Source: Christiangramia lutea (lineage in GTDB: Bacteria; Bacteroidota; Bacteroidia; Flavobacteriales; Flavobacteriaceae). From it: 64,000 nucleotides of DNA. The stretch's first letter is position 1; each line of letters opens with the position of its first letter. Both the position numbers and the translations under genes were made by a program. Location of the stretch: the NCBI RefSeq assembly GCF_022489035.1, contig NZ_JAKVTV010000003.1, positions 310,001 through 374,000 on the forward strand, read 5' to 3'. Under the pieces are notes generated by a model. It was not told where the DNA came from, ran no database searches, and saw only the letters and a list, made by a program, of their open reading frames with translations. This document shows positions 1-64,000 of the stretch, one piece after another.

Positions 1-18
1 CCGGATTATCGCCAATAA
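1..18 (+). CDS. Possible last codons of an upstream gene
   Basis: The first 18 bases read in frame as PDYRQ followed by TAA and may be the C-terminus of a gene that begins before the window. Ferritin-like genes of this type often occur in pairs, so a paralogue upstream of the next gene is plausible. Five codons cannot prove this. Confidence 0.2.
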   Translation, partial: PDYRQ

Positions 19-55
19 TGTTCCAACAGAGTAATAACACTAAAATCTTAAAATT

Positions 56-856
56 ATGAATTTTATAAATTTCTTAGATAAAATAGCCGACGGTGAACTT
101 TTAAACATAAAAGCCAACAGGAAGGAATCCTTCGGACATATGAAAAATATTGGGAAGCAGGCTGCATTAGCGTCAATTCCTTTTGCATTTGCAGCAACCA
201 GTAACAAAACGAAAGCGGCAACGATGTCGTCAGCATTTGCTTCAGCCATGGCAAGTCCGATTGAAATATTAAATTTTGCCCTTACCCTGGAGTACTTGGA
301 AAAGGAATTCTACCAGATCGGGATGGATACTAATGGTTTAATAACAGGTGATGACAGGGATGTGTTTGGCCTAATCTTAAAACATGAAGATGAGCATGTA
401 AAATTTCTCCTTACGGCCCTGGGAGAAAATGCTATTGAAAAACCGCAATTTGATTTCACGGCTGGAGGAGCTTTTAACACTTTTGGGGATTATCAAACCT
501 TTTTATTATTATCCCAGGGATTTGAAGACACTGGTGTTAGAGCCTATAAAGGACAGGCAGGAGCTTTGATAGATAATAATGCCTTATTGGAATATGCGCT
601 TCAGATACATTCAATAGAAGCCAGGCATGCTTCAAAGGTTCGTAGAATGCGAATGGAAAAAGGATGGATCACAGGAAATGGTGATGAAAGTTCACCAATA
701 GCTGCAGTTTATGCAGGGGAAGCTAATACTATTCAAGGTGGTGTAGATTTAAATGCAGCATTGCCTCAGTATTCTAATTCTTCAATAACTGAAGCCTTTG
801 ATGAGCCATTAACAATGGATGAGGTAAATGCAATAGCCGGACTCTTTATTGTATAA
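56..856 (+). CDS. Ferritin-like domain protein (Ferritin_2 / desiccation-related type)
   Basis: A 266-residue protein. From about residue 66 it has the four-helix ferritin-like pattern, with carboxylate and histidine ligands in LEYLEKEFY, KHEDEHVKFL and HSIEARHASKVRRMR. These match the diiron-type EXXH spacing of the Ferritin_2 family seen in desiccation-related proteins. The N-terminal 60 residues contain an Ala-rich hydrophobic stretch (ALASIPFAFAA) that could be an export or membrane segment but has no clear twin-arginine or lipobox. A stress or storage role is likely, but substrate and metal are not shown by sequence. The gene ends in front of a strong hairpin terminator and seems to close its transcription unit. 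Confidence 0.8.
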   Translation: MNFINFLDKIADGELLNIKANRKESFGHMKNIGKQAALASIPFAFAATSNKTKAATMSSAFASAMASPIEILNFALTLEYLEKEFYQIGMDTNGLITGDDRDVFGLILKHEDEHVKFLLTALGENAIEKPQFDFTAGGAFNTFGDYQTFLLLSQGFEDTGVRAYKGQAGALIDNNALLEYALQIHSIEARHASKVRRMRMEKGWITGNGDESSPIAAVYAGEANTIQGGVDLNAALPQYSNSSITEAFDEPLTMDEVNAIAGLFIV

Positions 857-878
857 ATTTAAATCTTCAATTTTATAT

Positions 879-909
879 AACCCTGGAAATTTTCCGGGGT
901 TTATTTTTT
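879..909 (+). terminator. Rho-independent terminator after the ferritin-like gene
   Basis: AACCCTGGAA pairs with TTCCGGGGTT across a three-base loop, with one T-G pair, and is followed by TTATTTTTT. Confidence 0.75.
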
Positions 910-959
910 AGAAAGATCAGACTTAATAATTTTAGGTATTTTTAGTCCAAAATCGACCA

Positions 960-1496
960 ATGCGAAAAATACTGGCCTTCGCAGGCTCTAATAGCAGCAC
1001 TTCTATTAATCAGCAATTATTAAATAATGTTTTAAGCAGGATCCAGGGTCATGAGATCAAGGAAATTAAACTTACGGAATTTCCATTGCCTGTTTTTAGC
1101 GTAGATATCGAAAAGAACGAAGGCCTTCCTATCAATGCTACCATCATAAAGAATTTGATCCTTGAAAGTGACGCGCTGGTTATTGCCGTAAATGAGCATA
1201 ATGGAGGTCCTTCAGCATTTTTCAAAAATATAATTGACTGGGTTTCCCGGGTGAACAGGAATTTTCTGGAAGGTAAAAAGATCCTTTTAATAAGTACTTC
1301 TCCTGGAAAACGTGGCGCAGCCAGTTCGCTGGAATACTCGAAGAATATCTTCGGAAGGTTTGGCGGAAATGTTATCGAAAGTTTCAGCCTGCCTTCATTT
1401 AAGGATAATTTTGAAGATGGAAAGGTCATAAACGAAGTTCTGGATATGGGAATTGAGGATGTGCTTACTACCTTTGCGCATCAAATTGAAGATTAA
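960..1496 (+). CDS. NADPH-dependent FMN reductase family protein
   Basis: A 178-residue cytosolic flavodoxin-fold protein. It begins with the phosphate-binding signature FAGSNSSTSINQQL and carries the family motif EHNGGPSAFFKNIIDWVSR (residues about 79-97), where FMN reductases usually have EYN-S-P--LKN-IDW. It probably uses a pyridine nucleotide to reduce flavin or quinones. Its TAA stop is followed at once by the GTG start of pabB, so the two are co-transcribed, although no biochemical link is obvious. Length is normal for the family. Confidence 0.85.
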   Translation: MRKILAFAGSNSSTSINQQLLNNVLSRIQGHEIKEIKLTEFPLPVFSVDIEKNEGLPINATIIKNLILESDALVIAVNEHNGGPSAFFKNIIDWVSRVNRNFLEGKKILLISTSPGKRGAASSLEYSKNIFGRFGGNVIESFSLPSFKDNFEDGKVINEVLDMGIEDVLTTFAHQIED

Positions 1497-2789
1497 GTGC
1501 GCACTTCCAGAGTTTTTTCCGTAAAAGAAACAAAGAAATTTAAAGAACAGTTATTGTCGTGGAGCAGGCAGTTTCAGGAAATTGCCTGGCTGGATAGTAA
1601 CGAATACGATTCTAAGACCGGCGAATATGAAGCCATTCTTGCTGTAGAAGCTTTTACGGCGATCAAAACGGACTACGTTCAGGCTTTCGATAAACTCAAA
1701 GAATACCAGGAAACCACTGCCGACTGGATTTTTGGGTATTTAAGTTATGACCTTAAGAACGATGTGGAGAACTTAAGTTCTAAAAATTTCGACGGACTGC
1801 ATTTTCCCGACCTCTATTTTTTTCAGCCTCAGAAATTGATCTTAATCAAAGAGGGGTGTGTAGAACTCAGTTACCTTAGAATGGTAGATGATGAGATAGA
1901 GAATGACTTTAAGGAGATCCGGGATTATAGAGTAGAATTGGCATCAGACCATACGCCGGTAAAGGTAGAAGCCAGGATTTCCCGGGAAGAATACCTGGAG
2001 AAAATAAGGTTGATGCTTAACCATATTCATCGTGGAGATATTTATGAAGCCAACTTTTGCCAGGATTATTATTCTGAAAATGTTAATATTGATTCTTTCA
2101 ATATTTACAGGTCCCTCAATGAAATTTCCACTCCGCCTTTTGCAGCCTACCTGAAACTTGAGGATTTCAATCTTATCTCTGCTTCTCCTGAAAGATATTT
2201 AAGAAAAAAAGGGTCAGAACTTTTATCACAACCCATAAAGGGAACTGCCCGTCGTTCAGAAGACCCTATAGAAGATAAAAAGATCGCTGCAGAGTTGGCC
2301 GAAGATCCCAAGGAACAATCTGAAAACGTAATGATCGTAGACCTGGTAAGAAATGATCTTTCCAGGATCGCAAAAAAAGGAAGTGTAAAAGTTGATGAAC
2401 TTTGCAAAGTCTATACTTTTAAACAGGTACATCAGTTAATTTCCAGTGTGACCGCTGAAATTGCTGATGATATCCCTTCTGTAGAAGCTTTGCGCACCAG
2501 TTTCCCGATGGGAAGTATGACGGGAGCTCCAAAAATCTCTGCGATGAAGATTATTGAAGAGCTGGAAGAATCAAAACGTGGTCTTTATAGCGGAGCTGTA
2601 GGTTATTTTACTCCAACCGGCGATTTCGACTTTAACGTGGTGATTCGCAGTATACTTTATAATTCTGAGAATAAATACCTTTCATTTTCTGTAGGTGGAG
2701 CAATTACGGCTAAATCTGATCCTGAAAAAGAATATGAAGAATGCCTCCTAAAGGCAAAAGCAATGCGTGAGGTGCTTACCAATATATAA
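1497..2789 (+). CDS. pabB: Aminodeoxychorismate synthase component I (PabB)
   Basis: A 430-residue chorismate-binding enzyme that converts chorismate and ammonia to 4-amino-4-deoxychorismate for folate synthesis. The C-terminal chorismate-binding domain is complete: PIKGTARR, DLVRNDLSR, SFPMGSMTGAPK and the glycine-rich SFSVGGAIT. The lysine in PIKGT separates aminodeoxychorismate synthase from anthranilate synthase, which has alanine there. The start is GTG directly abutting the previous stop (TAAGTG), so translation is probably coupled. No glutaminase (pabA) gene is visible nearby, so it presumably uses a subunit encoded elsewhere. Confidence 0.92.
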   Translation: MRTSRVFSVKETKKFKEQLLSWSRQFQEIAWLDSNEYDSKTGEYEAILAVEAFTAIKTDYVQAFDKLKEYQETTADWIFGYLSYDLKNDVENLSSKNFDGLHFPDLYFFQPQKLILIKEGCVELSYLRMVDDEIENDFKEIRDYRVELASDHTPVKVEARISREEYLEKIRLMLNHIHRGDIYEANFCQDYYSENVNIDSFNIYRSLNEISTPPFAAYLKLEDFNLISASPERYLRKKGSELLSQPIKGTARRSEDPIEDKKIAAELAEDPKEQSENVMIVDLVRNDLSRIAKKGSVKVDELCKVYTFKQVHQLISSVTAEIADDIPSVEALRTSFPMGSMTGAPKISAMKIIEELEESKRGLYSGAVGYFTPTGDFDFNVVIRSILYNSENKYLSFSVGGAITAKSDPEKEYEECLLKAKAMREVLTNI

Positions 2790-2848
2790 GCCTTAATATA
2801 TTAATGTTCTTAATAATTCGGGAGAGAAAAAAGTACTTCTTACTTGAA

Positions 2849-2878
2849 TTGATTTAGCAGCACCCTTTTGTATCTTTG
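2849..2878 (+). promoter_or_regulatory. Bacteroidota-type promoter of tilS
   Basis: TTG at 2849-2851, a 19-base spacer and TATCTTTG at 2871-2878 fit the consensus TTG-N(17-23)-TAnnTTTG. The tilS start codon is 7 bases further on, so the transcript would be nearly leaderless. Confidence 0.55.
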
Positions 2879-2885
2879 AGAAACA

Positions 2886-4199
2886 ATGGAAAAGACCTTC
2901 AAGAATCTTATAAAAACTAACTATCCATATTTATGCGGAAGTAAACTATTGTTGGCAGTAAGTGGTGGAGTAGACAGTGTTGTGCTTGCTCATTTATGCC
3001 ATGAGGCGAAACTTGATTTTTCCATAGCTCATTGTAATTTCAATTTGAGGGGTGAGGAAAGCGATGCAGATGAAAAATTCGTGGTAGACCTGGCAGACTC
3101 CCTGGAAGTTGAGGTATACACCGAAAGTTTTGATACGCTGAATTTTGCTGAAAATCATAAGATTTCTGTGCAAATGGCCGCTCGTGAATTGAGGTATGAG
3201 TGGTTCTCAGAATTAAGCAGTTCAGTTCAATTTGATTACACCTTGACGGCACATCATGCTAATGATAACCTTGAAACTTTCCTGATAAATTTGATCCGCG
3301 GAACCGGTCCCGAAGGACTTACCGGGATTAAAGCCGAAAAGGAAGAGATAGTAAGGCCTCTTCTCGGCTTTTCCAGAAAGCAGATCGAAGCTTACGCCAG
3401 GAAAAAACATTATAAATGGAGGGAAGACAGCAGTAATGCTTCAGATAAATATTTACGGAACAAGATAAGGCATCACATAGTTCCCGTATTGGAAGATTTG
3501 AATCCACAATTGCTGGATAGTTTTGCTAAAACCCAGCAACATCTGCAGGAGAGTTTGGACCTGGTGGAAGATTACCTCAGTTTGCTTTATCCAAAACTGG
3601 TCAAGAAGGATAAATATGGATATGCCATAGATATTGAATTTCTGAAGAAAGTTCCCAACCAAAAACAGATCCTGTACCAGCTGTTGAAATCTTTTGGTTT
3701 TTCTGAATGGAATGATGTATATGATCTTCTAAATGCACAAACCGGAAAATTGGTTTTATCAGATACTCACCGGCTTATTAAGGATCGAAATAAATTGCTG
3801 CTAACCGAGCAGAACGGAAACTCTGTAAGTAAGGAATATAGCCTAGGAAAAGAAGAAGAATTGGTAATGATCCCGGGAATGGGAACACTACATATTAATG
3901 AAGTAAAAAAAATAGATAAGGCCTCCAACTCCTGTATTTTTGTCCCTGAACGAAAACTGGAATTTCCATTGAAGATCAGGAAATGGAAAAAGGGTGATTT
4001 TTTCTATCCATTTGGAATGAAGGGAAAGAAAAAATTGAGCGATTTCTTTAAGGATGAGAAATTTTCCTTACCGGAAAAAGAACATGCCTGGATCCTTTGT
4101 TCCGGCGAAGAAATAGTCTGGATCATCAACCACCGGGCAGATGATCGTTTTGCTGTAGAGAAATCTGATTCCAAAATTCTGAAGATCTGCATTACTTAA
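2886..4199 (+). CDS. tilS: tRNA(Ile)-lysidine synthase
   Basis: A 437-residue N-type ATP pyrophosphatase. It attaches lysine to C34 of tRNA-Ile(CAU) so that the tRNA reads AUA, an essential function. The PP-loop LAVSGGVDSVVL is at residues about 22-33, the second motif HCNFNLRGEESDADE follows, and LTAHHANDNLETFLINLIRGTGPEGLTGI is characteristic of TilS. The C-terminal substrate domain ends with RKWKKGDFFYPFGMKGKKKLSDFF. Length is typical. It has its own promoter and no close partners; the next gene is over 300 bases away. Confidence 0.95.
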   Translation: MEKTFKNLIKTNYPYLCGSKLLLAVSGGVDSVVLAHLCHEAKLDFSIAHCNFNLRGEESDADEKFVVDLADSLEVEVYTESFDTLNFAENHKISVQMAARELRYEWFSELSSSVQFDYTLTAHHANDNLETFLINLIRGTGPEGLTGIKAEKEEIVRPLLGFSRKQIEAYARKKHYKWREDSSNASDKYLRNKIRHHIVPVLEDLNPQLLDSFAKTQQHLQESLDLVEDYLSLLYPKLVKKDKYGYAIDIEFLKKVPNQKQILYQLLKSFGFSEWNDVYDLLNAQTGKLVLSDTHRLIKDRNKLLLTEQNGNSVSKEYSLGKEEELVMIPGMGTLHINEVKKIDKASNSCIFVPERKLEFPLKIRKWKKGDFFYPFGMKGKKKLSDFFKDEKFSLPEKEHAWILCSGEEIVWIINHRADDRFAVEKSDSKILKICIT

Positions 4200-4212
4200 A
4201 AAATTTTATTTA

Positions 4213-4291
4213 ATGACCCTGAAATGAGTTCAGGGTGAAGGCTGAGAAGCTTACGTCATGTTGAACTCGGTTCAGCATCTAGTCCGAAATT
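4213..4291. repeat. Dispersed hairpin repeat (copy 1) in a gene-free stretch
   Basis: The 4200-4516 gap holds two adjacent hairpins of the same style: ACCCTGAA/TTCAGGGT, then TGTTGAAC/GTTCAGCA next to GTCATGTTGAAC. Related words occur near 15.5 kb and 61.7 kb in this window. At 4463-4480 there is also a small inverted repeat, TTAGGT-N6-ACCTAA, just ahead of the next gene, which could be an operator. Nothing else is apparent in the gap. Confidence 0.6.
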
Positions 4292-4516
4292 TAAAACATT
4301 TTAGTAACTAGATTTTAGAAAGAAGCAAATCATCATTTCCCTTAATTAATATCGATAGTAAAGTCACTGGTTCAAAAAAAAGATTTTAAAATCTTTTAGT
4401 CTAACAGGAGAATTCAAGAAGACCTTCAGGGGAGTCCAAATAAGCTTTAAGATAATTTTCTTTTAGGTTTAAAGACCTAATTTCTATCTTTAAGCACTTT
4501 AATAAAAATCCTACAG

Positions 4517-6391
4517 ATGAAAATCTTTAAATGCCCACTGTTTACAATACTTTTCCTATTCATTTTACATCCGGTTCTAGCCCAAAACGAAACGGAATAT
4601 ACTGTAAAAGAACACTACAATAAAATGGAGGTAGATATCCCCATGCGGGATGGTGTAAAGCTGCACACCACCATTTACACTCCTAAAGACACTTCGCAGG
4701 AATATCCAATTTTGATGCAAAGGACTCCTTATAGCTCCAGGCCGTACGGGGAAGATCAGTTTCGTTCGAAAATTGGTCCTAACGAGATCCTGATGAAAGA
4801 AGGCAATATCATCGTATACCAGGATGTGCGCGGTAGATGGATGAGTGAAGGGAATTATGATAATATGCGCACCTATATTCCAAATAAAAAAGGAAAAGAG
4901 GTAGATGAGGCTAGCGATACTTATGATACCATCGAATGGCTGATCAATAATGTTAAGAATAACAACGGGAAGGTTGGAACCTGGGGTATTTCATATCCAG
5001 GATTCTATGCGACTTATTCATTGTTAAGTGGTCACCCCGCTTTAAAAGCGGCTTCGCCACAGGCCAGCATCGGGGATTTCTTCTTTGACGATTTCCACCA
5101 TAACGGGGCATACCTTTTAAGTTACTGGAGAGCAACCGCAGTTTTTGGATATCAACATGAAAAACCAACAGATACAGCATGGTATGAATTTCCAAAGCTT
5201 GGAACAGAAGATCAATACCAGTTTTTCATGGATGCAGAGCCTTTGAGCAACCTTGATGAATATTACAAGGAAGACAATGAATTCTGGCAACAATTGAAAG
5301 AGCATCCAAATTATGATGAATTCTGGCAAAAACGAGGCATTGTCCAGCATTTTGAAAATGTGAAGATCAAGCCTGCAGTTATGATCGTTGGTGGATTATT
5401 TGATGCTGAAGATCTTTACGGTCCTTTTGCCATCTACAAAAATATAGAGGAGAACAGCGATAATTACAACAGTATTGTTTTTGGTCCCTGGAGCCATGGT
5501 GACTGGGCCAGGGAAAGCGGAAGACAGTCTGTTGGGAATGTATATTTCGGGGATAGTATTTCTACTCACTTCCAGAGAGAATATGAAACAGAATTCTTTA
5601 ATCATTTCCTGAAAAAGAAAACGAAGGATGGGATTAGACTTGCTGAAGCACATATATACGATACCGGGGCGAGAGAATGGAATGATTATACCGAATGGCC
5701 TCCAAAGAATACGACTTCAAAAACCTTTTACCTGGGAGATGACCAGAGTTTCACTGAGCAGCCTACAGATCATAAAGAAACTTTTGTGAGTGATCCTGAA
5801 AAGCCTATTTCTTATAACAATGAAATCAAAATGGTTTTCACCCCTCGTGAATATATGACCGGCGATCAACGGTTTGCGGCCAGAAGACCAGATGTTTTGG
5901 TTTTCGAAACAAAGGTACTTGAAGAAGACATGAAACTGGTGGGGCCTATTGAAGCTAAACTGAAAGTTGCTACTACCGGAACTGCTGCAGACTGGATCGT
6001 AAAGATTATTGATGTCTACCCGCCAGATGCTGAAAACTATGAAGAAACCATGCCTCATTTAAAAATGAGCAATTATCATATGATGGTTCGAAGCGAGGTA
6101 ATGAGAGGAAGATTTAGAAATGGTTTTGAGGAACCTCAGGCTTTTGAGCCTAATAAAAAGACAGAGGTGGATATCACACTTCAGGGAATAAACCATACCT
6201 TCAAAAAGGGACATAAACTTCAGATCCAGGTTCAAAGTACCTGGTTCCCTCTAATCGACAGAAATCCGCAAACCTTTGTAGAAAACATATTTGAAGCTGA
6301 AGAAGATGATTTTCAGAAGCAGACCCATACCGTTTACGGGGATTCAGAAATTATTTTCAGCATTTTAGAAGAAGAAAAAGATGAACTTTAA
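4517..6391 (+). CDS. Secreted CocE/NonD (S15) family acyl hydrolase or X-Pro dipeptidyl-peptidase
   Basis: A 624-residue alpha/beta-hydrolase with an N-terminal signal peptide (hydrophobic FTILFLFILHPVLAQ), so it is probably periplasmic or secreted. The serine nucleophile lies in GTWGISYPGFYA (GxSYxG). The aspartate and histidine of the triad fit GGLFDAEDLYGPF and FGPWSHGDWA. The C-terminal third (from about residue 420) is the jelly-roll domain of X-Pro dipeptidyl-peptidases and cocaine-esterase-like enzymes. Substrate could be an N-terminal X-Pro dipeptide, a glutaryl amide or an ester, and sequence does not decide. It overlaps the next gene by 11 bases, so the two hydrolases are co-expressed. 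Confidence 0.85.
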   Translation: MKIFKCPLFTILFLFILHPVLAQNETEYTVKEHYNKMEVDIPMRDGVKLHTTIYTPKDTSQEYPILMQRTPYSSRPYGEDQFRSKIGPNEILMKEGNIIVYQDVRGRWMSEGNYDNMRTYIPNKKGKEVDEASDTYDTIEWLINNVKNNNGKVGTWGISYPGFYATYSLLSGHPALKAASPQASIGDFFFDDFHHNGAYLLSYWRATAVFGYQHEKPTDTAWYEFPKLGTEDQYQFFMDAEPLSNLDEYYKEDNEFWQQLKEHPNYDEFWQKRGIVQHFENVKIKPAVMIVGGLFDAEDLYGPFAIYKNIEENSDNYNSIVFGPWSHGDWARESGRQSVGNVYFGDSISTHFQREYETEFFNHFLKKKTKDGIRLAEAHIYDTGAREWNDYTEWPPKNTTSKTFYLGDDQSFTEQPTDHKETFVSDPEKPISYNNEIKMVFTPREYMTGDQRFAARRPDVLVFETKVLEEDMKLVGPIEAKLKVATTGTAADWIVKIIDVYPPDAENYEETMPHLKMSNYHMMVRSEVMRGRFRNGFEEPQAFEPNKKTEVDITLQGINHTFKKGHKLQIQVQSTWFPLIDRNPQTFVENIFEAEEDDFQKQTHTVYGDSEIIFSILEEEKDEL

Positions 6392-8204
6392 AAAATATAT
6401 TTTTCCGGCTTTTTTAGGATTGATGATCGTCTCCTGCGGAGAGAATAAAAATGAAGGAGCTTATTCTGACGCCGATAAGGAAACTGCCTCGGAGGAACTT
6501 AACCAGTTTTTTGCCAGTGAATATCAGAAAGAGATTGAAGAATCTCCGGAAATCCAGACCCGAAGAGGGATGAAAACCAATTATGGTAAATGGGACGATT
6601 ACTCCAACCTGAAATATTCTGAAGACCTGGAGCAAGCGAAAAAGCGATTAGATTATCTGGACAAGGTAGATACAGCAGCCCTGGATGAAGATACTAAATT
6701 GAGCTATGCGCTTTACAGAAGACAGGTGAAGAACGAAATTGATGATTATAAATATCGGTTTTATAGTTATCCAATCGAACAAATGCATGGTTTGCATGCA
6801 GAATTGCCTGCATTCCTTATCAATATGCATCGTATAGATTCGGTTCCAGATGCCAGGGCTTACATTAAAAGGTTAGTTGGCCTGGAAAAGGTGATGGATG
6901 ATATTATCGAGCAATTACAAATACGTGAGCAAAATGGTATTATTCCTCCAAAATTCGTTTTTGACCGAACTCTGGACGCATCCCGCAATCTTATAAAAGG
7001 TAAACCTTTCACTAATTCTGCCGAGTCGAGCACTCTTATGCAGGATTTTACATCTAAAATTGAAAAGCTTGATATTTCAGAAGAGGAGAGAACAGCACTC
7101 ATAGGTGAAGCTGAAACTGCTTTGGTAGACCATGTGCAACCTGCCTATGAAAAACTGATAGAATTTCAGGAAAATCAGCAGCAGAGAGCAACTGAAGAAG
7201 CTGGAGTATGGAAATTCCCTAAAGGTGAAGAATTTTATAATAACGCACTTCAGAGGGTGACCACTACAAACCTGACTGCCGGGGAGATCCATGAAATTGG
7301 ACTGAATGAAGTTGCCAGAATTCATGGTGAAATGGAAAAGATCATGGAAGAGGTTGGCTTTGAAGGTTCGCTGGAGGATTTCTTTGAATTCATGAAGAAC
7401 GATAAACAGTTTTATTATGAAAATACTGAAGAAGGGAAAGCAGCTTATTTGAAGAAAGCGAAGGATATCATCAATAATATGAAGGATATGCTACCGGAGC
7501 TTTTCAATACTCAGCCGGAAGCCGATATTGTAGTTAAAGCCGTAGAACCTTTCCGTGAGAAAAGTGCCGGAAAAGCATTTTATCAGCAACCGGCCATAGA
7601 TGGTTCAAGACCGGGAACTTACTACGCCAATCTTTATGATATGGCGGCCATGCCGAAGTACGAGATGGAAGCCTTAGCTTATCACGAAGGTATTCCAGGA
7701 CATCATATGCAGATTGCAATCGCCCAGGAACTGGACAGTATTCCGGAATTCAGGAAATTCAGCTTTTTTACCGCCTATGTGGAAGGTTGGGGACTTTACA
7801 GCGAATATATTCCGAAGGAAATAGGTTTTTACGAAGATCCATATTCAGATTTTGGAAGATTGGCCATGGAGCTCTGGAGATCCTGCAGACTGGTAGTTGA
7901 TACCGGGATACATGCAAAAAAGTGGACAAGGCAGGAGGGAATAGATTATTATAAAGAAAATACACCGGCTGCGGAAAGCGCCTGTGTGAAAATGGTGGAA
8001 AGGCATATAGTAATGCCGGGCCAGGCCACTGCTTACAAGATCGGGATGAATAAAATTCTCGATCTAAGGGAAAAGGCGAAAGAACAATTGGGAGAACAAT
8101 TCGATATCAGGGAATTTCACGATGTTGTTCTTACTGATGGAGCTTTACCACTTACCATTCTGGAATCAAAGGTTGATTCCTGGGTAAATTCAAAAAAAGA
8201 ATAA
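6381..8204 (+). CDS. DUF885 family lipoprotein, probable zinc metallopeptidase
   Basis: A 607-residue protein with a lipoprotein signal (lipobox IVSC, cysteine near residue 19), so it is anchored in a membrane facing the periplasm or outside. The DUF885 signature EALAYHEGIPGHHMQIAIAQEL gives two histidines and a glutamate suited to zinc binding, and AYVEGWGLYSEY supplies the further conserved glutamate. Family members are thought to be metallocarboxypeptidase-like but few are tested. It overlaps the S15-type hydrolase gene upstream, which supports a joint role in peptide degradation outside the cytoplasm. Confidence 0.85.
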   Translation: MNFKKYIFPAFLGLMIVSCGENKNEGAYSDADKETASEELNQFFASEYQKEIEESPEIQTRRGMKTNYGKWDDYSNLKYSEDLEQAKKRLDYLDKVDTAALDEDTKLSYALYRRQVKNEIDDYKYRFYSYPIEQMHGLHAELPAFLINMHRIDSVPDARAYIKRLVGLEKVMDDIIEQLQIREQNGIIPPKFVFDRTLDASRNLIKGKPFTNSAESSTLMQDFTSKIEKLDISEEERTALIGEAETALVDHVQPAYEKLIEFQENQQQRATEEAGVWKFPKGEEFYNNALQRVTTTNLTAGEIHEIGLNEVARIHGEMEKIMEEVGFEGSLEDFFEFMKNDKQFYYENTEEGKAAYLKKAKDIINNMKDMLPELFNTQPEADIVVKAVEPFREKSAGKAFYQQPAIDGSRPGTYYANLYDMAAMPKYEMEALAYHEGIPGHHMQIAIAQELDSIPEFRKFSFFTAYVEGWGLYSEYIPKEIGFYEDPYSDFGRLAMELWRSCRLVVDTGIHAKKWTRQEGIDYYKENTPAAESACVKMVERHIVMPGQATAYKIGMNKILDLREKAKEQLGEQFDIREFHDVVLTDGALPLTILESKVDSWVNSKKE

Positions 8205-8206
8205 TC

Positions 8207-9205
8207 TTGACCGATATAAATGAATCTGATCTTAAGATCATAGACCTTGTAAATGCTAGGAAAAGCAGGTTGCAAATCATGAATTTTGGCGCCAGCATTT
8301 TCAGTTTCAAAATGAAAAATAAGAAAGGTGATCTTATCAATCTGGTAGTTGGGCCTGCTAATGCCAATGAATATCTGAGCGATGAATACAGGGATGAAGG
8401 AAAATGTTTTGGAGCTAGTACTGGCAGGTTTGCCGGAAGAATTGCCGAGGGTAAATTCGAGATTGGTGAAAAGGAATATCAATTAGATTATGTAAAGAAC
8501 GATGTTCATTTGCACGGAGGTGAATCTGGATTTCAGTATAAACTCTGGGAAATAGATAAAGTGCATGGGGGAGAGAATCCATATGTAATTCTTTCTTATA
8601 CTAGTGAACACCTGGAAGAAGGATACCCGGGTAGGCTTGAGGTGTCTGCAAAATATTTACTAACTGAAGAGAATGAAATTAAAATTACCTATAAGGCCAG
8701 AACAGATCGGGAAACTATTTTGAATATTACCAATCATGCCTACTTCAATCTGAATGGTTCTGGAAGCGTGAGCGATCATTTTATGCAGGTTCATGCCTCC
8801 AAGATTCTGGAACTTGATGAGAAGAATTTACCTACCGGTAATCTTACCAAGCTCAAAGGTCATCCTAAAGATTTTTCTGAAAATAAATTACTTGGAAACA
8901 GGGAGCTTGACGATGTATACATCACTGATGTTATGGAATCTGAATTTCAGGCTCAGCTTTTTGCGCCTCTTAGCGGTATTAAAATGAAGGTGAGTAGCAA
9001 TCAGCCAGTTGTAGTGATCTATTCCCCCGAAAAGTTACCGGATACCTGGAGTTATTTAAGTGAAATTGACAAGAAATACCCGGCAGTGGCCTTAGAAGCC
9101 CAGAACTATCCGGATGCGCCTAATTTCCGAAACTTTCCGTCGAGCTTATTAAAGCCTGGAGAGTTGTATGAAAACAACATTACATTTGCTTTTTCTGTAA
9201 AATAA
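8207..9205 (+). CDS. galM: Aldose 1-epimerase (mutarotase)
   Basis: A 332-residue enzyme that interconverts alpha and beta anomers of aldoses. It has the galactose mutarotase fold with the catalytic histidines in VHLHGGESGFQYK and TNHAYFNLNG and the catalytic glutamate in ALEAQNYPDAPN. ASTGRFAGRI is the usual N-terminal signature. The start used is TTG at 8207, two bases after the previous stop; the first internal ATG (residue 25) would remove conserved strands. No signal peptide is seen. It lies 36 bases ahead of a sodium:sugar symporter, which fits mutarotation of an imported sugar. Confidence 0.9.
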   Translation: MTDINESDLKIIDLVNARKSRLQIMNFGASIFSFKMKNKKGDLINLVVGPANANEYLSDEYRDEGKCFGASTGRFAGRIAEGKFEIGEKEYQLDYVKNDVHLHGGESGFQYKLWEIDKVHGGENPYVILSYTSEHLEEGYPGRLEVSAKYLLTEENEIKITYKARTDRETILNITNHAYFNLNGSGSVSDHFMQVHASKILELDEKNLPTGNLTKLKGHPKDFSENKLLGNRELDDVYITDVMESEFQAQLFAPLSGIKMKVSSNQPVVVIYSPEKLPDTWSYLSEIDKKYPAVALEAQNYPDAPNFRNFPSSLLKPGELYENNITFAFSVK

Positions 9206-9241
9206 TAATTCTATATTTAACCGAAAATTTAAGAAAACGTT

Positions 9242-10819
9242 ATGATTGGAATTCTATCCTTCGTGGGATTTACCGCCCTCGTTGCCATAATCGCATATTT
9301 TGCAACCAGATCTACCGATGAAACCACCAGCGATGGTTATTTTCTAGGTGGTAGAAGTTTGACTGCAGGGGTGATCGCAGGATCGGTTTTACTTACCAAC
9401 CTTTCTACAGAACAAATTGTGGGTTTAAATGGTTCGGCCTACAGTGAGGGAATTCTGGTAATGGCCTGGGAAACGCTGGCGGCACTTGCGATCGTAGTAA
9501 CTGCGTTGTTTTTACTTCCACGTTACCTTAAAGGAGGGTTAACTACAGTTCCGCAATTTTTACAAACCCGTTTTGACCGCACCACCAAATCTATAGTTTC
9601 TGGACTTTTCCTTTCAGGATATATGGTGATCTTCCTACCCATTGTACTTTACTCGGGAAGTTTGGCCATCAGCACCATGTTCGATATTCCCGGAATGCTG
9701 GGAGTGAGTGATACTGCTGCCCTGTGGATCTGTGTATGGGGAATTGGGATTGTGGGATCGATCTATGCGATCTTCGGAGGATTGAAAGCCGTTGCGGTTT
9801 CAGATACCATTAATGCCATCGGTCTTTTGATTGGTGGTTTGATGATCCCAGTGTTTGGATTAATGGCTATTGGTGATGGAGATATCTTAGCAGGTTTAAC
9901 CACTCTGGTAGATTCCAATCCTGAAAAGTTTGACTCAATTGGTGGTCCTGATGCTTCAGTTCCATTCTCAACCATATTTACAGGAATGATGCTGGTTCAG
10001 CTTTTCTACTGGGGAACTAACCAGGCAATCATTCAAAGGGCCCTGGCGGCAAAGAACCTGAAGGAAGGTCAGAAAGGATTGATGCTGGCGGCATTTATCA
10101 AAATCCTGGGGCCTATCATCGTGGTTCTTCCGGGAATCATTGCCTGGCATATGTTTCAGGGAAATCTGGATAATGCAGACCAGGCATATCCTGCCCTCGT
10201 AAATGAAGTGCTGCCACCGGTACTTGTAGGTTTCTTCGCAGCCGTACTTTTCGGAGCTATCTTAAGTTCCCTTAACTCTTCGGTAACCTTATTCGGAATC
10301 GACATTTATAAGCATCACTTCAACCCTGAGGCTTCTGAAATAGAAGTTGTGAAAAAAGGAAAGACTTTTGGGATTTTCATTGCTATTGCCTCCATGTTCA
10401 TTGCTCCGTTGATCGCGAATGCTCCACAGGGACTCTTCGGATATCTTCAGGAGGTGAATGGATGTTACAGTATCCCGATTTTGACCATTGTAGTGGTAGG
10501 TTATCTTTCTAAGAAGATCCCGGCTATTGCTGCGAAAGTTGCCCTTTTCAGTGGTGTTGGACTTTACCTGGTTTACCTGGGATTAAAATATTTCGTGGTA
10601 GGAGAGGATGCGCTTCCGCATTACCTTCACGTTATGGCTATACTATTTGTAATGAATATCGCTATTATGTGGATCATTGGTAGAGTAAAACCAAGAAAGG
10701 AGGACTTTGTATTGCAACATACCAAGCAGGTTGATATTAGCCCATGGAAGTACGTGCTTCCGGTGGGAATTGGGATCTGTGCTTTAGTGATCTTCGTTTA
10801 TGTTTACTTCGCACAGTAA
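9242..10819 (+). CDS. Sodium:solute symporter family (SSS/SLC5), probable sugar transporter
   Basis: A 525-residue inner-membrane protein with about 13-14 hydrophobic helices. Family signatures include GYFLGGRSLTAGVIAGSVLLTNLSTEQIVGLNGSAY at the first helices and the central GGLKAVAVSDTINAIGLLIGG. WGTNQAIIQRALAAKNLKEGQKG matches the vSGLT-like branch, which carries galactose or glucose with Na+. It directly follows galM and is closed by a terminator, so these two form a sugar-uptake unit. The exact sugar is not shown. Confidence 0.88.
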   Translation: MIGILSFVGFTALVAIIAYFATRSTDETTSDGYFLGGRSLTAGVIAGSVLLTNLSTEQIVGLNGSAYSEGILVMAWETLAALAIVVTALFLLPRYLKGGLTTVPQFLQTRFDRTTKSIVSGLFLSGYMVIFLPIVLYSGSLAISTMFDIPGMLGVSDTAALWICVWGIGIVGSIYAIFGGLKAVAVSDTINAIGLLIGGLMIPVFGLMAIGDGDILAGLTTLVDSNPEKFDSIGGPDASVPFSTIFTGMMLVQLFYWGTNQAIIQRALAAKNLKEGQKGLMLAAFIKILGPIIVVLPGIIAWHMFQGNLDNADQAYPALVNEVLPPVLVGFFAAVLFGAILSSLNSSVTLFGIDIYKHHFNPEASEIEVVKKGKTFGIFIAIASMFIAPLIANAPQGLFGYLQEVNGCYSIPILTIVVVGYLSKKIPAIAAKVALFSGVGLYLVYLGLKYFVVGEDALPHYLHVMAILFVMNIAIMWIIGRVKPRKEDFVLQHTKQVDISPWKYVLPVGIGICALVIFVYVYFAQ

Positions 10820-10841
10820 CTAAATAGGTTTAAAAGATTGA

Positions 10842-10873
10842 AAAATCCGCTTCCATTAAGGAGCGGATTTTTT
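10842..10873 (+). terminator. Terminator after the SSS symporter
   Basis: AAAATCCGCT pairs with AGCGGATTTT around a short loop (with one bulged T near the tip), followed by a T-run. Confidence 0.75.
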
Positions 10874-11046
10874 ATTTAGTGGGTGAATCCATGTTAGAGA
10901 AACTATCCCAGACAACATATTGCCTTTTAAAACAATATTGATCGAAATTTCAATAGTATAATTGAATACTGGGTGAACCTAGAACATAAGATCGAAAACT
11001 TTCATAATGCTGTATTTATTTATCTTTATATAAAAATTTGCAATTA

Positions 11047-11751
11047 ATGACTGAAGTTACCAAAGATCTCTACCAGGTAAAAGAGAAAATGTATGTAGCC
11101 ACCGATTGTATCATTTTCGGTTTTCATGAAGGAAAATTAAAATTACTGGTATTTAAAAGAAGGGTGGAACCTTTGAAGGGGGAGTGGTCACTAATTGGAA
11201 GTTTTGTAAGGCTTGATGAAGATCTTGAGGTAGCAGGTAAGAGGGTTCTCAAAGAAGCCACGGGGCTTGAAAACGTTTACATGCAACAGTTGAGAAGCTA
11301 CGGGAAGAAAGACCGTGATCCCGGTTATCGCTGTATTTCAGTTGCTCAGTATGCCTTGATTAGGATCGATGATTACGATGAAAAACTAGTGGAAGAACAT
11401 GGTGCAAAATGGTTCGAAATAGATCACTTACCTTTATTAATCCTGGATCATAACCGGATGGTACATGATGCACTAATTCAATTGAAGCAGATTGCCAGGT
11501 ACAAACCAATTGGTTTTGAATTACTGCCGGAGAAGTTCACAATCCCACAGCTTCAAATCTTATATGAGGCAATTTACCAGCGAGAACTGGATGCGCGTAA
11601 TTTCAGGAAAAAGGTCTTATCGCTGAATGTTCTTGAAAAGCTGGATGAAAAAGATAAATCTACCAGTAAACGCGGAGCTTTTTTATACAAATTCAATTAC
11701 GAGAACTACCAGAGATTACTGAAATCGGGATATAATTTTGAGATCGCTTAG
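11047..11751 (+). CDS. NrtR-like regulator with degenerate Nudix domain and winged helix
   Basis: About 234 residues from ATG 11047; a TTG three codons earlier is also possible. An N-terminal Nudix fold (ATDCIIFGFHEGKLKLLVFKRRVEPLKGEWSLIGSFVRLDE) is followed by a C-terminal winged helix (KFTIPQLQILYEAIYQRELDARNFRKKVLSL) and ends KRGAFLYKFN. The Nudix box reads RVLKEATGL instead of REUxEExGU, so the metal-binding glutamates are lost and the domain is probably a ligand sensor. Homologous Bacteroides regulators (AraR type) control sugar catabolism. Position between a sugar symporter and sugar-modifying enzymes suggests control of these neighbours. A short inverted repeat AGTAT-N6-ATACT lies about 80 bases upstream. 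Confidence 0.85.
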   Translation: MTEVTKDLYQVKEKMYVATDCIIFGFHEGKLKLLVFKRRVEPLKGEWSLIGSFVRLDEDLEVAGKRVLKEATGLENVYMQQLRSYGKKDRDPGYRCISVAQYALIRIDDYDEKLVEEHGAKWFEIDHLPLLILDHNRMVHDALIQLKQIARYKPIGFELLPEKFTIPQLQILYEAIYQRELDARNFRKKVLSLNVLEKLDEKDKSTSKRGAFLYKFNYENYQRLLKSGYNFEIA

Positions 11752-11825
11752 TTCAGTGAGAAAAATTTCCGAAATAATAATTGTAAAAAATACATTTATT
11801 AATTAATTTAGGAAAATTTAATCCT

Positions 11826-12725
11826 ATGGCTGATAAACTGAAAAGACGTGATTTGATCAAAAACCTCGGACTGGGTGCCGGGATCCTGGGGTTTAGTGGA
11901 GTGGCTAATGCTTTTGCAGGAACCTCCGTATTAATAGCAAATACTGGTAAAGATTCAGATCTTTCAGGAAAAATCAATCATTCGGTTTGTCGATGGTGTT
12001 ACAACGAAATTCCTCTGGATGAGTTTGCAGCGGCCTGTGCCGAAATGGGAATTAAAGCGATCGATCTTTTAAAACCTTCAGAATGGGATATCGTTGAAAA
12101 ACACGGCCTGGTTTGTTCTATGGCTACCGATGATTTTGCGAATATAACTGAAGGCTTCAATGATCCTGAAAATCATGAGAAACTTCAGTCTGCCTACAAG
12201 GGACTCATTAAAAAGGCTTCTGATCATAAGATCAAAAATGTGATCTGTTTTTCGGGAAACCGGAATGGCATGGATGACGAGACAGGTATTAAGAATTGTG
12301 TAAAAGGACTTAATCCGCTACTGGAATATGCCAGTAAGTTGAAGGTAAACCTGGTCATGGAATTGCTCAACAGCAAAGTAGATCATAAAGATTATATGTG
12401 TGATCATACCGACTGGGGTGTGAAATTGGTCAAAAGGCTTAACAAACCAAATTTTAAACTTCTTTACGATGTTTACCATATGCAGATCATGGAAGGCGAT
12501 GTGATAAGGACCATTCAGGAAAATCACCAGTATATTAATCATTACCACACAGCGGGTGTTCCCGGGCGTAATGAAATAAATGATTCCCAGGAACTAAATT
12601 ATCCCGCCATTGTCAAGGCTATCTATAACACTGGTTTTACAGGCTATCTTGCCCAGGAATTTATACCAACGTATCCTGATAAAATTGCGGCTCTTCGAGA
12701 AGGAGTTGAAATTTGTGATATTTAA
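11826..12725 (+). CDS. Sugar phosphate isomerase/epimerase-like TIM barrel protein with Tat signal
   Basis: A 299-residue protein of the AP-endonuclease-2 / hydroxypyruvate isomerase-like TIM-barrel superfamily. The N-terminus KRRDLIKNLGLGAGILGFSG is a twin-arginine export signal, so the folded protein would act in the periplasm. Metal-ligand positions fit VMELLNSK (Glu), LLYDVYHMQIMEGD (Asp and His), HYHTAGVPGRNE (His) and AQEFIP (Glu). The substrate is unknown; keto/aldose isomerisation of a sugar acid is plausible. It is followed within 20 bases by a secreted glycoside hydrolase, suggesting joint carbohydrate processing. Confidence 0.8.
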   Translation: MADKLKRRDLIKNLGLGAGILGFSGVANAFAGTSVLIANTGKDSDLSGKINHSVCRWCYNEIPLDEFAAACAEMGIKAIDLLKPSEWDIVEKHGLVCSMATDDFANITEGFNDPENHEKLQSAYKGLIKKASDHKIKNVICFSGNRNGMDDETGIKNCVKGLNPLLEYASKLKVNLVMELLNSKVDHKDYMCDHTDWGVKLVKRLNKPNFKLLYDVYHMQIMEGDVIRTIQENHQYINHYHTAGVPGRNEINDSQELNYPAIVKAIYNTGFTGYLAQEFIPTYPDKIAALREGVEICDI

Positions 12726-12742
12726 TTTCTAAGAGCTTTTTA

Positions 12743-15331
12743 ATGACACTGAAATTAAAATCAATTTTTGGCCTGTTCACTATTGTCTTAATGATGTTGA
12801 GCTTGAATTCTATAGCTCAGGGAAAATCTCAGATACAGGATGTTTATGTAGATGAAGAAGGAATTATGCGTTGGAGGAATAATAGTGAAGAAGTTCGTGG
12901 TTTCGGAGTGAATTATTCGGCGCCTTTTGCCCATGCATACAGGTCTGCAGAGAAGAAAGGACTGGATCTAAAAAGTGAAATGGACAAGGATATTTACCAT
13001 TTCACCAGACTGAATTTTGATTTGTATCGACTACACGTTTGGGATACCGAAATAAGTGATGAAGAAGGAAACCTTATTGAAAATGAGCACCTGGACGCTT
13101 TTGATTATTTGCTGAGTGAACTGAAAAAGCGAGCCATAAATTTTGTAATTACACCGATCGCTTACTGGGGTAATGGCTGGCCCGAACCCGATGAGGATAC
13201 GCCTGGATTTTCAGATAAATATGGAAAAGAGACTAGTCTTATTGATCCTGATGCGATCAAAGCCCAGGAAAATTATCTGGGTAAATTCCTGGAGCATGTA
13301 AATCCTTATACCGGGATTGCTTACAAGGATGAACCGAATCTTATCGCTTTTGAAGTTAGCAATGAACCACATCATCGCGAAACCCCTGAGGAGGTCAAAA
13401 CGTTCATCAACAAGATGGTTGCCGCAATGCGTAAAACCGGAACCAAAAAGCCTATTTTTTATAACGTTAGTCACAGCGTTCACCTTGCTGAAACTTATTT
13501 TACTTCAGAGATAGACGGCGGAACTTTTCAATGGTACCCCACCGGACTTGGGTTTCAGAAAGAACTGGAGGGAAACCTGCTTCCCAATGTGAACGATTAT
13601 AATATTCCTTTCAACGATGCGATCAAAAAGAATAACAAGGCTAAACTGGTGTATGAATTTGATGCCGCCGATGTAAATAAATCTTATATCTATCCGGCGA
13701 TGGCCAGAAGCTTTCGGGAGGCCGGTATCCAGGTCGCTACACACTTTGCTTACGATCCTACATTTCTTGCCTATGCCAATACCGAGTATAACACGCATTA
13801 TATGAATCTGAATTATACTCCGCATAAGGCTTTGTCGCTTATGATCGCTTCAGAAATCTTTCATAAAGTCCCGCTGGGTACAGATCTGGGAATCTATCCA
13901 GAGAATCTCGAATTTGGAGATTTTAAGATCAGATATGAAGGGGACCAGGCGATATATAATTCGGCTGAAAAATTCATTTATACAAATTCGAACTTAGAAC
14001 AACCAAAAGATCCTTCAGAATTAAGAGAAATTGCCGGACATGGAAATTCGAGAATTATCAAATACGACGGTAAGGGAGCTTATTTTATTAATAAACTTGA
14101 AGATGGAGCCTGGCGTCTTGAGGTAATGCCAGATCCTATTTTGATAGGAAATCCTTTTGGCAGCAATAGTCTGGAGAAAAGCGTAGCCGTGATCAGCTGG
14201 AAAGCCAACAAAATGCAGTTACAACTAAAAGATTTGGGGAAAAACTTTGAAATATCAGGATTGAATCAGGGTAATGACACTTTAATTGTTGCAAATGGGA
14301 ATTCATTTTCCATTAAACCGGGAACTTACCTGGTAAAATCGCAGGGAAGTGATTTTGTAATTTCTGATTACTCTAATAACTGGAATTTTGAGATGGATTC
14401 TTTTGAAGCAAAAGAAAGTACCGTTGATAAGACCTATCTGGTGCATAAGCCATCTAAAACGGCCTCTGCAGGAAGCTCTTTTCAAATTGAAGCAATTGTA
14501 GTCTCAGATGAAAATATCAAAAAAGTTGAAGCCTGGTTTCAAAATGGCAATACCTATGAATCTGTTGATCTTACTGCAGAAAATAATTATGACTATACTG
14601 CCCAGGTTCCTGAAATCTTAATGAAAAACGGATTCCTGAAATATCGTTTTATAGTTAAAACAGAAGATGGAGAGGTGACTTTTCCCGGTGGAGTAGAGGG
14701 GAGCCCTTCAGACTGGAATTTCTATAATGATGAAATTTATAAAACCAAGATATTTAGTGAAGATTCACCGGTTTACCTATTTAATGCAGCTACAGATTCA
14801 GACAATGTGGTAAGAAACTGGTCACCTGAAAATAATTTGATTCCAATAAATGATACAGAAGTTGAATTTCAGATAATAGTGGATAATTTATTTGAAAAGG
14901 ATGTTGAAAATCTAAATGCAGAGCCTATTTATGATTATTCTTTCAGATATAATTTTCTGCAGAAAATTAAGAACCGTAAACTTTCCGGACAGGATAAACT
15001 TATAGTAACCGGTAGGTCTTTGAGTGAAAATACGAAAAAGTTATTGGTTTCTCTGGTGATGAATAATGGCGCTGCATTTGGAAAGATCATCGATCTGCCG
15101 GAAAAAACCTCGGATATTGAAATTCCCCTGGAAGACTTCAAACTAACCAAAACGGTTACTTTACCAAGACCTTACCCTGGTTTCCTGCCTTATTATTTTG
15201 ATCATTCGTATAAAGGCGATTTTAAGATCGAAGACATTGAAAGCATTCAATTTTCTATTGGTCCCGGACTTCAGAAAGAAGATCTTCAGAAATCGCAGGG
15301 AGTAGGTATAAGAAGTGTTAGATTAGAATAG
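12743..15331 (+). CDS. Secreted clan GH-A (GH5-like) glycoside hydrolase with C-terminal accessory region
   Basis: An 862-residue exported protein (signal peptide ending near SIAQ). Residues about 30-420 form a TIM-barrel hydrolase of clan GH-A. RLHVWDTE and YWGNGWPEP line the cleft, the acid/base glutamate is in AFEVSNEPHH, and the nucleophile is probably the glutamate in KLVYEFDAAD. The rest (about 440-862) is beta-rich and may hold carbohydrate-binding modules. Mannan or beta-glucan would be usual substrates for such enzymes, but the family cannot be fixed by eye. It is probably co-transcribed with the Tat-exported TIM-barrel protein. Confidence 0.75.
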   Translation: MTLKLKSIFGLFTIVLMMLSLNSIAQGKSQIQDVYVDEEGIMRWRNNSEEVRGFGVNYSAPFAHAYRSAEKKGLDLKSEMDKDIYHFTRLNFDLYRLHVWDTEISDEEGNLIENEHLDAFDYLLSELKKRAINFVITPIAYWGNGWPEPDEDTPGFSDKYGKETSLIDPDAIKAQENYLGKFLEHVNPYTGIAYKDEPNLIAFEVSNEPHHRETPEEVKTFINKMVAAMRKTGTKKPIFYNVSHSVHLAETYFTSEIDGGTFQWYPTGLGFQKELEGNLLPNVNDYNIPFNDAIKKNNKAKLVYEFDAADVNKSYIYPAMARSFREAGIQVATHFAYDPTFLAYANTEYNTHYMNLNYTPHKALSLMIASEIFHKVPLGTDLGIYPENLEFGDFKIRYEGDQAIYNSAEKFIYTNSNLEQPKDPSELREIAGHGNSRIIKYDGKGAYFINKLEDGAWRLEVMPDPILIGNPFGSNSLEKSVAVISWKANKMQLQLKDLGKNFEISGLNQGNDTLIVANGNSFSIKPGTYLVKSQGSDFVISDYSNNWNFEMDSFEAKESTVDKTYLVHKPSKTASAGSSFQIEAIVVSDENIKKVEAWFQNGNTYESVDLTAENNYDYTAQVPEILMKNGFLKYRFIVKTEDGEVTFPGGVEGSPSDWNFYNDEIYKTKIFSEDSPVYLFNAATDSDNVVRNWSPENNLIPINDTEVEFQIIVDNLFEKDVENLNAEPIYDYSFRYNFLQKIKNRKLSGQDKLIVTGRSLSENTKKLLVSLVMNNGAAFGKIIDLPEKTSDIEIPLEDFKLTKTVTLPRPYPGFLPYYFDHSYKGDFKIEDIESIQFSIGPGLQKEDLQKSQGVGIRSVRLE

Positions 15332-15459
15332 ATTAATTGCGTTTAGCAAAAGATTTCTCCTTTTGTTAATTGAATTTTTGAAAATCTAAACATAGAATTT
15401 CGGAAAATTCTAAGGTGCAAATAAGATCTTATCATTGATATTTTAACTGCTAATGAGAT

Positions 15460-15540
15460 GCTGAAAAAAGTCTGGCATGACCTTACTTAGCACCATCATC
15501 CTGAATTTATTTCAGCGTCTATCTAATGAAATCCAAGACA
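15460..15540. repeat. Dispersed repeat (degraded copy 2) in the gap 15332-15629
   Basis: The words GTCTGGCATGACC and ATCCTGAATTTATTTCAG resemble the hairpin repeats near 4.2 and 61.7 kb but with mismatched stems. The rest of this 298-base gap holds only the terminator of the converging nrdJ gene. Confidence 0.4.
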
Positions 15541-15577
15541 GGGCAATAATCAAACCGATCTAATTTGTTATCAGAAT

Positions 15578-15613
15578 AAAAAAGGTCCCGCTATTGCGAG
15601 ACCTTTTTTTTAG
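15578..15613 (-). terminator. Terminator between converging GH-A hydrolase and nrdJ genes
   Basis: AAAAAGGTCCCGC pairs with GCGAGACCTTTTT around a short loop, with A-runs and T-runs on both sides, so it can end transcription from both directions. Confidence 0.8.
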
Positions 15614-15629
15614 CAGAAATAACAGTAAT

Positions 15630-18185
15630 TTAACCGCATTTAGAAGAACCGCAGTCCTTACAGGTTAAGCATCCTTCCTGGTAGATCAGGTTTGAGGAAT
15701 TACAATTATTACACTTTTCTTTCTTGGCAACTGTTCCGTCGGCAATGTAACGCTTAAGTGCTCTAACCACACCATTTTTCCAGGTGTTGATAGATTCGCT
15801 ATCCAACTGAAGACTGTTGATAAGATCTACTACATTATCTATAGACATTCCGTGACGGAGTGTACTGGAGATTAGTTTTGCATAGTTCCAGAATTCCGGA
15901 TTGAACTTATGAGACAGTCCTTCGATGGTGGTTTTGTATCCACGCTTATTTTCGTACTGGAAGTCATATCTTGAAGTTCCATCTTCATTTCTGGCCTTAA
16001 TGATATAACCTTCGCTTACCCATCTAGGTAAAAGGATACCTTCTTCATCATCGGCAAAACCGGTAAAGATCTCGTAAGGTCGTCCATCTACAAGTCCGAT
16101 AAAGGCGATCCATTTATCTTTATTGTTCTGGAAACGAACCACGTCTGCAGTAAGTACGTCAGGTCTTTTTAATGGGAAGGCACCGGCCGTTTCTTCAGTG
16201 TCTTCTTCCTTTTTCTCATCATTGGAAATAAGAACTCCAGATCTGGAACCATCACGGTAAACGGTAACCCCTTTACATCCTGCTTCCCAGGCTTCAAGGT
16301 AAAGTTTACCAACAAGGTCTTCGCTTACATCATTTGGTAAGTTGATGGTCACACTAATAGAGTGGTCGATCCATTTTTGAACCGCTCCCTGCATTTTTAC
16401 CTTGCTGAGCCAGTCTACATCATTAGAAGTTGCCTGGTAGTAAGGTGAAAGTTTAACCAGTTTATCCAATTCTTCCTGAGAATAGTTCTTTTCGGTATCG
16501 TGACCCTTGGCTCTCATCCATTCTTTAAAACGGTGGTGGAAAACCACATATTCTTCCCATGAATCTCCAACTTCATCTACGAAATCGACTCTGGCGTCTT
16601 TATCGTTAGGGTTTACTTTTCTTCTACGCTTATATACTGGAAGGAAAACCGGCTCGATCCCGGACGTAGTCTGAGTCATCAAACTCGTAGTTCCGGTTGG
16701 AGCGATGGTAAGAAGAGCGATATTCCTTCTACCATATTCCAGCATATCATAATATAGTTTTTCGTCGGCTTCCTTCAATCTTAGGATAAAAGGATTTTCT
16801 TTTTCTCTTTCAGAATCGAAAATTGAGAAAGCACCTCTTTCCTTAGCCGTATCTACAGAAGCTCTGTAAGCAGCCAGGGCAATATTTTTGTGAATATCTA
16901 CTGAAAAGTCGATTCCTTCCTTGCTTCCGTATTTAATCCCAAGTCCGGCAAGCATATCACCTTCAGCAGTGATACCAATTCCGGTTCTACGGCCTTCATA
17001 GGCTTTCTGACGGATATTCAGCCATAGATTCTTTTCAACAGATTTGATCTCATCATTTTCAGGATCTGAATCTATCTTGGCCAGGATATTATCGATCTTC
17101 TCAAGTTCAAGATCAATGATATCGTCCATAATTCTTTGCGCTGCCCCAATATGCTTTTTGAAAAGCTCATAGTTGAATTTTGCATTTTCAGTAAATGGTT
17201 CTTCAACGTAGGAATATAAGTTGATTGCTAAAAGTCGGCAAGAATCGTAAGGGCAAAGCGGGATCTCACCACATGGATTCGTGGAAACTGTTTTATATCC
17301 AAGGTCTGCATAACAATCTGGCACAGATTCATTGATAACGGTATCCCAGAAAAGGATTCCTGGTTCGGCAGATTTCCAAGCGTTATGAACGATCTTTTTC
17401 CAAAGCTTATCCGCTTCAATGTCTTTTTTGAATTTCGGGTTTTTACTGAAGACCGGATATTTTTGAGTATAGGAACCGTTATTTTTTACGGCTTTCATAA
17501 AGTTATCATCGATTCTAACCGAAACATTGGCGCCTGTAACTTTCCCCTGTTCCATTTTAGCATCTATAAAATCTTCAGCATCTGGATGGTTAATAGAGAC
17601 CGAAAGCATTAAAGCCCCACGTCTTCCATCCTGAGCAACTTCCCTGGTAGAGTTTGAATAGCGTTCCATAAAAGGTACGATCCCGGTAGAGGTCAAAGCT
17701 GAATTCTTAACCGCAGAACTCTTAGGACGTATGTGCGAAAGGTCATGACCTACACCACCACGACGCTTCATTAGCTGCACCTGCTCCTGGTCTATCTTCA
17801 TGATCCCTCCGTATGAATCTGAATCTCCTTCATTCCCAATTACAAAGCAGTTAGAAAGAGAACCAACCTGGTAAGGATTTCCTATTCCGGCCATCGGGCT
17901 ACCCTGAGGTACGATATATTTGAAATCTTTGATAAGATCAAAGACTTCATCCTCGGTCATTGGATTTGGGTATTTCTTTTCTACTCTGGCGATCTCCTTG
18001 GCGATACGTCTATGCATATCATTTGGAGTGAGTTCATAAATGTTTCCTTCAGAATCTTTAAGGGCGTATTTATTTACCCATACTCTGGCAGCAAGGTCAT
18101 CTCCTTTAAAGTATTTTAAGGAAGCTTCAAAAGCCTGTTCCTGTGAATAGGTTTGTGGAACTACTGGTTTTTCTTCTACAGGCAT
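15630..18185 (-). CDS. nrdJ: Adenosylcobalamin-dependent (class II) ribonucleoside-diphosphate reductase
   Basis: An 851-residue enzyme that reduces ribonucleotides to deoxyribonucleotides using a radical from adenosylcobalamin, so it works with or without oxygen. Signatures are GSLSNCFVI (first redox cysteine), STNPCGEIPLCPYDSCRL (radical cysteine and NPCGE), and APTGTTSLMTQTTSGIEPVF near residue 520. The C-terminus ends with a zinc-ribbon-like cysteine pattern (CNNCNSSNLIYQEGCLTCKDCGSSKCG region) that supplies the shuttling cysteines. It stands alone on the minus strand, and I did not find a recognisable cobalamin-riboswitch box in the 350 bases upstream. Confidence 0.95.
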   Translation of the reverse strand: MPVEEKPVVPQTYSQEQAFEASLKYFKGDDLAARVWVNKYALKDSEGNIYELTPNDMHRRIAKEIARVEKKYPNPMTEDEVFDLIKDFKYIVPQGSPMAGIGNPYQVGSLSNCFVIGNEGDSDSYGGIMKIDQEQVQLMKRRGGVGHDLSHIRPKSSAVKNSALTSTGIVPFMERYSNSTREVAQDGRRGALMLSVSINHPDAEDFIDAKMEQGKVTGANVSVRIDDNFMKAVKNNGSYTQKYPVFSKNPKFKKDIEADKLWKKIVHNAWKSAEPGILFWDTVINESVPDCYADLGYKTVSTNPCGEIPLCPYDSCRLLAINLYSYVEEPFTENAKFNYELFKKHIGAAQRIMDDIIDLELEKIDNILAKIDSDPENDEIKSVEKNLWLNIRQKAYEGRRTGIGITAEGDMLAGLGIKYGSKEGIDFSVDIHKNIALAAYRASVDTAKERGAFSIFDSEREKENPFILRLKEADEKLYYDMLEYGRRNIALLTIAPTGTTSLMTQTTSGIEPVFLPVYKRRRKVNPNDKDARVDFVDEVGDSWEEYVVFHHRFKEWMRAKGHDTEKNYSQEELDKLVKLSPYYQATSNDVDWLSKVKMQGAVQKWIDHSISVTINLPNDVSEDLVGKLYLEAWEAGCKGVTVYRDGSRSGVLISNDEKKEEDTEETAGAFPLKRPDVLTADVVRFQNNKDKWIAFIGLVDGRPYEIFTGFADDEEGILLPRWVSEGYIIKARNEDGTSRYDFQYENKRGYKTTIEGLSHKFNPEFWNYAKLISSTLRHGMSIDNVVDLINSLQLDSESINTWKNGVVRALKRYIADGTVAKKEKCNNCNSSNLIYQEGCLTCKDCGSSKCG

Positions 18186-18536
18186 ATAGATTAGATTTTT
18201 AGGTTAGAATTTTGTTATTATCCTGGTATAAAACTAAGCAAAGAAATGAGACAATTAACAAATCGTTTGGAGAAAGTTATCAAGAAAAAATTGTTAATTA
18301 ATTGAAAATCAGTTAATTAAAAAATTACTAACAATAAAAAGTTGACAAATAATGAAAATTAAAATTTTGAAATTTGAAAAAGTGTGAAGTAGTTATAATG
18401 CAGAATTAAAATTGCGAAACCAAGGAGAAAATGTGAAAAAATTCAGGAAATATGATGGGAAATCTACTAAAAAAAGAGGCCCCGCATCTAGCGGGGCCTA
18501 CTTTGAATTAACACCTATGAAAATTCAAATAAAAGG
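18186..18536. other. Gene-free stretch between nrdJ and the amylase gene
   Basis: An AT-rich 351-base gap. It contains the upstream region of nrdJ (minus strand) and, at its low-coordinate end, the amylase terminator. I see no open reading frame, riboswitch or clear promoter consensus. Confidence 0.5.
18474..18506 (-). terminator. Terminator of the susCDE-amylase operon
   Basis: AGGCCCCGC pairs perfectly with GCGGGGCCT around a five-base loop. On the minus strand the stem is followed by CTTTTTTT, a strong rho-independent terminator. Confidence 0.85.
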
Positions 18537-19988
18537 TTATTTGGTGATCGAGTAAATAGCGTATCCGTTTGCCGGGGCTTCGATTTGAACCATCCCATTT
18601 TCATCGGAGGTAGGGTTATATGTTGTGTTACCACTATAATCCATTAAAGTAACATTATTCCAGTTTGAACTTACAGTCCTTCTTTTGGTACTGTTGCTGA
18701 TGCTAATATAAAGAATTAATCCAGGATTAGTACCTGTTCCGCTTCTTTTCATAACATATTCGTCATTATCTACATGAAGAACTTCTAATTCACCTGTAGC
18801 CAGGCTATTATGAATGCTAATTAGGTTCTGAATTTCCTCTTTAAATTCTTCATCTTCATAATCCAGGTAAAATACTGTGGGAGTTCCAGGGTGAGTAAGG
18901 ATAAAAGAGTAGGCTTTCATCTTGTTTGAGCGCATGATATTGTTATCCTCGTTCGTGTCTTTTTCGGTATCATGGTTCGCTGTAAAAGTAACCGCTTTTT
19001 CCGGGTAAGACTGCCAAAGCATGGCTTCGGTAAGTTTAGTTAGGTCTTCGTTACGGTCCAGTCCCTCTTCAAGTTTATAAAATGCTGCAAAATCGAAAGC
19101 ACCGCTTCCAGTTTCCTCAACATAATCTTCAAGTACAGAAGCTCTACCATCCCAAAGTTCAGCAACAGAAAATCCGCCAACTTCATCCAGCCAGGCTTTA
19201 ACCACCCATGGTTCGAATCCTAGAACATAATCAAATCTCCAACCATCGAAGCCCATAACGTTCTTATAATATTTTGCCACGGAATTTTCATCTTTCCATA
19301 ACCAATTCTGAACTCTTTCCCGGTTGTGATCCAAATTAGTTTCCTCATAAAATAAACTTCCCGGGTCATAATTACTCACACTATTTGGATAGAAATCTTC
19401 GTAATCTCTGTTGAACATCCCGGAAGCATTTCCATGTTCCTCATCAAAAAGGGTATAAGTGTCTTTATCTCTGTATGGGTTATACTGAAGTCCGCCACCA
19501 CTATTATGGTTAATTACGATATCGGCAATCACTTCCACATCGTTGTCATGAGCGGTGGATATAAAAGTTTCCAGTTCTTCACGGGAACCAAATCTTGTTT
19601 CTGTAGTACCATGTTGTTCGTAGTTTCCGAAATCATAATAATCGGAAACATCATATCCCATGGAATATCCACCAGACTGCCCTTTTGTGGCCACCGGTAT
19701 CCATAGTCGGTTGATTCCGGCATCTGCCCAACCCGGTACTTTCTCAGTAAGGTTGGTCCACCATTCAAAGCGAGGTTCTACATCCCAGTAGAAGGCCTGC
19801 ATCATTACTCTGCTACCATTATCATATTCCGAAAGGTTCAAAGGTTCAGGGTCTGGTTCAGGTGTTGGTTCTACTACCACGTCATCGGTTGGATCTACGA
19901 TCTCACCTGAATCATCATCAGATGAGCAGGCAGTTAGTCCAAGCATAACACTTAGAACACCGATAAATAAATATTTATTTTTTTTCAT
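18537..19988 (-). CDS. Surface alpha-amylase lipoprotein (GH13)
   Basis: A 483-residue GH13 enzyme with a lipoprotein signal (GLTACSSDDD) and an acidic, Pro-rich linker, typical of outer-membrane surface exposure. Catalytic residues are visible in order: Asp nucleophile in GWRFDYVLGF, Glu acid/base in VAELWDG, Asp stabiliser in TANHDTEKD. The first conserved region is DIVINHNSGG. It should cut internal alpha-1,4 bonds of starch or glycogen outside the cell. It is the last gene of the susCDE operon but is separated from susE by its own hairpin, which may lower its expression. Confidence 0.92.
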   Translation of the reverse strand: MKKNKYLFIGVLSVMLGLTACSSDDDSGEIVDPTDDVVVEPTPEPDPEPLNLSEYDNGSRVMMQAFYWDVEPRFEWWTNLTEKVPGWADAGINRLWIPVATKGQSGGYSMGYDVSDYYDFGNYEQHGTTETRFGSREELETFISTAHDNDVEVIADIVINHNSGGGLQYNPYRDKDTYTLFDEEHGNASGMFNRDYEDFYPNSVSNYDPGSLFYEETNLDHNRERVQNWLWKDENSVAKYYKNVMGFDGWRFDYVLGFEPWVVKAWLDEVGGFSVAELWDGRASVLEDYVEETGSGAFDFAAFYKLEEGLDRNEDLTKLTEAMLWQSYPEKAVTFTANHDTEKDTNEDNNIMRSNKMKAYSFILTHPGTPTVFYLDYEDEEFKEEIQNLISIHNSLATGELEVLHVDNDEYVMKRSGTGTNPGLILYISISNSTKRRTVSSNWNNVTLMDYSGNTTYNPTSDENGMVQIEAPANGYAIYSITK

Positions 19989-20004
19989 AATTCAGATTTT
20001 AAAC

Positions 20005-20028
20005 AAAAAAGGGGCTGTTGCCAGCCCC
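20005..20028 (-). terminator. Intercistronic hairpin between susE-like and amylase genes
   Basis: On the minus strand GGGGCT pairs with AGCCCC around GGCAAC, followed by TTTTTTG. It is a terminator-like stem inside the operon and probably acts as a partial terminator or protects the 3' end of the susCDE message. Confidence 0.7.
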
Positions 20029-20048
20029 AGATTAAAAAATGCTAATTT

Positions 20049-21191
20049 TTAATTTTTGGTCAAAGTATAAGTATACATTCTTGGATTGCTTAGGTCCAGT
20101 GTGATTGTATAGTTCCCATCTTCTGGTACACCAATGTTATCACCACCAAACTCCATGGTTCCATCTGCTCCTGAATCACCAATGTTGATATCCCAACCAT
20201 CATTAGCACGGAATTTTATTCCGTTGTCTGGTGCTTCCTGTGCAGTAAGGTCTAGAGTTAATGTCCAGATCTTATTTTCTGCATCATAGGTCATATCGGT
20301 ATCAGAATCCCATCCTGTAGGAGTTGCATTACCAATTACACCCCAGTTTGTTTCGGTTAGAGAGTAAGTAAGGGCTTCAGTATCTGCTTTTACCCAGAAA
20401 TATCCTCCGGTACCATCTGGAGTACCCGCATTCACTTCTCCATCCTGCAGTAAAACGCCTGTGTAGGCACCATTTTCTTCACCAGCATCACCATAGTCAC
20501 CATCCCAACCATCATTCTGTGGAAGGAATTTATATTCCGGAGCGTCTACGTTCATATAGATAAATCCTTCATAATCTGTTTCACCAACTGCAGAAGCAGC
20601 AAGAGGTACACCAGCTTCCGGATTCCAGTCTGCTCCATAACCACTGGCAGCTCCAAAACTACCGGTCACGTAGATCTTTGGAAGATCTGTATTCTCTTCT
20701 TCCTCTTCAGGAAGAGTTACATTCACAGAAATAATATCTGAAACTTCCTGTACGGCATTACCACCATCTGTACCTATATAAGCACGAACTCTAAAGTAAA
20801 TCGTACCGGTATTAGGCATATCCTCGGTTGTAGGGTCATTATCCAGACCTGCATCTGAAGCTAGAGACATCATTTGTGCAATGGTAACTCCAATGTTGCT
20901 TTCAGAGGAAGTACCAATTACATCAAAATTCATAAAATCCTGGGTTGTTGATCCCTGAAGTTCGTAGGTGATTGGTGTCTGAACATCAAAATCTACCGGA
21001 TTCCATACAAATCTTTCAGCAAGATTTTCTGCATTAGAAGCAGTTAAATTGTAATTATCTGCAACTGTACTCGTAAATGCCAGTCCTTCAGGATCTGGTT
21101 TTGCTTCAAATGTGAACGGATCATCTTCAGTACATGAATTTAAACTGATGAGACCGATTAGGGCGAAAAGTAAGAAACTTAATTTTTTCAT
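20049..21191 (-). CDS. susE: SusE/SusF-like starch-binding outer-membrane lipoprotein
   Basis: A 380-residue lipoprotein (lipobox LNSC followed by TEDDP, which favours surface export). It has a SusE-type N-terminal Ig-like domain (DFDVQTPITYELQGSTTQDF) and two C-terminal repeats with paired aromatic residues (APEYKFLPQNDGWDGDYGD and NGIKFRANDGWDINIGDSG), which match starch-binding CBM modules of SusE/SusF. It should hold malto-oligosaccharides at the cell surface for the SusCD pore. It lies 13 bases after susD, in the same operon. Assignment as SusE rather than SusF is by position. Confidence 0.85.
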   Translation of the reverse strand: MKKLSFLLFALIGLISLNSCTEDDPFTFEAKPDPEGLAFTSTVADNYNLTASNAENLAERFVWNPVDFDVQTPITYELQGSTTQDFMNFDVIGTSSESNIGVTIAQMMSLASDAGLDNDPTTEDMPNTGTIYFRVRAYIGTDGGNAVQEVSDIISVNVTLPEEEEENTDLPKIYVTGSFGAASGYGADWNPEAGVPLAASAVGETDYEGFIYMNVDAPEYKFLPQNDGWDGDYGDAGEENGAYTGVLLQDGEVNAGTPDGTGGYFWVKADTEALTYSLTETNWGVIGNATPTGWDSDTDMTYDAENKIWTLTLDLTAQEAPDNGIKFRANDGWDINIGDSGADGTMEFGGDNIGVPEDGNYTITLDLSNPRMYTYTLTKN

Positions 21192-21204
21192 TTTGTATGA
21201 TATT

Positions 21205-22830
21205 TTAATAACCTGTGTTTTGTGTAAGATTTTGATTTACTGAAATTAAATTACTTGGTAAAGGAAATAACCTTCTGAAGTCTTCTACAGCCATACCACC
21301 GGAGATACCTCCTTTAAATGGCCATAAATAACTTCCCGAGGTGAAAAGACCATACCTTATTAGGTCTGTTCTTCTTTGACCTTCCCAGTATAATTCTCTT
21401 GCTCGCTCGTCCAGGATAAAATTCAGACTGAGGTCTGAACTGTTTATATTTCCTGAATTATCACCAAATGCTCTTTCTCTTAATTCGTTGATGTAGCCGG
21501 TTGCAGTTGCTGCATCTCCGCCGCCACCTCTTAGGTGGGCTTCGGCATAATTAAGATATATCTCGGCAACTCTAATTAGTGGAAGATCTGTATCTACGAA
21601 ATCTCCTCCAAGGTCACTTCCCTGGTTACCATCAGAATCTACATTCTTGAATTTGGTAACGGCATAACCATCAGTGAATGTGTTTGCGATGGTGTTAATT
21701 TCAAAACTCTGCCCGTCTGTATAGAACATAGCTCTCGCGTCTTCCCATTCTACCGGATTCCCATCTTCATCTTCAGCTGTTACTGAATAGTTGAACTTGT
21801 TCACCAAAGCTTTGGTAGTTCGAAGGCCTTCCCAACCACCATTCACTCCAAATTCACTGGCATCCATACTTCCTCCAATTGAGGCATGAACCAGGAAGGT
21901 AGTCCCTCCATAGGTTTTAGACTGGTTACCATCGAAATTGATCGCAAAAATGAACTCATTTTGAGCACCATTCGAATTATTATCTGCCAGGAATAATTCA
22001 TCATAGGCAGAACCATTCCCATTAGCGTCGGTAGTATTAATTGAATAGGTTGAATTGATCGCCTGTTGTGAATAATTAAGAGCGTCGGTATATCTAGGAG
22101 TTCCTATCCATGATTCTGCATTCAGGTATAGTTTAGATAATAATCCCCATGCGGCAACTTCATCTACCCGGCCATATTCATTAGAACCACTGGCTAAAAG
22201 GTCTTCCTGTATAGCAAGCAGCTCATTTTCCACAAATTCGAAAATCATTTCCCTGTTACTCTGCTCAGGTAATTCTGTTGAAACCTGTTCTACCAAAGGT
22301 ACATTAGCGTAGAGATCCATTAAATTATAGTAAGCAAAAGCTCTAAGGAATCTTGCTTCAGCAATATAAGCCGCAACTTCAGGATTATCATTTAAAGCCT
22401 GTGCATTTGAGATAAATGAGTTGCAGAAAGATACTTCCTGTGCAAGTCTGTAATACATCCCTGTTGTAAAGTCGTTAGAAGCCCCCCAGTTCATTGCATG
22501 CAGGTTAGGAAGACCAGGGTCACCCCATCCAACCACGGCATTATCTGTAGTTAGTTCGTTAAGACTGAATAACATTCTGGAATATTGAGAAGTACCCTCA
22601 TCAATACCTGTAATATCTGGTTGTCCGGCAGGTCCCTGCTGTCCTGTTAGTGCAAGACTGGCATAAAGCTTTGCCAATGCGCTTTTAGCTTCCTGAGCGT
22701 TTGAAAAAACATTCGTTTCTGTGAAACTGTCAGGATCTATAGGATTTTGATCGAGATCGGCGTGGCAGGCAACTAAAGAGATGCAGGCTGGTACGATCAG
22801 GAAAAATTTCTTAATATAATTCATTTTCAT
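21205..22830 (-). CDS. susD: SusD/RagB family nutrient-binding lipoprotein
   Basis: A 541-residue lipoprotein (lipobox SLVAC) of the SusD family. It has the TPR-rich helical framework: EARFLRAFAYYNLMDLYANVPLV near residue 170, AAWGLLSKLYLNAESW, RVAEIYLNYAEAHLRGGGGD, and the C-terminal LDERARELYWEGQRRTDLIRYG. It caps the SusC barrel and binds the incoming glycan. Two adjacent starts (MKMN) are possible and do not change the signal. It sits 8 bases from susC, so the pair is translationally close. Confidence 0.95.
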   Translation of the reverse strand: MKMNYIKKFFLIVPACISLVACHADLDQNPIDPDSFTETNVFSNAQEAKSALAKLYASLALTGQQGPAGQPDITGIDEGTSQYSRMLFSLNELTTDNAVVGWGDPGLPNLHAMNWGASNDFTTGMYYRLAQEVSFCNSFISNAQALNDNPEVAAYIAEARFLRAFAYYNLMDLYANVPLVEQVSTELPEQSNREMIFEFVENELLAIQEDLLASGSNEYGRVDEVAAWGLLSKLYLNAESWIGTPRYTDALNYSQQAINSTYSINTTDANGNGSAYDELFLADNNSNGAQNEFIFAINFDGNQSKTYGGTTFLVHASIGGSMDASEFGVNGGWEGLRTTKALVNKFNYSVTAEDEDGNPVEWEDARAMFYTDGQSFEINTIANTFTDGYAVTKFKNVDSDGNQGSDLGGDFVDTDLPLIRVAEIYLNYAEAHLRGGGGDAATATGYINELRERAFGDNSGNINSSDLSLNFILDERARELYWEGQRRTDLIRYGLFTSGSYLWPFKGGISGGMAVEDFRRLFPLPSNLISVNQNLTQNTGY

Positions 22831-22838
22831 ACTATTTT

Positions 22839-25754
22839 TTAAAAGTTAAGGTTTGCTCCTATTGAGAATGTTCTTGGACGAGGATAAAAATTGTTGTCAA
22901 TTCCTCCATCGATCTCAGGATCCAATCCTTCATAATCTGTAACCATTAGTACATTCAAGGCAGAACCATAAATTCTTAAAGAAGCGTCTTCAAATAAGTT
23001 AGGTAGTGTATACCCAAGGGTAATGTTATCTAACTTAAAGAAAGAAGCATCCTGAATATAATAATCACTTACCAAACTATTCTCTGTTGAAGCAACAAAT
23101 CCAGTATTATAATAATCTGTATGTAAGTTTCTTAGAATAGCATTGGCGGTAGCTCTTGTTTCAAAAGATTTACTAGATGCCATGTTGTTATAAGCATAAT
23201 TTCCAAGATTAGCTCTGGTAACTACTGCCAAATCCCAATTCTTATAATTAAGGTTTGTATTTAATCCCATGATGATATCTGCATAAGGATCCTTATAAAG
23301 ATACTTATCCTCGTTGTTTATCTGGTTATCACCATTTCTATCTACGTAAGCTCCTTCTACAGGTCTTCCGTTTTCGTCGTACACCTGCTTTAAAACCCAG
23401 TAACTAAAAGGAGAATATCCTTCTTTATGTAACTGAATCCTGTTTCCGGTTCCACCAGAAATATCTCCAACTTCTACCTGGTCTGGAAGGTTGGTGATCT
23501 CATTTTCATTATAACTGATGTTGTACCCAATATTCCAGGTGAAATCTTCAGTTTGAACTGGTACTACATTTACAGCAAATTCAATACCTCTGTTCTCCAT
23601 ATCGCCGATATTTGCATCGATCTGGTTAGAGAAGTTAGTAAATGGATCTACAGTTACAAAACTAATAAGGTCTTCTGTTTCCTTAATATAAGCATTTACA
23701 GATCCTGATACCCTATTATTGAAGAATGCGTAATCTAAACCAATATTGTAGGTTTTTCCAATTTCCCATCTAAGATCTTCATTGATCCCCTGTGGGCGAT
23801 AAGTTTGTAAGAACTGATTTCCAAACTGGTAATAAGCATCAGATCTACTGCCAATATAATTCGTAAGGAAGTTATAATCTCCCAAACCGTTCACGTTACC
23901 AATTTCACCATAACCAACTCTTAGTTTAAGCTGGTTTACAGCAGATGAACCTTGCAGGAAGCTTTCGTTATTAACATTCCAGGCCAAAGCAAAAGATGGG
24001 AAATAACCCCATCTGTCATCCGGGTTTAATTTTGAAGATGCATCTGCTCTTAAAGTTGCAGTTACAAGATATCTGTCATCAAAACCATAGTTTAACCTTC
24101 CAAAATAAGAAAGAAGTACATTTTTGTTTCTGTCAACAAATTCGAACTCTAAATCATCTTCCTGAGCTTCACTATCGAAATCATAGGAATATTGCTCGAA
24201 GCTCTGATAAGAATAACCGGCAACGGCATTCACAGAATGAAGATCGAAATCATTATCATATGTTAAATAAGCATCAAATAGCTTATTAGTGAACTCGTTA
24301 CTATACCTGGTAAAAGAACCATTCCAGTCACTTGTTGCGGAAGGCATTTCTTCTGAAGTCACCACGCGACCATTACTATCTGAGATATCATAACCAACAT
24401 TCACGGTTGCAGTTAATTCAGGTAAAAAGAAAAGATCGTAGTCTACCTTTGCATTTCCAATGAATCTTCTCACCTCTGACGTATCATCTTTCAAATTGAT
24501 AAGAGCTACCGGGTTGGTAGGAGCCAGGTTAATTTGATTGTTATCGGCATTTAGCCATGTAAAATAACCGCCAAATGGAGAGTTTTCATCAAATATAGGC
24601 TGAGTAGGATCAAAATCTACTGAACTTCCAATCGCATCTCGGTTCGCAAAGCTATTTTCAGTATACATCGCTCTGGCATTAAGTTCTACTCGAAGCTGGT
24701 CTTCCAGAAAATTAGGACGAAGGTTAACCGAACCTGTAGTTCTGGTGAAATTATCTCCGCTTAGGATACCATCCTGATCTGTATGACCTAAGGAAGCACG
24801 AACAGGCATGAAATTACCAATTCTTCCCGTAGCACTTAAATTATGTTCAGATCCAAATGCAGTATTGTAGATCTCTCTTTGCCAGTTGGTGTTCTGATCT
24901 CCTAATCTGGCGATATCGTTTTCGTTTCCAATATCATTAATAAGGGCTCTAAATTGATCACCATTCATTACATCTACATATTCTGTAGGAGTATAAACGG
25001 TTGTGGCCGTAGTGAAATTGAATTTGAATTCATTTCCCTTTCCTTTCTTGGTGGTGATCATAATTACACCATTTGCAGCTCTGGACCCATAAATCGCAGT
25101 TGAAGACGCATCCTTTAGAATGGTCATACTTTCAATGTCATTAGGGTTTATAAAATCCAGCGGGTTTCTTGAACCAGCAATATTATCGTTAGCTAGCGGA
25201 ATACCATCTACAACAATAAGAGGAGAGCTTTCAAGTGAAAGTGATCCCTGTCCTCGAATATTAATTGTTTCTCCTTCACCCGGAGCACCACCACCTGAAG
25301 TTACTGTAACTCCTGGTACTTTACCGGTTAAAAGCTGTCCGGCAGTTTGAATTGGTCCCTGGTTAAAATCTTCTGTACTCACTTGCTCAACCGCACCGGT
25401 TGCGTCTTTTTGACTTACAGATCCATAACCTATCACCAGGACTTCGTCCAGCGTTGCAGAATCTTCCTCTAGTAATACATCAATGCTAGATTGACCACTA
25501 TAAGCAACCTCTTTGGTTGCGAATCCTAAAAAAGAATAGGTAAGGATATCACCTTCCGCAACATTATTGATGGAGTAATTTCCATCAAAGTCTGTAACAG
25601 TACCGTTGGTGGTACCCTTAACGATTACGTTGGCACCTGGAATCGGCATACCTGTAGCGCTTTCGGTTACAGTACCGGTAACGGTGTTTTGGGCAAAAAA
25701 GCTCATTGGCAGCATAAACAGCAAAAACAATGTGCTTTTAAATAAAGTTTTCAT
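22839..25754 (-). CDS. susC: SusC/RagA TonB-dependent outer-membrane transporter
   Basis: A 971-residue outer-membrane importer. After the signal peptide (FLLFMLPMSFFAQ) comes a carboxypeptidase-regulatory-like domain (VTGTVTESATGMPIPGANV). It is followed by the TonB box region LDEVLVIGYG, the plug domain (PGVTVTSGGGAPGEGETINIRGQGSL, DASSTAIYGSRAANGVIMITTK) and a 22-strand barrel ending in the aromatic RTFSIGANLNF. Together with SusD it takes up malto-oligosaccharides using TonB energy. It is the first gene of the operon and diverges from the lacI-type gene across 223 bases containing a perfect LacI-type operator. Confidence 0.95.
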   Translation of the reverse strand: MKTLFKSTLFLLFMLPMSFFAQNTVTGTVTESATGMPIPGANVIVKGTTNGTVTDFDGNYSINNVAEGDILTYSFLGFATKEVAYSGQSSIDVLLEEDSATLDEVLVIGYGSVSQKDATGAVEQVSTEDFNQGPIQTAGQLLTGKVPGVTVTSGGGAPGEGETINIRGQGSLSLESSPLIVVDGIPLANDNIAGSRNPLDFINPNDIESMTILKDASSTAIYGSRAANGVIMITTKKGKGNEFKFNFTTATTVYTPTEYVDVMNGDQFRALINDIGNENDIARLGDQNTNWQREIYNTAFGSEHNLSATGRIGNFMPVRASLGHTDQDGILSGDNFTRTTGSVNLRPNFLEDQLRVELNARAMYTENSFANRDAIGSSVDFDPTQPIFDENSPFGGYFTWLNADNNQINLAPTNPVALINLKDDTSEVRRFIGNAKVDYDLFFLPELTATVNVGYDISDSNGRVVTSEEMPSATSDWNGSFTRYSNEFTNKLFDAYLTYDNDFDLHSVNAVAGYSYQSFEQYSYDFDSEAQEDDLEFEFVDRNKNVLLSYFGRLNYGFDDRYLVTATLRADASSKLNPDDRWGYFPSFALAWNVNNESFLQGSSAVNQLKLRVGYGEIGNVNGLGDYNFLTNYIGSRSDAYYQFGNQFLQTYRPQGINEDLRWEIGKTYNIGLDYAFFNNRVSGSVNAYIKETEDLISFVTVDPFTNFSNQIDANIGDMENRGIEFAVNVVPVQTEDFTWNIGYNISYNENEITNLPDQVEVGDISGGTGNRIQLHKEGYSPFSYWVLKQVYDENGRPVEGAYVDRNGDNQINNEDKYLYKDPYADIIMGLNTNLNYKNWDLAVVTRANLGNYAYNNMASSKSFETRATANAILRNLHTDYYNTGFVASTENSLVSDYYIQDASFFKLDNITLGYTLPNLFEDASLRIYGSALNVLMVTDYEGLDPEIDGGIDNNFYPRPRTFSIGANLNF

Positions 25755-25862
25755 AAATTTTCTATTGGTTTTTACTAAAAATTAACCTTATATTTTTACT
25801 TCCTGGGGTTAAATGTATGTAAATTCTAACCCAAAATTGGGCGAATTCCCACCGCTACTGCG

Positions 25863-25878
25863 ACGAAAACGTTTTCGT
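25863..25878. promoter_or_regulatory. LacI-family operator in the susC/lacI divergent region
   Basis: ACGAAAACGTTTTCGT is a perfect 16-base palindrome with the central CG step and A/T arms typical of LacI/GalR-family operators. It lies between the divergent susC and regulator genes. The adjacent LacI-family protein is the obvious binder. Confidence 0.8.
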
Positions 25879-25896
25879 GTTGAAAACTTTTTCTAG

Positions 25897-25930
25897 TTGA
25901 GAGATTAATAATTTAAATATGGTAAATTTG
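25897..25930 (+). promoter_or_regulatory. Bacteroidota-type promoter of the LacI-family gene
   Basis: TTG at 25897-25899, a 23-base spacer and TAAATTTG at 25923-25930 match TTG-N(17-23)-TAnnTTTG. The start codon is 47 bases downstream, and the palindromic operator lies just upstream. Confidence 0.5.
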
Positions 25931-25977
25931 ATAGTTTGAAAATTACAACTGCCCGAAAAACAGAATACCACAACTAA

Positions 25978-27006
25978 ATGAAGCCAAAACTTACCCTAAA
26001 AAAAATTGCGAAAGAATTAGAGGTTTCTATTTCTACTGTTTCAAAAGCCCTGCGTGACAGCCCAGAAATTGGAGAAGAAACTCGAGAAAAGATCAAGGCC
26101 TTTGCCAAGCACTATAATTATAAGCCTAACAATATAGCCCTTAGTCTTAAAAACAGGAAGACTAAAACCATTGGTATAATTATTCCTGAGATCGTGCATC
26201 ATTTCTTTACCACCGTGATTAGCGGGGTGGAAAAGGTCGCTAATGAAATGGGATATAATGTTTTGGTATGCCTATCAGATAACTCCTTCGATAAAGAGGT
26301 ACTAAATATGGAAATGCTGGCAAATGGGAGTACAGATGGATTTATTCTGTCCCTTGCCAAGGAAACCATGCAAAAAGGAGATTATCATCATTTAGTAGAA
26401 GCTATAAACCAGGGTATGCCATTGGTGCTTTTCGACAGGGTTGTTGAAGATATTTCCTGTGATAAGGTGATCATTGATGATGTGACTGGTGGTAAAAAAG
26501 CGACTCAGCACCTCATTGATATTGGATGTAAAAAGATCGCACTAATATCTACGGTAGATTATGTGAGTGTTGGGAAATTGCGAACCAAAGGATATAAAGA
26601 GGCTTTAGAAGAAAATGGTATTCCATTCGATGAAGACCTGGTTCTTAGGATTGAAAAGATGGAAGATTCTGAATCAGAAATTGAGCAATTTCTTATGGAT
26701 AAAGCTATAGATGGTGTGTTTGGGGTAAATGAGCATTTTGCCATATCTGCCATTAAAACCATAAAAGATCAGGGTAAGAAAGTGCCGGAAGATGTATCGG
26801 TTATAGGGTTTACCGATGGAGAGCTTTCAAAGCGATTCATTCCAAGTTTAACCACTATTAGTCAACATGGAATGCGCATAGGAGAAGAGTCGGCCAGGCT
26901 ATTAATAGAAAAGTTGGAACGAACCCCTTCAGAAGAAGAATATTATAAAACAATCATCGTAGAGACCGGTCTGGTGATCAGAAAATCAACAAAATCAAAG
27001 AAATAG
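25978..27006 (+). CDS. LacI/GalR-family regulator of the maltose locus
   Basis: A 342-residue repressor/activator. The N-terminal helix-turn-helix and hinge (LTLKKIAKELEVSISTVSKALRDSPEIGEETREKI, then YNYKPNNIALSLKNRKTKTIGIIIP) are followed by a periplasmic-binding-protein-like sensor domain (residues 60-340). It lies divergent from susC and ahead of the maltose permease and phosphorylase genes, so it most likely senses maltose or a derivative and controls both transcripts. A second similar operator before pfkA suggests a regulon reaching into glycolysis. Confidence 0.92.
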   Translation: MKPKLTLKKIAKELEVSISTVSKALRDSPEIGEETREKIKAFAKHYNYKPNNIALSLKNRKTKTIGIIIPEIVHHFFTTVISGVEKVANEMGYNVLVCLSDNSFDKEVLNMEMLANGSTDGFILSLAKETMQKGDYHHLVEAINQGMPLVLFDRVVEDISCDKVIIDDVTGGKKATQHLIDIGCKKIALISTVDYVSVGKLRTKGYKEALEENGIPFDEDLVLRIEKMEDSESEIEQFLMDKAIDGVFGVNEHFAISAIKTIKDQGKKVPEDVSVIGFTDGELSKRFIPSLTTISQHGMRIGEESARLLIEKLERTPSEEEYYKTIIVETGLVIRKSTKSKK

Positions 27007-27028
27007 GCAGGACATTTCAAAAAAACTA

Positions 27029-27036
27029 TATATTTG
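27029..27036 (+). promoter_or_regulatory. Possible -7 element before the maltose permease gene
   Basis: TATATTTG matches TAnnTTTG about 97 bases before ATG 27133, but no TTG lies at the right distance upstream, so support is only partial. Confidence 0.3.
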
Positions 27037-27132
27037 CCTCAGTTGAAATTTATCAGAACTTATATTTTTACTTCCTACCTTGATTAAGTTTTGATAAGTC
27101 ATAGTGCTTATCGTGATAAAAAAATTTACGAT

Positions 27133-28485
27133 ATGCGTAAACGTACTTTAAGCTTCTGGGAAATCTGGAACATGAGTTTTGGGTTTTTAGGAATCCAGAT
27201 GGGATTTGCTCTTCAGAATGCTAATGCAAGCCGTATTTTACAAATCTTTGGTGCCGATGTTCATGAACTTTCGTGGTTCTGGCTGGTTGCTCCACTTACC
27301 GGACTAATCGTTCAGCCAATCATTGGATATTACAGCGACAGAACTTGGACGAAACTTGGTCGTAGACGGCCATTTTTCTTAACCGGAGCCATACTTGCTT
27401 CATTCGGCTTGGTTCTTATGCCAAATGCCGATATGTTCACTGCGTTTCTACCAGCTTTATGGATTGGTGCAGGAATGCTGTTCGTGATGGATGCTTCCTT
27501 TAACATAGCTATGGAACCGTTTCGTGCTTTGGTGGCAGATAATTTGCCCTCAGACCAGCGAACCTTAGGTTTTAGTGTTCAAACGGTGCTTATTGGGATT
27601 GGAGCTGTAATAGGATCATGGCTGCCTTATGTTTTAACTAACTGGTTTGGGGTGTCCAACCAGGCGGCAGTAGGTGAAGTTCCTTTGCATTTGCTCTTAT
27701 CATTCGTGATTGGGGCGGCCATTCTCGTAGGTAGTATTCTGGTTACGGTTGTTACAACTAAAGAATATTCCCCTGAAGAACTGGATGCAATGGAAGATCA
27801 GGAAGAGATTGAAGTTGCTGAAGATGAAAAATCCAGCTTAATGGATATTTTTTCTGACTTCAGTAAAATGCCGGAAACCATGCGCCAGCTTAGCTGGGTG
27901 CAATTCTTTTCCTGGTTTGGTCTTTTTGGAATGTGGGTGTTCTCTGTTCCGGCGATCGCACACCATATATATGGACTTCCGGTTACAGATAGCAGCAGTG
28001 AAACTTACAATAATGCCGGAGACTGGGTGGGGATCCTGTTTGGAATTTATAACGGAGTTTCGGCGATATTTGCTTTTTTCCTACCAGCAATTGCCTTGAA
28101 AGTGGGTAGAAAAAGAACACATATGATCTCTCTTATCATTGGCGGTTTAGGATTACTATCCATTTATGTAATGCCTAATGAGAACTGGTTGATCCTTTCC
28201 ATGATTGGAGTAGGGATCGCCTGGGCGAGTATCCTGGCAATGCCATATGCAATTCTGGCCGGATCTATTCCTGCAAGGAAAATGGGTGTTTATATGGGGA
28301 TTTTCAATTTCTTTATTGTAATTCCTCAGATTATAAACGCTTTAATAGGTGGGCCAATGGTAAAATACCTTTATGGTGGAGATCCAATCTATGCACTGGT
28401 TACCAGTGGAGTTTCTTTCCTGATCGCTGCTGTACTTACTTTACGCATATATGATGTTGATGAACCTACAAAAATAATAGATTGA
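27133..28485 (+). CDS. Inner-membrane maltose/oligosaccharide permease (MFS, SLC45-like)
   Basis: About 450 residues from ATG 27133; an in-frame TTG at 27091 would add 14 polar residues and seems less likely. It has about 12 hydrophobic helices and the motif YYSDRTWTKLGRRRPFFLTGAIL (MFS motif A form seen in sucrose/maltose carriers). MSFGFLGIQMGFALQNANASRILQIFGA is the usual start of Bacteroidota maltose transporters. It should move maltose from the periplasm to the cytoplasm for the phosphorylase encoded two genes on. Its TGA stop overlaps the next ATG by one base. Confidence 0.9.
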   Translation: MRKRTLSFWEIWNMSFGFLGIQMGFALQNANASRILQIFGADVHELSWFWLVAPLTGLIVQPIIGYYSDRTWTKLGRRRPFFLTGAILASFGLVLMPNADMFTAFLPALWIGAGMLFVMDASFNIAMEPFRALVADNLPSDQRTLGFSVQTVLIGIGAVIGSWLPYVLTNWFGVSNQAAVGEVPLHLLLSFVIGAAILVGSILVTVVTTKEYSPEELDAMEDQEEIEVAEDEKSSLMDIFSDFSKMPETMRQLSWVQFFSWFGLFGMWVFSVPAIAHHIYGLPVTDSSSETYNNAGDWVGILFGIYNGVSAIFAFFLPAIALKVGRKRTHMISLIIGGLGLLSIYVMPNENWLILSMIGVGIAWASILAMPYAILAGSIPARKMGVYMGIFNFFIVIPQIINALIGGPMVKYLYGGDPIYALVTSGVSFLIAAVLTLRIYDVDEPTKIID

Positions 28486-29153
28486 TGGGAGACCGAAGAG
28501 CAATAATATTTGACCTGGACGGGGTGATAGTCGATACGGCTAAATTTCATTTTCTGGCCTGGCGGAAACTGGCGAATGATCTTGGTTTTGATTTTACCAA
28601 AGAGCAGAATGAACAACTTAAGGGTGTTAGCAGGGTAGATTCCTTAAAAAAGATCCTGGAATGGGGCGATATGGAACTATCTGAAGAGGAGTTTCAGAAA
28701 CAAATGGCCCTGAAGAATGAGAATTACTTATCTTATGTAGACGGGATGGATGATGGTGAGATCCTGCCAGGGGTGAAAAAAGTGCTTGACTACCTTGATG
28801 AAAATCAGGTTCCTTATGCCCTGGGGTCGGCGAGTAAGAATGCCCGTCCAATTCTTAAAAAGATAGATCTCTACCATAGGTTTGATGCGATTGTAGACGG
28901 TACAGATGTGAGCAAAGCAAAGCCAGATCCGGAAGTGTTCCTTATCGCGGCAGAAAAATTAAATGTTGAACCACAGCAATGTGTGGTATTCGAAGATTCG
29001 GTAGCCGGAGTACAGGCTGCTAATATCGGGGGGATGTTAAGTGTTGGAATAGGTGCGAAAGATGTTCTTCATGAAGCAGACCATGTTTTCACCGATTTTA
29101 CCGAGATAGAATTGAATTTTATAGATAAATTATTGAATACAGAGAAAAAATGA
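28485..29153 (+). CDS. pgmB: Beta-phosphoglucomutase
   Basis: A 222-residue HAD-superfamily enzyme converting beta-glucose 1-phosphate to glucose 6-phosphate. Motif I is IFDLDGVIVDTAKFHFLAWRKLA (nucleophile and general acid Asp), the cap follows (LKGVSRVDSLKKIL), motif II is LGSASKN, motif III KPDPEVFL, and motif IV VFEDSVAGVQAA. The start is ATG at 28485 overlapping the permease stop (TGATG). Together with GH65 phosphorylase, which releases beta-glucose 1-phosphate, it completes ATP-sparing maltose breakdown. Confidence 0.95.
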   Translation: MGDRRAIIFDLDGVIVDTAKFHFLAWRKLANDLGFDFTKEQNEQLKGVSRVDSLKKILEWGDMELSEEEFQKQMALKNENYLSYVDGMDDGEILPGVKKVLDYLDENQVPYALGSASKNARPILKKIDLYHRFDAIVDGTDVSKAKPDPEVFLIAAEKLNVEPQQCVVFEDSVAGVQAANIGGMLSVGIGAKDVLHEADHVFTDFTEIELNFIDKLLNTEKK

Positions 29154-31456
29154 ATCAAGATTATATAAAACCTGATGCGTGGTCTATCATAGAAGAAGAG
29201 TTTGATACCGGGAGAGTAAAATCTTCCGAAAGTCTATTCAGTATTGGTAATGGGGCCATGGGGCAACGTGCCAATTTCGAGGAGCAATATTCAGGTCCCA
29301 GTTTCCAGGGAAGTTATATTGGAGGAGTTTTTTATCCAGATAAAACCAAAGTGGGCTGGTGGAAGAATGGTTATCCAGAGTATTTCGCAAAAGTTTTGAA
29401 TGCTCCTAATTGGATAGGAATCAATGTGTTTGTAAATGATGAGCCTTTAGATCTATTTACATGTGAGAAGGTTCAAAGCTTCCGCAGGGAACTTAATATG
29501 AAAGAAGGGTACCTGGCCAGGTCTTTTGAAGCAACTTTGCCAAACGGAGTTGAAATTGAAGTGAAATCGGTACGTTTTCTTTCTATTGTTGACGATGAGC
29601 TGGGAGCGATCAAATTTGAAGTGACCCCTATAAGTTCTGATGCCACGGTACGTTTTGACCCTTATCTGGACGGAAGCATTACCAACACAGATGCCAACTG
29701 GGAGGAGCGTTTCTGGGAAACCCTGGAAGTGAAAGCTGAAGAAAAAAGAGCCTATATCGTTTCTAAAACCCTGAAAACAGAATTTCATGTAGGTACCTAT
29801 ATGCAATCTGAAATTCTGAAATCTGGTAAGAAGGAGGATCTATCTCCCGAAGTAAAAACCGATGAAGACAGGGTTTCCTTTTCATATTCTCTAGACGCAA
29901 AAAAGGGAGAAGCAGTAGCGATCGTAAAATATGCCGGTTATGTAACCGATATGAACCATAAGAAATCAGATCTTATTCAGGCTGCTTCTATGGTGCTTGA
30001 AAAGGCTGAGAAAAAAGGATTTGATCAGCTTAAAACCGAACAAAAGGATGCCTGGGCTGCTATCTGGGAAATGGCAGACATAACCATTTCAGGAGACGTA
30101 AAGGCGCAGCAGGGTATCAGATTCAATATTTTTCAACTGAACCAGACCTATCTTGGAAAAGACGAAAGATTAAATATTGGTCCTAAAGGATTTACTGGCG
30201 AAAAATATGGTGGAAGTACCTACTGGGATACAGAAGCTTATTGTATTCCTTTTTATATGGCGACCAAAGATCAGAAGGTTGCCCGTAAACTGCTTTCTTA
30301 CCGATATAACCACCTGGAAAAGGCTAAAGAAAATGCCGGTAAACTCGGCTTTTCTAATGGAGCGGCTCTTTACCCGATGGTTACCATGAATGGCGAGGAA
30401 AGCCACAATGAGTGGGAGATCACATTTGAGGAGATCCATAGAAATGGTGCCATGGTATTCGCCATTTATAACTATGTAAGGTTCACCGGCGATTTCAGCT
30501 ATATTCCTGAAAAAGGCCTTGAGGTCATGATCGCTATTGCCAGGTTCTGGCATCAGCGTGCTAATTTCAGTAAAGCCAAGAATAAATATGTGATCCTTGG
30601 AGTTACAGGGCCAAATGAATATGAAAATAACGTAAATAACAACTGGTATACAAACTATACAGCTAAATGGTGTATCGAGTATTGTATTCAAATGATAGAT
30701 AAGGTAAAAGATGCCTATGAAGAGGATTATCTCCGCATCATGGGGCTTACCAACCTGAACGAATCTGAGCTTTCTTCCTGGAGAGAAGTCGCCGATGGAA
30801 TGTATTTTCCTTATTCTGAAGAACACGGAGTTTTTCTTCAACAGGATGGATTCCTGGATAAAGAAATTATTCCTGTTTCAGACCTGGATAAAAAGCAACG
30901 ACCTATCAATCAGAAATGGAGTTGGGATCGAATATTAAGGTCTTGTTATATAAAACAGGCCGATGTTTTACAAGGATTCTACTTCTTTGCAGATCACTTC
31001 AGCAAGGATGACCTCAAGAAACATTTCGATTTTTACGAGCCTTTAACGGTTCATGAATCTTCTTTATCTCCATGTGTTCATAGTATTCAGGCAGCGCTGC
31101 TGGGAAGAATGGAGCAGGCTTATGAGTTCTACCTGAGAACTTCCAGGTTAGACCTTGATGATTATAACAAGGAAGTGGAAGAAGGTTGTCATATTACCAG
31201 TATGGCAGGAACCTGGATGAGTATCGTAGAAGGATTTGGAGGAATGAGAGTGGAAGATGATCAGCTATCTTTTAAACCTCAAATTCCAGATCAGTGGAAA
31301 GGATATTCCTTTAAAGTGAATTTCAGAGACAGAATTCTAAAGGTAACTGTATCTTCTGAAAAAACCGAATTCACCCTGGAAGGTAATGATCCACTTGAAA
31401 TACTTGTAAATGGAAAACCGGTTGAGGTTAAACCAAACACGCCGGTAACTGCTTAA
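29150..31456 (+). CDS. GH65 maltose phosphorylase
   Basis: A 768-residue cytoplasmic enzyme (no signal peptide) that splits maltose with phosphate into glucose and beta-glucose 1-phosphate. It has the GH65 layout: N-terminal beta-sandwich (LFSIGNGAMGQRANFEEQYSG), (alpha/alpha)6 barrel with GFTGEKYGGSTYWDTEAYC, general-acid Glu in GVTGPNEYENNVNNNWYTN, and phosphate-site residues in HESSLSPCVHSIQAALLG. The start overlaps the pgmB stop (ATGA). Kojibiose or trehalose phosphorylase are the alternatives in this family, but the maltose-locus context favours maltose. Confidence 0.92.
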   Translation: MNQDYIKPDAWSIIEEEFDTGRVKSSESLFSIGNGAMGQRANFEEQYSGPSFQGSYIGGVFYPDKTKVGWWKNGYPEYFAKVLNAPNWIGINVFVNDEPLDLFTCEKVQSFRRELNMKEGYLARSFEATLPNGVEIEVKSVRFLSIVDDELGAIKFEVTPISSDATVRFDPYLDGSITNTDANWEERFWETLEVKAEEKRAYIVSKTLKTEFHVGTYMQSEILKSGKKEDLSPEVKTDEDRVSFSYSLDAKKGEAVAIVKYAGYVTDMNHKKSDLIQAASMVLEKAEKKGFDQLKTEQKDAWAAIWEMADITISGDVKAQQGIRFNIFQLNQTYLGKDERLNIGPKGFTGEKYGGSTYWDTEAYCIPFYMATKDQKVARKLLSYRYNHLEKAKENAGKLGFSNGAALYPMVTMNGEESHNEWEITFEEIHRNGAMVFAIYNYVRFTGDFSYIPEKGLEVMIAIARFWHQRANFSKAKNKYVILGVTGPNEYENNVNNNWYTNYTAKWCIEYCIQMIDKVKDAYEEDYLRIMGLTNLNESELSSWREVADGMYFPYSEEHGVFLQQDGFLDKEIIPVSDLDKKQRPINQKWSWDRILRSCYIKQADVLQGFYFFADHFSKDDLKKHFDFYEPLTVHESSLSPCVHSIQAALLGRMEQAYEFYLRTSRLDLDDYNKEVEEGCHITSMAGTWMSIVEGFGGMRVEDDQLSFKPQIPDQWKGYSFKVNFRDRILKVTVSSEKTEFTLEGNDPLEILVNGKPVEVKPNTPVTA

Positions 31457-31464
31457 TTTTTTTA

Positions 31465-31498
31465 AAGGCTTTCTGAATTTCAGAAAGCCTTACTTTTT
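31465..31498 (+). terminator. Hairpin between GH65 and GH13 genes
   Basis: AAGGCTTTCTGAA pairs with TTCAGAAAGCCTT almost without loop, followed by ACTTTTT. It sits 14 bases before the next start and probably tunes or separates expression of the downstream amylases. Confidence 0.65.
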
Positions 31499-31511
31499 AA
31501 ATTTACTTTTA

Positions 31512-33371
31512 ATGAAATCTATTTTTTATTTGTTAATAGCTCTGGTAAGCTTGAATTCTTATGCTCAAATAGAAAGAGTTGAACCACCAAACTGGTGGGT
31601 GGGTTTTGAAGAATCAGAACTTCAACTAATGGTTTATGGAGAAAAGATTGGTGAAGCCACACCTGAAATCGAATATGAAGGTGTTAGTATTGTGGAGGTT
31701 TATAAGGCTGATAATCCTAATTACCTTTTTATTGATCTTAAAATTTCGGAAGAAGCGAAACCTGGAAATTTCGATTTAAAACTGAAAATTCCAGGTGCGT
31801 CTGAAGAGGTTTATAATTACGAATTAAAGGCCAGGACTAAACCAGCTGAAGAATTTGTTGGTTTCGATAATACCGATGCTGTCTATCTTATTACGCCAGA
31901 CAGGTTTGCCAATGGAGATCCTTCGAATGACATAGATATATCTCTGAATGAAAAAACCATCGACAGAGAAGATGATTATGCCCGCCACGGAGGAGATATT
32001 AGAGGAATTATCGATCACCTGGAATACATCGATGAGATGGGTTTCACTGCAATCTGGTCTTCTCCTTTATTAACTAACGATATGAAATCAGGATCTTACC
32101 ATGGATATGCCATGACCGACTTCTACCAGGTTGATCCTCGTTTTGGAACTCTAGACGAGTACAAGGAGCTTGCTGAAAAAGCAGACGCCAGGGGAATTAA
32201 GTTAATTATGGACCAGGTAGCGAATCATATTGGTTTAGAACACTGGTGGATGAAAGACCTACCCTTCGATAACTGGATCAATTACCAGGAGCAGTACGAG
32301 AATGGTGAAAAAATAAGATATTCTAACCATAAAAGAACTGTTAACCAGGATAAGTATGCAGCCGACATCGATAAGAAAAGAATGAATGACGGTTGGTTTG
32401 TTGATACCATGCCCGATTTAAATCAGCGAAATCCTTTTATGGCAAAATATCTTATTCAGAACAGTATCTGGTGGATCGAAACCCTTGAATTGGGCGGAAT
32501 TCGCCAGGACACCTATCCTTATCCAGACAAGGAATTCATGAGTGATTGGGCAGGTGCTATCATGAAAGAGTATCCAAACTTCAATATTGTAGGAGAGGAA
32601 TGGAGCCAGAATCCACTATTGATCAGGTATTGGCAGGATGGAGTTGAAAACGGGTATGATTCCAATTTAAAAAGTACTATGGATTTTGCCATGCAGGGCA
32701 AGATCGTGGAAGGACTTAATGAAGACGAAGGCTGGGAAAAAGGATTACACCAACTGTATGCAGGTCTGGCTAACGATTTTGCATATGAATCTCCAGAGAA
32801 TATCATGATATTTCCAGATAACCATGATATGAGCAGGATCTATACCCAGCTTCAAGAAGACTTCATCAATACGAAAATGGCCTTAGGGTATTTACTGGCT
32901 CTTCCAAGAATTCCGCAGATTTATTACGGTACCGAAATTTTAATGGATGATACGGCAAAACCTGGCGATCATGGCCTGATTAGAACCGAATTTCCCGGAG
33001 GTTGGGATGATAGTGAAGTGAATGCATTCACCGGAGAAGGACTTTCTGAAAAGCAAAAGGAAATGCAGGCATTTCTAAAGACCATTTTAAATTACAGGAA
33101 GACCAGTAAGGCGATCCATGAGGGCAAAACCGTTCATTTCGCCCCTGAAAATGGTATCTACCTTTTATCCCAAATTTCAGGTGATGAGAAAATAGTTCTA
33201 TTGTTGAATAAAAATAATGAGCCAGTAGATTTGGATCTTTCAAGGTTCGAAGAACTGGGATTAAGAAACGTAGAAATGAAAAACCTTCTTTCAGGTGAAA
33301 AAATTACCTGGAAAGAAAAGCTTAGCCTTTCAGAACGCGGAATCTACTTTTATACAACAAAAATCAACTAA
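31512..33371 (+). CDS. Periplasmic GH13 cyclomaltodextrinase / neopullulanase (SusA-like)
   Basis: A 619-residue exported enzyme with a signal peptide ending near NSYAQ. Residues about 22-110 match the N-terminal cyclomaltodextrinase domain (VEPPNWWVGFEESELQLMVYG). The GH13 barrel follows with MDQVANHIG, the nucleophile in GGIRQDTYPYPD, the acid/base in IVGEEWSQNP and the stabiliser Asp in FPDNHDMSR. A C-terminal beta domain completes it. It should trim imported malto-oligosaccharides in the periplasm to maltose and glucose, ahead of the MFS permease. Architecture and length match SusA-type enzymes. Confidence 0.9.
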   Translation: MKSIFYLLIALVSLNSYAQIERVEPPNWWVGFEESELQLMVYGEKIGEATPEIEYEGVSIVEVYKADNPNYLFIDLKISEEAKPGNFDLKLKIPGASEEVYNYELKARTKPAEEFVGFDNTDAVYLITPDRFANGDPSNDIDISLNEKTIDREDDYARHGGDIRGIIDHLEYIDEMGFTAIWSSPLLTNDMKSGSYHGYAMTDFYQVDPRFGTLDEYKELAEKADARGIKLIMDQVANHIGLEHWWMKDLPFDNWINYQEQYENGEKIRYSNHKRTVNQDKYAADIDKKRMNDGWFVDTMPDLNQRNPFMAKYLIQNSIWWIETLELGGIRQDTYPYPDKEFMSDWAGAIMKEYPNFNIVGEEWSQNPLLIRYWQDGVENGYDSNLKSTMDFAMQGKIVEGLNEDEGWEKGLHQLYAGLANDFAYESPENIMIFPDNHDMSRIYTQLQEDFINTKMALGYLLALPRIPQIYYGTEILMDDTAKPGDHGLIRTEFPGGWDDSEVNAFTGEGLSEKQKEMQAFLKTILNYRKTSKAIHEGKTVHFAPENGIYLLSQISGDEKIVLLLNKNNEPVDLDLSRFEELGLRNVEMKNLLSGEKITWKEKLSLSERGIYFYTTKIN

Positions 33372-33398
33372 ACACTAAATTCAATAAACAAAAAAGAA

Positions 33399-34844
33399 AT
33401 GAAGAAAATTGTATTGGTTCTAATGATATTCAGCTTTCTGGTATCGTGCAAGAATGAATCAGAAAAGGATCAAAATACGGTAGCTGAAACCGCAAAGGAT
33501 AGCCTCGCACCTGTAAGTGACGAAATGATGGAAACAGCTGTCATATATGAAGCAAATATCCGTCAATATTCTCCAGAGGGGACTTTTGATGCGTTCACCA
33601 AAGATATTCCACAGCTTAAGGAACTTGGGGTAAAAGTGATCTGGCTCATGCCGATGTATCCTATCTCAATGAAGAACAGAAAAGCTACCGGAGGAAGAAA
33701 TGTAGAGGATATTGAAGATCTGGAAGAACGTAAGAAATACCTTGGAAGTTATTACGCGATCTCAGACTACAGGGCGGTGAACCCGGAACATGGAAACATG
33801 GAAGATTTTGATGAATTGGTACAAACCGCTCATGATAATGGTATGTATGTAATTCTTGATTGGGTGGCCAATCACACCGGATGGGACCACCAGTGGCTTG
33901 AAGATCACAAAGACTGGTATACACAAAATGAAAAAGGAGAGGTGGTAGATCCTATTAATGATGAAACTGGTGAATCATGGGGATGGACAGATGTTGCAGA
34001 CCTTAATTTTGATAATCAGGAATTGCGTAAAGCGATGATCGAGGATATGCTTTTCTGGGTAAGAGAGCATGATGTAGACGGTTTTAGAGCAGATGCAGCT
34101 CATTCGGTTCCAACAGACTTCTGGGAAACTGCGGCGGAAGCAATAAAAGCAGAAAAACCAGTTTTTATGCTGGCTGAAGCTCAGGATCCAAAAGACCTTT
34201 TTCACAACGCTTTCGATATGGGTTATAACTGGGAAGGTCATCATATCATGAACAGCATTGCGAAAGGAGAGAAATCGGCGAAAGACTGGGATGAGTACAT
34301 GCAAAAGATCGATACCACTTTCCAGGAAGACGATTTTTTAATGAATTTCGTGACCAATCATGATGAGAACTCCTGGGCCGGAACCGTAAGGGAGAGAATG
34401 GGAGATGCTTCTGAAGCCATGCTTGCCCTAAGTTATACTATTCCTGGTATGCCATTGATCTATAGCGGGCAGGAGTATGATATGGACAAACGATTACTGT
34501 TCTTTGAAAAAGATACCATTCCGAAAACCAAAGGGAAGGTTTATCCATTATTAGAAAAACTGGGTGAACTTAAAAATACTAATCCGGCGTTAAATGGCGG
34601 GAAAAATGCAGCTAGCTACATTGATATCAAAACTTCAGCTGAAGAAAATATTCTTGCCTTTAAAAGAGAGAAAGATGGAGAGGTTTTATATTATGTCGCA
34701 AATATGACTGCTGCACCTGTATCATTTACTGCCGAAATGGAAGGTGATTTTTCAGATTATATGAGTGGATCAGAATTGTCAATTTCTAAGGATCAGGAAA
34801 TGCAATTTGAACCCTGGGCATATAAAATTTTGATAAATAAGTAA
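33399..34844 (+). CDS. GH13 alpha-amylase lipoprotein
   Basis: A 481-residue GH13 enzyme with lipoprotein signal FSFLVSCKNESEKD. Catalytic motifs: LDWVANHTGWDHQWL (region I), GFRADAAHSVPTDFW (Asp nucleophile), FMLAEAQDP (Glu acid/base) and FVTNHDENSW (Asp). It is the third GH13 enzyme of the locus and the last gene of the regulator-permease-phosphorylase unit. It has a shorter form than the SusA-like enzyme and lacks the extra N-terminal domain, so it probably prefers linear dextrins. Whether it faces the periplasm or the outside cannot be told from the acidic residues alone. Confidence 0.9.
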   Translation: MKKIVLVLMIFSFLVSCKNESEKDQNTVAETAKDSLAPVSDEMMETAVIYEANIRQYSPEGTFDAFTKDIPQLKELGVKVIWLMPMYPISMKNRKATGGRNVEDIEDLEERKKYLGSYYAISDYRAVNPEHGNMEDFDELVQTAHDNGMYVILDWVANHTGWDHQWLEDHKDWYTQNEKGEVVDPINDETGESWGWTDVADLNFDNQELRKAMIEDMLFWVREHDVDGFRADAAHSVPTDFWETAAEAIKAEKPVFMLAEAQDPKDLFHNAFDMGYNWEGHHIMNSIAKGEKSAKDWDEYMQKIDTTFQEDDFLMNFVTNHDENSWAGTVRERMGDASEAMLALSYTIPGMPLIYSGQEYDMDKRLLFFEKDTIPKTKGKVYPLLEKLGELKNTNPALNGGKNAASYIDIKTSAEENILAFKREKDGEVLYYVANMTAAPVSFTAEMEGDFSDYMSGSELSISKDQEMQFEPWAYKILINK

Positions 34845-34863
34845 ATAAAGTCCTAAATATTTG

Positions 34864-34892
34864 CAAAAAGCCACTGTTTAGTGGCTTTTTTT
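34864..34892 (+). terminator. Terminator at the end of the maltose operon
   Basis: AAAAGCCACT pairs with AGTGGCTTTT around a four-base loop, followed by TTTT. Confidence 0.85.
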
Positions 34893-34904
34893 ATTAGTTA
34901 TTAA

Positions 34905-34920
34905 CCGAAAACGTTTTAGT
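34905..34920. promoter_or_regulatory. LacI-type operator upstream of pfkA
   Basis: CCGAAAACGTTTTAGT shares CGAAAACGTTTT with the palindrome in front of susC. It lies 50 bases before the pfkA start, where it could act as an operator or activator site of the same LacI-family regulator. Confidence 0.6.
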
Positions 34921-34969
34921 TTTTTCCGAAATTAGGTAATTGGTTTGAAAGAGGTTAGTTTTGAGGTAA

Positions 34970-35956
34970 ATGGTTGAGAAAATAAAAAACATTGCGGTAT
35001 TGACTTCCGGAGGAGATGCTCCTGGAATGAATGCAGCAATTAGAGCAGTTGTACGTGCCTGTTCATTTTACAAGATAGAGTGTACCGGCGTTTATAGAGG
35101 ATATCAGGGATTAATTGAGGCCGACTTCGAGGCTCTTGATGCCCGTTCAGTTAGAAACATTATTAATAAGGGAGGAACTTTCTTGAAATCCACTCGTTCA
35201 GAAGAGTTCAAAACCAAGGAAGGACGAAAAAAAGCCTTCGATAATCTTAAAGCGGCTAAGGTAGATGCCTTGATCGTTATTGGTGGTGATGGTACCTTCA
35301 CGGGTGGCCAGCTTTTTAGCCAGGAATTTAAATTCCCAATCGTGGGTATTCCTGCTACCATCGATAATGATATTAATGGTACAGATTATACTCTTGGATA
35401 TGACACCGCATTGAATACGGTGGTGGAGGCGATCGATAAGATTCGCGATACGGCCAGTTCTCATAACAGGCTTTTCCTGATTGAGGTAATGGGTAGGGAT
35501 GCAGGTGATATTGCTTTGAACAGCGGTATTGGTGCAGGAGCTGAAGAGATCCTTATTCCAGAAGAGAACCTGGGAGCAGAAAGATTGATAGATTCCCTTA
35601 AAAAAAGTAAAAAATCAGGTAAAACTTCCAGTATCATCGTGGTGGCTGAAGGTGAGAAGAGTGGAAAGAACATTTTTGAACTTGCCTCTTACATCGAAGA
35701 TAACCTGGATGAATATGAAATAAGAGTTTCTGTTCTTGGTCATATCCAGAGAGGTGGATCACCAAGTTGTTTTGATCGCGTTTTAGCCAGTAAACTAGGT
35801 GTTGGTGCAGTGGAAGCCTTGATGAACGGGAAGTCTGAAATAATGGTAGGTATACATCACCAGAAAGTAGTGCATGTAGACCTAGTTACCGCCATAAAAG
35901 GTGACGCGAAAATAGATAAAGAATTGAGAAGGGTGGCAGACATCACTTCGGTATAA
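34970..35956 (+). CDS. pfkA: ATP-dependent 6-phosphofructokinase
   Basis: A 328-residue enzyme phosphorylating fructose 6-phosphate to the 1,6-bisphosphate, the committed step of glycolysis. Motifs: LTSGGDAPGMNAAIRA (ATP loop), VIGGDGTFTGG, GIPATIDNDINGTDYTLGYDTA with the catalytic Asp, and VLGHIQRGGSPSCFDR. GGDGT is the ATP-using form, against the GGDD of pyrophosphate-dependent enzymes. It forms an operon with gapA 15 bases downstream and lies behind a putative LacI operator. Confidence 0.95.
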   Translation: MVEKIKNIAVLTSGGDAPGMNAAIRAVVRACSFYKIECTGVYRGYQGLIEADFEALDARSVRNIINKGGTFLKSTRSEEFKTKEGRKKAFDNLKAAKVDALIVIGGDGTFTGGQLFSQEFKFPIVGIPATIDNDINGTDYTLGYDTALNTVVEAIDKIRDTASSHNRLFLIEVMGRDAGDIALNSGIGAGAEEILIPEENLGAERLIDSLKKSKKSGKTSSIIVVAEGEKSGKNIFELASYIEDNLDEYEIRVSVLGHIQRGGSPSCFDRVLASKLGVGAVEALMNGKSEIMVGIHHQKVVHVDLVTAIKGDAKIDKELRRVADITSV

Positions 35957-36970
<1,014 letters not shown>

Positions 36971-36980
36971 AATTTTTAAT

Positions 36981-37044
36981 CGGAAATAAACCCGGAACGC
37001 TGTTTAATATCGTAAATTAGATAGGTGAACTGTGTTTATTTCCG
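36981..37044 (+). other. Long inverted repeat between gapA and the BadF-type kinase gene
   Basis: CGGAAATAAAC at 36981-36991 and GTTTATTTCCG at 37034-37044 are perfect complements with a 42-base loop. No T-run follows, so this is not a standard terminator. It may be an RNA structure or a regulatory site ahead of the kinase start at 37068. Confidence 0.45.
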
Positions 37045-37067
37045 GTTTAAATTAATCATAAGAAAGA

Positions 37068-37928
37068 ATGATTTTAATTGCTGATGGAGGTTCCACCAAA
37101 TGTGACTGGATACTTCTGAATAATGAAGGTGAACAGGTATTTAAAACCAGAACTAAAGGTTTGAATCCTGCTGTATTTAAGGAACCGGTTCTTGAAGAAA
37201 GACTTGCTGAAAATCCTGAACTTGCTGAAGTAAGAGCAAAAGTAGAAAAAGTTCATTTCTATGGTGCCGGAGCTGGCACACCCACTCCGCGGGAATTATT
37301 GAAAAGCATTATTGCAAATTATTTTACTAATGCCGATGAGGTCTTGGTAATGGAAGATATGGTAGCAGCCGTATATGCAGCTACTACTGAACCTGGTATC
37401 GTTTGTATCTTGGGAACAGGTTCCAATAGCTGTTATTTTGATGGAAAAGATATACATCAGGCGGTAGATTCTCTTGGTTATATCCTTATGGATGAAGCCA
37501 GCGGAAATTACTTCGGGAAAAGGCTTATTAGAGACTATTACTATAAACGTATGCCTCCGGAGGTGGCTGAAAAGTTCGAAGAAAAATTCGATCTAAATTC
37601 AGATACCATTAAAATGAATCTTTATCGAAAGGAAAATCCAAATACATATCTCGCCCATTTTGCAGAATTCATTTTTACCAATGAAAGAAATGGATATTTC
37701 TATAAGTTACTTCATGAAGGATTAACAGATTTTGTTCACTCCAGAGTGCTTTCTTATCCGCAGGTCACTTCAGTTCCTGTTCACTTTATTGGAACTATCG
37801 CCTACTTTAGTGAGGATATAATTCGCGCTGTCTTGCAGCCATACGGAATTGAATTAGGCAATATTGTAAGAAGACCAATTGATGCCTTGATTGATTATTA
37901 TAAACAGAATGTGATCAAGGTTTCTTAA
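37068..37928 (+). CDS. BadF/BadG/BcrA-type ATPase, N-acetylglucosamine kinase-like
   Basis: A 286-residue sugar-kinase-fold protein. The phosphate-1 loop is LIADGGSTKCDWILL, the second phosphate motif is CILGTGSNSCYFDGKDI, and SLGYILMDEASGNYFGKRLIRDYYY is typical of the GlcNAc-kinase-like branch. It is close to gapA and closed by a terminator. Substrate may be GlcNAc or glucose; a glucokinase role would suit the free glucose released by maltose phosphorylase, but this is inference. Confidence 0.82.
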   Translation: MILIADGGSTKCDWILLNNEGEQVFKTRTKGLNPAVFKEPVLEERLAENPELAEVRAKVEKVHFYGAGAGTPTPRELLKSIIANYFTNADEVLVMEDMVAAVYAATTEPGIVCILGTGSNSCYFDGKDIHQAVDSLGYILMDEASGNYFGKRLIRDYYYKRMPPEVAEKFEEKFDLNSDTIKMNLYRKENPNTYLAHFAEFIFTNERNGYFYKLLHEGLTDFVHSRVLSYPQVTSVPVHFIGTIAYFSEDIIRAVLQPYGIELGNIVRRPIDALIDYYKQNVIKVS

Positions 37929-37951
37929 GACCATGATATTTTGTTGATATA

Positions 37952-37977
37952 AAGCCTGCTGAAAAGCGGGCTTTTTT
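37952..37977 (+). terminator. Terminator after the BadF-type kinase
   Basis: AAAGCCTGCT pairs with AGCGGGCTTT (one T-G pair) around GAAA, followed by TTT. Confidence 0.75.
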
Positions 37978-38072
37978 CATTTAAGAAATTTTTTAGATAA
38001 TATTAAGATTAACATACGTTTCGTTGTTTAAATCAAAAAGTTGTGTTAATTTAATAAGCTAAACTCTTGACA

Positions 38073-39215
38073 ATGAGGTATGCGGCAAAGGTAATTAAGG
38101 ATAACAGGTCCAGAATCCTCGATGACTGGGAATCTCGAGTTAAAGAAGAGATCCCGGCAGCTGTTATTTCAAGCGATCTTGTACTAAGAAATCAGTTATC
38201 GAATGTACTCGAAGATATTACACATATCATGAATAGGTACGATGGTTACCTTGAAGTAAATGAAAAAGACGAGTATCAGGAGATTATTAAAGATAGTCTT
38301 GATCATGGTCGGCATCGTGCCACCGCATCACATCTTACGGTTAAACAAATCTTAAAAGAATACCTTATATTTCATAGAATACTCACTGGACTTTTAATAG
38401 ATAAGCAGGTTTACACTAAGGAAGTTGGAAATATTCTGAAATATGCTCTTGAAACCGCGATGTTGACGTCGGCCAGTGCTTATAATGATTCCCTTCAGGA
38501 AATGAGAGAGAAATTGATTGGTACCCTTGCTCATGATATAAGAAATCCCATCTCTGCAGCGTATTTTGCTCTGGACGTAATAAAACCTGAAGATGATATT
38601 GAAAGAATAGAGAACCTTAAAAAGATGGGATTAAGAAGCTTAAAAAAATCGCTTGATCTCGTAGAAGGTCTACTGGATGCCATTAGTGTAAAAGCAGGTG
38701 AGGGGCTAACTCTTAATTTTATTGAGACCGATGTGGTAAAGGAAGTTCGATGGGTGTATATGGAAGCTAAAGAGATCTATACCCATAGTTTTAATTTTCA
38801 TTGTTCTGAAGAAAATATTATCGGGATTTTTGATCCTACAGCGATTAGAAGGGTGATAGAGAACCTTGTAACCAACGCCGTGAAACACGGTTCGCGCAAT
38901 ACACCAATTAATATATCAATTGAAGCCGAAGGGGAGTACGCAGTAATTAAAGTAAAGAATTGGGGGAAACCAATAGCTAAAGAAGATCAATTGGAGATCT
39001 TTAACTTTCTGAAAAAAGGTGTCAACAGGCAGGAATTCAATGGAGATGGTTGGGGAATGGGCTTAACCCTCATCAAAAGCGTGGCGGAAGCTCATGGAGG
39101 CGAAGTCGTGCTAGAGAGCAACCTGGATCACGGAACAGCCTTCTATGTTCGTATAAAACGATATGCCCAAAAACCAGGAAAAGTTCGAACCGAACTAAAA
39201 TATTCTGAAAATTAA
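38073..39215 (+). CDS. Sensor histidine kinase with RsbRD-like N-terminal domain
   Basis: About 380 residues from ATG 38073 (a TTG two codons earlier is possible). Residues 1-140 resemble the helical RsbRD_N domain (DNRSRILDDWESRVKEEIP, ending near HRILTGLLIDKQ). The dimerisation/phosphoacceptor helix is KLIGTLAHDIRNPISAAYFAL, with the N box NLVTNAVKHG and the G boxes GWGMGLTLIKSVAEAHGG. No transmembrane segment is seen, so it is cytosolic. No response regulator is next to it. It lies immediately before comM without obvious functional link. Confidence 0.85.
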   Translation: MRYAAKVIKDNRSRILDDWESRVKEEIPAAVISSDLVLRNQLSNVLEDITHIMNRYDGYLEVNEKDEYQEIIKDSLDHGRHRATASHLTVKQILKEYLIFHRILTGLLIDKQVYTKEVGNILKYALETAMLTSASAYNDSLQEMREKLIGTLAHDIRNPISAAYFALDVIKPEDDIERIENLKKMGLRSLKKSLDLVEGLLDAISVKAGEGLTLNFIETDVVKEVRWVYMEAKEIYTHSFNFHCSEENIIGIFDPTAIRRVIENLVTNAVKHGSRNTPINISIEAEGEYAVIKVKNWGKPIAKEDQLEIFNFLKKGVNRQEFNGDGWGMGLTLIKSVAEAHGGEVVLESNLDHGTAFYVRIKRYAQKPGKVRTELKYSEN

Positions 39216-39297
39216 TTCCTATTAATAAGTATTAAAATGTAAATTCCTATCTTTTAAACAATTATAAAGACCCTGCCTTTATCTAAATCTATAATAG

Positions 39298-40185
39298 ATG
39301 CTTGTAAAAGTTTACGGCAGCGCAGTCTTTGGTGTAGATGCGACTACGATCACTGTTGAGGTTAATGTGGCTTCAGGAATAGGTTACCACCTTGTAGGAT
39401 TGCCAGATAATGCAGTGAAAGAATCCAGTTATCGAATAACGGCGGCCTTACAGAATAATAAATATAAATTACCGGGAAAAAAGATCATTATTAATATGGC
39501 TCCTGCCGATCTTCGAAAGGAAGGATCGGCCTATGATCTGACTTTTGCTCTAGGTATTCTAGCAGCCTCTAATCAAATAAAGGCAGATAATATTTCAGAT
39601 TATATAATTATGGGTGAACTTTCCCTGGATGGGAGCCTGCAGCCTATCAAAGGTGCCCTGCCAATTGCTATCCAAGCCAAAAAAGAAGGATTTAAAGGAT
39701 TCATACTTCCAGAACAAAATGCTAAAGAAGCTGCAATTGTATCTGGACTCGAGGTCTATGGAATTAAAAATATAACCGACGTTATTTCTTTTTTCAACGA
39801 AGGAGTTAGTTTGGAGAAAACTGAGATCAACACGCGAGAGACTTTTTTCAAGAATCTTGAACATCCAGAACATGATTTTGCAGATGTAAAAGGACAGGAG
39901 TCCATAAAGCGTTGTATGGAAATTGCTGCTGCGGGCGGGCATAATATCATCTTAATTGGTCCTCCCGGTGCCGGCAAAACCATGTTGGCAAAGCGATTGC
40001 CAACAATTTTACCTCCAATGACTCTACAGGAAGCTCTTGAAACTACTAAAATTCACAGTGTTGCTGGCAGGATTAGAGATAATGTAGGATTAATGGCTCA
40101 AAGACCATTCAGAAGTCCTCATCATACGATTTCTGATGTTAAAGTATTAAATGTGAACATTGCGAAAAATTCAAGAATTCACTAA
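39298..40185 (+). pseudogene. comM: comM/yifB 5' part, interrupted by the island
   Basis: Encodes the N-terminal domain and the start of the AAA+ domain of the Mg-chelatase-like ComM/YifB protein, a hexameric branch-migration helicase that helps natural transformation in other bacteria. The N-terminal ChlI-like domain ([21 protein letters not shown]) and Walker [16 protein letters not shown] are present. Native sequence ends at HHTISD (codon at 40135-40137); the tail [14 protein letters not shown] is island sequence. Joined at the GA core to the 3' part at 49697, the frame gives a normal 512-residue protein, so excision would restore the gene. As it stands Walker B is missing. Confidence 0.93.
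40110..40161. other. attL of the serine-recombinase island
   Basis: comM sequence runs up to GATGT at 40135-40139. From 40137 the 25-base island arm (40137-40161) includes TTAAATGTGAACATT. It is the inverted partner of the arm at the other end (49672-49696), with 22 of 25 positions matching. The shared word at both junctions is GATGT, and the symmetry puts the crossover dinucleotide at GA (40135-40136). Confidence 0.8.
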
Positions 40186-40400
40186 TACGTAAAATCAAAG
40201 GTTAATTTACATTTTGAACTATTAAGTAAATTAGTTATATCAATTTGGGTTAAATTTTTGCATCCTTTTAAAATAATAGAATTTCTAGCATCAGTCTGTT
40301 TAATAATTTTAAGAATTTCTAAAAAACTAAAATCATTGAAGGATATTATTGTATTTGAATTTGCTCTCGAAACTAATAATATGTTGGATATCTTTTTCAT
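40182..40400 (-). CDS. Small hypothetical protein, partner of the HTH protein
   Basis: 72 residues, not recognised. Its ATG overlaps the stop of the preceding HTH-protein gene (ATGA), which supports translation. The sequence has alternating hydrophobic and polar residues ([37 protein letters not shown]), as expected for a small folded alpha/beta protein. It ends 47 bases inside the left att core. Function unknown. Confidence 0.55.
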
Positions 40401-41491
40401 TTAGTTATTTCATCAATAATTTTTAAATACAATTTGTTATCTACCTCTTTTAAAGGGCTGAAAGCAATTTTTAATTTGTTTTGAAAACTACTACAGTAAT
40501 TTGGTATCGCAATTTTGAGAAAGCGGGATGTTTGATTTATTTTGTTTAATCCGACACCTGTTTTATTATTTATTTTACGCTGAGAAATACCTCTAATAAG
40601 TAGTTCAATTACAACCTTTTTTTGTTTCAAAAACAGAATTTGTTCAGATGTCCATTTTTTGGGTATTATAACTTCATTGGGTAGAAACATATAATTATTA
40701 ATTGGGTTGTTGTAGTATTTGGCAACTTTATTGACAGTCTTAATGCTTGGTTTTGTATGCTTTTCAATATACGATTGAGTACACCCTTTTTTAAGTAATC
40801 GAACTATTTCAGGATACTTGCTTAAAATTTTTTCTTTGTTAACCAGGAACTTTAAAAGTTCTAATCTTTTTTGGTAGAATGACTCGTAGCTGGGACAGCT
40901 TAAAATTGAAGGTTTTTCAATTTTCTTAATAAATTTTAGTTGGTCATTAATAGAAGTAGGAAGCTGAAAGTATAAATCCTTTTGATAGCTAAACTTGATA
41001 AATTCAACGACATCCCAATCTCCATAAATTGAATCGCGAACTAATTTAGAAAATTCTCTTTCAAAATGCTTCGCGTCAAAGATTTCAGAAAATACATCAC
41101 ATTTGAAATTTGTAATATAACTTAGGGGAGGAAAATAAAGGCCTTTACTAATACTATAAACATCTTTATTTTTTTCTAGATATTCCTTAATCTTTTCTAC
41201 TTCTTCTTTATCTGAATAATTACTTTTTTTTAAAAGTGCATTTTTTCTTATTTTAAAATATTCTTTTTCAGTAAGCCTAAAATTCCCGAGATTTTGACCA
41301 TTGTTTTTAATTAAATACCCATCTAAATATTGTTCTGTATATTTTTTTTCGAGATCAATATTGTAGTAATCAAGATGATGATTTTTGTAAAAGTAATTAT
41401 TACAAGATTTAAACTTAACTGCTAATTCTGAGTAAAATTGAATTCTAAACCTCTGTAATTTGAGATCTTCAAGTGGATTTATTTTAGGCAT
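40397..41491 (-). CDS. Island protein with two helix-turn-helix-like segments
   Basis: A 364-residue basic protein of unknown family. Two similar segments in the C-terminal half look like resolvase/Hin-type helix-turn-helices: IVRLLKKGCTQSYIEKHTKPSIKTVNKVAKYY (about 223-254) and VIELLIRGISQRKINNKTGVGLNKINQTSRFL (about 297-328). The N-terminal half is Lys/Tyr/Phe-rich without a recognisable catalytic motif. It is the outermost operon at the left end with the 72-residue protein. It might act as a regulator, an excision accessory factor or a transposition-type DNA-binding protein; only DNA binding is supported. Confidence 0.65.
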   Translation of the reverse strand: MPKINPLEDLKLQRFRIQFYSELAVKFKSCNNYFYKNHHLDYYNIDLEKKYTEQYLDGYLIKNNGQNLGNFRLTEKEYFKIRKNALLKKSNYSDKEEVEKIKEYLEKNKDVYSISKGLYFPPLSYITNFKCDVFSEIFDAKHFEREFSKLVRDSIYGDWDVVEFIKFSYQKDLYFQLPTSINDQLKFIKKIEKPSILSCPSYESFYQKRLELLKFLVNKEKILSKYPEIVRLLKKGCTQSYIEKHTKPSIKTVNKVAKYYNNPINNYMFLPNEVIIPKKWTSEQILFLKQKKVVIELLIRGISQRKINNKTGVGLNKINQTSRFLKIAIPNYCSSFQNKLKIAFSPLKEVDNKLYLKIIDEITK

Positions 41492-41664
41492 AAAAATAAT
41501 TTATTGATTTTTGTTTAAGTAATTGATTATCAAGTTATTTATACCTCTATCTAAAACATTGTACTTTTTTTTCCTGTAAAAAAAGTTATTCTAAAACATA
41601 TTTAAAACTTTTAAAGAGATTTTGTTAATAATTTATTTTAGCTACTCCAGTAATTATATTGCTT

Positions 41665-41701
41665 TGTCCGTAAATTTGTCCGTGTCCGTTTAAATGTCCG
41701 T
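41665..41701 (+). repeat. Four TGTCCGT repeats in front of the methyltransferase gene
   Basis: TGTCCGT occurs at 41665, 41677, 41683 and 41695 in the same orientation, the middle two overlapping by one base. They sit immediately upstream of ATG 41706 and overlap the alternative ATG 41694. Direct repeats next to a gene whose product begins with an integrase Arm-type DNA-binding domain suggest arm-type binding sites or an autoregulatory operator. Confidence 0.7.
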
Positions 41702-41705
41702 AAAT

Positions 41706-43913
41706 ATGGCTAGCATAAATTTTTACTTAGATAAAGCAGATAAAAAGGGGTTGTCTCCGATACACCTTAGAATAAACTGTAGCAATAAACAAGTTAAAAT
41801 ATCAACAGGTGAAAAGGTAAGTAATGATAATTTTGATAAGGAAAAACAAAGAGTTTGTGATGAGGTAGAAAATTCTAACTCAATAAATCACTATCTCCAA
41901 TACTTGTATGATCGCACAGATGAATTAATTAATAACTCCACTAAAAAAAAATTTGATACATCTGAATTGAAACAATTCTTAGGTGAGTTTATTGATAGTT
42001 ATAAAACAAATCATCAAGTTAAAATAGTTGATAAAGAATCGCCTAAAGGTGAATCTTTTACTTTTATTGATCTTTTTGCAGGAGCAGGAGGTTTTAGTGA
42101 AGGATTCTTACAAGCTGATGTTAAAAACAAATATTTTGATTTTCTTTTAGCGAATGATATAAATGAAAATTGTGAATTAACTCACGTTGTTAGATATAAT
42201 CATCAACTTGGGATGGATGCTGAATTTATTTGTCAAGATATTACTGAGCCTGATTTTTTAGAAAATTTACTTAGTAAGCTAAACAATAATTCAGTTGATG
42301 TAGTATGTGGTGGTCCTCCTTGTCAAAGTTTCAGTTTAGCTGGAAAACGTAAAAAGTTTGATAAGAAAGATGATCTTTTTTCTCATTACCTGCAAGTAAT
42401 AAAAATTCTCCAACCAAAATATTTTGTCATGGAAAATGTCAAAGGAATTTTGACAAAAGAAAAGGGCAGAATTAAAGATTTAATTATTGAAGAAATTAAT
42501 TCAATTGTTGATATTAATAAGATTGATCAATTAAGTAAGTTTCTATTATCTCTTAACAAGAAATCAAATTCATATCAGCTTGATTTTATTAATCGAAGAA
42601 TCGAATTAGAAAAATATGAAAACGATAAAATAAAATATTCTGAAAAGAGAATAGATTATATACGTGTTGTAGAAAATTTATTTAAAAAATTAACTTCTGA
42701 AGGAGTAGATTATCAAATCAGTAAGACTAATGTTGATATTAATACTATCCGGCATGGTTTAAATTTATTGGGTAGGTCAAAAGAATGGGATAAATTAAAA
42801 AGGGATATAATAAAGGAAAAGGATTATTGTAATATTGACAATGATCATTTTGTTGGTATGTTCCATGATTTTTTGAATGAATTAAATACTGATCATATAA
42901 TATCGAAGATTGAACATTCATTTAATCATTTAAAAGTCCCTAAAAATCTATTCAAGTTAAAAAGCAATATTCTAGAAGCACTAAAAATTTACACTTATAG
43001 TTTTGACGACTGTATAAAAACAATTGAAAGTTTATGCTCCAAAAAAGAATTTGAAAGCTTTAATAAAATCATTGATGACTTGAGGCTTTACAAAATTGAA
43101 AAACCTTTTGTAGCCAATTCTTCAGATTACGGTGTGCCTCAAAATAGAGAAAGGGTATTGTTTATTGGTTGTAGAAAAGACCAAAAGTTTATAAGTGAAA
43201 TTGCACCGACAGTTAAAGAAAAGGATAAGGTAACAGTTTTTGAAGCATTATATGATTTAGATTTTTTAAAGAATAACGAGGAAGCCCATAGTTATAAGAA
43301 GATTGATAATAAGAAAAGTTTGAATGGTTCATTCCTAAAATTAGAAAACCTTATTGAAAAGAGATCTATTGACGGAAAAAAGCTAAATAATAAAGGGAAA
43401 ACCTTTGCGGAGTGGAGTAAGGAAGGTAGATTGCATTCAAGGTTTAATAAATCAAAAGGTTTTTACGTTAGAAATTTTGAAGATTTAAAGAATGAAAATA
43501 AAGTTTATGATGTTTTATCTAATCATAAAACAAGTAATCAAAACGAGAAAGTAATAAAGAGACTTGATGTAATTAGAAAGTCTGGGAATTATGAATCTGC
43601 GAAGATTAAGTTAGAAAAACTGGGGCTTTCTTCTAAGAAAAGAAATTACAATGTTTTAGACCCTTATAAACAAAGTCCTACAGTACTAACTATTCCAGAT
43701 GATTATATCCATTATAATTCTCCAAGATCATTGACTGTTAGGGAAATGGCTAGATTGCAGTCATTTGATGACTCTTTTATATTTCAAGGTAAAAGGTCTA
43801 CAGGAGGTAATAACAGAAAAAGCGAGGTTCCTCAATATACTCTTGTTGGAAATGCAGTTCCACCTTTAATGGCTCGCGCCGTAGCCAATGAAATTCTAAA
43901 AAATATTAAATGA
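41706..43913 (+). CDS. C5-cytosine DNA methyltransferase with N-terminal integrase Arm-type domain
   Basis: 735 residues from ATG 41706 (ATG 41694 adds four). All core motifs are present (numbering from 41694): I FIDLFAGAGGFSEGF at 124, IV GGPPCQSFSLAGKR with Cys210, VI ENV at 247, VIII QNRERVLFIG at 483, IX SPRSLTVREMARLQSF, X LVGNAVPPLMARAVANEI. Two oddities. The first 80 residues (ASINFYLDKADKKGLSPIHLRI..VKISTGEKVSNDNFDKE) look like the Arm DNA-binding domain of Bacteroidota tyrosine recombinases. About 200 extra helical residues lie between motifs VI and VIII. The 3' end overlaps the restriction gene (ATGA). It protects the host from the neighbouring enzyme. Confidence 0.92.
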   Translation: MASINFYLDKADKKGLSPIHLRINCSNKQVKISTGEKVSNDNFDKEKQRVCDEVENSNSINHYLQYLYDRTDELINNSTKKKFDTSELKQFLGEFIDSYKTNHQVKIVDKESPKGESFTFIDLFAGAGGFSEGFLQADVKNKYFDFLLANDINENCELTHVVRYNHQLGMDAEFICQDITEPDFLENLLSKLNNNSVDVVCGGPPCQSFSLAGKRKKFDKKDDLFSHYLQVIKILQPKYFVMENVKGILTKEKGRIKDLIIEEINSIVDINKIDQLSKFLLSLNKKSNSYQLDFINRRIELEKYENDKIKYSEKRIDYIRVVENLFKKLTSEGVDYQISKTNVDINTIRHGLNLLGRSKEWDKLKRDIIKEKDYCNIDNDHFVGMFHDFLNELNTDHIISKIEHSFNHLKVPKNLFKLKSNILEALKIYTYSFDDCIKTIESLCSKKEFESFNKIIDDLRLYKIEKPFVANSSDYGVPQNRERVLFIGCRKDQKFISEIAPTVKEKDKVTVFEALYDLDFLKNNEEAHSYKKIDNKKSLNGSFLKLENLIEKRSIDGKKLNNKGKTFAEWSKEGRLHSRFNKSKGFYVRNFEDLKNENKVYDVLSNHKTSNQNEKVIKRLDVIRKSGNYESAKIKLEKLGLSSKKRNYNVLDPYKQSPTVLTIPDDYIHYNSPRSLTVREMARLQSFDDSFIFQGKRSTGGNNRKSEVPQYTLVGNAVPPLMARAVANEILKNIK

Positions 43914-45103
43914 GAGAGCTTACCTCTGTAGAAAAATCTAGAATTAGGATTTTTACTCAGAATTCAATTAGTATTACTTTATTAGAACCTACTGAAAATG
44001 GCTTGAAAAAGTCTATTATGGATGCTACTGGTCCTGTTAGAAATTACTTGAAAAATAACGGGATTCATGATTTTGATACTCAATCTCAAGGTCCTATTAA
44101 TAAGGTAATAATACCAACACAGATTTATACAGACTTTAAAATAAAAAATACAAAAACTTCACTTTATAGACCCATAACTAAACAAGGAGATCCTAGAATA
44201 TGGATATATGGTTTAAAAAGCTTTGTAGATCCAAATGACATAATAGGAATAATAGTTTATGAAAACCAATTAAATATATTGAATCTAACCAAATTAGATT
44301 TAGAAAACTTAGTTTCTTCACCCTTATTAAATCCTATACAGGAATTAATAAGGGAAATTAATCAATTAGAGAATGTAATAGCTGATGAACTTTTAGGCAT
44401 GCTCAAAGGATTAGCTAAGAGAGGTCCAATTGCATCTTTATTGCAGGCAGACACATCTATAGGAAGAACTTTAGAAACTGAATTGGGGATAGCTATGAAT
44501 TCATCGAAACAACCTGACTACAAGGGTATTGAGCTAAAGTCTTATAGGTCAATGAGAAGCTCAGGTAAAAAAGTAAATAATAGAAAAACTCTCTTTGCGC
44601 AGGTTCCAAATTGGAAATTAAGTAATCTAAAAAGTTCCAGAGAAATTTTGGAGAACTTTGGTTATGAAAGAGAAAATGAATTTAAGCTTTATTGCACGGT
44701 TTCAACTTTAAGACCAAATTCCCAAGGATTAAAATTGGAATTAAAATCGAATATTTCGCAATTGATCGAAGGTCATAATTCTTATGGTGAAGTAGTGGTT
44801 TGGGAAACTTCAAAATTGCATAGTAGACTTTTAAAAAAACATAATGAAACCTTTTGGGTAGCGGCAGAGAGTATTAAAGAAGATAATAAGGAATATTTCC
44901 AATTCAGGAGAGTTTATCACACTCGTAAACCTATTACCTCTCAATTTGATATTTTATTAGAACAAGGTAAAATCACTTTAGATCATTTAATAAAGCGTAA
45001 TACTAAAGGTAGGGTAAAAGAGAAAGGTCCATTTTTTAAAATTGACTCTGATTCGTTAGAATTATTATTTCCTCCGAGTAAAATTTACAATTTATTAGAT
45101 TAA
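43910..45103 (+). CDS. Type II restriction endonuclease, MvaI/BcnI-like
   Basis: A 397-residue protein. The segment TSIGRTLETELGIAMNSSKQPDYKGIELKSYR (residues 182-213) matches the MvaI/BcnI family core. Glu189 or Glu191 in the helix and Asp203, Glu208 and Lys210 form a PD-(D/E)xK site. Family members known to me act as monomers on CCNGG-type sites (CCWGG for MvaI, CCSGG for BcnI); the site of this one is not determined. The start overlaps the methyltransferase stop by four bases, ensuring paired expression with methyltransferase first. The C-terminus overlaps the converging glycosylase gene by four bases. Confidence 0.82.
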   Translation: MRELTSVEKSRIRIFTQNSISITLLEPTENGLKKSIMDATGPVRNYLKNNGIHDFDTQSQGPINKVIIPTQIYTDFKIKNTKTSLYRPITKQGDPRIWIYGLKSFVDPNDIIGIIVYENQLNILNLTKLDLENLVSSPLLNPIQELIREINQLENVIADELLGMLKGLAKRGPIASLLQADTSIGRTLETELGIAMNSSKQPDYKGIELKSYRSMRSSGKKVNNRKTLFAQVPNWKLSNLKSSREILENFGYERENEFKLYCTVSTLRPNSQGLKLELKSNISQLIEGHNSYGEVVVWETSKLHSRLLKKHNETFWVAAESIKEDNKEYFQFRRVYHTRKPITSQFDILLEQGKITLDHLIKRNTKGRVKEKGPFFKIDSDSLELLFPPSKIYNLLD

Positions 45104-45753
45104 GTTATTTTGTTGAAGTATGTGCATTTTGATGTCAAACCACAATTTTCACAAAGAGGTTTTCTAGCTTTACAAACTAATGCTCCATAATCCAATATTG
45201 CCCAATTCAATTTTTTGAACTCTGAATGGTCAATTATTTTATATGAAATTTTTTGTAAAAATGGATCATATCTAATGTCTGATAGTTTTCTAGGTTGAAA
45301 ATATCTTTCTAATACTCTGGCCATATTGACATCTAGAAGAGGAGCTGGCTTATTCAAAATAAATGTTTCATAGGCATTAGCAATATATTGGCCAATCATG
45401 GGAAGTTTTTTTATGTCATCTTTATTATCCGGTAGAACACCTTTCAATTTTTTAACGGTTTGAGCTAAATTAAATAATCTTGTACCTTTTTGATTATTTA
45501 AACCTACAGGAATTAAGAACTTTTGAAGATCTTTTTCATTCGCTTCTATTAATTTTTCCCAGTTAGGGTATTTTTCTAAGAAAACAGGATAAAATTTGGC
45601 AACTGTATTGGCCTGTGTTCGTTGTAGTAAAATTTCTGAAATTACAACGTTATAAGCATTCAATGGTTGTTTTCTCCAATCGTAATTTCTATGGTTTTTA
45701 TAATACCATTCAAGTATTTGGTCTTGAAAAAATATAATTTTTTCCTGATTCAT
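45100..45753 (-). CDS. HhH-GPD mismatch glycosylase, MIG-like (T:G thymine-DNA glycosylase)
   Basis: About 217 residues from ATG 45753; an ATG at 45789 would add 12. MutY/EndoIII superfamily: ISEILLQRTQANTV helix, HhH LPMIGQYIANA, catalytic Asp in LLDVNMARVL, and a 4Fe-4S loop C-X6-C-X2-C-X5-C near the end. The residue after GQ in the hairpin is Tyr, as in the archaeal MIG enzyme, where EndoIII has Lys and MutY has Ser. MIG removes thymine from T:G pairs made by 5-methylcytosine deamination and is encoded beside a restriction-modification system. Here it converges on the restriction gene with a four-base overlap, so it probably does the job of Vsr. Confidence 0.82.
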   Translation of the reverse strand: MNQEKIIFFQDQILEWYYKNHRNYDWRKQPLNAYNVVISEILLQRTQANTVAKFYPVFLEKYPNWEKLIEANEKDLQKFLIPVGLNNQKGTRLFNLAQTVKKLKGVLPDNKDDIKKLPMIGQYIANAYETFILNKPAPLLDVNMARVLERYFQPRKLSDIRYDPFLQKISYKIIDHSEFKKLNWAILDYGALVCKARKPLCENCGLTSKCTYFNKIT

Positions 45754-45783
45754 AATAATTGAAAATTTATACCAATATAATAA

Positions 45784-45807
45784 GTTCATTTAGTATAATA
45801 AATGAAC
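45784..45807. promoter_or_regulatory. Inverted repeat between divergent glycosylase and recombinase genes
   Basis: GTTCATTTA and TAAATGAAC are perfect 9-base arms around six bases. The repeat lies 31 bases before the preferred glycosylase start and about 75 before the recombinase start, a good place for an operator. The binding protein is unknown. Confidence 0.45.
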
Positions 45808-45880
45808 ATATTAAACTGCTGCTTAACAGGATTGTATGGTTCTTAAAAAAGATGTTCATTAATGTTTTTTCAGATTAAAA

Positions 45881-46450
45881 ATGAATATTATTTTTAAAAA
45901 AATAATTATGACAGGTAGTACTTATATTGAATTTGATAAAGCAGTTTCAAAGGGTTTTTTACTTATCCAAAAACAAGTAAATCCAAACTTTGGTTTATTA
46001 ATTATATGTGGTTGTAATCTAGGATTGAGAATTTCAGATCTTTTAAAATTAAATTTTAAAGACTTGAAAAAAGATGAATTCACTATTGTAGAACAAAAAA
46101 CTGGTAAAATTAGAACTTTACAATCTAATCATCATATTAAACTAGCTTTAAGGTATTTTGAAGATTCATTAAGTTATAAAAGAGGTGGTAAGCCTTTTGT
46201 ATCACAAAAAGGTACTACTTATTCTATTCAACAGGTAAATAGATTAATCAAAAAGTATTTTTCAGGTAATAGAATAAGTTCACATAGTTTGCGAAAGTCC
46301 TTCGGAAGGAGAGTATGGGAAATGAATAATAAAACTGATCAAGCCTTATTATACCTAAGTGAAATTTTTAATCACAGTAATACGCTTGTAACTAGGAGAT
46401 ATTTAGGTATTAGGCAGGAAGAAATAAAGGATATTTATTTGAATTTATAA
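45881..46450 (+). CDS. Minimal tyrosine recombinase (catalytic domain only)
   Basis: 189 residues, with a possible later start at ATG 45908. The whole protein is the lambda-integrase catalytic domain with all active residues visible: Arg50 (GLRISDL), Lys76 (TGK), His135 and Arg138 (SHSLRKSFGR), His164 (FNHSN) and Tyr173 (TRRYLG). It lacks the Arm and core-binding domains of normal integrases. It could resolve, invert or assist excision, or act with another DNA-binding protein. A strong bidirectional terminator follows directly. The ends of the island fit a serine recombinase, so this enzyme is probably not the integrase. Confidence 0.88.
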   Translation: MNIIFKKIIMTGSTYIEFDKAVSKGFLLIQKQVNPNFGLLIICGCNLGLRISDLLKLNFKDLKKDEFTIVEQKTGKIRTLQSNHHIKLALRYFEDSLSYKRGGKPFVSQKGTTYSIQQVNRLIKKYFSGNRISSHSLRKSFGRRVWEMNNKTDQALLYLSEIFNHSNTLVTRRYLGIRQEEIKDIYLNL

Positions 46451-46483
46451 AACCGTTACCTCAAATGAAAAGGTAACGGTTTT
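46449..46483. terminator. Bidirectional terminator between converging island genes
   Basis: AAAACCGTTACCT at 46449-46461 pairs perfectly with AGGTAACGGTTTT at 46471-46483 around nine bases. A and T tracts on both sides suit both directions. Confidence 0.85.
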
Positions 46484-46492
46484 GATTAGAAG

Positions 46493-47830
46493 TTAAAGTC
46501 CTAAGACTACTTTAGTTCCATTTAAAACTTGTAAAAATTCAATATATTCTTCTGTAGTCTTTGAATCTATTTTAGTTAAAAAGTAATCGCTAATATTTTC
46601 TTCATTCCCCTTCAAAGACTTAATTTGGTTCAATAAATTAACTCCTGTTTTAGCATCATTCTTCCACTTTTTTAGACGAGAATCAGTCATAGTGAAATTT
46701 CTATGGGCATTGTAATGATTGGCTAATTTGTCTGTTAAAGGAGTAGCCTTTTTCATTATATTATTAAATTGTATTATTGAATTTGCTATTTGGTCGATAT
46801 ATTTAAAATTTCCTTTTTGTACTTCTTCGTATACATCATAAGTTGCTCTAACCCTACCTAATTCAGCTTCAATGTATAGTATTTCACCATCAAGATCTGT
46901 TTTGTAACCATTATTTTCTAGTAAGGATATGTAATCTGAAATTTGATTATCGATTCCAAATTTATTTACAAATTCATATGAGCAGTAAATCATATTTCCA
47001 CTCTGATTTTCCAATAATGTATTAGTGCTGCCATAACCGTATAAATTACTACCATGAATAGTTTTTAAACTATCTGTTTTTAATAATTGTCCTGAAATTG
47101 CTTCATAGGTTGAATTTCTAATCAAATTATACTCGCCAATTATTTTATACTTACCAGACAGGTTCTCAAAATCTTCAATTCTATCCCCTCTTAGAAGTAG
47201 TTTTTTATTTTCATGTCCTACCTGTTTAATTGCTTTTTCAGTTTTTGGTGTTCTATTAAGTTTATTTCTTAAAGTATTTAATTCGGTATATAGGTAAGTG
47301 TTTTCATTATAATATCCATCAGTAGAGATTTTACTTTTTATGGTTTTCAAGTGATTTTCTAACCCATTCCACTTTATAGAACTAAATCGTTTTCTATTGT
47401 CTGAATTAAATTCTTTGTCAGCATAAATTAAATAGTCAAGATTGTGTTTGTTCGATAGCAATTGTGCCTGATAGAGATGGTGTTTTTTCTTTTTAAAGCT
47501 TCCACTGGAATAGAGAAAGTGGTCAATTAGCGAGTTAATTGATAAAATCTCATCGTATTTGGCTTTTATCTTTTTTTCCGCAATACTATCAGATTTTTTT
47601 TGTTCAATTTTTTTAAGAATGGTCGTGTATTGAGTAGTTTGAACATCTATTGTGTCATACTTAGGTATAGATGTATTTTTAAAATTTGCTTGATAGACGA
47701 AATATCCATCTTTATATGCAGGGTCTAATACTTTTTTTGTGTGTTCAGGTTGAAATTCGTAGCTCGTCTTTTGAGCTGTAGAAAAATTGGTAATAATAAT
47801 GGTGAATGCCAAGTAGTAAAATTTACTCAT
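46493..47830 (-). CDS. Secreted island protein of unknown function
   Basis: A 445-residue protein with a short signal peptide (FYYLAFTIIITNFSTAQ), so exported. I do not recognise a family. The mature part is Lys/Asn/Tyr-rich, with helical, charged stretches (TTILKKIEQKKSDSIAEKKIKAKYDEIL; QIANSIIQFNNIMKKATPLTDKLANHYNAH) and no cysteine cluster or protease/hydrolase motif. It is monocistronic, closed by the shared terminator, and lies between the tyrosine and serine recombinase genes. As cargo it may give a surface or stress trait; no function can be assigned. Confidence 0.7.
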   Translation of the reverse strand: MSKFYYLAFTIIITNFSTAQKTSYEFQPEHTKKVLDPAYKDGYFVYQANFKNTSIPKYDTIDVQTTQYTTILKKIEQKKSDSIAEKKIKAKYDEILSINSLIDHFLYSSGSFKKKKHHLYQAQLLSNKHNLDYLIYADKEFNSDNRKRFSSIKWNGLENHLKTIKSKISTDGYYNENTYLYTELNTLRNKLNRTPKTEKAIKQVGHENKKLLLRGDRIEDFENLSGKYKIIGEYNLIRNSTYEAISGQLLKTDSLKTIHGSNLYGYGSTNTLLENQSGNMIYCSYEFVNKFGIDNQISDYISLLENNGYKTDLDGEILYIEAELGRVRATYDVYEEVQKGNFKYIDQIANSIIQFNNIMKKATPLTDKLANHYNAHRNFTMTDSRLKKWKNDAKTGVNLLNQIKSLKGNEENISDYFLTKIDSKTTEEYIEFLQVLNGTKVVLGL

Positions 47831-48005
47831 AGTTAAAATAGATTAGATTGAATTGATTAAGTAGTAAAATGATAAAATTCGGAGGTAGGGTAGTCGAATT
47901 GTTGTAATAAAAATATAAAAAAAATTATTACTGCTTAATCTGCTTGAAACTCTTGTAAATTTTATATAGTATTATATTTAAATGATAATTAAGTGCATCA
48001 GTTAA
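47831..48005. other. Short AT-rich gap in the island
   Basis: 175 bases upstream of the secreted-protein gene (minus strand) and downstream of the serine recombinase stop. No hairpin terminator or repeat is obvious. Confidence 0.4.
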
Positions 48006-49646
48006 TCACTCAATATCAGGATCATAATTAAATAGATTTTCATTGAATGTGGCGGTATTTGTTATTTCACGTGGTCCTCTAACTTGAAGAACCTTCCACA
48101 TATCTATATAAGGTATTCTTTTGTAAGCATCCATTACATAATAAATTTTCTTTTTTGGGTTAAATTTAAGTTGAATTGAAAAAGCGTATGTTCTTTTTCC
48201 ATCGAAATAAATCATAACCTTTTGTATGTAAGTCCTTATTAAATTTCTTTTATCAACCCACGAGACGTTTCGTTTTTTAGCTAAGTTGGTAATTTTCCTT
48301 ATTTCATAAATATTATTTTTACTTGATGAAAACACTTCAAGTCGTTCCTCATTTCTTTCAATTTTTAAATTTATATCATTTATTGCATTTTCAATTCTCT
48401 GAATTTCTTTTGTAATATCATCCTCATTCAATTTTCCTTCAATAGTAAGTCGAATTGCTCTTTGTTTTTGGGAGGCTAAAACTTTTTTCTTACTCCTTAA
48501 ATTTTGAAGATTTTCAAGTAGTAGTTTTTCATCTTCCTCCTTATTTTCAAAGTACTCATTATAAGATTTTAGTAAAATTTCATATTTAAAAAATTGTTCC
48601 CATATAAGCCCTTCTAAAATATCAATATTTATACTCCTATTATCACATTTTTTTTGGGGATATCGTTTTGAAGAACACATGTAGTAATTATCTTTTTTAT
48701 TTGTTCTAGTCCTACCATACATGTTTTCCCCACATCTTCCACATTTAATTATACCCTTAAGCATATACTTATGATCCACTTTTTTCCCTTTATTATTTCT
48801 GTTTTTTGGAAGATTTTGATTTACCTTATTCCAATAAATATTTGAAAAAATAGCGGGGCAGTCATATGTGCCTCCTGAATACACCCTAACTCCTTTATAA
48901 ACTTCATTTTTAATAATGTCTCTTACAGTTTTTCCAGACCAAATAATTTCTGATTTTCTTTTAACCTTAAATTTATTCGGATCGTATCTATCTGGTATAG
49001 TAAGGGTTCCTTTATTTAATTTATTATAACGGGTTGGTATTCCTTCATTAGTCAAAATTTCAGCAATCTTAGATGTCCCTTTTCCTTCTAGACTTAATGA
49101 ATATATTCTTTCTACTACCTCACGTTCCTCTTCATTGATTTGCATAATGCCATTTTCATCTGAACAATAACCATAAGGAATAATGCCGTGTATTTTTCCT
49201 TTTTTAACGTTATGCTTTAAAACCTGTTTAATTTTTCTCTGAGTGTTTTTAACATAATATTCATTGAAAAGACTATATAGATTTGATACTAAATCCACTG
49301 TAGGATCAGATAAATTGACTTCGCCTTCAGATGTATAAAATTTTATTGAATGTTTTCGAAAAATATCTTTTATAGCAAAACCTACTCTGGGGTTTCTTTC
49401 TAATCTGGAGTGATCAGTTACAAAAACGCTTGAAATTTCTTTTGCGGCGATGGCTGCAATTAGCTGTTTTAGTCCAGGTCTATCATTAATATTTTCTACT
49501 GTTCCACTTATTCCTTCATCCTTGAATACTAGATATTGTATGTTAAGTTCTTTTGCTTTTTCTATACCTAATTCAGCCTGATTCTTAATTGAACGATTTT
49601 CACCTTCCTCCTTATCTTGTGATATTCTACAATATATGCCTAACAT
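48006..49646 (-). CDS. Large serine recombinase (integrase of the island)
   Basis: 546 residues from ATG 49646; a TTG at 49661 would add five. The resolvase-type catalytic domain starts [25 protein letters not shown] with the nucleophilic Ser, followed by [14 protein letters not shown] recombinase domain ([31 protein letters not shown]) is next, then a zinc ribbon ([12 protein letters not shown]...[11 protein letters not shown]). A long coiled coil (about 370-440) controls directionality in this class. It reads inward from attR, 26 bases from the att arm. This is the usual gene position for a serine integrase beside its attachment site. Confidence 0.93.
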
Positions 49647-49671
49647 TATATTTTTTTTCAAATATAATATT

Positions 49672-49723
49672 AATGTTCACATTTAGTACTCTTACAGATG
49701 TGGCTTTAGTCGGCGGGGGTGCT
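49672..49723. other. attR of the serine-recombinase island
   Basis: The 25-base island arm at 49672-49696 (starting AATGTTCACATTTAGTACT) is the inverted partner of the left arm. It is followed by the shared GATGT at 49697-49701 and then resumed comM sequence (GGCTTTAGTCGGCGG). With attL it defines a 52-base attP and an attB inside the conserved [16 protein letters not shown] coding stretch. Confidence 0.8.
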
Positions 49724-50398
49724 TATCCTCAACCTGGTGAGATCTCTCTCTCACATAATGGCGTTCTCTTTTTGGATGAATTACCGGAATTTAAACGTGG
49801 AGTTCTTGAGGTCATGAGGCAGCCCCTGGAAGATCGAGAGGTTACTATTTCCAGGGCAAAATTTACCGTAACCTATCCGTCGAGTTTTATGCTGGTCGCT
49901 AGCATGAATCCAAGTCCGGGGGGATTTTTTAATGATCCGGGAGCTCCGTCTTCTACTTCTCCTTACGAAATTCAGCGTTATTTGAGCAAAATTAGCGGAC
50001 CATTATTGGACAGGATAGATATTCATATAGAAGTAACTCCGGTCCCTTTTGAAAAATTAAGTGAAGAAAGACGTGGGGAGACCAGTTTGAAAATTCGGGA
50101 AAGAGTGACCAAGGCCCGAGAGATCCAAACCAACCGTTTTTCGGAAATACTTCATATACATTATAATGCGCAAATGGGTCCCAGGCAAATCAGAGAATTT
50201 TGCACACTTGATGATGCTTCAAAATCTCTGTTAAAGACAGCCATGGAAAGATTAAGTCTATCCGCAAGAGCATATGATCGAATTTTGAAAGTAGCCCGCA
50301 CCATCGCCGATCTTGAAAATAGTACAAATATCAAAGGGGATCACATAGGTGAGGCTATTCAATACAGAAGTTTGGATAGGGAAGGCTGGCTAGCTTAA
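49697..50398 (+). pseudogene. comM: comM/yifB 3' part, interrupted by the island
   Basis: Continues the comM frame from the aspartate codon at 49697: [22 protein letters not shown], Walker [11 protein letters not shown], sensor region [16 protein letters not shown], arginine-rich [13 protein letters not shown], and the C-terminal Mg-chelatase-like helices ending [15 protein letters not shown]. It lacks its own start; an open frame upstream through island DNA (from 49589) is probably accidental. Together with the 5' part it is full length, which argues for a recent, clean insertion. Confidence 0.92.
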
Positions 50399-50412
50399 AA
50401 TTGAAGATGATT

Positions 50413-50595
50413 TTATTGAATTATAAAGTAAAGCAAGAGACTTCCAATAATCAATAAACTTCCAGAAATAAGTTTAACTTTTTCCCTGTGCTCTGGAGTG
50501 TACCAATCACCGTAACCTTTTAATGAATTATAGAACATTCCTATGAAATATAGAGCGGAAAAACCAACGATATAAATAAGAATCAAAGTAACCAT
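50413..50595 (-). CDS. Small membrane protein, function unknown
   Basis: 60 residues with two hydrophobic helices (LILIYIVGFSALYFIGMFY and KLISGSLLIIGSLLLYFII) joined by a polar, basic loop. Size and hydrophobic pattern suggest a real small inner-membrane protein rather than a chance frame. No family recognised. It converges on comM. Confidence 0.55.
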   Translation of the reverse strand: MVTLILIYIVGFSALYFIGMFYNSLKGYGDWYTPEHREKVKLISGSLLIIGSLLLYFIIQ

Positions 50596-50872
50596 CTTTA
50601 AATCCTTTTAATTGTAATTTAAGAAAACCAGGAAAAAAGATGAAATTATTTTTATAAGGTATTTATATGGTTTTATCAGTAAAACTTTTGGTTTTAAAAT
50701 GTTTGCTGGCATTGCGATTTCAACCTATCATTTATAGATTATACCATTATAACTGTCAATTTCTTGAGCTTTAATTAACTAATCCTTATCTGGTTTTTTA
50801 TATTTTTGGAAAGATCGAAATACCAACCTATAATTTCCGGTTATTAAATTCCGGAAATAACAACCTGGACTA

Positions 50873-52036
50873 ATGAAAAGATACTTCTTGATTCTTCTTT
50901 GCCTTGGTTTATTATCCTGTAAGGGAGACAAAGCTGAGGATACCACAAATGCCAATACTTCAAAAGATACTATAGATGTAAAGGAACTTTTGCCTGATGG
51001 GTTAAATGCCACAGAAGCTATAATTCTTGATATTGAAGAGGCGAATAAACTTGTAGATCTGCCGCTTGGATGTATAGAGACCGAATACCCAAATAAGTTG
51101 GGGCAAACTCTTGAAAATAAGGAAGCTATTGGAGAACCACACGAATTACACCCTGCGTTTTACGGGTGTTTTGATTGGCATTCTTCGGTTCATGCCCATT
51201 GGTCATTGGTAAGCTTGTTAAAGCAATTTCCAAAAATTGAAAAAAAGGAGGCCATCAGGGAAACTTTAAAAAGATCACTAAGTGCCGAGAACATTAAGGG
51301 TGAACTAGATTATTTTAAAAGACCTGAAAGCGGATCCTTTGAAAGAACTTATGGTTGGGCCTGGTTACTAAAACTTTCTGAAGAACTTAAAACCTGGCAA
51401 GATCCTTTAGGCCAGGAACTTGCCGAAAATTTACAACCTTTAACCGATCTTGTGGTTCAGAATTATATAGATTTTCTGCCAAAGCTTAATTACCCGATCA
51501 GGGTTGGAGAACACACGAATACTGCTTTTGGGTTAAGCCTGGCTTACGATTATGCTAAGACCGTTGAAAATGCAGAATTTCTAGAGTTGATCAAAAAGAC
51601 TGCTCAGGATTTTTACCTTAAGGATGATAATTGTCCGGTGTCATGGGAGCCTGGGGGGTACGATTTTTTGTCGCCGTGCCTTTCAGAGATCGATATTATG
51701 AGAAAGGTTCTTCCAAAGAATGCTTTCAGTTTATGGATAGATGATTTTATGCCACAATTGAAGAGTCAGGATTTTGAAATAGAAGTAGGAGAGGTTTCAG
51801 ATCGGTCTGATGGAAAACTTGTACATCTTGACGGCTTAAACTTTAGCCGGGCATGGATTTTTTACGGTCTAGCGAATCAATATCCAGATCAGTTTGGTCA
51901 CTTGAATGGTTTAGCCAATGAACATGTTTCCTATTCATTTCCAAATTTGGTAGGCGACTCCTATGAAGGTGGACACTGGTTAGGTACTTTCGCGATATAT
52001 GCACTGCAGGAGGCTAATCGCAAAGTAAAAGAGTGA
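50873..52036 (+). CDS. DUF2891 family lipoprotein
   Basis: A 387-residue lipoprotein (LGLLSCKGDKAEDT). The DUF2891 hallmark HPAFYGCFDWHSSVHAHWSLVSLLKQFP is at about residues 92-119, with YGWAWLLKL, HTNTAFGLSLAYDYA and GGHWLGTFAIYAL later. The fold is expected to be an (alpha/alpha)-barrel like that of sugar-acting enzymes, but no activity is established. Its TGA overlaps the GTG start of the Nramp-like gene, so it belongs to the pxp operon. Confidence 0.85.
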   Translation: MKRYFLILLCLGLLSCKGDKAEDTTNANTSKDTIDVKELLPDGLNATEAIILDIEEANKLVDLPLGCIETEYPNKLGQTLENKEAIGEPHELHPAFYGCFDWHSSVHAHWSLVSLLKQFPKIEKKEAIRETLKRSLSAENIKGELDYFKRPESGSFERTYGWAWLLKLSEELKTWQDPLGQELAENLQPLTDLVVQNYIDFLPKLNYPIRVGEHTNTAFGLSLAYDYAKTVENAEFLELIKKTAQDFYLKDDNCPVSWEPGGYDFLSPCLSEIDIMRKVLPKNAFSLWIDDFMPQLKSQDFEIEVGEVSDRSDGKLVHLDGLNFSRAWIFYGLANQYPDQFGHLNGLANEHVSYSFPNLVGDSYEGGHWLGTFAIYALQEANRKVKE

Positions 52037-53253
52037 AGAATTTCTTCAAAAATTTAGGACCGGGTATACTTATTTCCGCGGCATTTATAGGGCCCGGTAC
52101 GGTAACCATATGTAGTGTTGCAGGAGTAAATTTCGGTTATTCCCTATTGTGGGCTTTATTAATATCGGTATTTGCCTGTATTATTCTTCAGGAAATGTCG
52201 GCCAGGTTAGGTCTCATTTCTGGAAAAGGTCTAAGTGATTGCATTCGTGAAGAGATAAAGAATCCTTTTTTAAGGATCTTCACTCTTTTCCTGATATTTT
52301 CAGCAATAGTTATTGGAAATGCAGCCTATGAGGCGGGAAATATAACCGGAGCTGTGCTGGGCGTAGAATCTGTTTTTTCTACAATTAATTTCAATTTAGG
52401 TGCACTTCGTTTGAACATTTGGAGCTTGCTTATAGGTGGGGTTGCATTTATTCTCTTGTTTTTAGGTAGTTATAAGAAACTCGAAAAAATTTTTATAGCC
52501 CTAGTGCTGCTCATGAGTGTCGCCTTTATCCTGACGGCTATTCTAACTTTGCCAGATATCTCTGAAATTCTTAAGGGTTTTATTCCGGGCTCCTTCGACG
52601 CCGGTCTTCTAACCATTATTGCCCTGGTGGGGACTACGGTTGTACCTTATAATCTTTTTTTACACGCATCTTTGGTAAGCGAGAAATGGAGTGGGCCAGA
52701 GTATATTGGTTCGGTAAGGAAGGAACTTGTATTTTCCCTGCTACTTGGGGGAATTGTGTCTATGGCCATCGTAGTTTGTGCGGCTGCTGCACAGATAGAT
52801 AAGATCGAAGATGCAGGAGACCTCGCTAAGGGATTGGAACCACTTTTTGGAAATTCGGCTACTATTTTCCTGGGAGTTGGTTTACTGGCTGCGGGTATAA
52901 CCTCCTCGGTAACGGCACCTCTGGCGGCTGCTTACGTAGTTCAGGGATGTCTTGGATGGAAAAAAGGAATGCAATCCAAAAGATTCAGGGCAGTTTGGAT
53001 GAGCGTAATAATTTTAGGGGTTTTATTTTCATCTCTTGGAATTAAGCCTGTAGAAATAATTCAATTTGCCCAGATCGCTAACGGGATTGTACTACCGGTT
53101 ATCGCAATTTTCTTATTTTGGATCGTGAACCAAAGATCGGTATTAGGAGAGAATAGGAATAATCTTTTTCAGAATATACTAGGTTTTATAGTGATCATCC
53201 TTGCGATATTTCTGGGAGTGAAATCTATATTGAACGTAATTCAAAACTTTTAG
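52033..53253 (+). CDS. Nramp-like transporter of the YcsG type
   Basis: A 406-residue inner-membrane protein with about 11 helices. It has Nramp topology and sequence, but the first-helix metal motif DPGN is replaced (FIGPGTVT) and the sixth-helix methionine is replaced (TTVVPYNLFLHASL). The start is GTG, overlapping the DUF2891 stop (GTGA). It sits directly before pxpABC, as ycsG does in the Bacillus ycsF-kipIA operon. Loss of the metal ligands and this linkage suggest it carries 5-oxoproline or a related compound rather than Mn2+; this is inference. Confidence 0.82.
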   Translation: MKNFFKNLGPGILISAAFIGPGTVTICSVAGVNFGYSLLWALLISVFACIILQEMSARLGLISGKGLSDCIREEIKNPFLRIFTLFLIFSAIVIGNAAYEAGNITGAVLGVESVFSTINFNLGALRLNIWSLLIGGVAFILLFLGSYKKLEKIFIALVLLMSVAFILTAILTLPDISEILKGFIPGSFDAGLLTIIALVGTTVVPYNLFLHASLVSEKWSGPEYIGSVRKELVFSLLLGGIVSMAIVVCAAAAQIDKIEDAGDLAKGLEPLFGNSATIFLGVGLLAAGITSSVTAPLAAAYVVQGCLGWKKGMQSKRFRAVWMSVIILGVLFSSLGIKPVEIIQFAQIANGIVLPVIAIFLFWIVNQRSVLGENRNNLFQNILGFIVIILAIFLGVKSILNVIQNF

Positions 53254-53994
53254 ATGGGAAAAAAAATTCATATTAACTGTGACCTGGGAGAGGGAGGTGA
53301 ATTCGATGCTGAATTAATGCCGTTGATCTCAGCTTGCAATATCGCCTGCGGAGGGCACGCTGGTAACCTTGAAAGTATGCATCGCACAGTGAGACTCGCC
53401 ATGGAATACGATGTAGAGATTGGAGCACACCCTTCATATCCGGATAGGGAGAATTTTGGTAGAAATCCAATGGAAATGTCTCGGGAAGATCTCAAATTAT
53501 CCATTGAGGGGCAGATTTTGAGTTTAAAGCAGATTGCCGAATCTGAAGGCGGAAAACTTTCTCATGTAAAGCTCCATGGAGCTCTCTATAATGATGCAGC
53601 AAAAGATGAAGAAATTGCTAGGATTATAGTTGAATGCCTAGAAGATCTTGAGGGTGATTTTAAGCTTTTCGTGCCCTTAAAATCAAAATTTTCTGAAGTG
53701 GCAATGGGTAAATTCGACCTTGTTTTTGAAGCCTTCGCAGATCGAAATTATAACCAGGATTACAGCCTGGTTTCAAGATCAGAAAAGGATGCTTTGATCA
53801 CGGAAAAAGAGGAGGTATTTGAGCATGTTTTTTCGATCTTCAATTTTGAGAAAATTCGTACGAAATCGGGAGAAGAAATTCGAGGAAATGCAGATACATT
53901 TTGTGTGCATAGCGACACCCCTTCCTCTGTAGAGATCATTAAATTTTTGCATAAAAAATTAGCGGAAAAAGGAATAAGAGTTAAACATTCATGA
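53254..53994 (+). CDS. pxpA: 5-oxoprolinase subunit A (LamB/YcsF family)
   Basis: A 246-residue protein starting IHINCDLGEGGEFDAELMPLISACNIACGGHAGN, the PxpA signature. EIGAHPSYPDRENFGRN and VKLHGALYNDA carry conserved metal and active-site residues. Together with PxpB and PxpC it hydrolyses 5-oxoproline (pyroglutamate) to glutamate using ATP. Gene order transporter-A-B-C with zero to four-base junctions shows a tight operon. Confidence 0.95.
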   Translation: MGKKIHINCDLGEGGEFDAELMPLISACNIACGGHAGNLESMHRTVRLAMEYDVEIGAHPSYPDRENFGRNPMEMSREDLKLSIEGQILSLKQIAESEGGKLSHVKLHGALYNDAAKDEEIARIIVECLEDLEGDFKLFVPLKSKFSEVAMGKFDLVFEAFADRNYNQDYSLVSRSEKDALITEKEEVFEHVFSIFNFEKIRTKSGEEIRGNADTFCVHSDTPSSVEIIKFLHKKLAEKGIRVKHS

Positions 53995-54725
53995 TGGTAG
54001 ATTTTCCGAAAATAACTCCCTTGGGGGACCGGGCAATTCTCATAAATTTTGAAAAGATAATTGACGAAAAGATGCTTGAAAAAGTGCTTTTTTACAAAAA
54101 CCTAATAGAGAATTCCCAGTTTAAACAAAAGGTTGAGGTAGTTAATACATATAACTCGTTATTAATAAGTTATGTATTCGCTATAGAGGATGTCTATAGT
54201 GAGGTTTTGCGTATAAAACAGCTTGTAAGACAGGCTAATATACCAAAAAATATGAACTATAAAATTTTCACTCTTCCGGTATGTTATAATGAGGAATTTG
54301 GTCTGGATCTAAAACTAATTTCAGAAGACAAGAATTTGAAGATTGATGAAATAATTAAGCTTCATACCAAACCATTTTACCGTATTTATTTTACCGGATT
54401 TTTACCTGGATTTTTGTACCTCGGAGGCCTCGATGAAAGACTTAAAATTTCAAGGAAAGAATCCCCAAGAAGATCTGTTGATAAAGGGTCTGTTGGAATA
54501 GGTGAAAATCAAACCGGGATCTATCCAAAAAACTCTCCGGGAGGATGGCAAATTTTAGGTAAATGTCCGGTAGATCTATTTAGAAAAAATGAGCGTCCAC
54601 CTAGCCCTTTTTCGGCAGGTGATAAAATTAAATTCGAAGCGGTTTCCATAACCGAGTATCAGGAAATAATTGAACTAATTGAGGCCGGAGAATACAAACT
54701 AAAAGTTGATAATTATGAAAGCTGA
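53991..54725 (+). CDS. pxpB: 5-oxoprolinase subunit B (KipI-like)
   Basis: A 244-residue protein of the allophanate-hydrolase subunit 1 / KipI family: ITPLGDRAILINFEK at the start, TLPVCYNEEFGLDL and YFTGFLPGFLYLGGLDERL in the middle, and SVGIGENQTGIYPKNSPGGWQILG near the end. It overlaps pxpA by four bases. It forms the ATP-using complex with PxpC. Confidence 0.94.
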   Translation: MMVDFPKITPLGDRAILINFEKIIDEKMLEKVLFYKNLIENSQFKQKVEVVNTYNSLLISYVFAIEDVYSEVLRIKQLVRQANIPKNMNYKIFTLPVCYNEEFGLDLKLISEDKNLKIDEIIKLHTKPFYRIYFTGFLPGFLYLGGLDERLKISRKESPRRSVDKGSVGIGENQTGIYPKNSPGGWQILGKCPVDLFRKNERPPSPFSAGDKIKFEAVSITEYQEIIELIEAGEYKLKVDNYES

Positions 54726-55584
54726 AATTGAGGTTCTGCAGCCTGGTTTGTATACCAGTATCCAGGATTTGGGTAGATATGGGTTTCAAAAATTCGGGGT
54801 GCCGCAAAGTGGGGTTATGGATAGATACGCGATGCGAATTTGTAACCTCATTTTAGGTAATCCCCAGGAGAAATCGGTAATGGAAATAACCATGCAGGGC
54901 CCGCAATTAAAGTTCAATTCTCCCACTTCGGTTTGTATTAGCGGGGCAGATCTGTCACCAAAGCTTAATGGGCAGGCTGTATCAAACAATGAAATAATTA
55001 ATTTAAAAAAGAATGATATTATTGAATTTGGTAAGCGGAAATCTGGTTTTCGTTCTTATTTAGGGATTTCCGGAGGATTTGAAACTGAAAAGGTCATGGA
55101 GAGTTTAAGCTGGTATGAAGGTTTAACCGATCAATTCAGACTGGAAAAAGGAATGAAGCTTGCCTGTTCTGCAGATTCTTTCTCCAATTCCGAAACTTAT
55201 TCTTCATTAAAAATAGATTCAGAATATATCTCCTCTAATGCAATAGGGGTATATCCTGGACCTGAGTTTGAATTCTTAACCAATACTCAAAAAAATCAGC
55301 TATTTAATGCTGATTTTAATACCGATGAAAAAAGTAACAGGATGGCGGTTCAGGTAAAGGAAGAGCTTCAGAATGATCTTCAGCCTATTATCACTGCTCC
55401 TGTTATGCCAGGCACAGTACAGTTAACTCCTTCCGGAAAAATAATAATACTAATGAGAGATTGTCAAACCACGGGAGGCTATCCCAGGATCTTGCAGTTA
55501 TCAGAGTACGGAATACAGGTTCTTTCTCAAAAACTACCGGGAGACAAGATTAAATTTTTAAAAAAGAATTATCCAGAATTTTGA
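54715..55584 (+). CDS. pxpC: 5-oxoprolinase subunit C (KipA-like)
   Basis: About 289 residues from ATG 54715 (a TTG three codons earlier is less likely), overlapping pxpB by 11 bases. Family motifs: EVLQPGLYTSIQDLGRYGFQKFGVPQSGVMDRYAMRICN and SGADLSPKLNG near the N-terminus, then RSYLGISGGF, SNRMAVQV and MRDCQTTGGYPRIL. It completes the operon, which ends 18 bases before a large inverted repeat. Confidence 0.94.
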   Translation: MKAEIEVLQPGLYTSIQDLGRYGFQKFGVPQSGVMDRYAMRICNLILGNPQEKSVMEITMQGPQLKFNSPTSVCISGADLSPKLNGQAVSNNEIINLKKNDIIEFGKRKSGFRSYLGISGGFETEKVMESLSWYEGLTDQFRLEKGMKLACSADSFSNSETYSSLKIDSEYISSNAIGVYPGPEFEFLTNTQKNQLFNADFNTDEKSNRMAVQVKEELQNDLQPIITAPVMPGTVQLTPSGKIIILMRDCQTTGGYPRILQLSEYGIQVLSQKLPGDKIKFLKKNYPEF

Positions 55585-55601
55585 CTGGAACCGGGACAAA
55601 T

Positions 55602-55679
55602 AAAAAAGTGTCACCGCGATTTAGCGTTATAGAAAAGACCCTACTCAGAACTACAACAAACCTTGGCTGACACTTTTTT
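55602..55679 (+). ncRNA. Structured element A: long hairpin with conserved loop
   Basis: AAAAAAGTGTCA (55602-55613) pairs perfectly with TGACACTTTTTT (55668-55679). The loop carries a 26-base block at 55628-55653 (TATAGAAAAGACC...TCAGAACTA) repeated without change at 57074-57099. The stem ends in a T-run, so it can terminate the pxp transcript. The conserved loop, however, suggests an RNA or protein-binding role for the module that follows. Type ncRNA is tentative. Confidence 0.5.
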
Positions 55680-55744
55680 GCCCCAAAACACTTTAGCTTT
55701 ACTAAAATGACTGAAACAAATATACTAGATGACCTGCCTTCCTG

Positions 55745-55764
55745 AAAGGGGATATTTCCCCTTT
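55745..55764. promoter_or_regulatory. Palindrome upstream of module gene 1A
   Basis: AAAGGGGATATTTCCCCTTT is a near-palindrome 85 bases before the start at 55849. The same form lies 82 bases before the duplicated gene at 57291. It could be an operator for the downstream LuxR-type regulator. Confidence 0.55.
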
Positions 55765-55848
55765 ATCATGCTTTCCATTAATTATATTCCTAAATATTTA
55801 TATTTATAATATCTAATTAACCAATTATAATAATTAAATCTGAATACT

Positions 55849-56208
55849 ATGGGGCAAAGAATCAATCCTTCAGTTGCAAAAAATCTATTAGAAAACTGGA
55901 AAAACGGGCCTGGAAAGGTCATAAGTGAGAATAACTTTAAGGATGCTTATGAAACCTGGTTCAGTGTAGATGAGCTTATGGAGTATCTTCAATATGTAAA
56001 AGAAAATATTTCAAACAACCCAGGCGTGAGGGTTTATTTTGGAAAATATGATGAGGATGCCGGTCCTGGTAAGGAAAAAGGACTTACTACGGTTTTCTTT
56101 GCTCCAACTAAGGGAGGAAGCCATGAGAACCCCGATGATATTGAAAATGAAGAAGAACTGCAGCCATTTAACCTTGGCACGAACGGTTGGCCTCCTTCGA
56201 ACTACTAA
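55849..56208 (+). CDS. Module protein 1A (small soluble protein, unknown)
   Basis: 119 residues, no signal peptide, not recognised. It is a clear paralogue of the protein at 57291: shared segments are GPGK, the helix DAYETWFSVDELMEYLQYVKENI, then PGVRVYFGKYDEDAG and TVFFAPTKGG, with a Gly/Asn/Pro-rich tail ending PPSNY. The pattern suggests one alpha-helical part and a beta-hairpin core. It is followed 12 bases later by a 7-TM protein gene and preceded by element A and the palindrome. Confidence 0.8.
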   Translation: MGQRINPSVAKNLLENWKNGPGKVISENNFKDAYETWFSVDELMEYLQYVKENISNNPGVRVYFGKYDEDAGPGKEKGLTTVFFAPTKGGSHENPDDIENEEELQPFNLGTNGWPPSNY

Positions 56209-56220
56209 TCCTTTTCAATT

Positions 56221-56958
56221 TTGTGGGATGTAATTGTTGAGTTTAATCTCTGGCCAACTTATTTATTTGAATTCATTGCTGCCCTGGCGGGCTTGACCTA
56301 TCTATGGAAAACAGGGACTAAGGTTCCAGATGAAAGGTTTTTGATACATTATCTTGTCTTCATTTTCCTGGCAGATCTTTTTATTTTAATCTATTCAACT
56401 TATGGTTATGTTTATAAATTCCAATATCTCGAATTTATTTTAGGCACGCCATTTCAAAGCCAATTCTGGCTATACAACATTCTTATCCTGGGAATTTGCT
56501 CTTCATTTATCTATTATTTTATACTTCTATTTGAAAGCAGAGAACTAAAACGCTTATTTAAGTTAATTATCGTTTTCTATCTGTTATCCTCTATCGTTGC
56601 TTATTTTATTGGGGATTTCTTTAAAAGTAATGATTACTCATTCAGCATGGGATCAATATTAATATGCATCGCCATTGGGGCTTATTATTTAGAAATTTTG
56701 AAGTCACACAATACTCTGGAAATCCATAAAAAACTTTGCTTTTATGTTTCCATTGGTCTTCTGGTTTATAATCTCTGCCTGATACCCATGCATCTTTTCC
56801 AGGACTATGTTCAGTCCAACTCCGGAGATTCAGAATTTTACCAAGTATATAATATGATTCTGAAATTATCTAATTTCTTCATGTATTCCATGTTCACAAT
56901 AGGTTTTGCAGTAGAATACTATTGGATGAGGAAGTCAAAAATTCAGAAATCCATATAA
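56221..56958 (+). CDS. Module protein 2A (seven-helix membrane protein, unknown)
   Basis: 245 residues with about seven hydrophobic helices. It starts at TTG 56221, chosen because the N-terminal helix YLFEFIAALAGLTYLWKTG aligns with YLMEFIAALAGSLFLYKS of the paralogue at 57726. The C-terminal helices also match (LSNFFMYSMFTIGFAVEYYW against YSNVYMYSFFAIGFYIYYR). No transporter or enzyme motif seen. A sensor or receptor-like role together with protein 1A is possible, as a two-component pair follows the second copy. Confidence 0.78.
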   Translation: MWDVIVEFNLWPTYLFEFIAALAGLTYLWKTGTKVPDERFLIHYLVFIFLADLFILIYSTYGYVYKFQYLEFILGTPFQSQFWLYNILILGICSSFIYYFILLFESRELKRLFKLIIVFYLLSSIVAYFIGDFFKSNDYSFSMGSILICIAIGAYYLEILKSHNTLEIHKKLCFYVSIGLLVYNLCLIPMHLFQDYVQSNSGDSEFYQVYNMILKLSNFFMYSMFTIGFAVEYYWMRKSKIQKSI

Positions 56959-57047
56959 TCGACCTTGAAAATTCAATGCTATAAAATCAATTTATGGAGA
57001 TCTGAGAAGTGTGAAATATAGCTGGAATAGTCTGGTGTATTCGAAGT

Positions 57048-57123
57048 AAAAAAGTGCCGCATTATTTAAATACTATAGAAAAGACCCTACTCAGAACTAT
57101 AATAAATTTGCAGACACTTTTTT
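57048..57123 (+). ncRNA. Structured element B: long hairpin with conserved loop
   Basis: AAAAAAGTG (57048-57056) pairs with CACTTTTTT (57115-57123). The loop holds the 26-base block (57074-57099) identical to that of element A, and flanking words AAAACACTTT and AAAATGAC are shared too. It lies in the 332-base gap between the two module copies. Nothing else but the palindrome below is evident there. Confidence 0.5.
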
Positions 57124-57189
57124 ACTCCAAAACACTTTGGTTGTATTAAAATGACCGACTTCAAAAGTAGAATAGGAGCTCTGTTATTA

Positions 57190-57209
57190 AAAGGGGAAAA
57201 TTCCCCTTT
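57190..57209. promoter_or_regulatory. Palindrome upstream of module gene 1B
   Basis: AAAGGGGAAAATTCCCCTTT, equivalent to the site at 55745, followed by a further half-site ATTTCCCCTTTAT. Confidence 0.55.
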
Positions 57210-57290
57210 ATTTCCCCTTTATACATCATTAGTGTTAAAAAATTTTATTTTTAAAAACCGAACAATCTAAATCATTTAATTCTTAAAACC

Positions 57291-57674
57291 ATGGGAAAGA
57301 AAATTTCTAACGTAGACGCTAAAAAGTTATTCGATGGCTGGACAGGTAAAAATGGTCCAGGTAAGTCTGTAAGTAGAGCCGGTTTTGTAGATTCCTATGA
57401 AAGCTGGTTCAGTGCTGAAGAGCTTAAAAATTTTTGTCAGGAAGTAATTGATGCCATTGGTGAAGAAAATAATCCAGGAATTCGTATTTATTTTGGTAAT
57501 TACGGTAAGAACTCGAGAAACAAAAAAAATCAGAGTACCGTATTTCTAGCTCCTACAAAAGGTGGAAATAAAGATGATTTTGAAGCTTCAGTTCCAGAAA
57601 ATGATTATAGTCTTGAATCATATAATTCAGGATCTAATAGAGTTCCCCCAATAGATTACGATCCCGGTAGTTAA
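57291..57674 (+). CDS. Module protein 1B (small soluble protein, unknown)
   Basis: 127 residues, paralogue of the protein at 55849: NGPGK, FVDSYESWFSAEELKNFCQEVIDAI, NPGIRIYFGNYGKN and TVFLAPTKGG are shared, and the tail is again rich in Asn, Ser and Pro (SNRVPPIDYDPGS). No signal peptide and no known domain. Conservation of the YFG-Y and APTKGG segments after divergence elsewhere points to a functional core. Confidence 0.8.
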   Translation: MGKKISNVDAKKLFDGWTGKNGPGKSVSRAGFVDSYESWFSAEELKNFCQEVIDAIGEENNPGIRIYFGNYGKNSRNKKNQSTVFLAPTKGGNKDDFEASVPENDYSLESYNSGSNRVPPIDYDPGS

Positions 57675-57725
57675 TCTTTATCTGAACTGCCGATTTCCGG
57701 ACATTTATAAACCCCTGCTTATTTA

Positions 57726-58478
57726 ATGGAGAATTACCTTGCTTTTATTTTTGACAACAAAATCTATGTGACCTATTTAATGGAATTCATTGCAGCCCTT
57801 GCCGGAAGCTTATTTTTATATAAATCTGTTTCTGTGCGTAAGGATGTCTTAATATTTGTAAGGTTCTTATGGTCTGTTCTTATAATTGATATCCTGGGTG
57901 GTTATGCTGCTCTTGCCTATTTTGATAATTACGAACATTTCGTGTTTTTAAAGGACACCGTTTTTGTTAGGAATGAATGGTACTATAATATTGCTGAGGT
58001 TTACTTTATATGTGTTTATACCTATTTGTTACGAGAGCAATTATCTGGTAAAAAGCCCAGGAATGTATTGAAGTGGTGCATTTACGGATATATTATTTTT
58101 TCGGTTCTCAATATGTTCAGAAGTGAGAATTTCTTTAATGGAGACATGATGTTCAATGATATCGTGGGAACTTTTATAATTCTGTTAGCTGTTTTCCTTT
58201 ATTTCTATGAAATGATGATCAGTGATAAAGTGTTATCATTTTATAGAAAACTATTTTTCTATGTTGCGGTAAGTATATCTATTTCCTACCTGGTGCGGGT
58301 TCCTATCAGTATTTATGGAGCCTACGTTACTGAAAAGAATACTGAGTTTTTAGAACTTTTCTATGACCTTATCAGGTATTCTAATGTTTATATGTATTCG
58401 TTCTTCGCAATCGGTTTTTACATATATTATAGAAACTCCAAAAAAAATAGGCTGGCTTTGGGTGTCCGGACTACCTGA
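57726..58478 (+). CDS. Module protein 2B (seven-helix membrane protein, unknown)
   Basis: 250 residues with about seven hydrophobic helices, paralogue of the protein at 56221 (FEFIAALAG/MEFIAALAG and the last helix). It is the last gene before the histidine kinase at 58650; the 171 bases between contain no convincing gene or terminator, so joint transcription is possible. Function unknown. Confidence 0.78.
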   Translation: MENYLAFIFDNKIYVTYLMEFIAALAGSLFLYKSVSVRKDVLIFVRFLWSVLIIDILGGYAALAYFDNYEHFVFLKDTVFVRNEWYYNIAEVYFICVYTYLLREQLSGKKPRNVLKWCIYGYIIFSVLNMFRSENFFNGDMMFNDIVGTFIILLAVFLYFYEMMISDKVLSFYRKLFFYVAVSISISYLVRVPISIYGAYVTEKNTEFLELFYDLIRYSNVYMYSFFAIGFYIYYRNSKKNRLALGVRTT

Positions 58479-58649
58479 TAGAAGAATAGTTTTTGGACTT
58501 TCAGGAATTATAAGATTTTCAATGTCGCAAATTCAACTCCCGTGTTGGTTACCAGAATTTTTCCGCAAGCCAGGAATATTTCATGATATTCTATTTCTAT
58601 TTCATCTATAGAAATTTATGTATACTTGTTCATTAATCTGATTTAACCC

Positions 58650-59429
58650 ATGCTTCGAAAGGAAGAGATCTTACTTATAATCTACTTTATTCTGGTGATC
58701 TTTTTTCTGGCCGGTTTCACCATCCTTTTCTTTATAACCTATCAGAGAAGAAAGAATAAAATACTTCAGGAGAAATATGAGGCTGAACAAAATTTTAAAT
58801 CTGAACTTTCCAATGCCCGTCTGGAGATCCAGGAGGCTACCTTAAAAAATGTAAGTTGGGAACTGCACGATAATATTGGTCAGTTACTTTCTGTTGCTAG
58901 CATGCAATTAAATCTTCTGAATAAGAAAGTGACCGAAGAGAATCAGCAAGGTTTATTGGATATCAAGGATCTTGTGGCCAGTTCGCTTTCTGAGGTTAGG
59001 GCCTTGTCCAGGTCTTTAAATAACGAAGTAATAGATTACGTTGGTTTGCAAGCCTCTGTAAGCAATGAGATAGACCGGTTTAACAGGCTCGAGGTTATTA
59101 ATGCCAACTTAAAGGTAACCGGTGAGCCTTTCGAAATTAAACAGGAAGACAGCATAATCCTTTTCAGGATATTACAGGAATATTTTTCCAATATAATTAA
59201 ATATGCTGGAGCATCACGATTAGAGGTAGAATTCAGGTTTACAGCAGATTATCTACATATTTTTGCCGAAGAGGACGGCCGCGGATTTGATGTTGAAAAA
59301 CAGGAACCAGGTTCCGGTCTTCTTAATATGCGAAGCCGTGCCGAAATGCTTGGCACCGATTTCAATTTAAATTCCACAATTGGTCAGGGAACTTCGCTAT
59401 CTTTACGTTATCCAACCAAGACTAACTAA
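58650..59429 (+). CDS. Sensor histidine kinase, NarX/DesK type
   Basis: 259 residues. One N-terminal transmembrane helix (LLIIYFILVIFFLAGFTILFFI), a coiled linker, the HisKA_3 phosphoacceptor helix NVSWELHDNIGQLLSVASMQLNLL, and an HATPase domain with ILQEYFSNIIKYAGASRLEVE and EDGRGFDVEKQEPGSGLLNMRSRAEML. No extracellular sensing domain is present, so input probably comes from a partner membrane protein; the 7-TM proteins upstream are candidates. It is translationally adjacent to the response regulator. Confidence 0.92.
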   Translation: MLRKEEILLIIYFILVIFFLAGFTILFFITYQRRKNKILQEKYEAEQNFKSELSNARLEIQEATLKNVSWELHDNIGQLLSVASMQLNLLNKKVTEENQQGLLDIKDLVASSLSEVRALSRSLNNEVIDYVGLQASVSNEIDRFNRLEVINANLKVTGEPFEIKQEDSIILFRILQEYFSNIIKYAGASRLEVEFRFTADYLHIFAEEDGRGFDVEKQEPGSGLLNMRSRAEMLGTDFNLNSTIGQGTSLSLRYPTKTN

Positions 59430-59430
59430 A

Positions 59431-60063
59431 ATGAATAAGACGATCATTATCGTTGACGATCATAGACTTTTTGCGCAATCACTTCAGATCCTGGTGAATT
59501 CTTTTGAAGGTTTCCAGGTGATCCATGCTTTTAAGAATGGAAAAGAACTCGTGAACTATTTTCAGGAAGGGAATGTGTCACCAGACCTAATCCTTCTGGA
59601 TATGCGGATGCCGGTTATGGATGGCATGGCAACCATGAGCTGGCTTAAGGAAAATCACCCGAAACAAAAGGTGCTAACTTTAACCGTAGACCAGGAAGAT
59701 GAAACTATCATTAAAATGCTAAGGCTTGGTGCCAGGGGTTATCTCTTAAAAGATATAGATCCGGAAGAATTTGAACATGCACTTAATTCCATAGATCGCA
59801 CAGGATATTATTCCAATAAAACCATTTCTGATGCTTTAAGTCGCGATGAACGTAAGGAAAAGTATGAAGAATTGACCGATAGAGAACTTGAATTTTTAGG
59901 TCATGCCTGTAGTGAGCTTACCTACAAAGCAATTGCCAATGAGATGCATCTTAGTCCCAAAACCATAGAAAATTACAGAGAGAGTCTTTTTAATAAACTT
60001 CAGGTAAAAAGTAGAGTTGGTTTAGTGATCTTCGCCATCAAAGAAGGTATTTGCGAAGTTTAA
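59431..60063 (+). CDS. Response regulator, NarL/LuxR type
   Basis: 210 residues from ATG 59431, one base after the kinase stop; the receiver domain starts right there (KTIIIVDDHRLFAQSL). The phosphoacceptor Asp is in LILLDMRMPVMDG, with Thr and Lys in TLTVDQED and YLLKDIDPEEF. The C-terminal LuxR helix-turn-helix is LTYKAIANEMHLSPKTIENYRESLFNKLQVKSR. It is the partner of the kinase upstream. The paired palindromes before module genes 1A and 1B are possible targets. Confidence 0.94.
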   Translation: MNKTIIIVDDHRLFAQSLQILVNSFEGFQVIHAFKNGKELVNYFQEGNVSPDLILLDMRMPVMDGMATMSWLKENHPKQKVLTLTVDQEDETIIKMLRLGARGYLLKDIDPEEFEHALNSIDRTGYYSNKTISDALSRDERKEKYEELTDRELEFLGHACSELTYKAIANEMHLSPKTIENYRESLFNKLQVKSRVGLVIFAIKEGICEV

Positions 60064-60148
60064 GAATACTTTAATTCAAAACCCCATTATCACGATTCTA
60101 TAACTGCATAATCTGCAGTATCTTCGTGTATTCAAAATTCAGATTGTA

Positions 60149-61672
60149 GTGATAGATTCAGCTAAAATAGAACTTAGAAATTTACAGGTAAAAGATTATG
60201 AGGAGTTAAAGATCTCTATGGTCAAGAGCTATAGAGCTATGCCAGATGAATACTGGAGCAAGGGCGAAATCAAAACGCTGGTTAATAAATTTCCGGAAGG
60301 CCAGCTATGTATCGTGATCGATAATAAGATCGCAGGCTGTGCGCTTTCCATAATCGTAGATTATAATAAATTTGACGATAATCATAATTACGAGGAGATC
60401 ATTGGAGGGGAGAATTTTTCAACTCATACCAAAAATGGTAATGTTCTTTACGGGATAGATGTATTCATTCATCCCGAATTCCGCGGCATGCGCCTTGGGA
60501 GACGTTTGTATGAAGCCCGAAAGGAACTTTGTGAGCACCTTAATTTAAAGTCTATCATCTTTGGAGGTCGTATCCCGAATTATTCAAAGTTTTCGGAAGA
60601 ACTCACCCCGAAAAAGTACATTGAAAAGGTCAAATTACAGGAGATACATGATCCGGTTTTGTCTTTTCAGCTTTCGAATGATTTTCATGTAAAAAAAGTC
60701 ATCAAAGGTTACCTCGCTGGTGATCATGAAAGTAAGGAGTATGCTACTCTAATGGAATGGAATAATATTTATTATACAAAACCACAAAAACTGGTAGATA
60801 CCAAAAAGACGGTGGTTAGACTTGGACTTGTGCAATGGCAGATGCGCCTATTTAAGGATTATGACGCACTGATTTCCCAGATAGAATTCTTTGTGGATGC
60901 GGTAAGCAACTACCAGAGCGATTTTATTCTTTTCCCGGAACTGTTTAATGCACCCTTGATGGCGCAATTCAATCATTTATCTGAACCGGAGGCCATTCGC
61001 GGACTTTCCTCTTATACTGAACGCCTTCTGGAGACGTTTAGGGAATTTGCTATTAATTACAATATCAATATCATTACCGGAAGCATGCCTTTGCCGGAAG
61101 GCGAACACATGTACAATGTTGGGTATCTCTGTAGAAGAGATGGAAGTTACGAGCGCTATGAAAAACTTCATATCACCCCGGCTGAAGAGACCGCATGGGG
61201 TATGAAAGGCGGTAATAAACTGGAAACCTTTGATACCGACTGCGGAAAAATAGGCGTGCTTATTTGTTACGATGTGGAGTTTCCGGAAGTTTCCCGAATC
61301 CTGGCCGAAGAAGGCATGAATATCCTGTTCGTTCCTTTTATGACCGATACCCAAAATGGCTATTCCCGGGTAAAGATCTGTGCGCAGGCAAGGGCGGTGG
61401 AGAATGAATGTTATGTGGCTATTGCCGGTTCGGTAGGAAATCTGCCTAAAGTGGATAATATGGATATTCAGTATGCTCAAAGTGCTGTGTTGACGCCTTC
61501 AGATTTCGCCTTCCCGGTGAATGGGATCAAAGCTGAAGCCACTCCGAATACGGAAAGTACTCTACTGGTGGACGTAGACCTGGATCTTCTAAAGGAATTG
61601 CACAATTTCGGAAGCGTTCGAAATATGAAAGACAGAAGGAAGGATCTTTATTCTCTGAAAAAGAAAAAGTAA
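60149..61672 (+). CDS. Fusion of GNAT acetyltransferase and nitrilase-family amidohydrolase
   Basis: 507 residues from GTG 60149. Residues 1-210 are a GNAT domain (IDVFIHPEFRGMRLGRRLYEARKELCEHL has the acetyl-CoA loop). Residues 225-500 are a carbon-nitrogen hydrolase with the Glu-Lys-Cys triad: FPELFNAPL, YEKLHITPAEE and LICYDVEFPE. This two-domain form is known in Bacteroidota and other bacteria but its substrate is not established; an N-acyl or amide metabolite handled by both domains is plausible. It stands alone, followed by a repeat-rich gap. Confidence 0.9.
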   Translation: MIDSAKIELRNLQVKDYEELKISMVKSYRAMPDEYWSKGEIKTLVNKFPEGQLCIVIDNKIAGCALSIIVDYNKFDDNHNYEEIIGGENFSTHTKNGNVLYGIDVFIHPEFRGMRLGRRLYEARKELCEHLNLKSIIFGGRIPNYSKFSEELTPKKYIEKVKLQEIHDPVLSFQLSNDFHVKKVIKGYLAGDHESKEYATLMEWNNIYYTKPQKLVDTKKTVVRLGLVQWQMRLFKDYDALISQIEFFVDAVSNYQSDFILFPELFNAPLMAQFNHLSEPEAIRGLSSYTERLLETFREFAINYNINIITGSMPLPEGEHMYNVGYLCRRDGSYERYEKLHITPAEETAWGMKGGNKLETFDTDCGKIGVLICYDVEFPEVSRILAEEGMNILFVPFMTDTQNGYSRVKICAQARAVENECYVAIAGSVGNLPKVDNMDIQYAQSAVLTPSDFAFPVNGIKAEATPNTESTLLVDVDLDLLKELHNFGSVRNMKDRRKDLYSLKKKK

Positions 61673-61945
61673 CCTGTCAGGCTGAGCAACTTGTCCTAAA
61701 CGTAGTCGGAGTGGAGTCCAGACCTTTAATTTTAAGAGATCGTCACCCTGAACTTGTTTCAGGGTCTTTAGTTTAGGAATGTCTGGCTGAGCGGAGTCGA
61801 AGCCTAATACGCGTTGTTATAAAAATGGTTCAAAATACCTCTCAATGAATTTATTTAACTTCGTTGAATCTTCGATTTCAGGGTCCTTTAAATTTAGTTA
61901 TTTCAAAATTTGAGATTCTGAAACTCCCGAAGTATCGGGACAGAA
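61673..61945. repeat. Dispersed hairpin repeats (copy 3) in the gap before ilvD
   Basis: It contains a perfect-stem hairpin ACCCTGAA/TTCAGGGT (61745-61765), the repeated words GGCTGAGCAACTTGTCC and GGCTGAGCGGAGTCGAAGCC, and a further hairpin TCCCGA/TCGGGA near 61925. They share words with the gap repeats near 4.2 and 15.5 kb. Such intergenic repeats are common in this group of Flavobacteriaceae. Confidence 0.65.
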
Positions 61946-62023
61946 TGATTTGCATAAACGATTCAAAATAAAATTAACACCCTGTAAAACAATATTTTAA
62001 AATAGTTTTTCTACTTTAGAAGC

Positions 62024-62095
62024 ATGATTACAGCAATCCAGAACATTATCGTATCTATTATTGAGGTCATTTTCATTATTGAAAACCGACCCTGA
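62024..62095 (+). CDS. Leader peptide of the ilv operon
   Basis: A 23-residue open frame, MITAIQNIIVSIIEV then FIIENRP after one Ile, with nine Ile and two Val codons. A perfect terminator hairpin starts 29 bases after its stop, and ilvD lies beyond. This is the classical layout for attenuation by charged tRNA-Ile: stalling at the Ile codons when isoleucine is short would prevent the terminator from forming. It is far richer in Ile than chance. Confidence 0.82.
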   Translation: MITAIQNIIVSIIEVIFIIENRP

Positions 62096-62123
62096 AAGAT
62101 GCGCGTTCTTTTTAGTATAAACC

Positions 62124-62152
62124 AAAAGCCATCTTTTTAGATGGCTTTTTTT
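62124..62152 (+). terminator. Attenuator terminator of the ilv operon
   Basis: AAAAGCCATCT pairs with AGATGGCTTTT around TTTT, followed by TTT. It lies between the Ile-rich leader peptide and ilvD. Confidence 0.82.
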
Positions 62153-62340
62153 ATATCCAGAAATGAATTTTCAACAAATATTTCATTTAGCTATCGTAAT
62201 CTAAAACATTTTAAAACTCTGAAAAACAGCACTTTAAATATTTGAAGATTGGTTTGGGATTAATTCATGAACCGGAAACTGGCTAAAACACTATAGTTAA
62301 CCAAGTATTTTTAAATCTTATTGAAATCGAAATATATTAA

Positions 62341-64000
62341 ATGAATACCAAATACAGCTCAAAAATAACGCAAAGCGATTCCCAGCCAGCTTCCCAGGCC
62401 ATGCTTCACGCCATTGGACTAAGTCGTGAAGATTTAAAAAAACCATTCGTGGGTATTGGAAGCACGGGTTATGAGGGAAATCCTTGCAATATGCATTTGA
62501 ATGACCTGGCTAAAGAGGTGAAAAAAGGAACTCAAAAAGCTGGTTTAAACGGACTCATCTTTAATACCATCGGCGTAAGCGACGGGATATCTATGGGAAC
62601 CCCGGGAATGCGTTTTTCTTTGCCTTCTCGTGATCTCATCGCAGATTCCATGGAAACGGTGGTAGAAGGAATGTCTTATGACGGTTTGGTAACTGTGGTT
62701 GGATGTGACAAAAATATGCCTGGAGCTTTAATGGCGATGTTACGACTGAACCGTCCTTCGGTTTTGGTTTATGGTGGCACCATTTCTTCTGGTTGTCATA
62801 ATGGAAAAAAACTGGATGTGGTTTCGGCATTTGAAGCATGGGGTTCCAAGGTTTCGGGAGAAATGCCCGAAGAGGAATACCAGCAGGTGATCGAAAAAGC
62901 CTGTCCGGGAGCAGGGGCCTGCGGGGGGATGTATACGGCGAATACGATGGCTTCAGCAATTGAGGCTCTGGGAATGAGTCTGCCGTTTAACAGTTCCAAT
63001 CCGGCAACCGGGCCAGAAAAAGCTCTGGAAAGCGTAAAAGCAGGGGAGGCGATGGAGTTATTATTGGAAAAAGATTTAAAACCAAAGGATATCGTAACGG
63101 CAAAATCCCTGGAAAATGCGATAAGATTATTAACAGTGCTTGGTGGATCGACCAACGCCGTCCTGCATTTTCTTGCCATTGCAAAGGCTGCAGATATTAG
63201 CTTCGGCTTAAAGGATTTTGAAAGAATTTGTGAGGAAACTCCATTCCTGGCTGATCTCAAGCCGAGTGGAAAATATTTAATGGAAGATATTCACAGGATA
63301 GGGGGAATCCCGGCTGTGATGAAGTATATGCTTGAAAAAGGATTGCTTCATGGCGAATGTATGACCGTCACCGGTAAAACCATTGCCGAAAACCTTGAAA
63401 ATGTGAAACCATTGCCCGGCGATCAGGATGTGATACATCCGGTTGAAAAACCTATCAAAGCCACCGGACATATCAGAATACTATACGGTAATCTGGCTTC
63501 TGAAGGTTCCGTAGCGAAAATTACGGGAAAAGAAGGGCTTTATTTTAAAGGAAAAGCGAGGGTTTTTAACGGTGAATTTGAAGCCAACGAAGGGATTTCC
63601 TCCGGGAAGGTTCAAAAAGGAGACGTGGTCGTCATTCGCTATGAGGGGCCTAAAGGCGGCCCCGGAATGCCGGAAATGTTGAAGCCAACTTCAGCGATTA
63701 TGGGTGCAGGATTGGGAAAAGAGGTTGCGCTTATTACCGATGGAAGATTTTCTGGAGGAACTCATGGATTTGTCGTAGGGCATATCACTCCGGAAGCTCA
63801 GCAAGGCGGACTTATAGCTCTTCTTAAAGACGGAGATGAGATCAGCATTAATGCTGAAACCAATACGATTCAAGCCGACCTAAGCGATGAGGAAATTGAA
63901 AAAAGAAGAAAGACCTGGAAAGCTCCAGCTTTTAAGGTTAAAGGAGGAGTTCTCTATAAATACGCGAAAATGGTAGCATCAGCTTCAGAAGGCTGTGTGA
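62341..64000 (+). CDS. ilvD: Dihydroxy-acid dehydratase, 3' end beyond the window
   Basis: 553 codons are visible and the frame is still open at the window end (about SASEGCV), so only a few residues are missing. IlvD dehydrates dihydroxy acids to 2-oxo acids in isoleucine and valine synthesis, using an Fe-S cluster. The cluster cysteines fit [23 protein letters not shown] and [28 protein letters not shown] and [17 protein letters not shown] are family signatures. The start is ATG 62341 ([11 protein letters not shown]). It is controlled by the leader and attenuator upstream and probably heads an ilv operon. Confidence 0.95.

Follow-up and report, generated by a model that had tools for sequence, protein, structure and literature searches.

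C5-cytosine methyltransferases with a proven regulatory function are few; the portion of a 2013 report accessible to us (PMC3695355) counts only six. The closest described systems are M.SsoII and M.Ecl18kI, which, according to the accessible parts of three reports (PMC3695355, PMC3978073, PMC6100179), regulate their own restriction-modification (R-M) genes; for the M.SsoII type, those parts describe a 71-residue N-terminal region and a 15-mer inverted-repeat site. Self-regulation is also on record for a recombinase, since the available text of PMC2951348 reports that KplE1 IntS acts as a repressor of its own gene at a recombination region (att) overlapping the int promoter, and similar cases are cited in the part of a review at hand (PMC3874152). 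An arm-binding domain is described for IntCTnDOT (PMC8138268, in the excerpt available).

The locus described here lies in a 64,000-nucleotide window (the whole stretch of DNA analysed) from Christiangramia lutea, contig NZ_JAKVTV010000003.1, positions 310,001 to 374,000. Its central gene almost certainly encodes a type II C5-cytosine methyltransferase with a tyrosine-recombinase Arm domain at its N terminus (an Arm-methyltransferase). Like M.SsoII and M.Ecl18kI, as far as those sources go, the protein is a C5-methyltransferase that belongs to a type II R-M system, extends beyond the methyltransferase domain at its N terminus and has a specific, in this case putative, site in the promoter region. 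The distinct N-terminal domain of the SsoII type was thus found, but its N-terminal region, which we take to be a helix-turn-helix (HTH), and its inverted-repeat site were not: here there are an integrase Arm and four direct repeats. The locus resembles Bacteroidota integrases of the Arm-DNA-bind_5 family (PF17293, presumably of the IntCTnDOT subgroup) both in the Arm domain and in having tandem upstream repeats, which precede 32 of 60 such genes at a spacing of 10 to 12 bp, but it carries a methyltransferase in place of the recombinase catalytic domain. In this it also differs from KplE1 IntS, which is a recombinase with its attL. The partner nuclease shares PF15515 with the MvaI/BcnI family of R-M systems but has an extra N-terminal domain of ~160 residues.

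No description of an Arm-methyltransferase pairing was found in the literature searched, most subscription journals being outside the reach of that search; what is new here is the pairing itself and the direct-repeat type of operator. If the regulatory reading developed below is true, it adds to the regulatory methyltransferases a widespread Bacteroidota class with a different DNA-binding domain and an operator readable from sequence, and it shows that a recombinase arm can be put to new use in regulating transcription. With its conserved operator, the fusion is no longer a mere curiosity but a class open to testing.

The Arm-methyltransferase gene and its neighbours

An uninterrupted reading frame of 739 codons runs from 41694 to 43913 on the forward strand. 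Because the four codons at 41694 to 41705 hold the last operator repeat, the ATG at 41706 is the likelier start, which bears out the start assumed in the first-pass annotation of this DNA. The features of the locus are as follows.

41665 to 41705, forward: candidate operator array of four direct GTCCGT repeats, spacing 12-6-12
41666-71, 41678-83, 41684-89 and 41696-41701, forward: the four GTCCGT repeats
41671 to 41678, forward: TAAATTTG, a fit to the Bacteroidota −7 consensus TAnnTTTG, lying between the first two repeats
41706 to 41942, forward: integrase-type Arm DNA-binding domain, residues 1-79, predicted as three strands and a helix (Pfam, hhalign, AF2 and viral fold matches)
41958 to 42011, forward: second helix, residues 85-102, between Arm and methyltransferase
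42057 to 43910, forward: C5-cytosine methyltransferase domain, residues 118-735, with catalytic motifs and with profile and fold matches
42444 to 43082, forward: all-helical insertion of ~210 residues (247-459) in the methyltransferase
43910 to 45103, forward: MvaI/BcnI-type restriction endonuclease (REase) with a PF15515 domain, overlapping the methyltransferase stop codon
45100 to 45789, reverse: HhH-GPD base-excision glycosylase (MutY/EndoIII superfamily), after the REase

The methyltransferase half is readily recognized. Pfam DNA_methylase (PF00145) matches the 739-residue frame with an E value of 3.3e-57; the motifs FxGxGG, PPCQ, ENV and QxRxR, which we take to be the catalytic motifs of C5-methyltransferases, are present; and the top PDB fold matches include M.HhaI and M.HaeIII. 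The helical insertion presumably sits between catalytic motifs VI and VIII. A Pfam search found no tyrosine recombinase catalytic domain (Phage_integrase) in the protein, and a profile search found no significant HTH family in it. The helix at residues 85-102 may serve as a coupler between the two halves. The genome carries one copy of the gene.

Residues 1-159 of the REase form the additional N-terminal domain, and a PDB sequence search at E 0.01 returned no solved relative of this protein. The glycosylase may repair deaminated 5-methylcytosine; relatives of it occur in L106, L109 and L111 among the 80 loci of relatives described below, many of which are short. On the other side of the array lies a divergent neighbour (40397-41491) with TrpR-like HTH repeats, which had no relatives in the 80 loci by BLAST. 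The whole sits in an island of ~9.6 kb (40135-49701) that interrupts a Mg-chelatase-type gene, which we take to be comM. By eye, the island has GATGT at both junctions and inverted repeats at its ends (TAAATGTGAACATT); it encodes a large serine recombinase with Resolvase, Recombinase and zinc-ribbon domains (48006-49661, reverse strand).

The N-terminal domain as an integrase Arm

The first-pass annotation had read the first 80 residues as resembling an integrase Arm domain joined to a complete C5-methyltransferase, and it had proposed a profile search, a structure comparison and a survey of the same domain pair. Both halves were matched in the one frame, by PF17293 and PF00145, so the fusion stands as described. 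PF17293 scored 24.5 bits (E 3.9e-5) against the 739-residue frame, above its cut-off of 22.6 bits, and reached an E value of 9.9e-7 against the first 129 codons alone. It also matched, at E values up to 0.01, all 49 of 49 N-terminal rows and all 38 of 38 full-length rows, which together represent the protein itself and 48 of its 80 relatives. When the 49-row profile was aligned by hhalign with 35 Arm domains from Bacteroidota frames of integrase size, the match had a probability of 99.1% over 74 columns.

The structure comparison agreed in part. AF2 predicts strands at residues 3-8, 16-25 and 28-39 and a helix at 57-76, with pLDDT values of ~80 to 95, followed by the second helix. Against predicted viral structures (BFVD), the best four matches were all integrases (E 2.2e-6, 1.1e-4, 7.1e-4 and 6e-3; TM ~0.6). 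A fold search of the PDB with the Arm, however, gave no integrase among the 50 matches listed, of 645 with E values up to 10, the best E value being 0.13, and the domain went undetected in sequence searches of NCBIfam and the PDB. Taken together, the profile matches and the modelled fold make it almost certain, in our judgement, that residues 1-80 are a tyrosine-recombinase Arm domain.

Relatives and spread of the fusion

The survey of the domain pair ran six short peptide patterns against a GTDB collection and gave 160 confirmed relatives, of which the best 80 were kept; Arm-less relatives are possibly under-sampled, since one of the six patterns falls in the Arm domain. Every one of the 80 fetched sequences, which are the best half of the 160 and not independent of one another, aligns from residue 1 through the Arm, with 61 to 66% identity. 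By their record titles, the relatives belong to Flavobacteriaceae, other Flavobacteriales, Bacteroidales, Roseivirga, Marivirga, Flammeovirga and metagenome-assembled genomes of Chitinophagales. An Arm match within a frame of 737 to 775 residues was found in 5 of 395 genomes drawn from the phylum, C. lutea included. The Arm-methyltransferase fusion is old and widespread.

Mobile-element collections were searched as well. The matches to 57 methyltransferase relatives on viral contigs begin at residue 96 or later. Plasmid and phage collections yielded 436 and 199 records, all below 60% identity, which say little about the fusion because the query was the methyltransferase without the Arm. At one plasmid match (H2), the annotated methyltransferase starts 12 bases before the match, with no space for an Arm.

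A near-invariant direct-repeat array before the start codon

The sequence directly 5′ of the start codon reads TGTCCGTAAaTTTGTCCGTGT(a/c)CGTAAAAAcGTCCG. We described it by a 35-base pattern, GTCCGT-N6-GTCCGT-GTnCGT-N6-GTCCG, which in the C. lutea locus ends at 41700, 5 nt ahead of the start codon, and across loci ends 4 to 16 nt before the ATG. At least 20 of the 22 fixed bases were present in 79 of 81 sequences (C. lutea and its 80 relatives): all 22 in 62 of the 81 (C. lutea and 61 relatives), 21 in 16 and 20 in one (L066). The two others (L065 and L071) keep a single 18-bp unit, one half of the array. Over the 79 rows, mean pairwise identity was 0.93 in the array versus 0.44 in the 35 nt of AT-rich flank, and mean information was 1.80 bits per base versus 0.58 in the 37 upstream bases analysed. 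Such near-invariance argues for present use. It extends in part to more divergent Arm-methyltransferases, one of which (G016, with an Arm 34% identical to that of C. lutea) keeps one array unit, while another (G296) keeps a four-repeat array with an altered third repeat.

The array also covers a probable promoter element. The consensus TAnnTTTG, quoted as the Bacteroidota −7 element in the accessible part of PMC2483708, is present in 73 of the 79 arrays. Of those 73, only 19 were seen to have a TTG close to the −33 place. A switch of the CfrBI type, in which a palindrome in the operator is methylated, was considered and set aside, no C-containing palindrome common to all arrays being visible by eye.

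In whole genomes the array was confined to these genes: of 296 searched, three contained the four-repeat pattern, each in one copy that stood before an Arm-methyltransferase, while a reversed control pattern occurred in none of the 296. Outside the operators, no GTCCGT pair was found in the 924,264 bases of the 81 loci. The array was absent from the gene at all 57 viral-contig methyltransferase loci; in one of them (L282), a forward-strand scan found one GTCCG pair ~1.2 kb before the matched segment, which we take to be chance. The single unit GTCCGTAnnTTTGTCCG was found in 6 of 395 genomes, in four of them at Arm-methyltransferases. The other two copies, one before a frame that we take to encode peptide deformylase (G292) and one inside a frame (G133), look like chance in the light of the reversed control, which was found in 13 genomes. 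We also looked for integrases sharing the methyltransferase repeat, and the first 26 loci that a search with the N terminus found and that are not methyltransferases (L006-L031) had no GTCCGT pair on either strand.

To what does the array belong, if not to the Arm? Of the loci, 44 extend at least 2.5 kb to each side of the gene, and in 41 of these the REase or a protein with its N-terminal domain was found. Every other gene family near the Arm-methyltransferase occurred in at most 4 of the 44, except an antisense frame inside the methyltransferase gene (13 loci), so that no linked regulator is at hand. A REase match was missing in 6 of the 80 loci. In two of these (L033 and L077) the available sequence ends just past the methyltransferase, and a third (L065) is one of the one-unit arrays, but the remaining three (L043, L046 and L090) keep the four-repeat array with 22, 21 and 21 of the 22 fixed bases. 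The specificity of the array, the lack of a conserved linked gene in these loci and the retention of the array where the REase match is missing make the Arm its most likely reader.

Tandem repeats upstream of other Arm genes

As a comparison set we took 60 PF17293 genes with integrase-size frames (L145-L204); a Phage_integrase domain was present in all 10 of the 10 complete frames scanned from the same PF17293 search. Exact direct-repeat runs of at least 7 nt upstream of these genes numbered 15, 15 and 18 at spacings of 10, 11 and 12 bp, versus 0 to 6 at every other spacing from 7 to 39. With a threshold of at least 8 nt, repeats spaced 10 to 12 bp lay within 250 nt upstream of the Arm domain in 32 of the 60, versus 2 of 60 in the gene, 5 of 60 in the adjoining 250 nt farther upstream and 1 of 60 at spacings of 13 to 15 bp; shuffled sequences gave a mean of 0.98 and a maximum of 5. 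Among control open reading frames (395 other frames of at least 200 residues from the 81 loci), 12 had such repeats at 10 to 12 bp and 11 at 13 to 15 bp. The other 28 of the 60 Arm genes had no such repeat at the 8-nt threshold.

The repeat sequences vary and include TGTTTTACC, TGTTGTACC, TGTTCTACC, GGTTACC and TTGACC. One locus (L189) has TGTCCCC in seven copies at 12-bp steps. Across 32 integrases, similarity between Arms correlated weakly with similarity between repeats (rho 0.14), no better than with a control flank (rho 0.15), so that the link proposed between each Arm and its own repeat is one of co-occurrence. The arrays before these 32 genes are candidate arm sites, which offers testable regulation for many Bacteroidota mobile elements.

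A model of self-regulation and its alternatives

On these sequence patterns, we think it probable that the array is bound by the Arm domain, which thereby represses the methyltransferase-REase operon. The Arm would bind the four GTCCGT direct repeats, which overlap the putative promoter and reach nearly to the start codon. As its level rises, the methyltransferase would fill the array cooperatively, which is plausible because spacings of 12, 6 and 12 bp would separate neighbouring Arms by roughly one helical turn or half of one. Once the −7 box and the start region were occupied, RNA polymerase would be blocked and the level of the operon held steady, and the promoter would be open at low protein levels, such as those that follow entry into a new cell. 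The binding, its cooperativity, the timing and the direction of control, toward repression and not activation, are what we infer. The conserved operator lends circumstantial support to the autoregulation at which the first-pass annotation had guessed.

The array might instead be bound by some other protein, either a host factor or an unlinked regulator, with the Arm only raising general DNA affinity or processivity. A phylum-wide host regulator need not be linked to the gene. Against this explanation, no third gene is conserved beside it, a host regulon would not be expected to look like an array that stands only before Arm-methyltransferases in 296 genomes, and the 57 viral-contig methyltransferases without an Arm-region match also lack the array; we regard this explanation as unlikely. 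Somewhat less credit still is due to the proposal, made in part by the first-pass annotation, that the Arm tethers the enzyme to its mobile island, or to the related one that the array is an old attachment-site arm taken over from the start of a captured integrase gene. About half of the integrase-size Arm genes tested have upstream repeats, and gene start and array may therefore have been captured together, but the near-invariance of the array speaks for present use. Tethering fares poorly for two further reasons: no additional copy of the repeat pair was found in the 81 loci, and neither the large serine recombinase of the island nor its short tyrosine recombinase has an Arm match.

The closeness of the array pattern to the ATG would also suit control in the mRNA, with the protein or the repeats governing translation from a 5′ leader that ends at the start codon. 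Yet the repeats are direct rather than inverted, the array includes a −7-like box and is placed by it at the promoter, and Arm domains bind arm DNA (PMC8138268, in the part available), all of which makes this reading very improbable. Repression of the operon by the Arm at its own promoter is the reading that we prefer.

Possible exchangeable effectors and nested defence genes

The REase N-terminal domain and the genes found between methyltransferase and REase give hints, on sequence grounds, of a reader domain in common use and of defence genes nested at these loci. They are the basis of a wider reading, which we offer tentatively and think rather unlikely: Arm-methyltransferases with the GTCCGT operator would be a self-regulating marking module for exchangeable effectors, and a common domain of ~130 to 160 residues, attached to a GmrSD-type protein, a TIR-LRR-Roc-COR protein or an MvaI/BcnI nuclease, would read the mark. 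At some loci, the response to an unmarked target might then be cell suicide, not cutting. A TIR-LRR-Roc-COR protein in L032 (9415-12777) begins with a counterpart of REase residues 1-159 (36% identity), and GmrSD_N proteins in L056, L105 and L108 end with one (35 to 41% identity); both kinds of protein adjoin Arm-methyltransferases. A gene for DzbA of the Dazbog system lies between methyltransferase and REase in all seven of the seven loci scanned (L034, L036, L045, L063, L083, L087 and L111), with PADLOC E values of 2e-95 or better; the copy in L034 is at 8223-10435. In both loci scanned for DzbB (L034 and L045), it follows DzbA.
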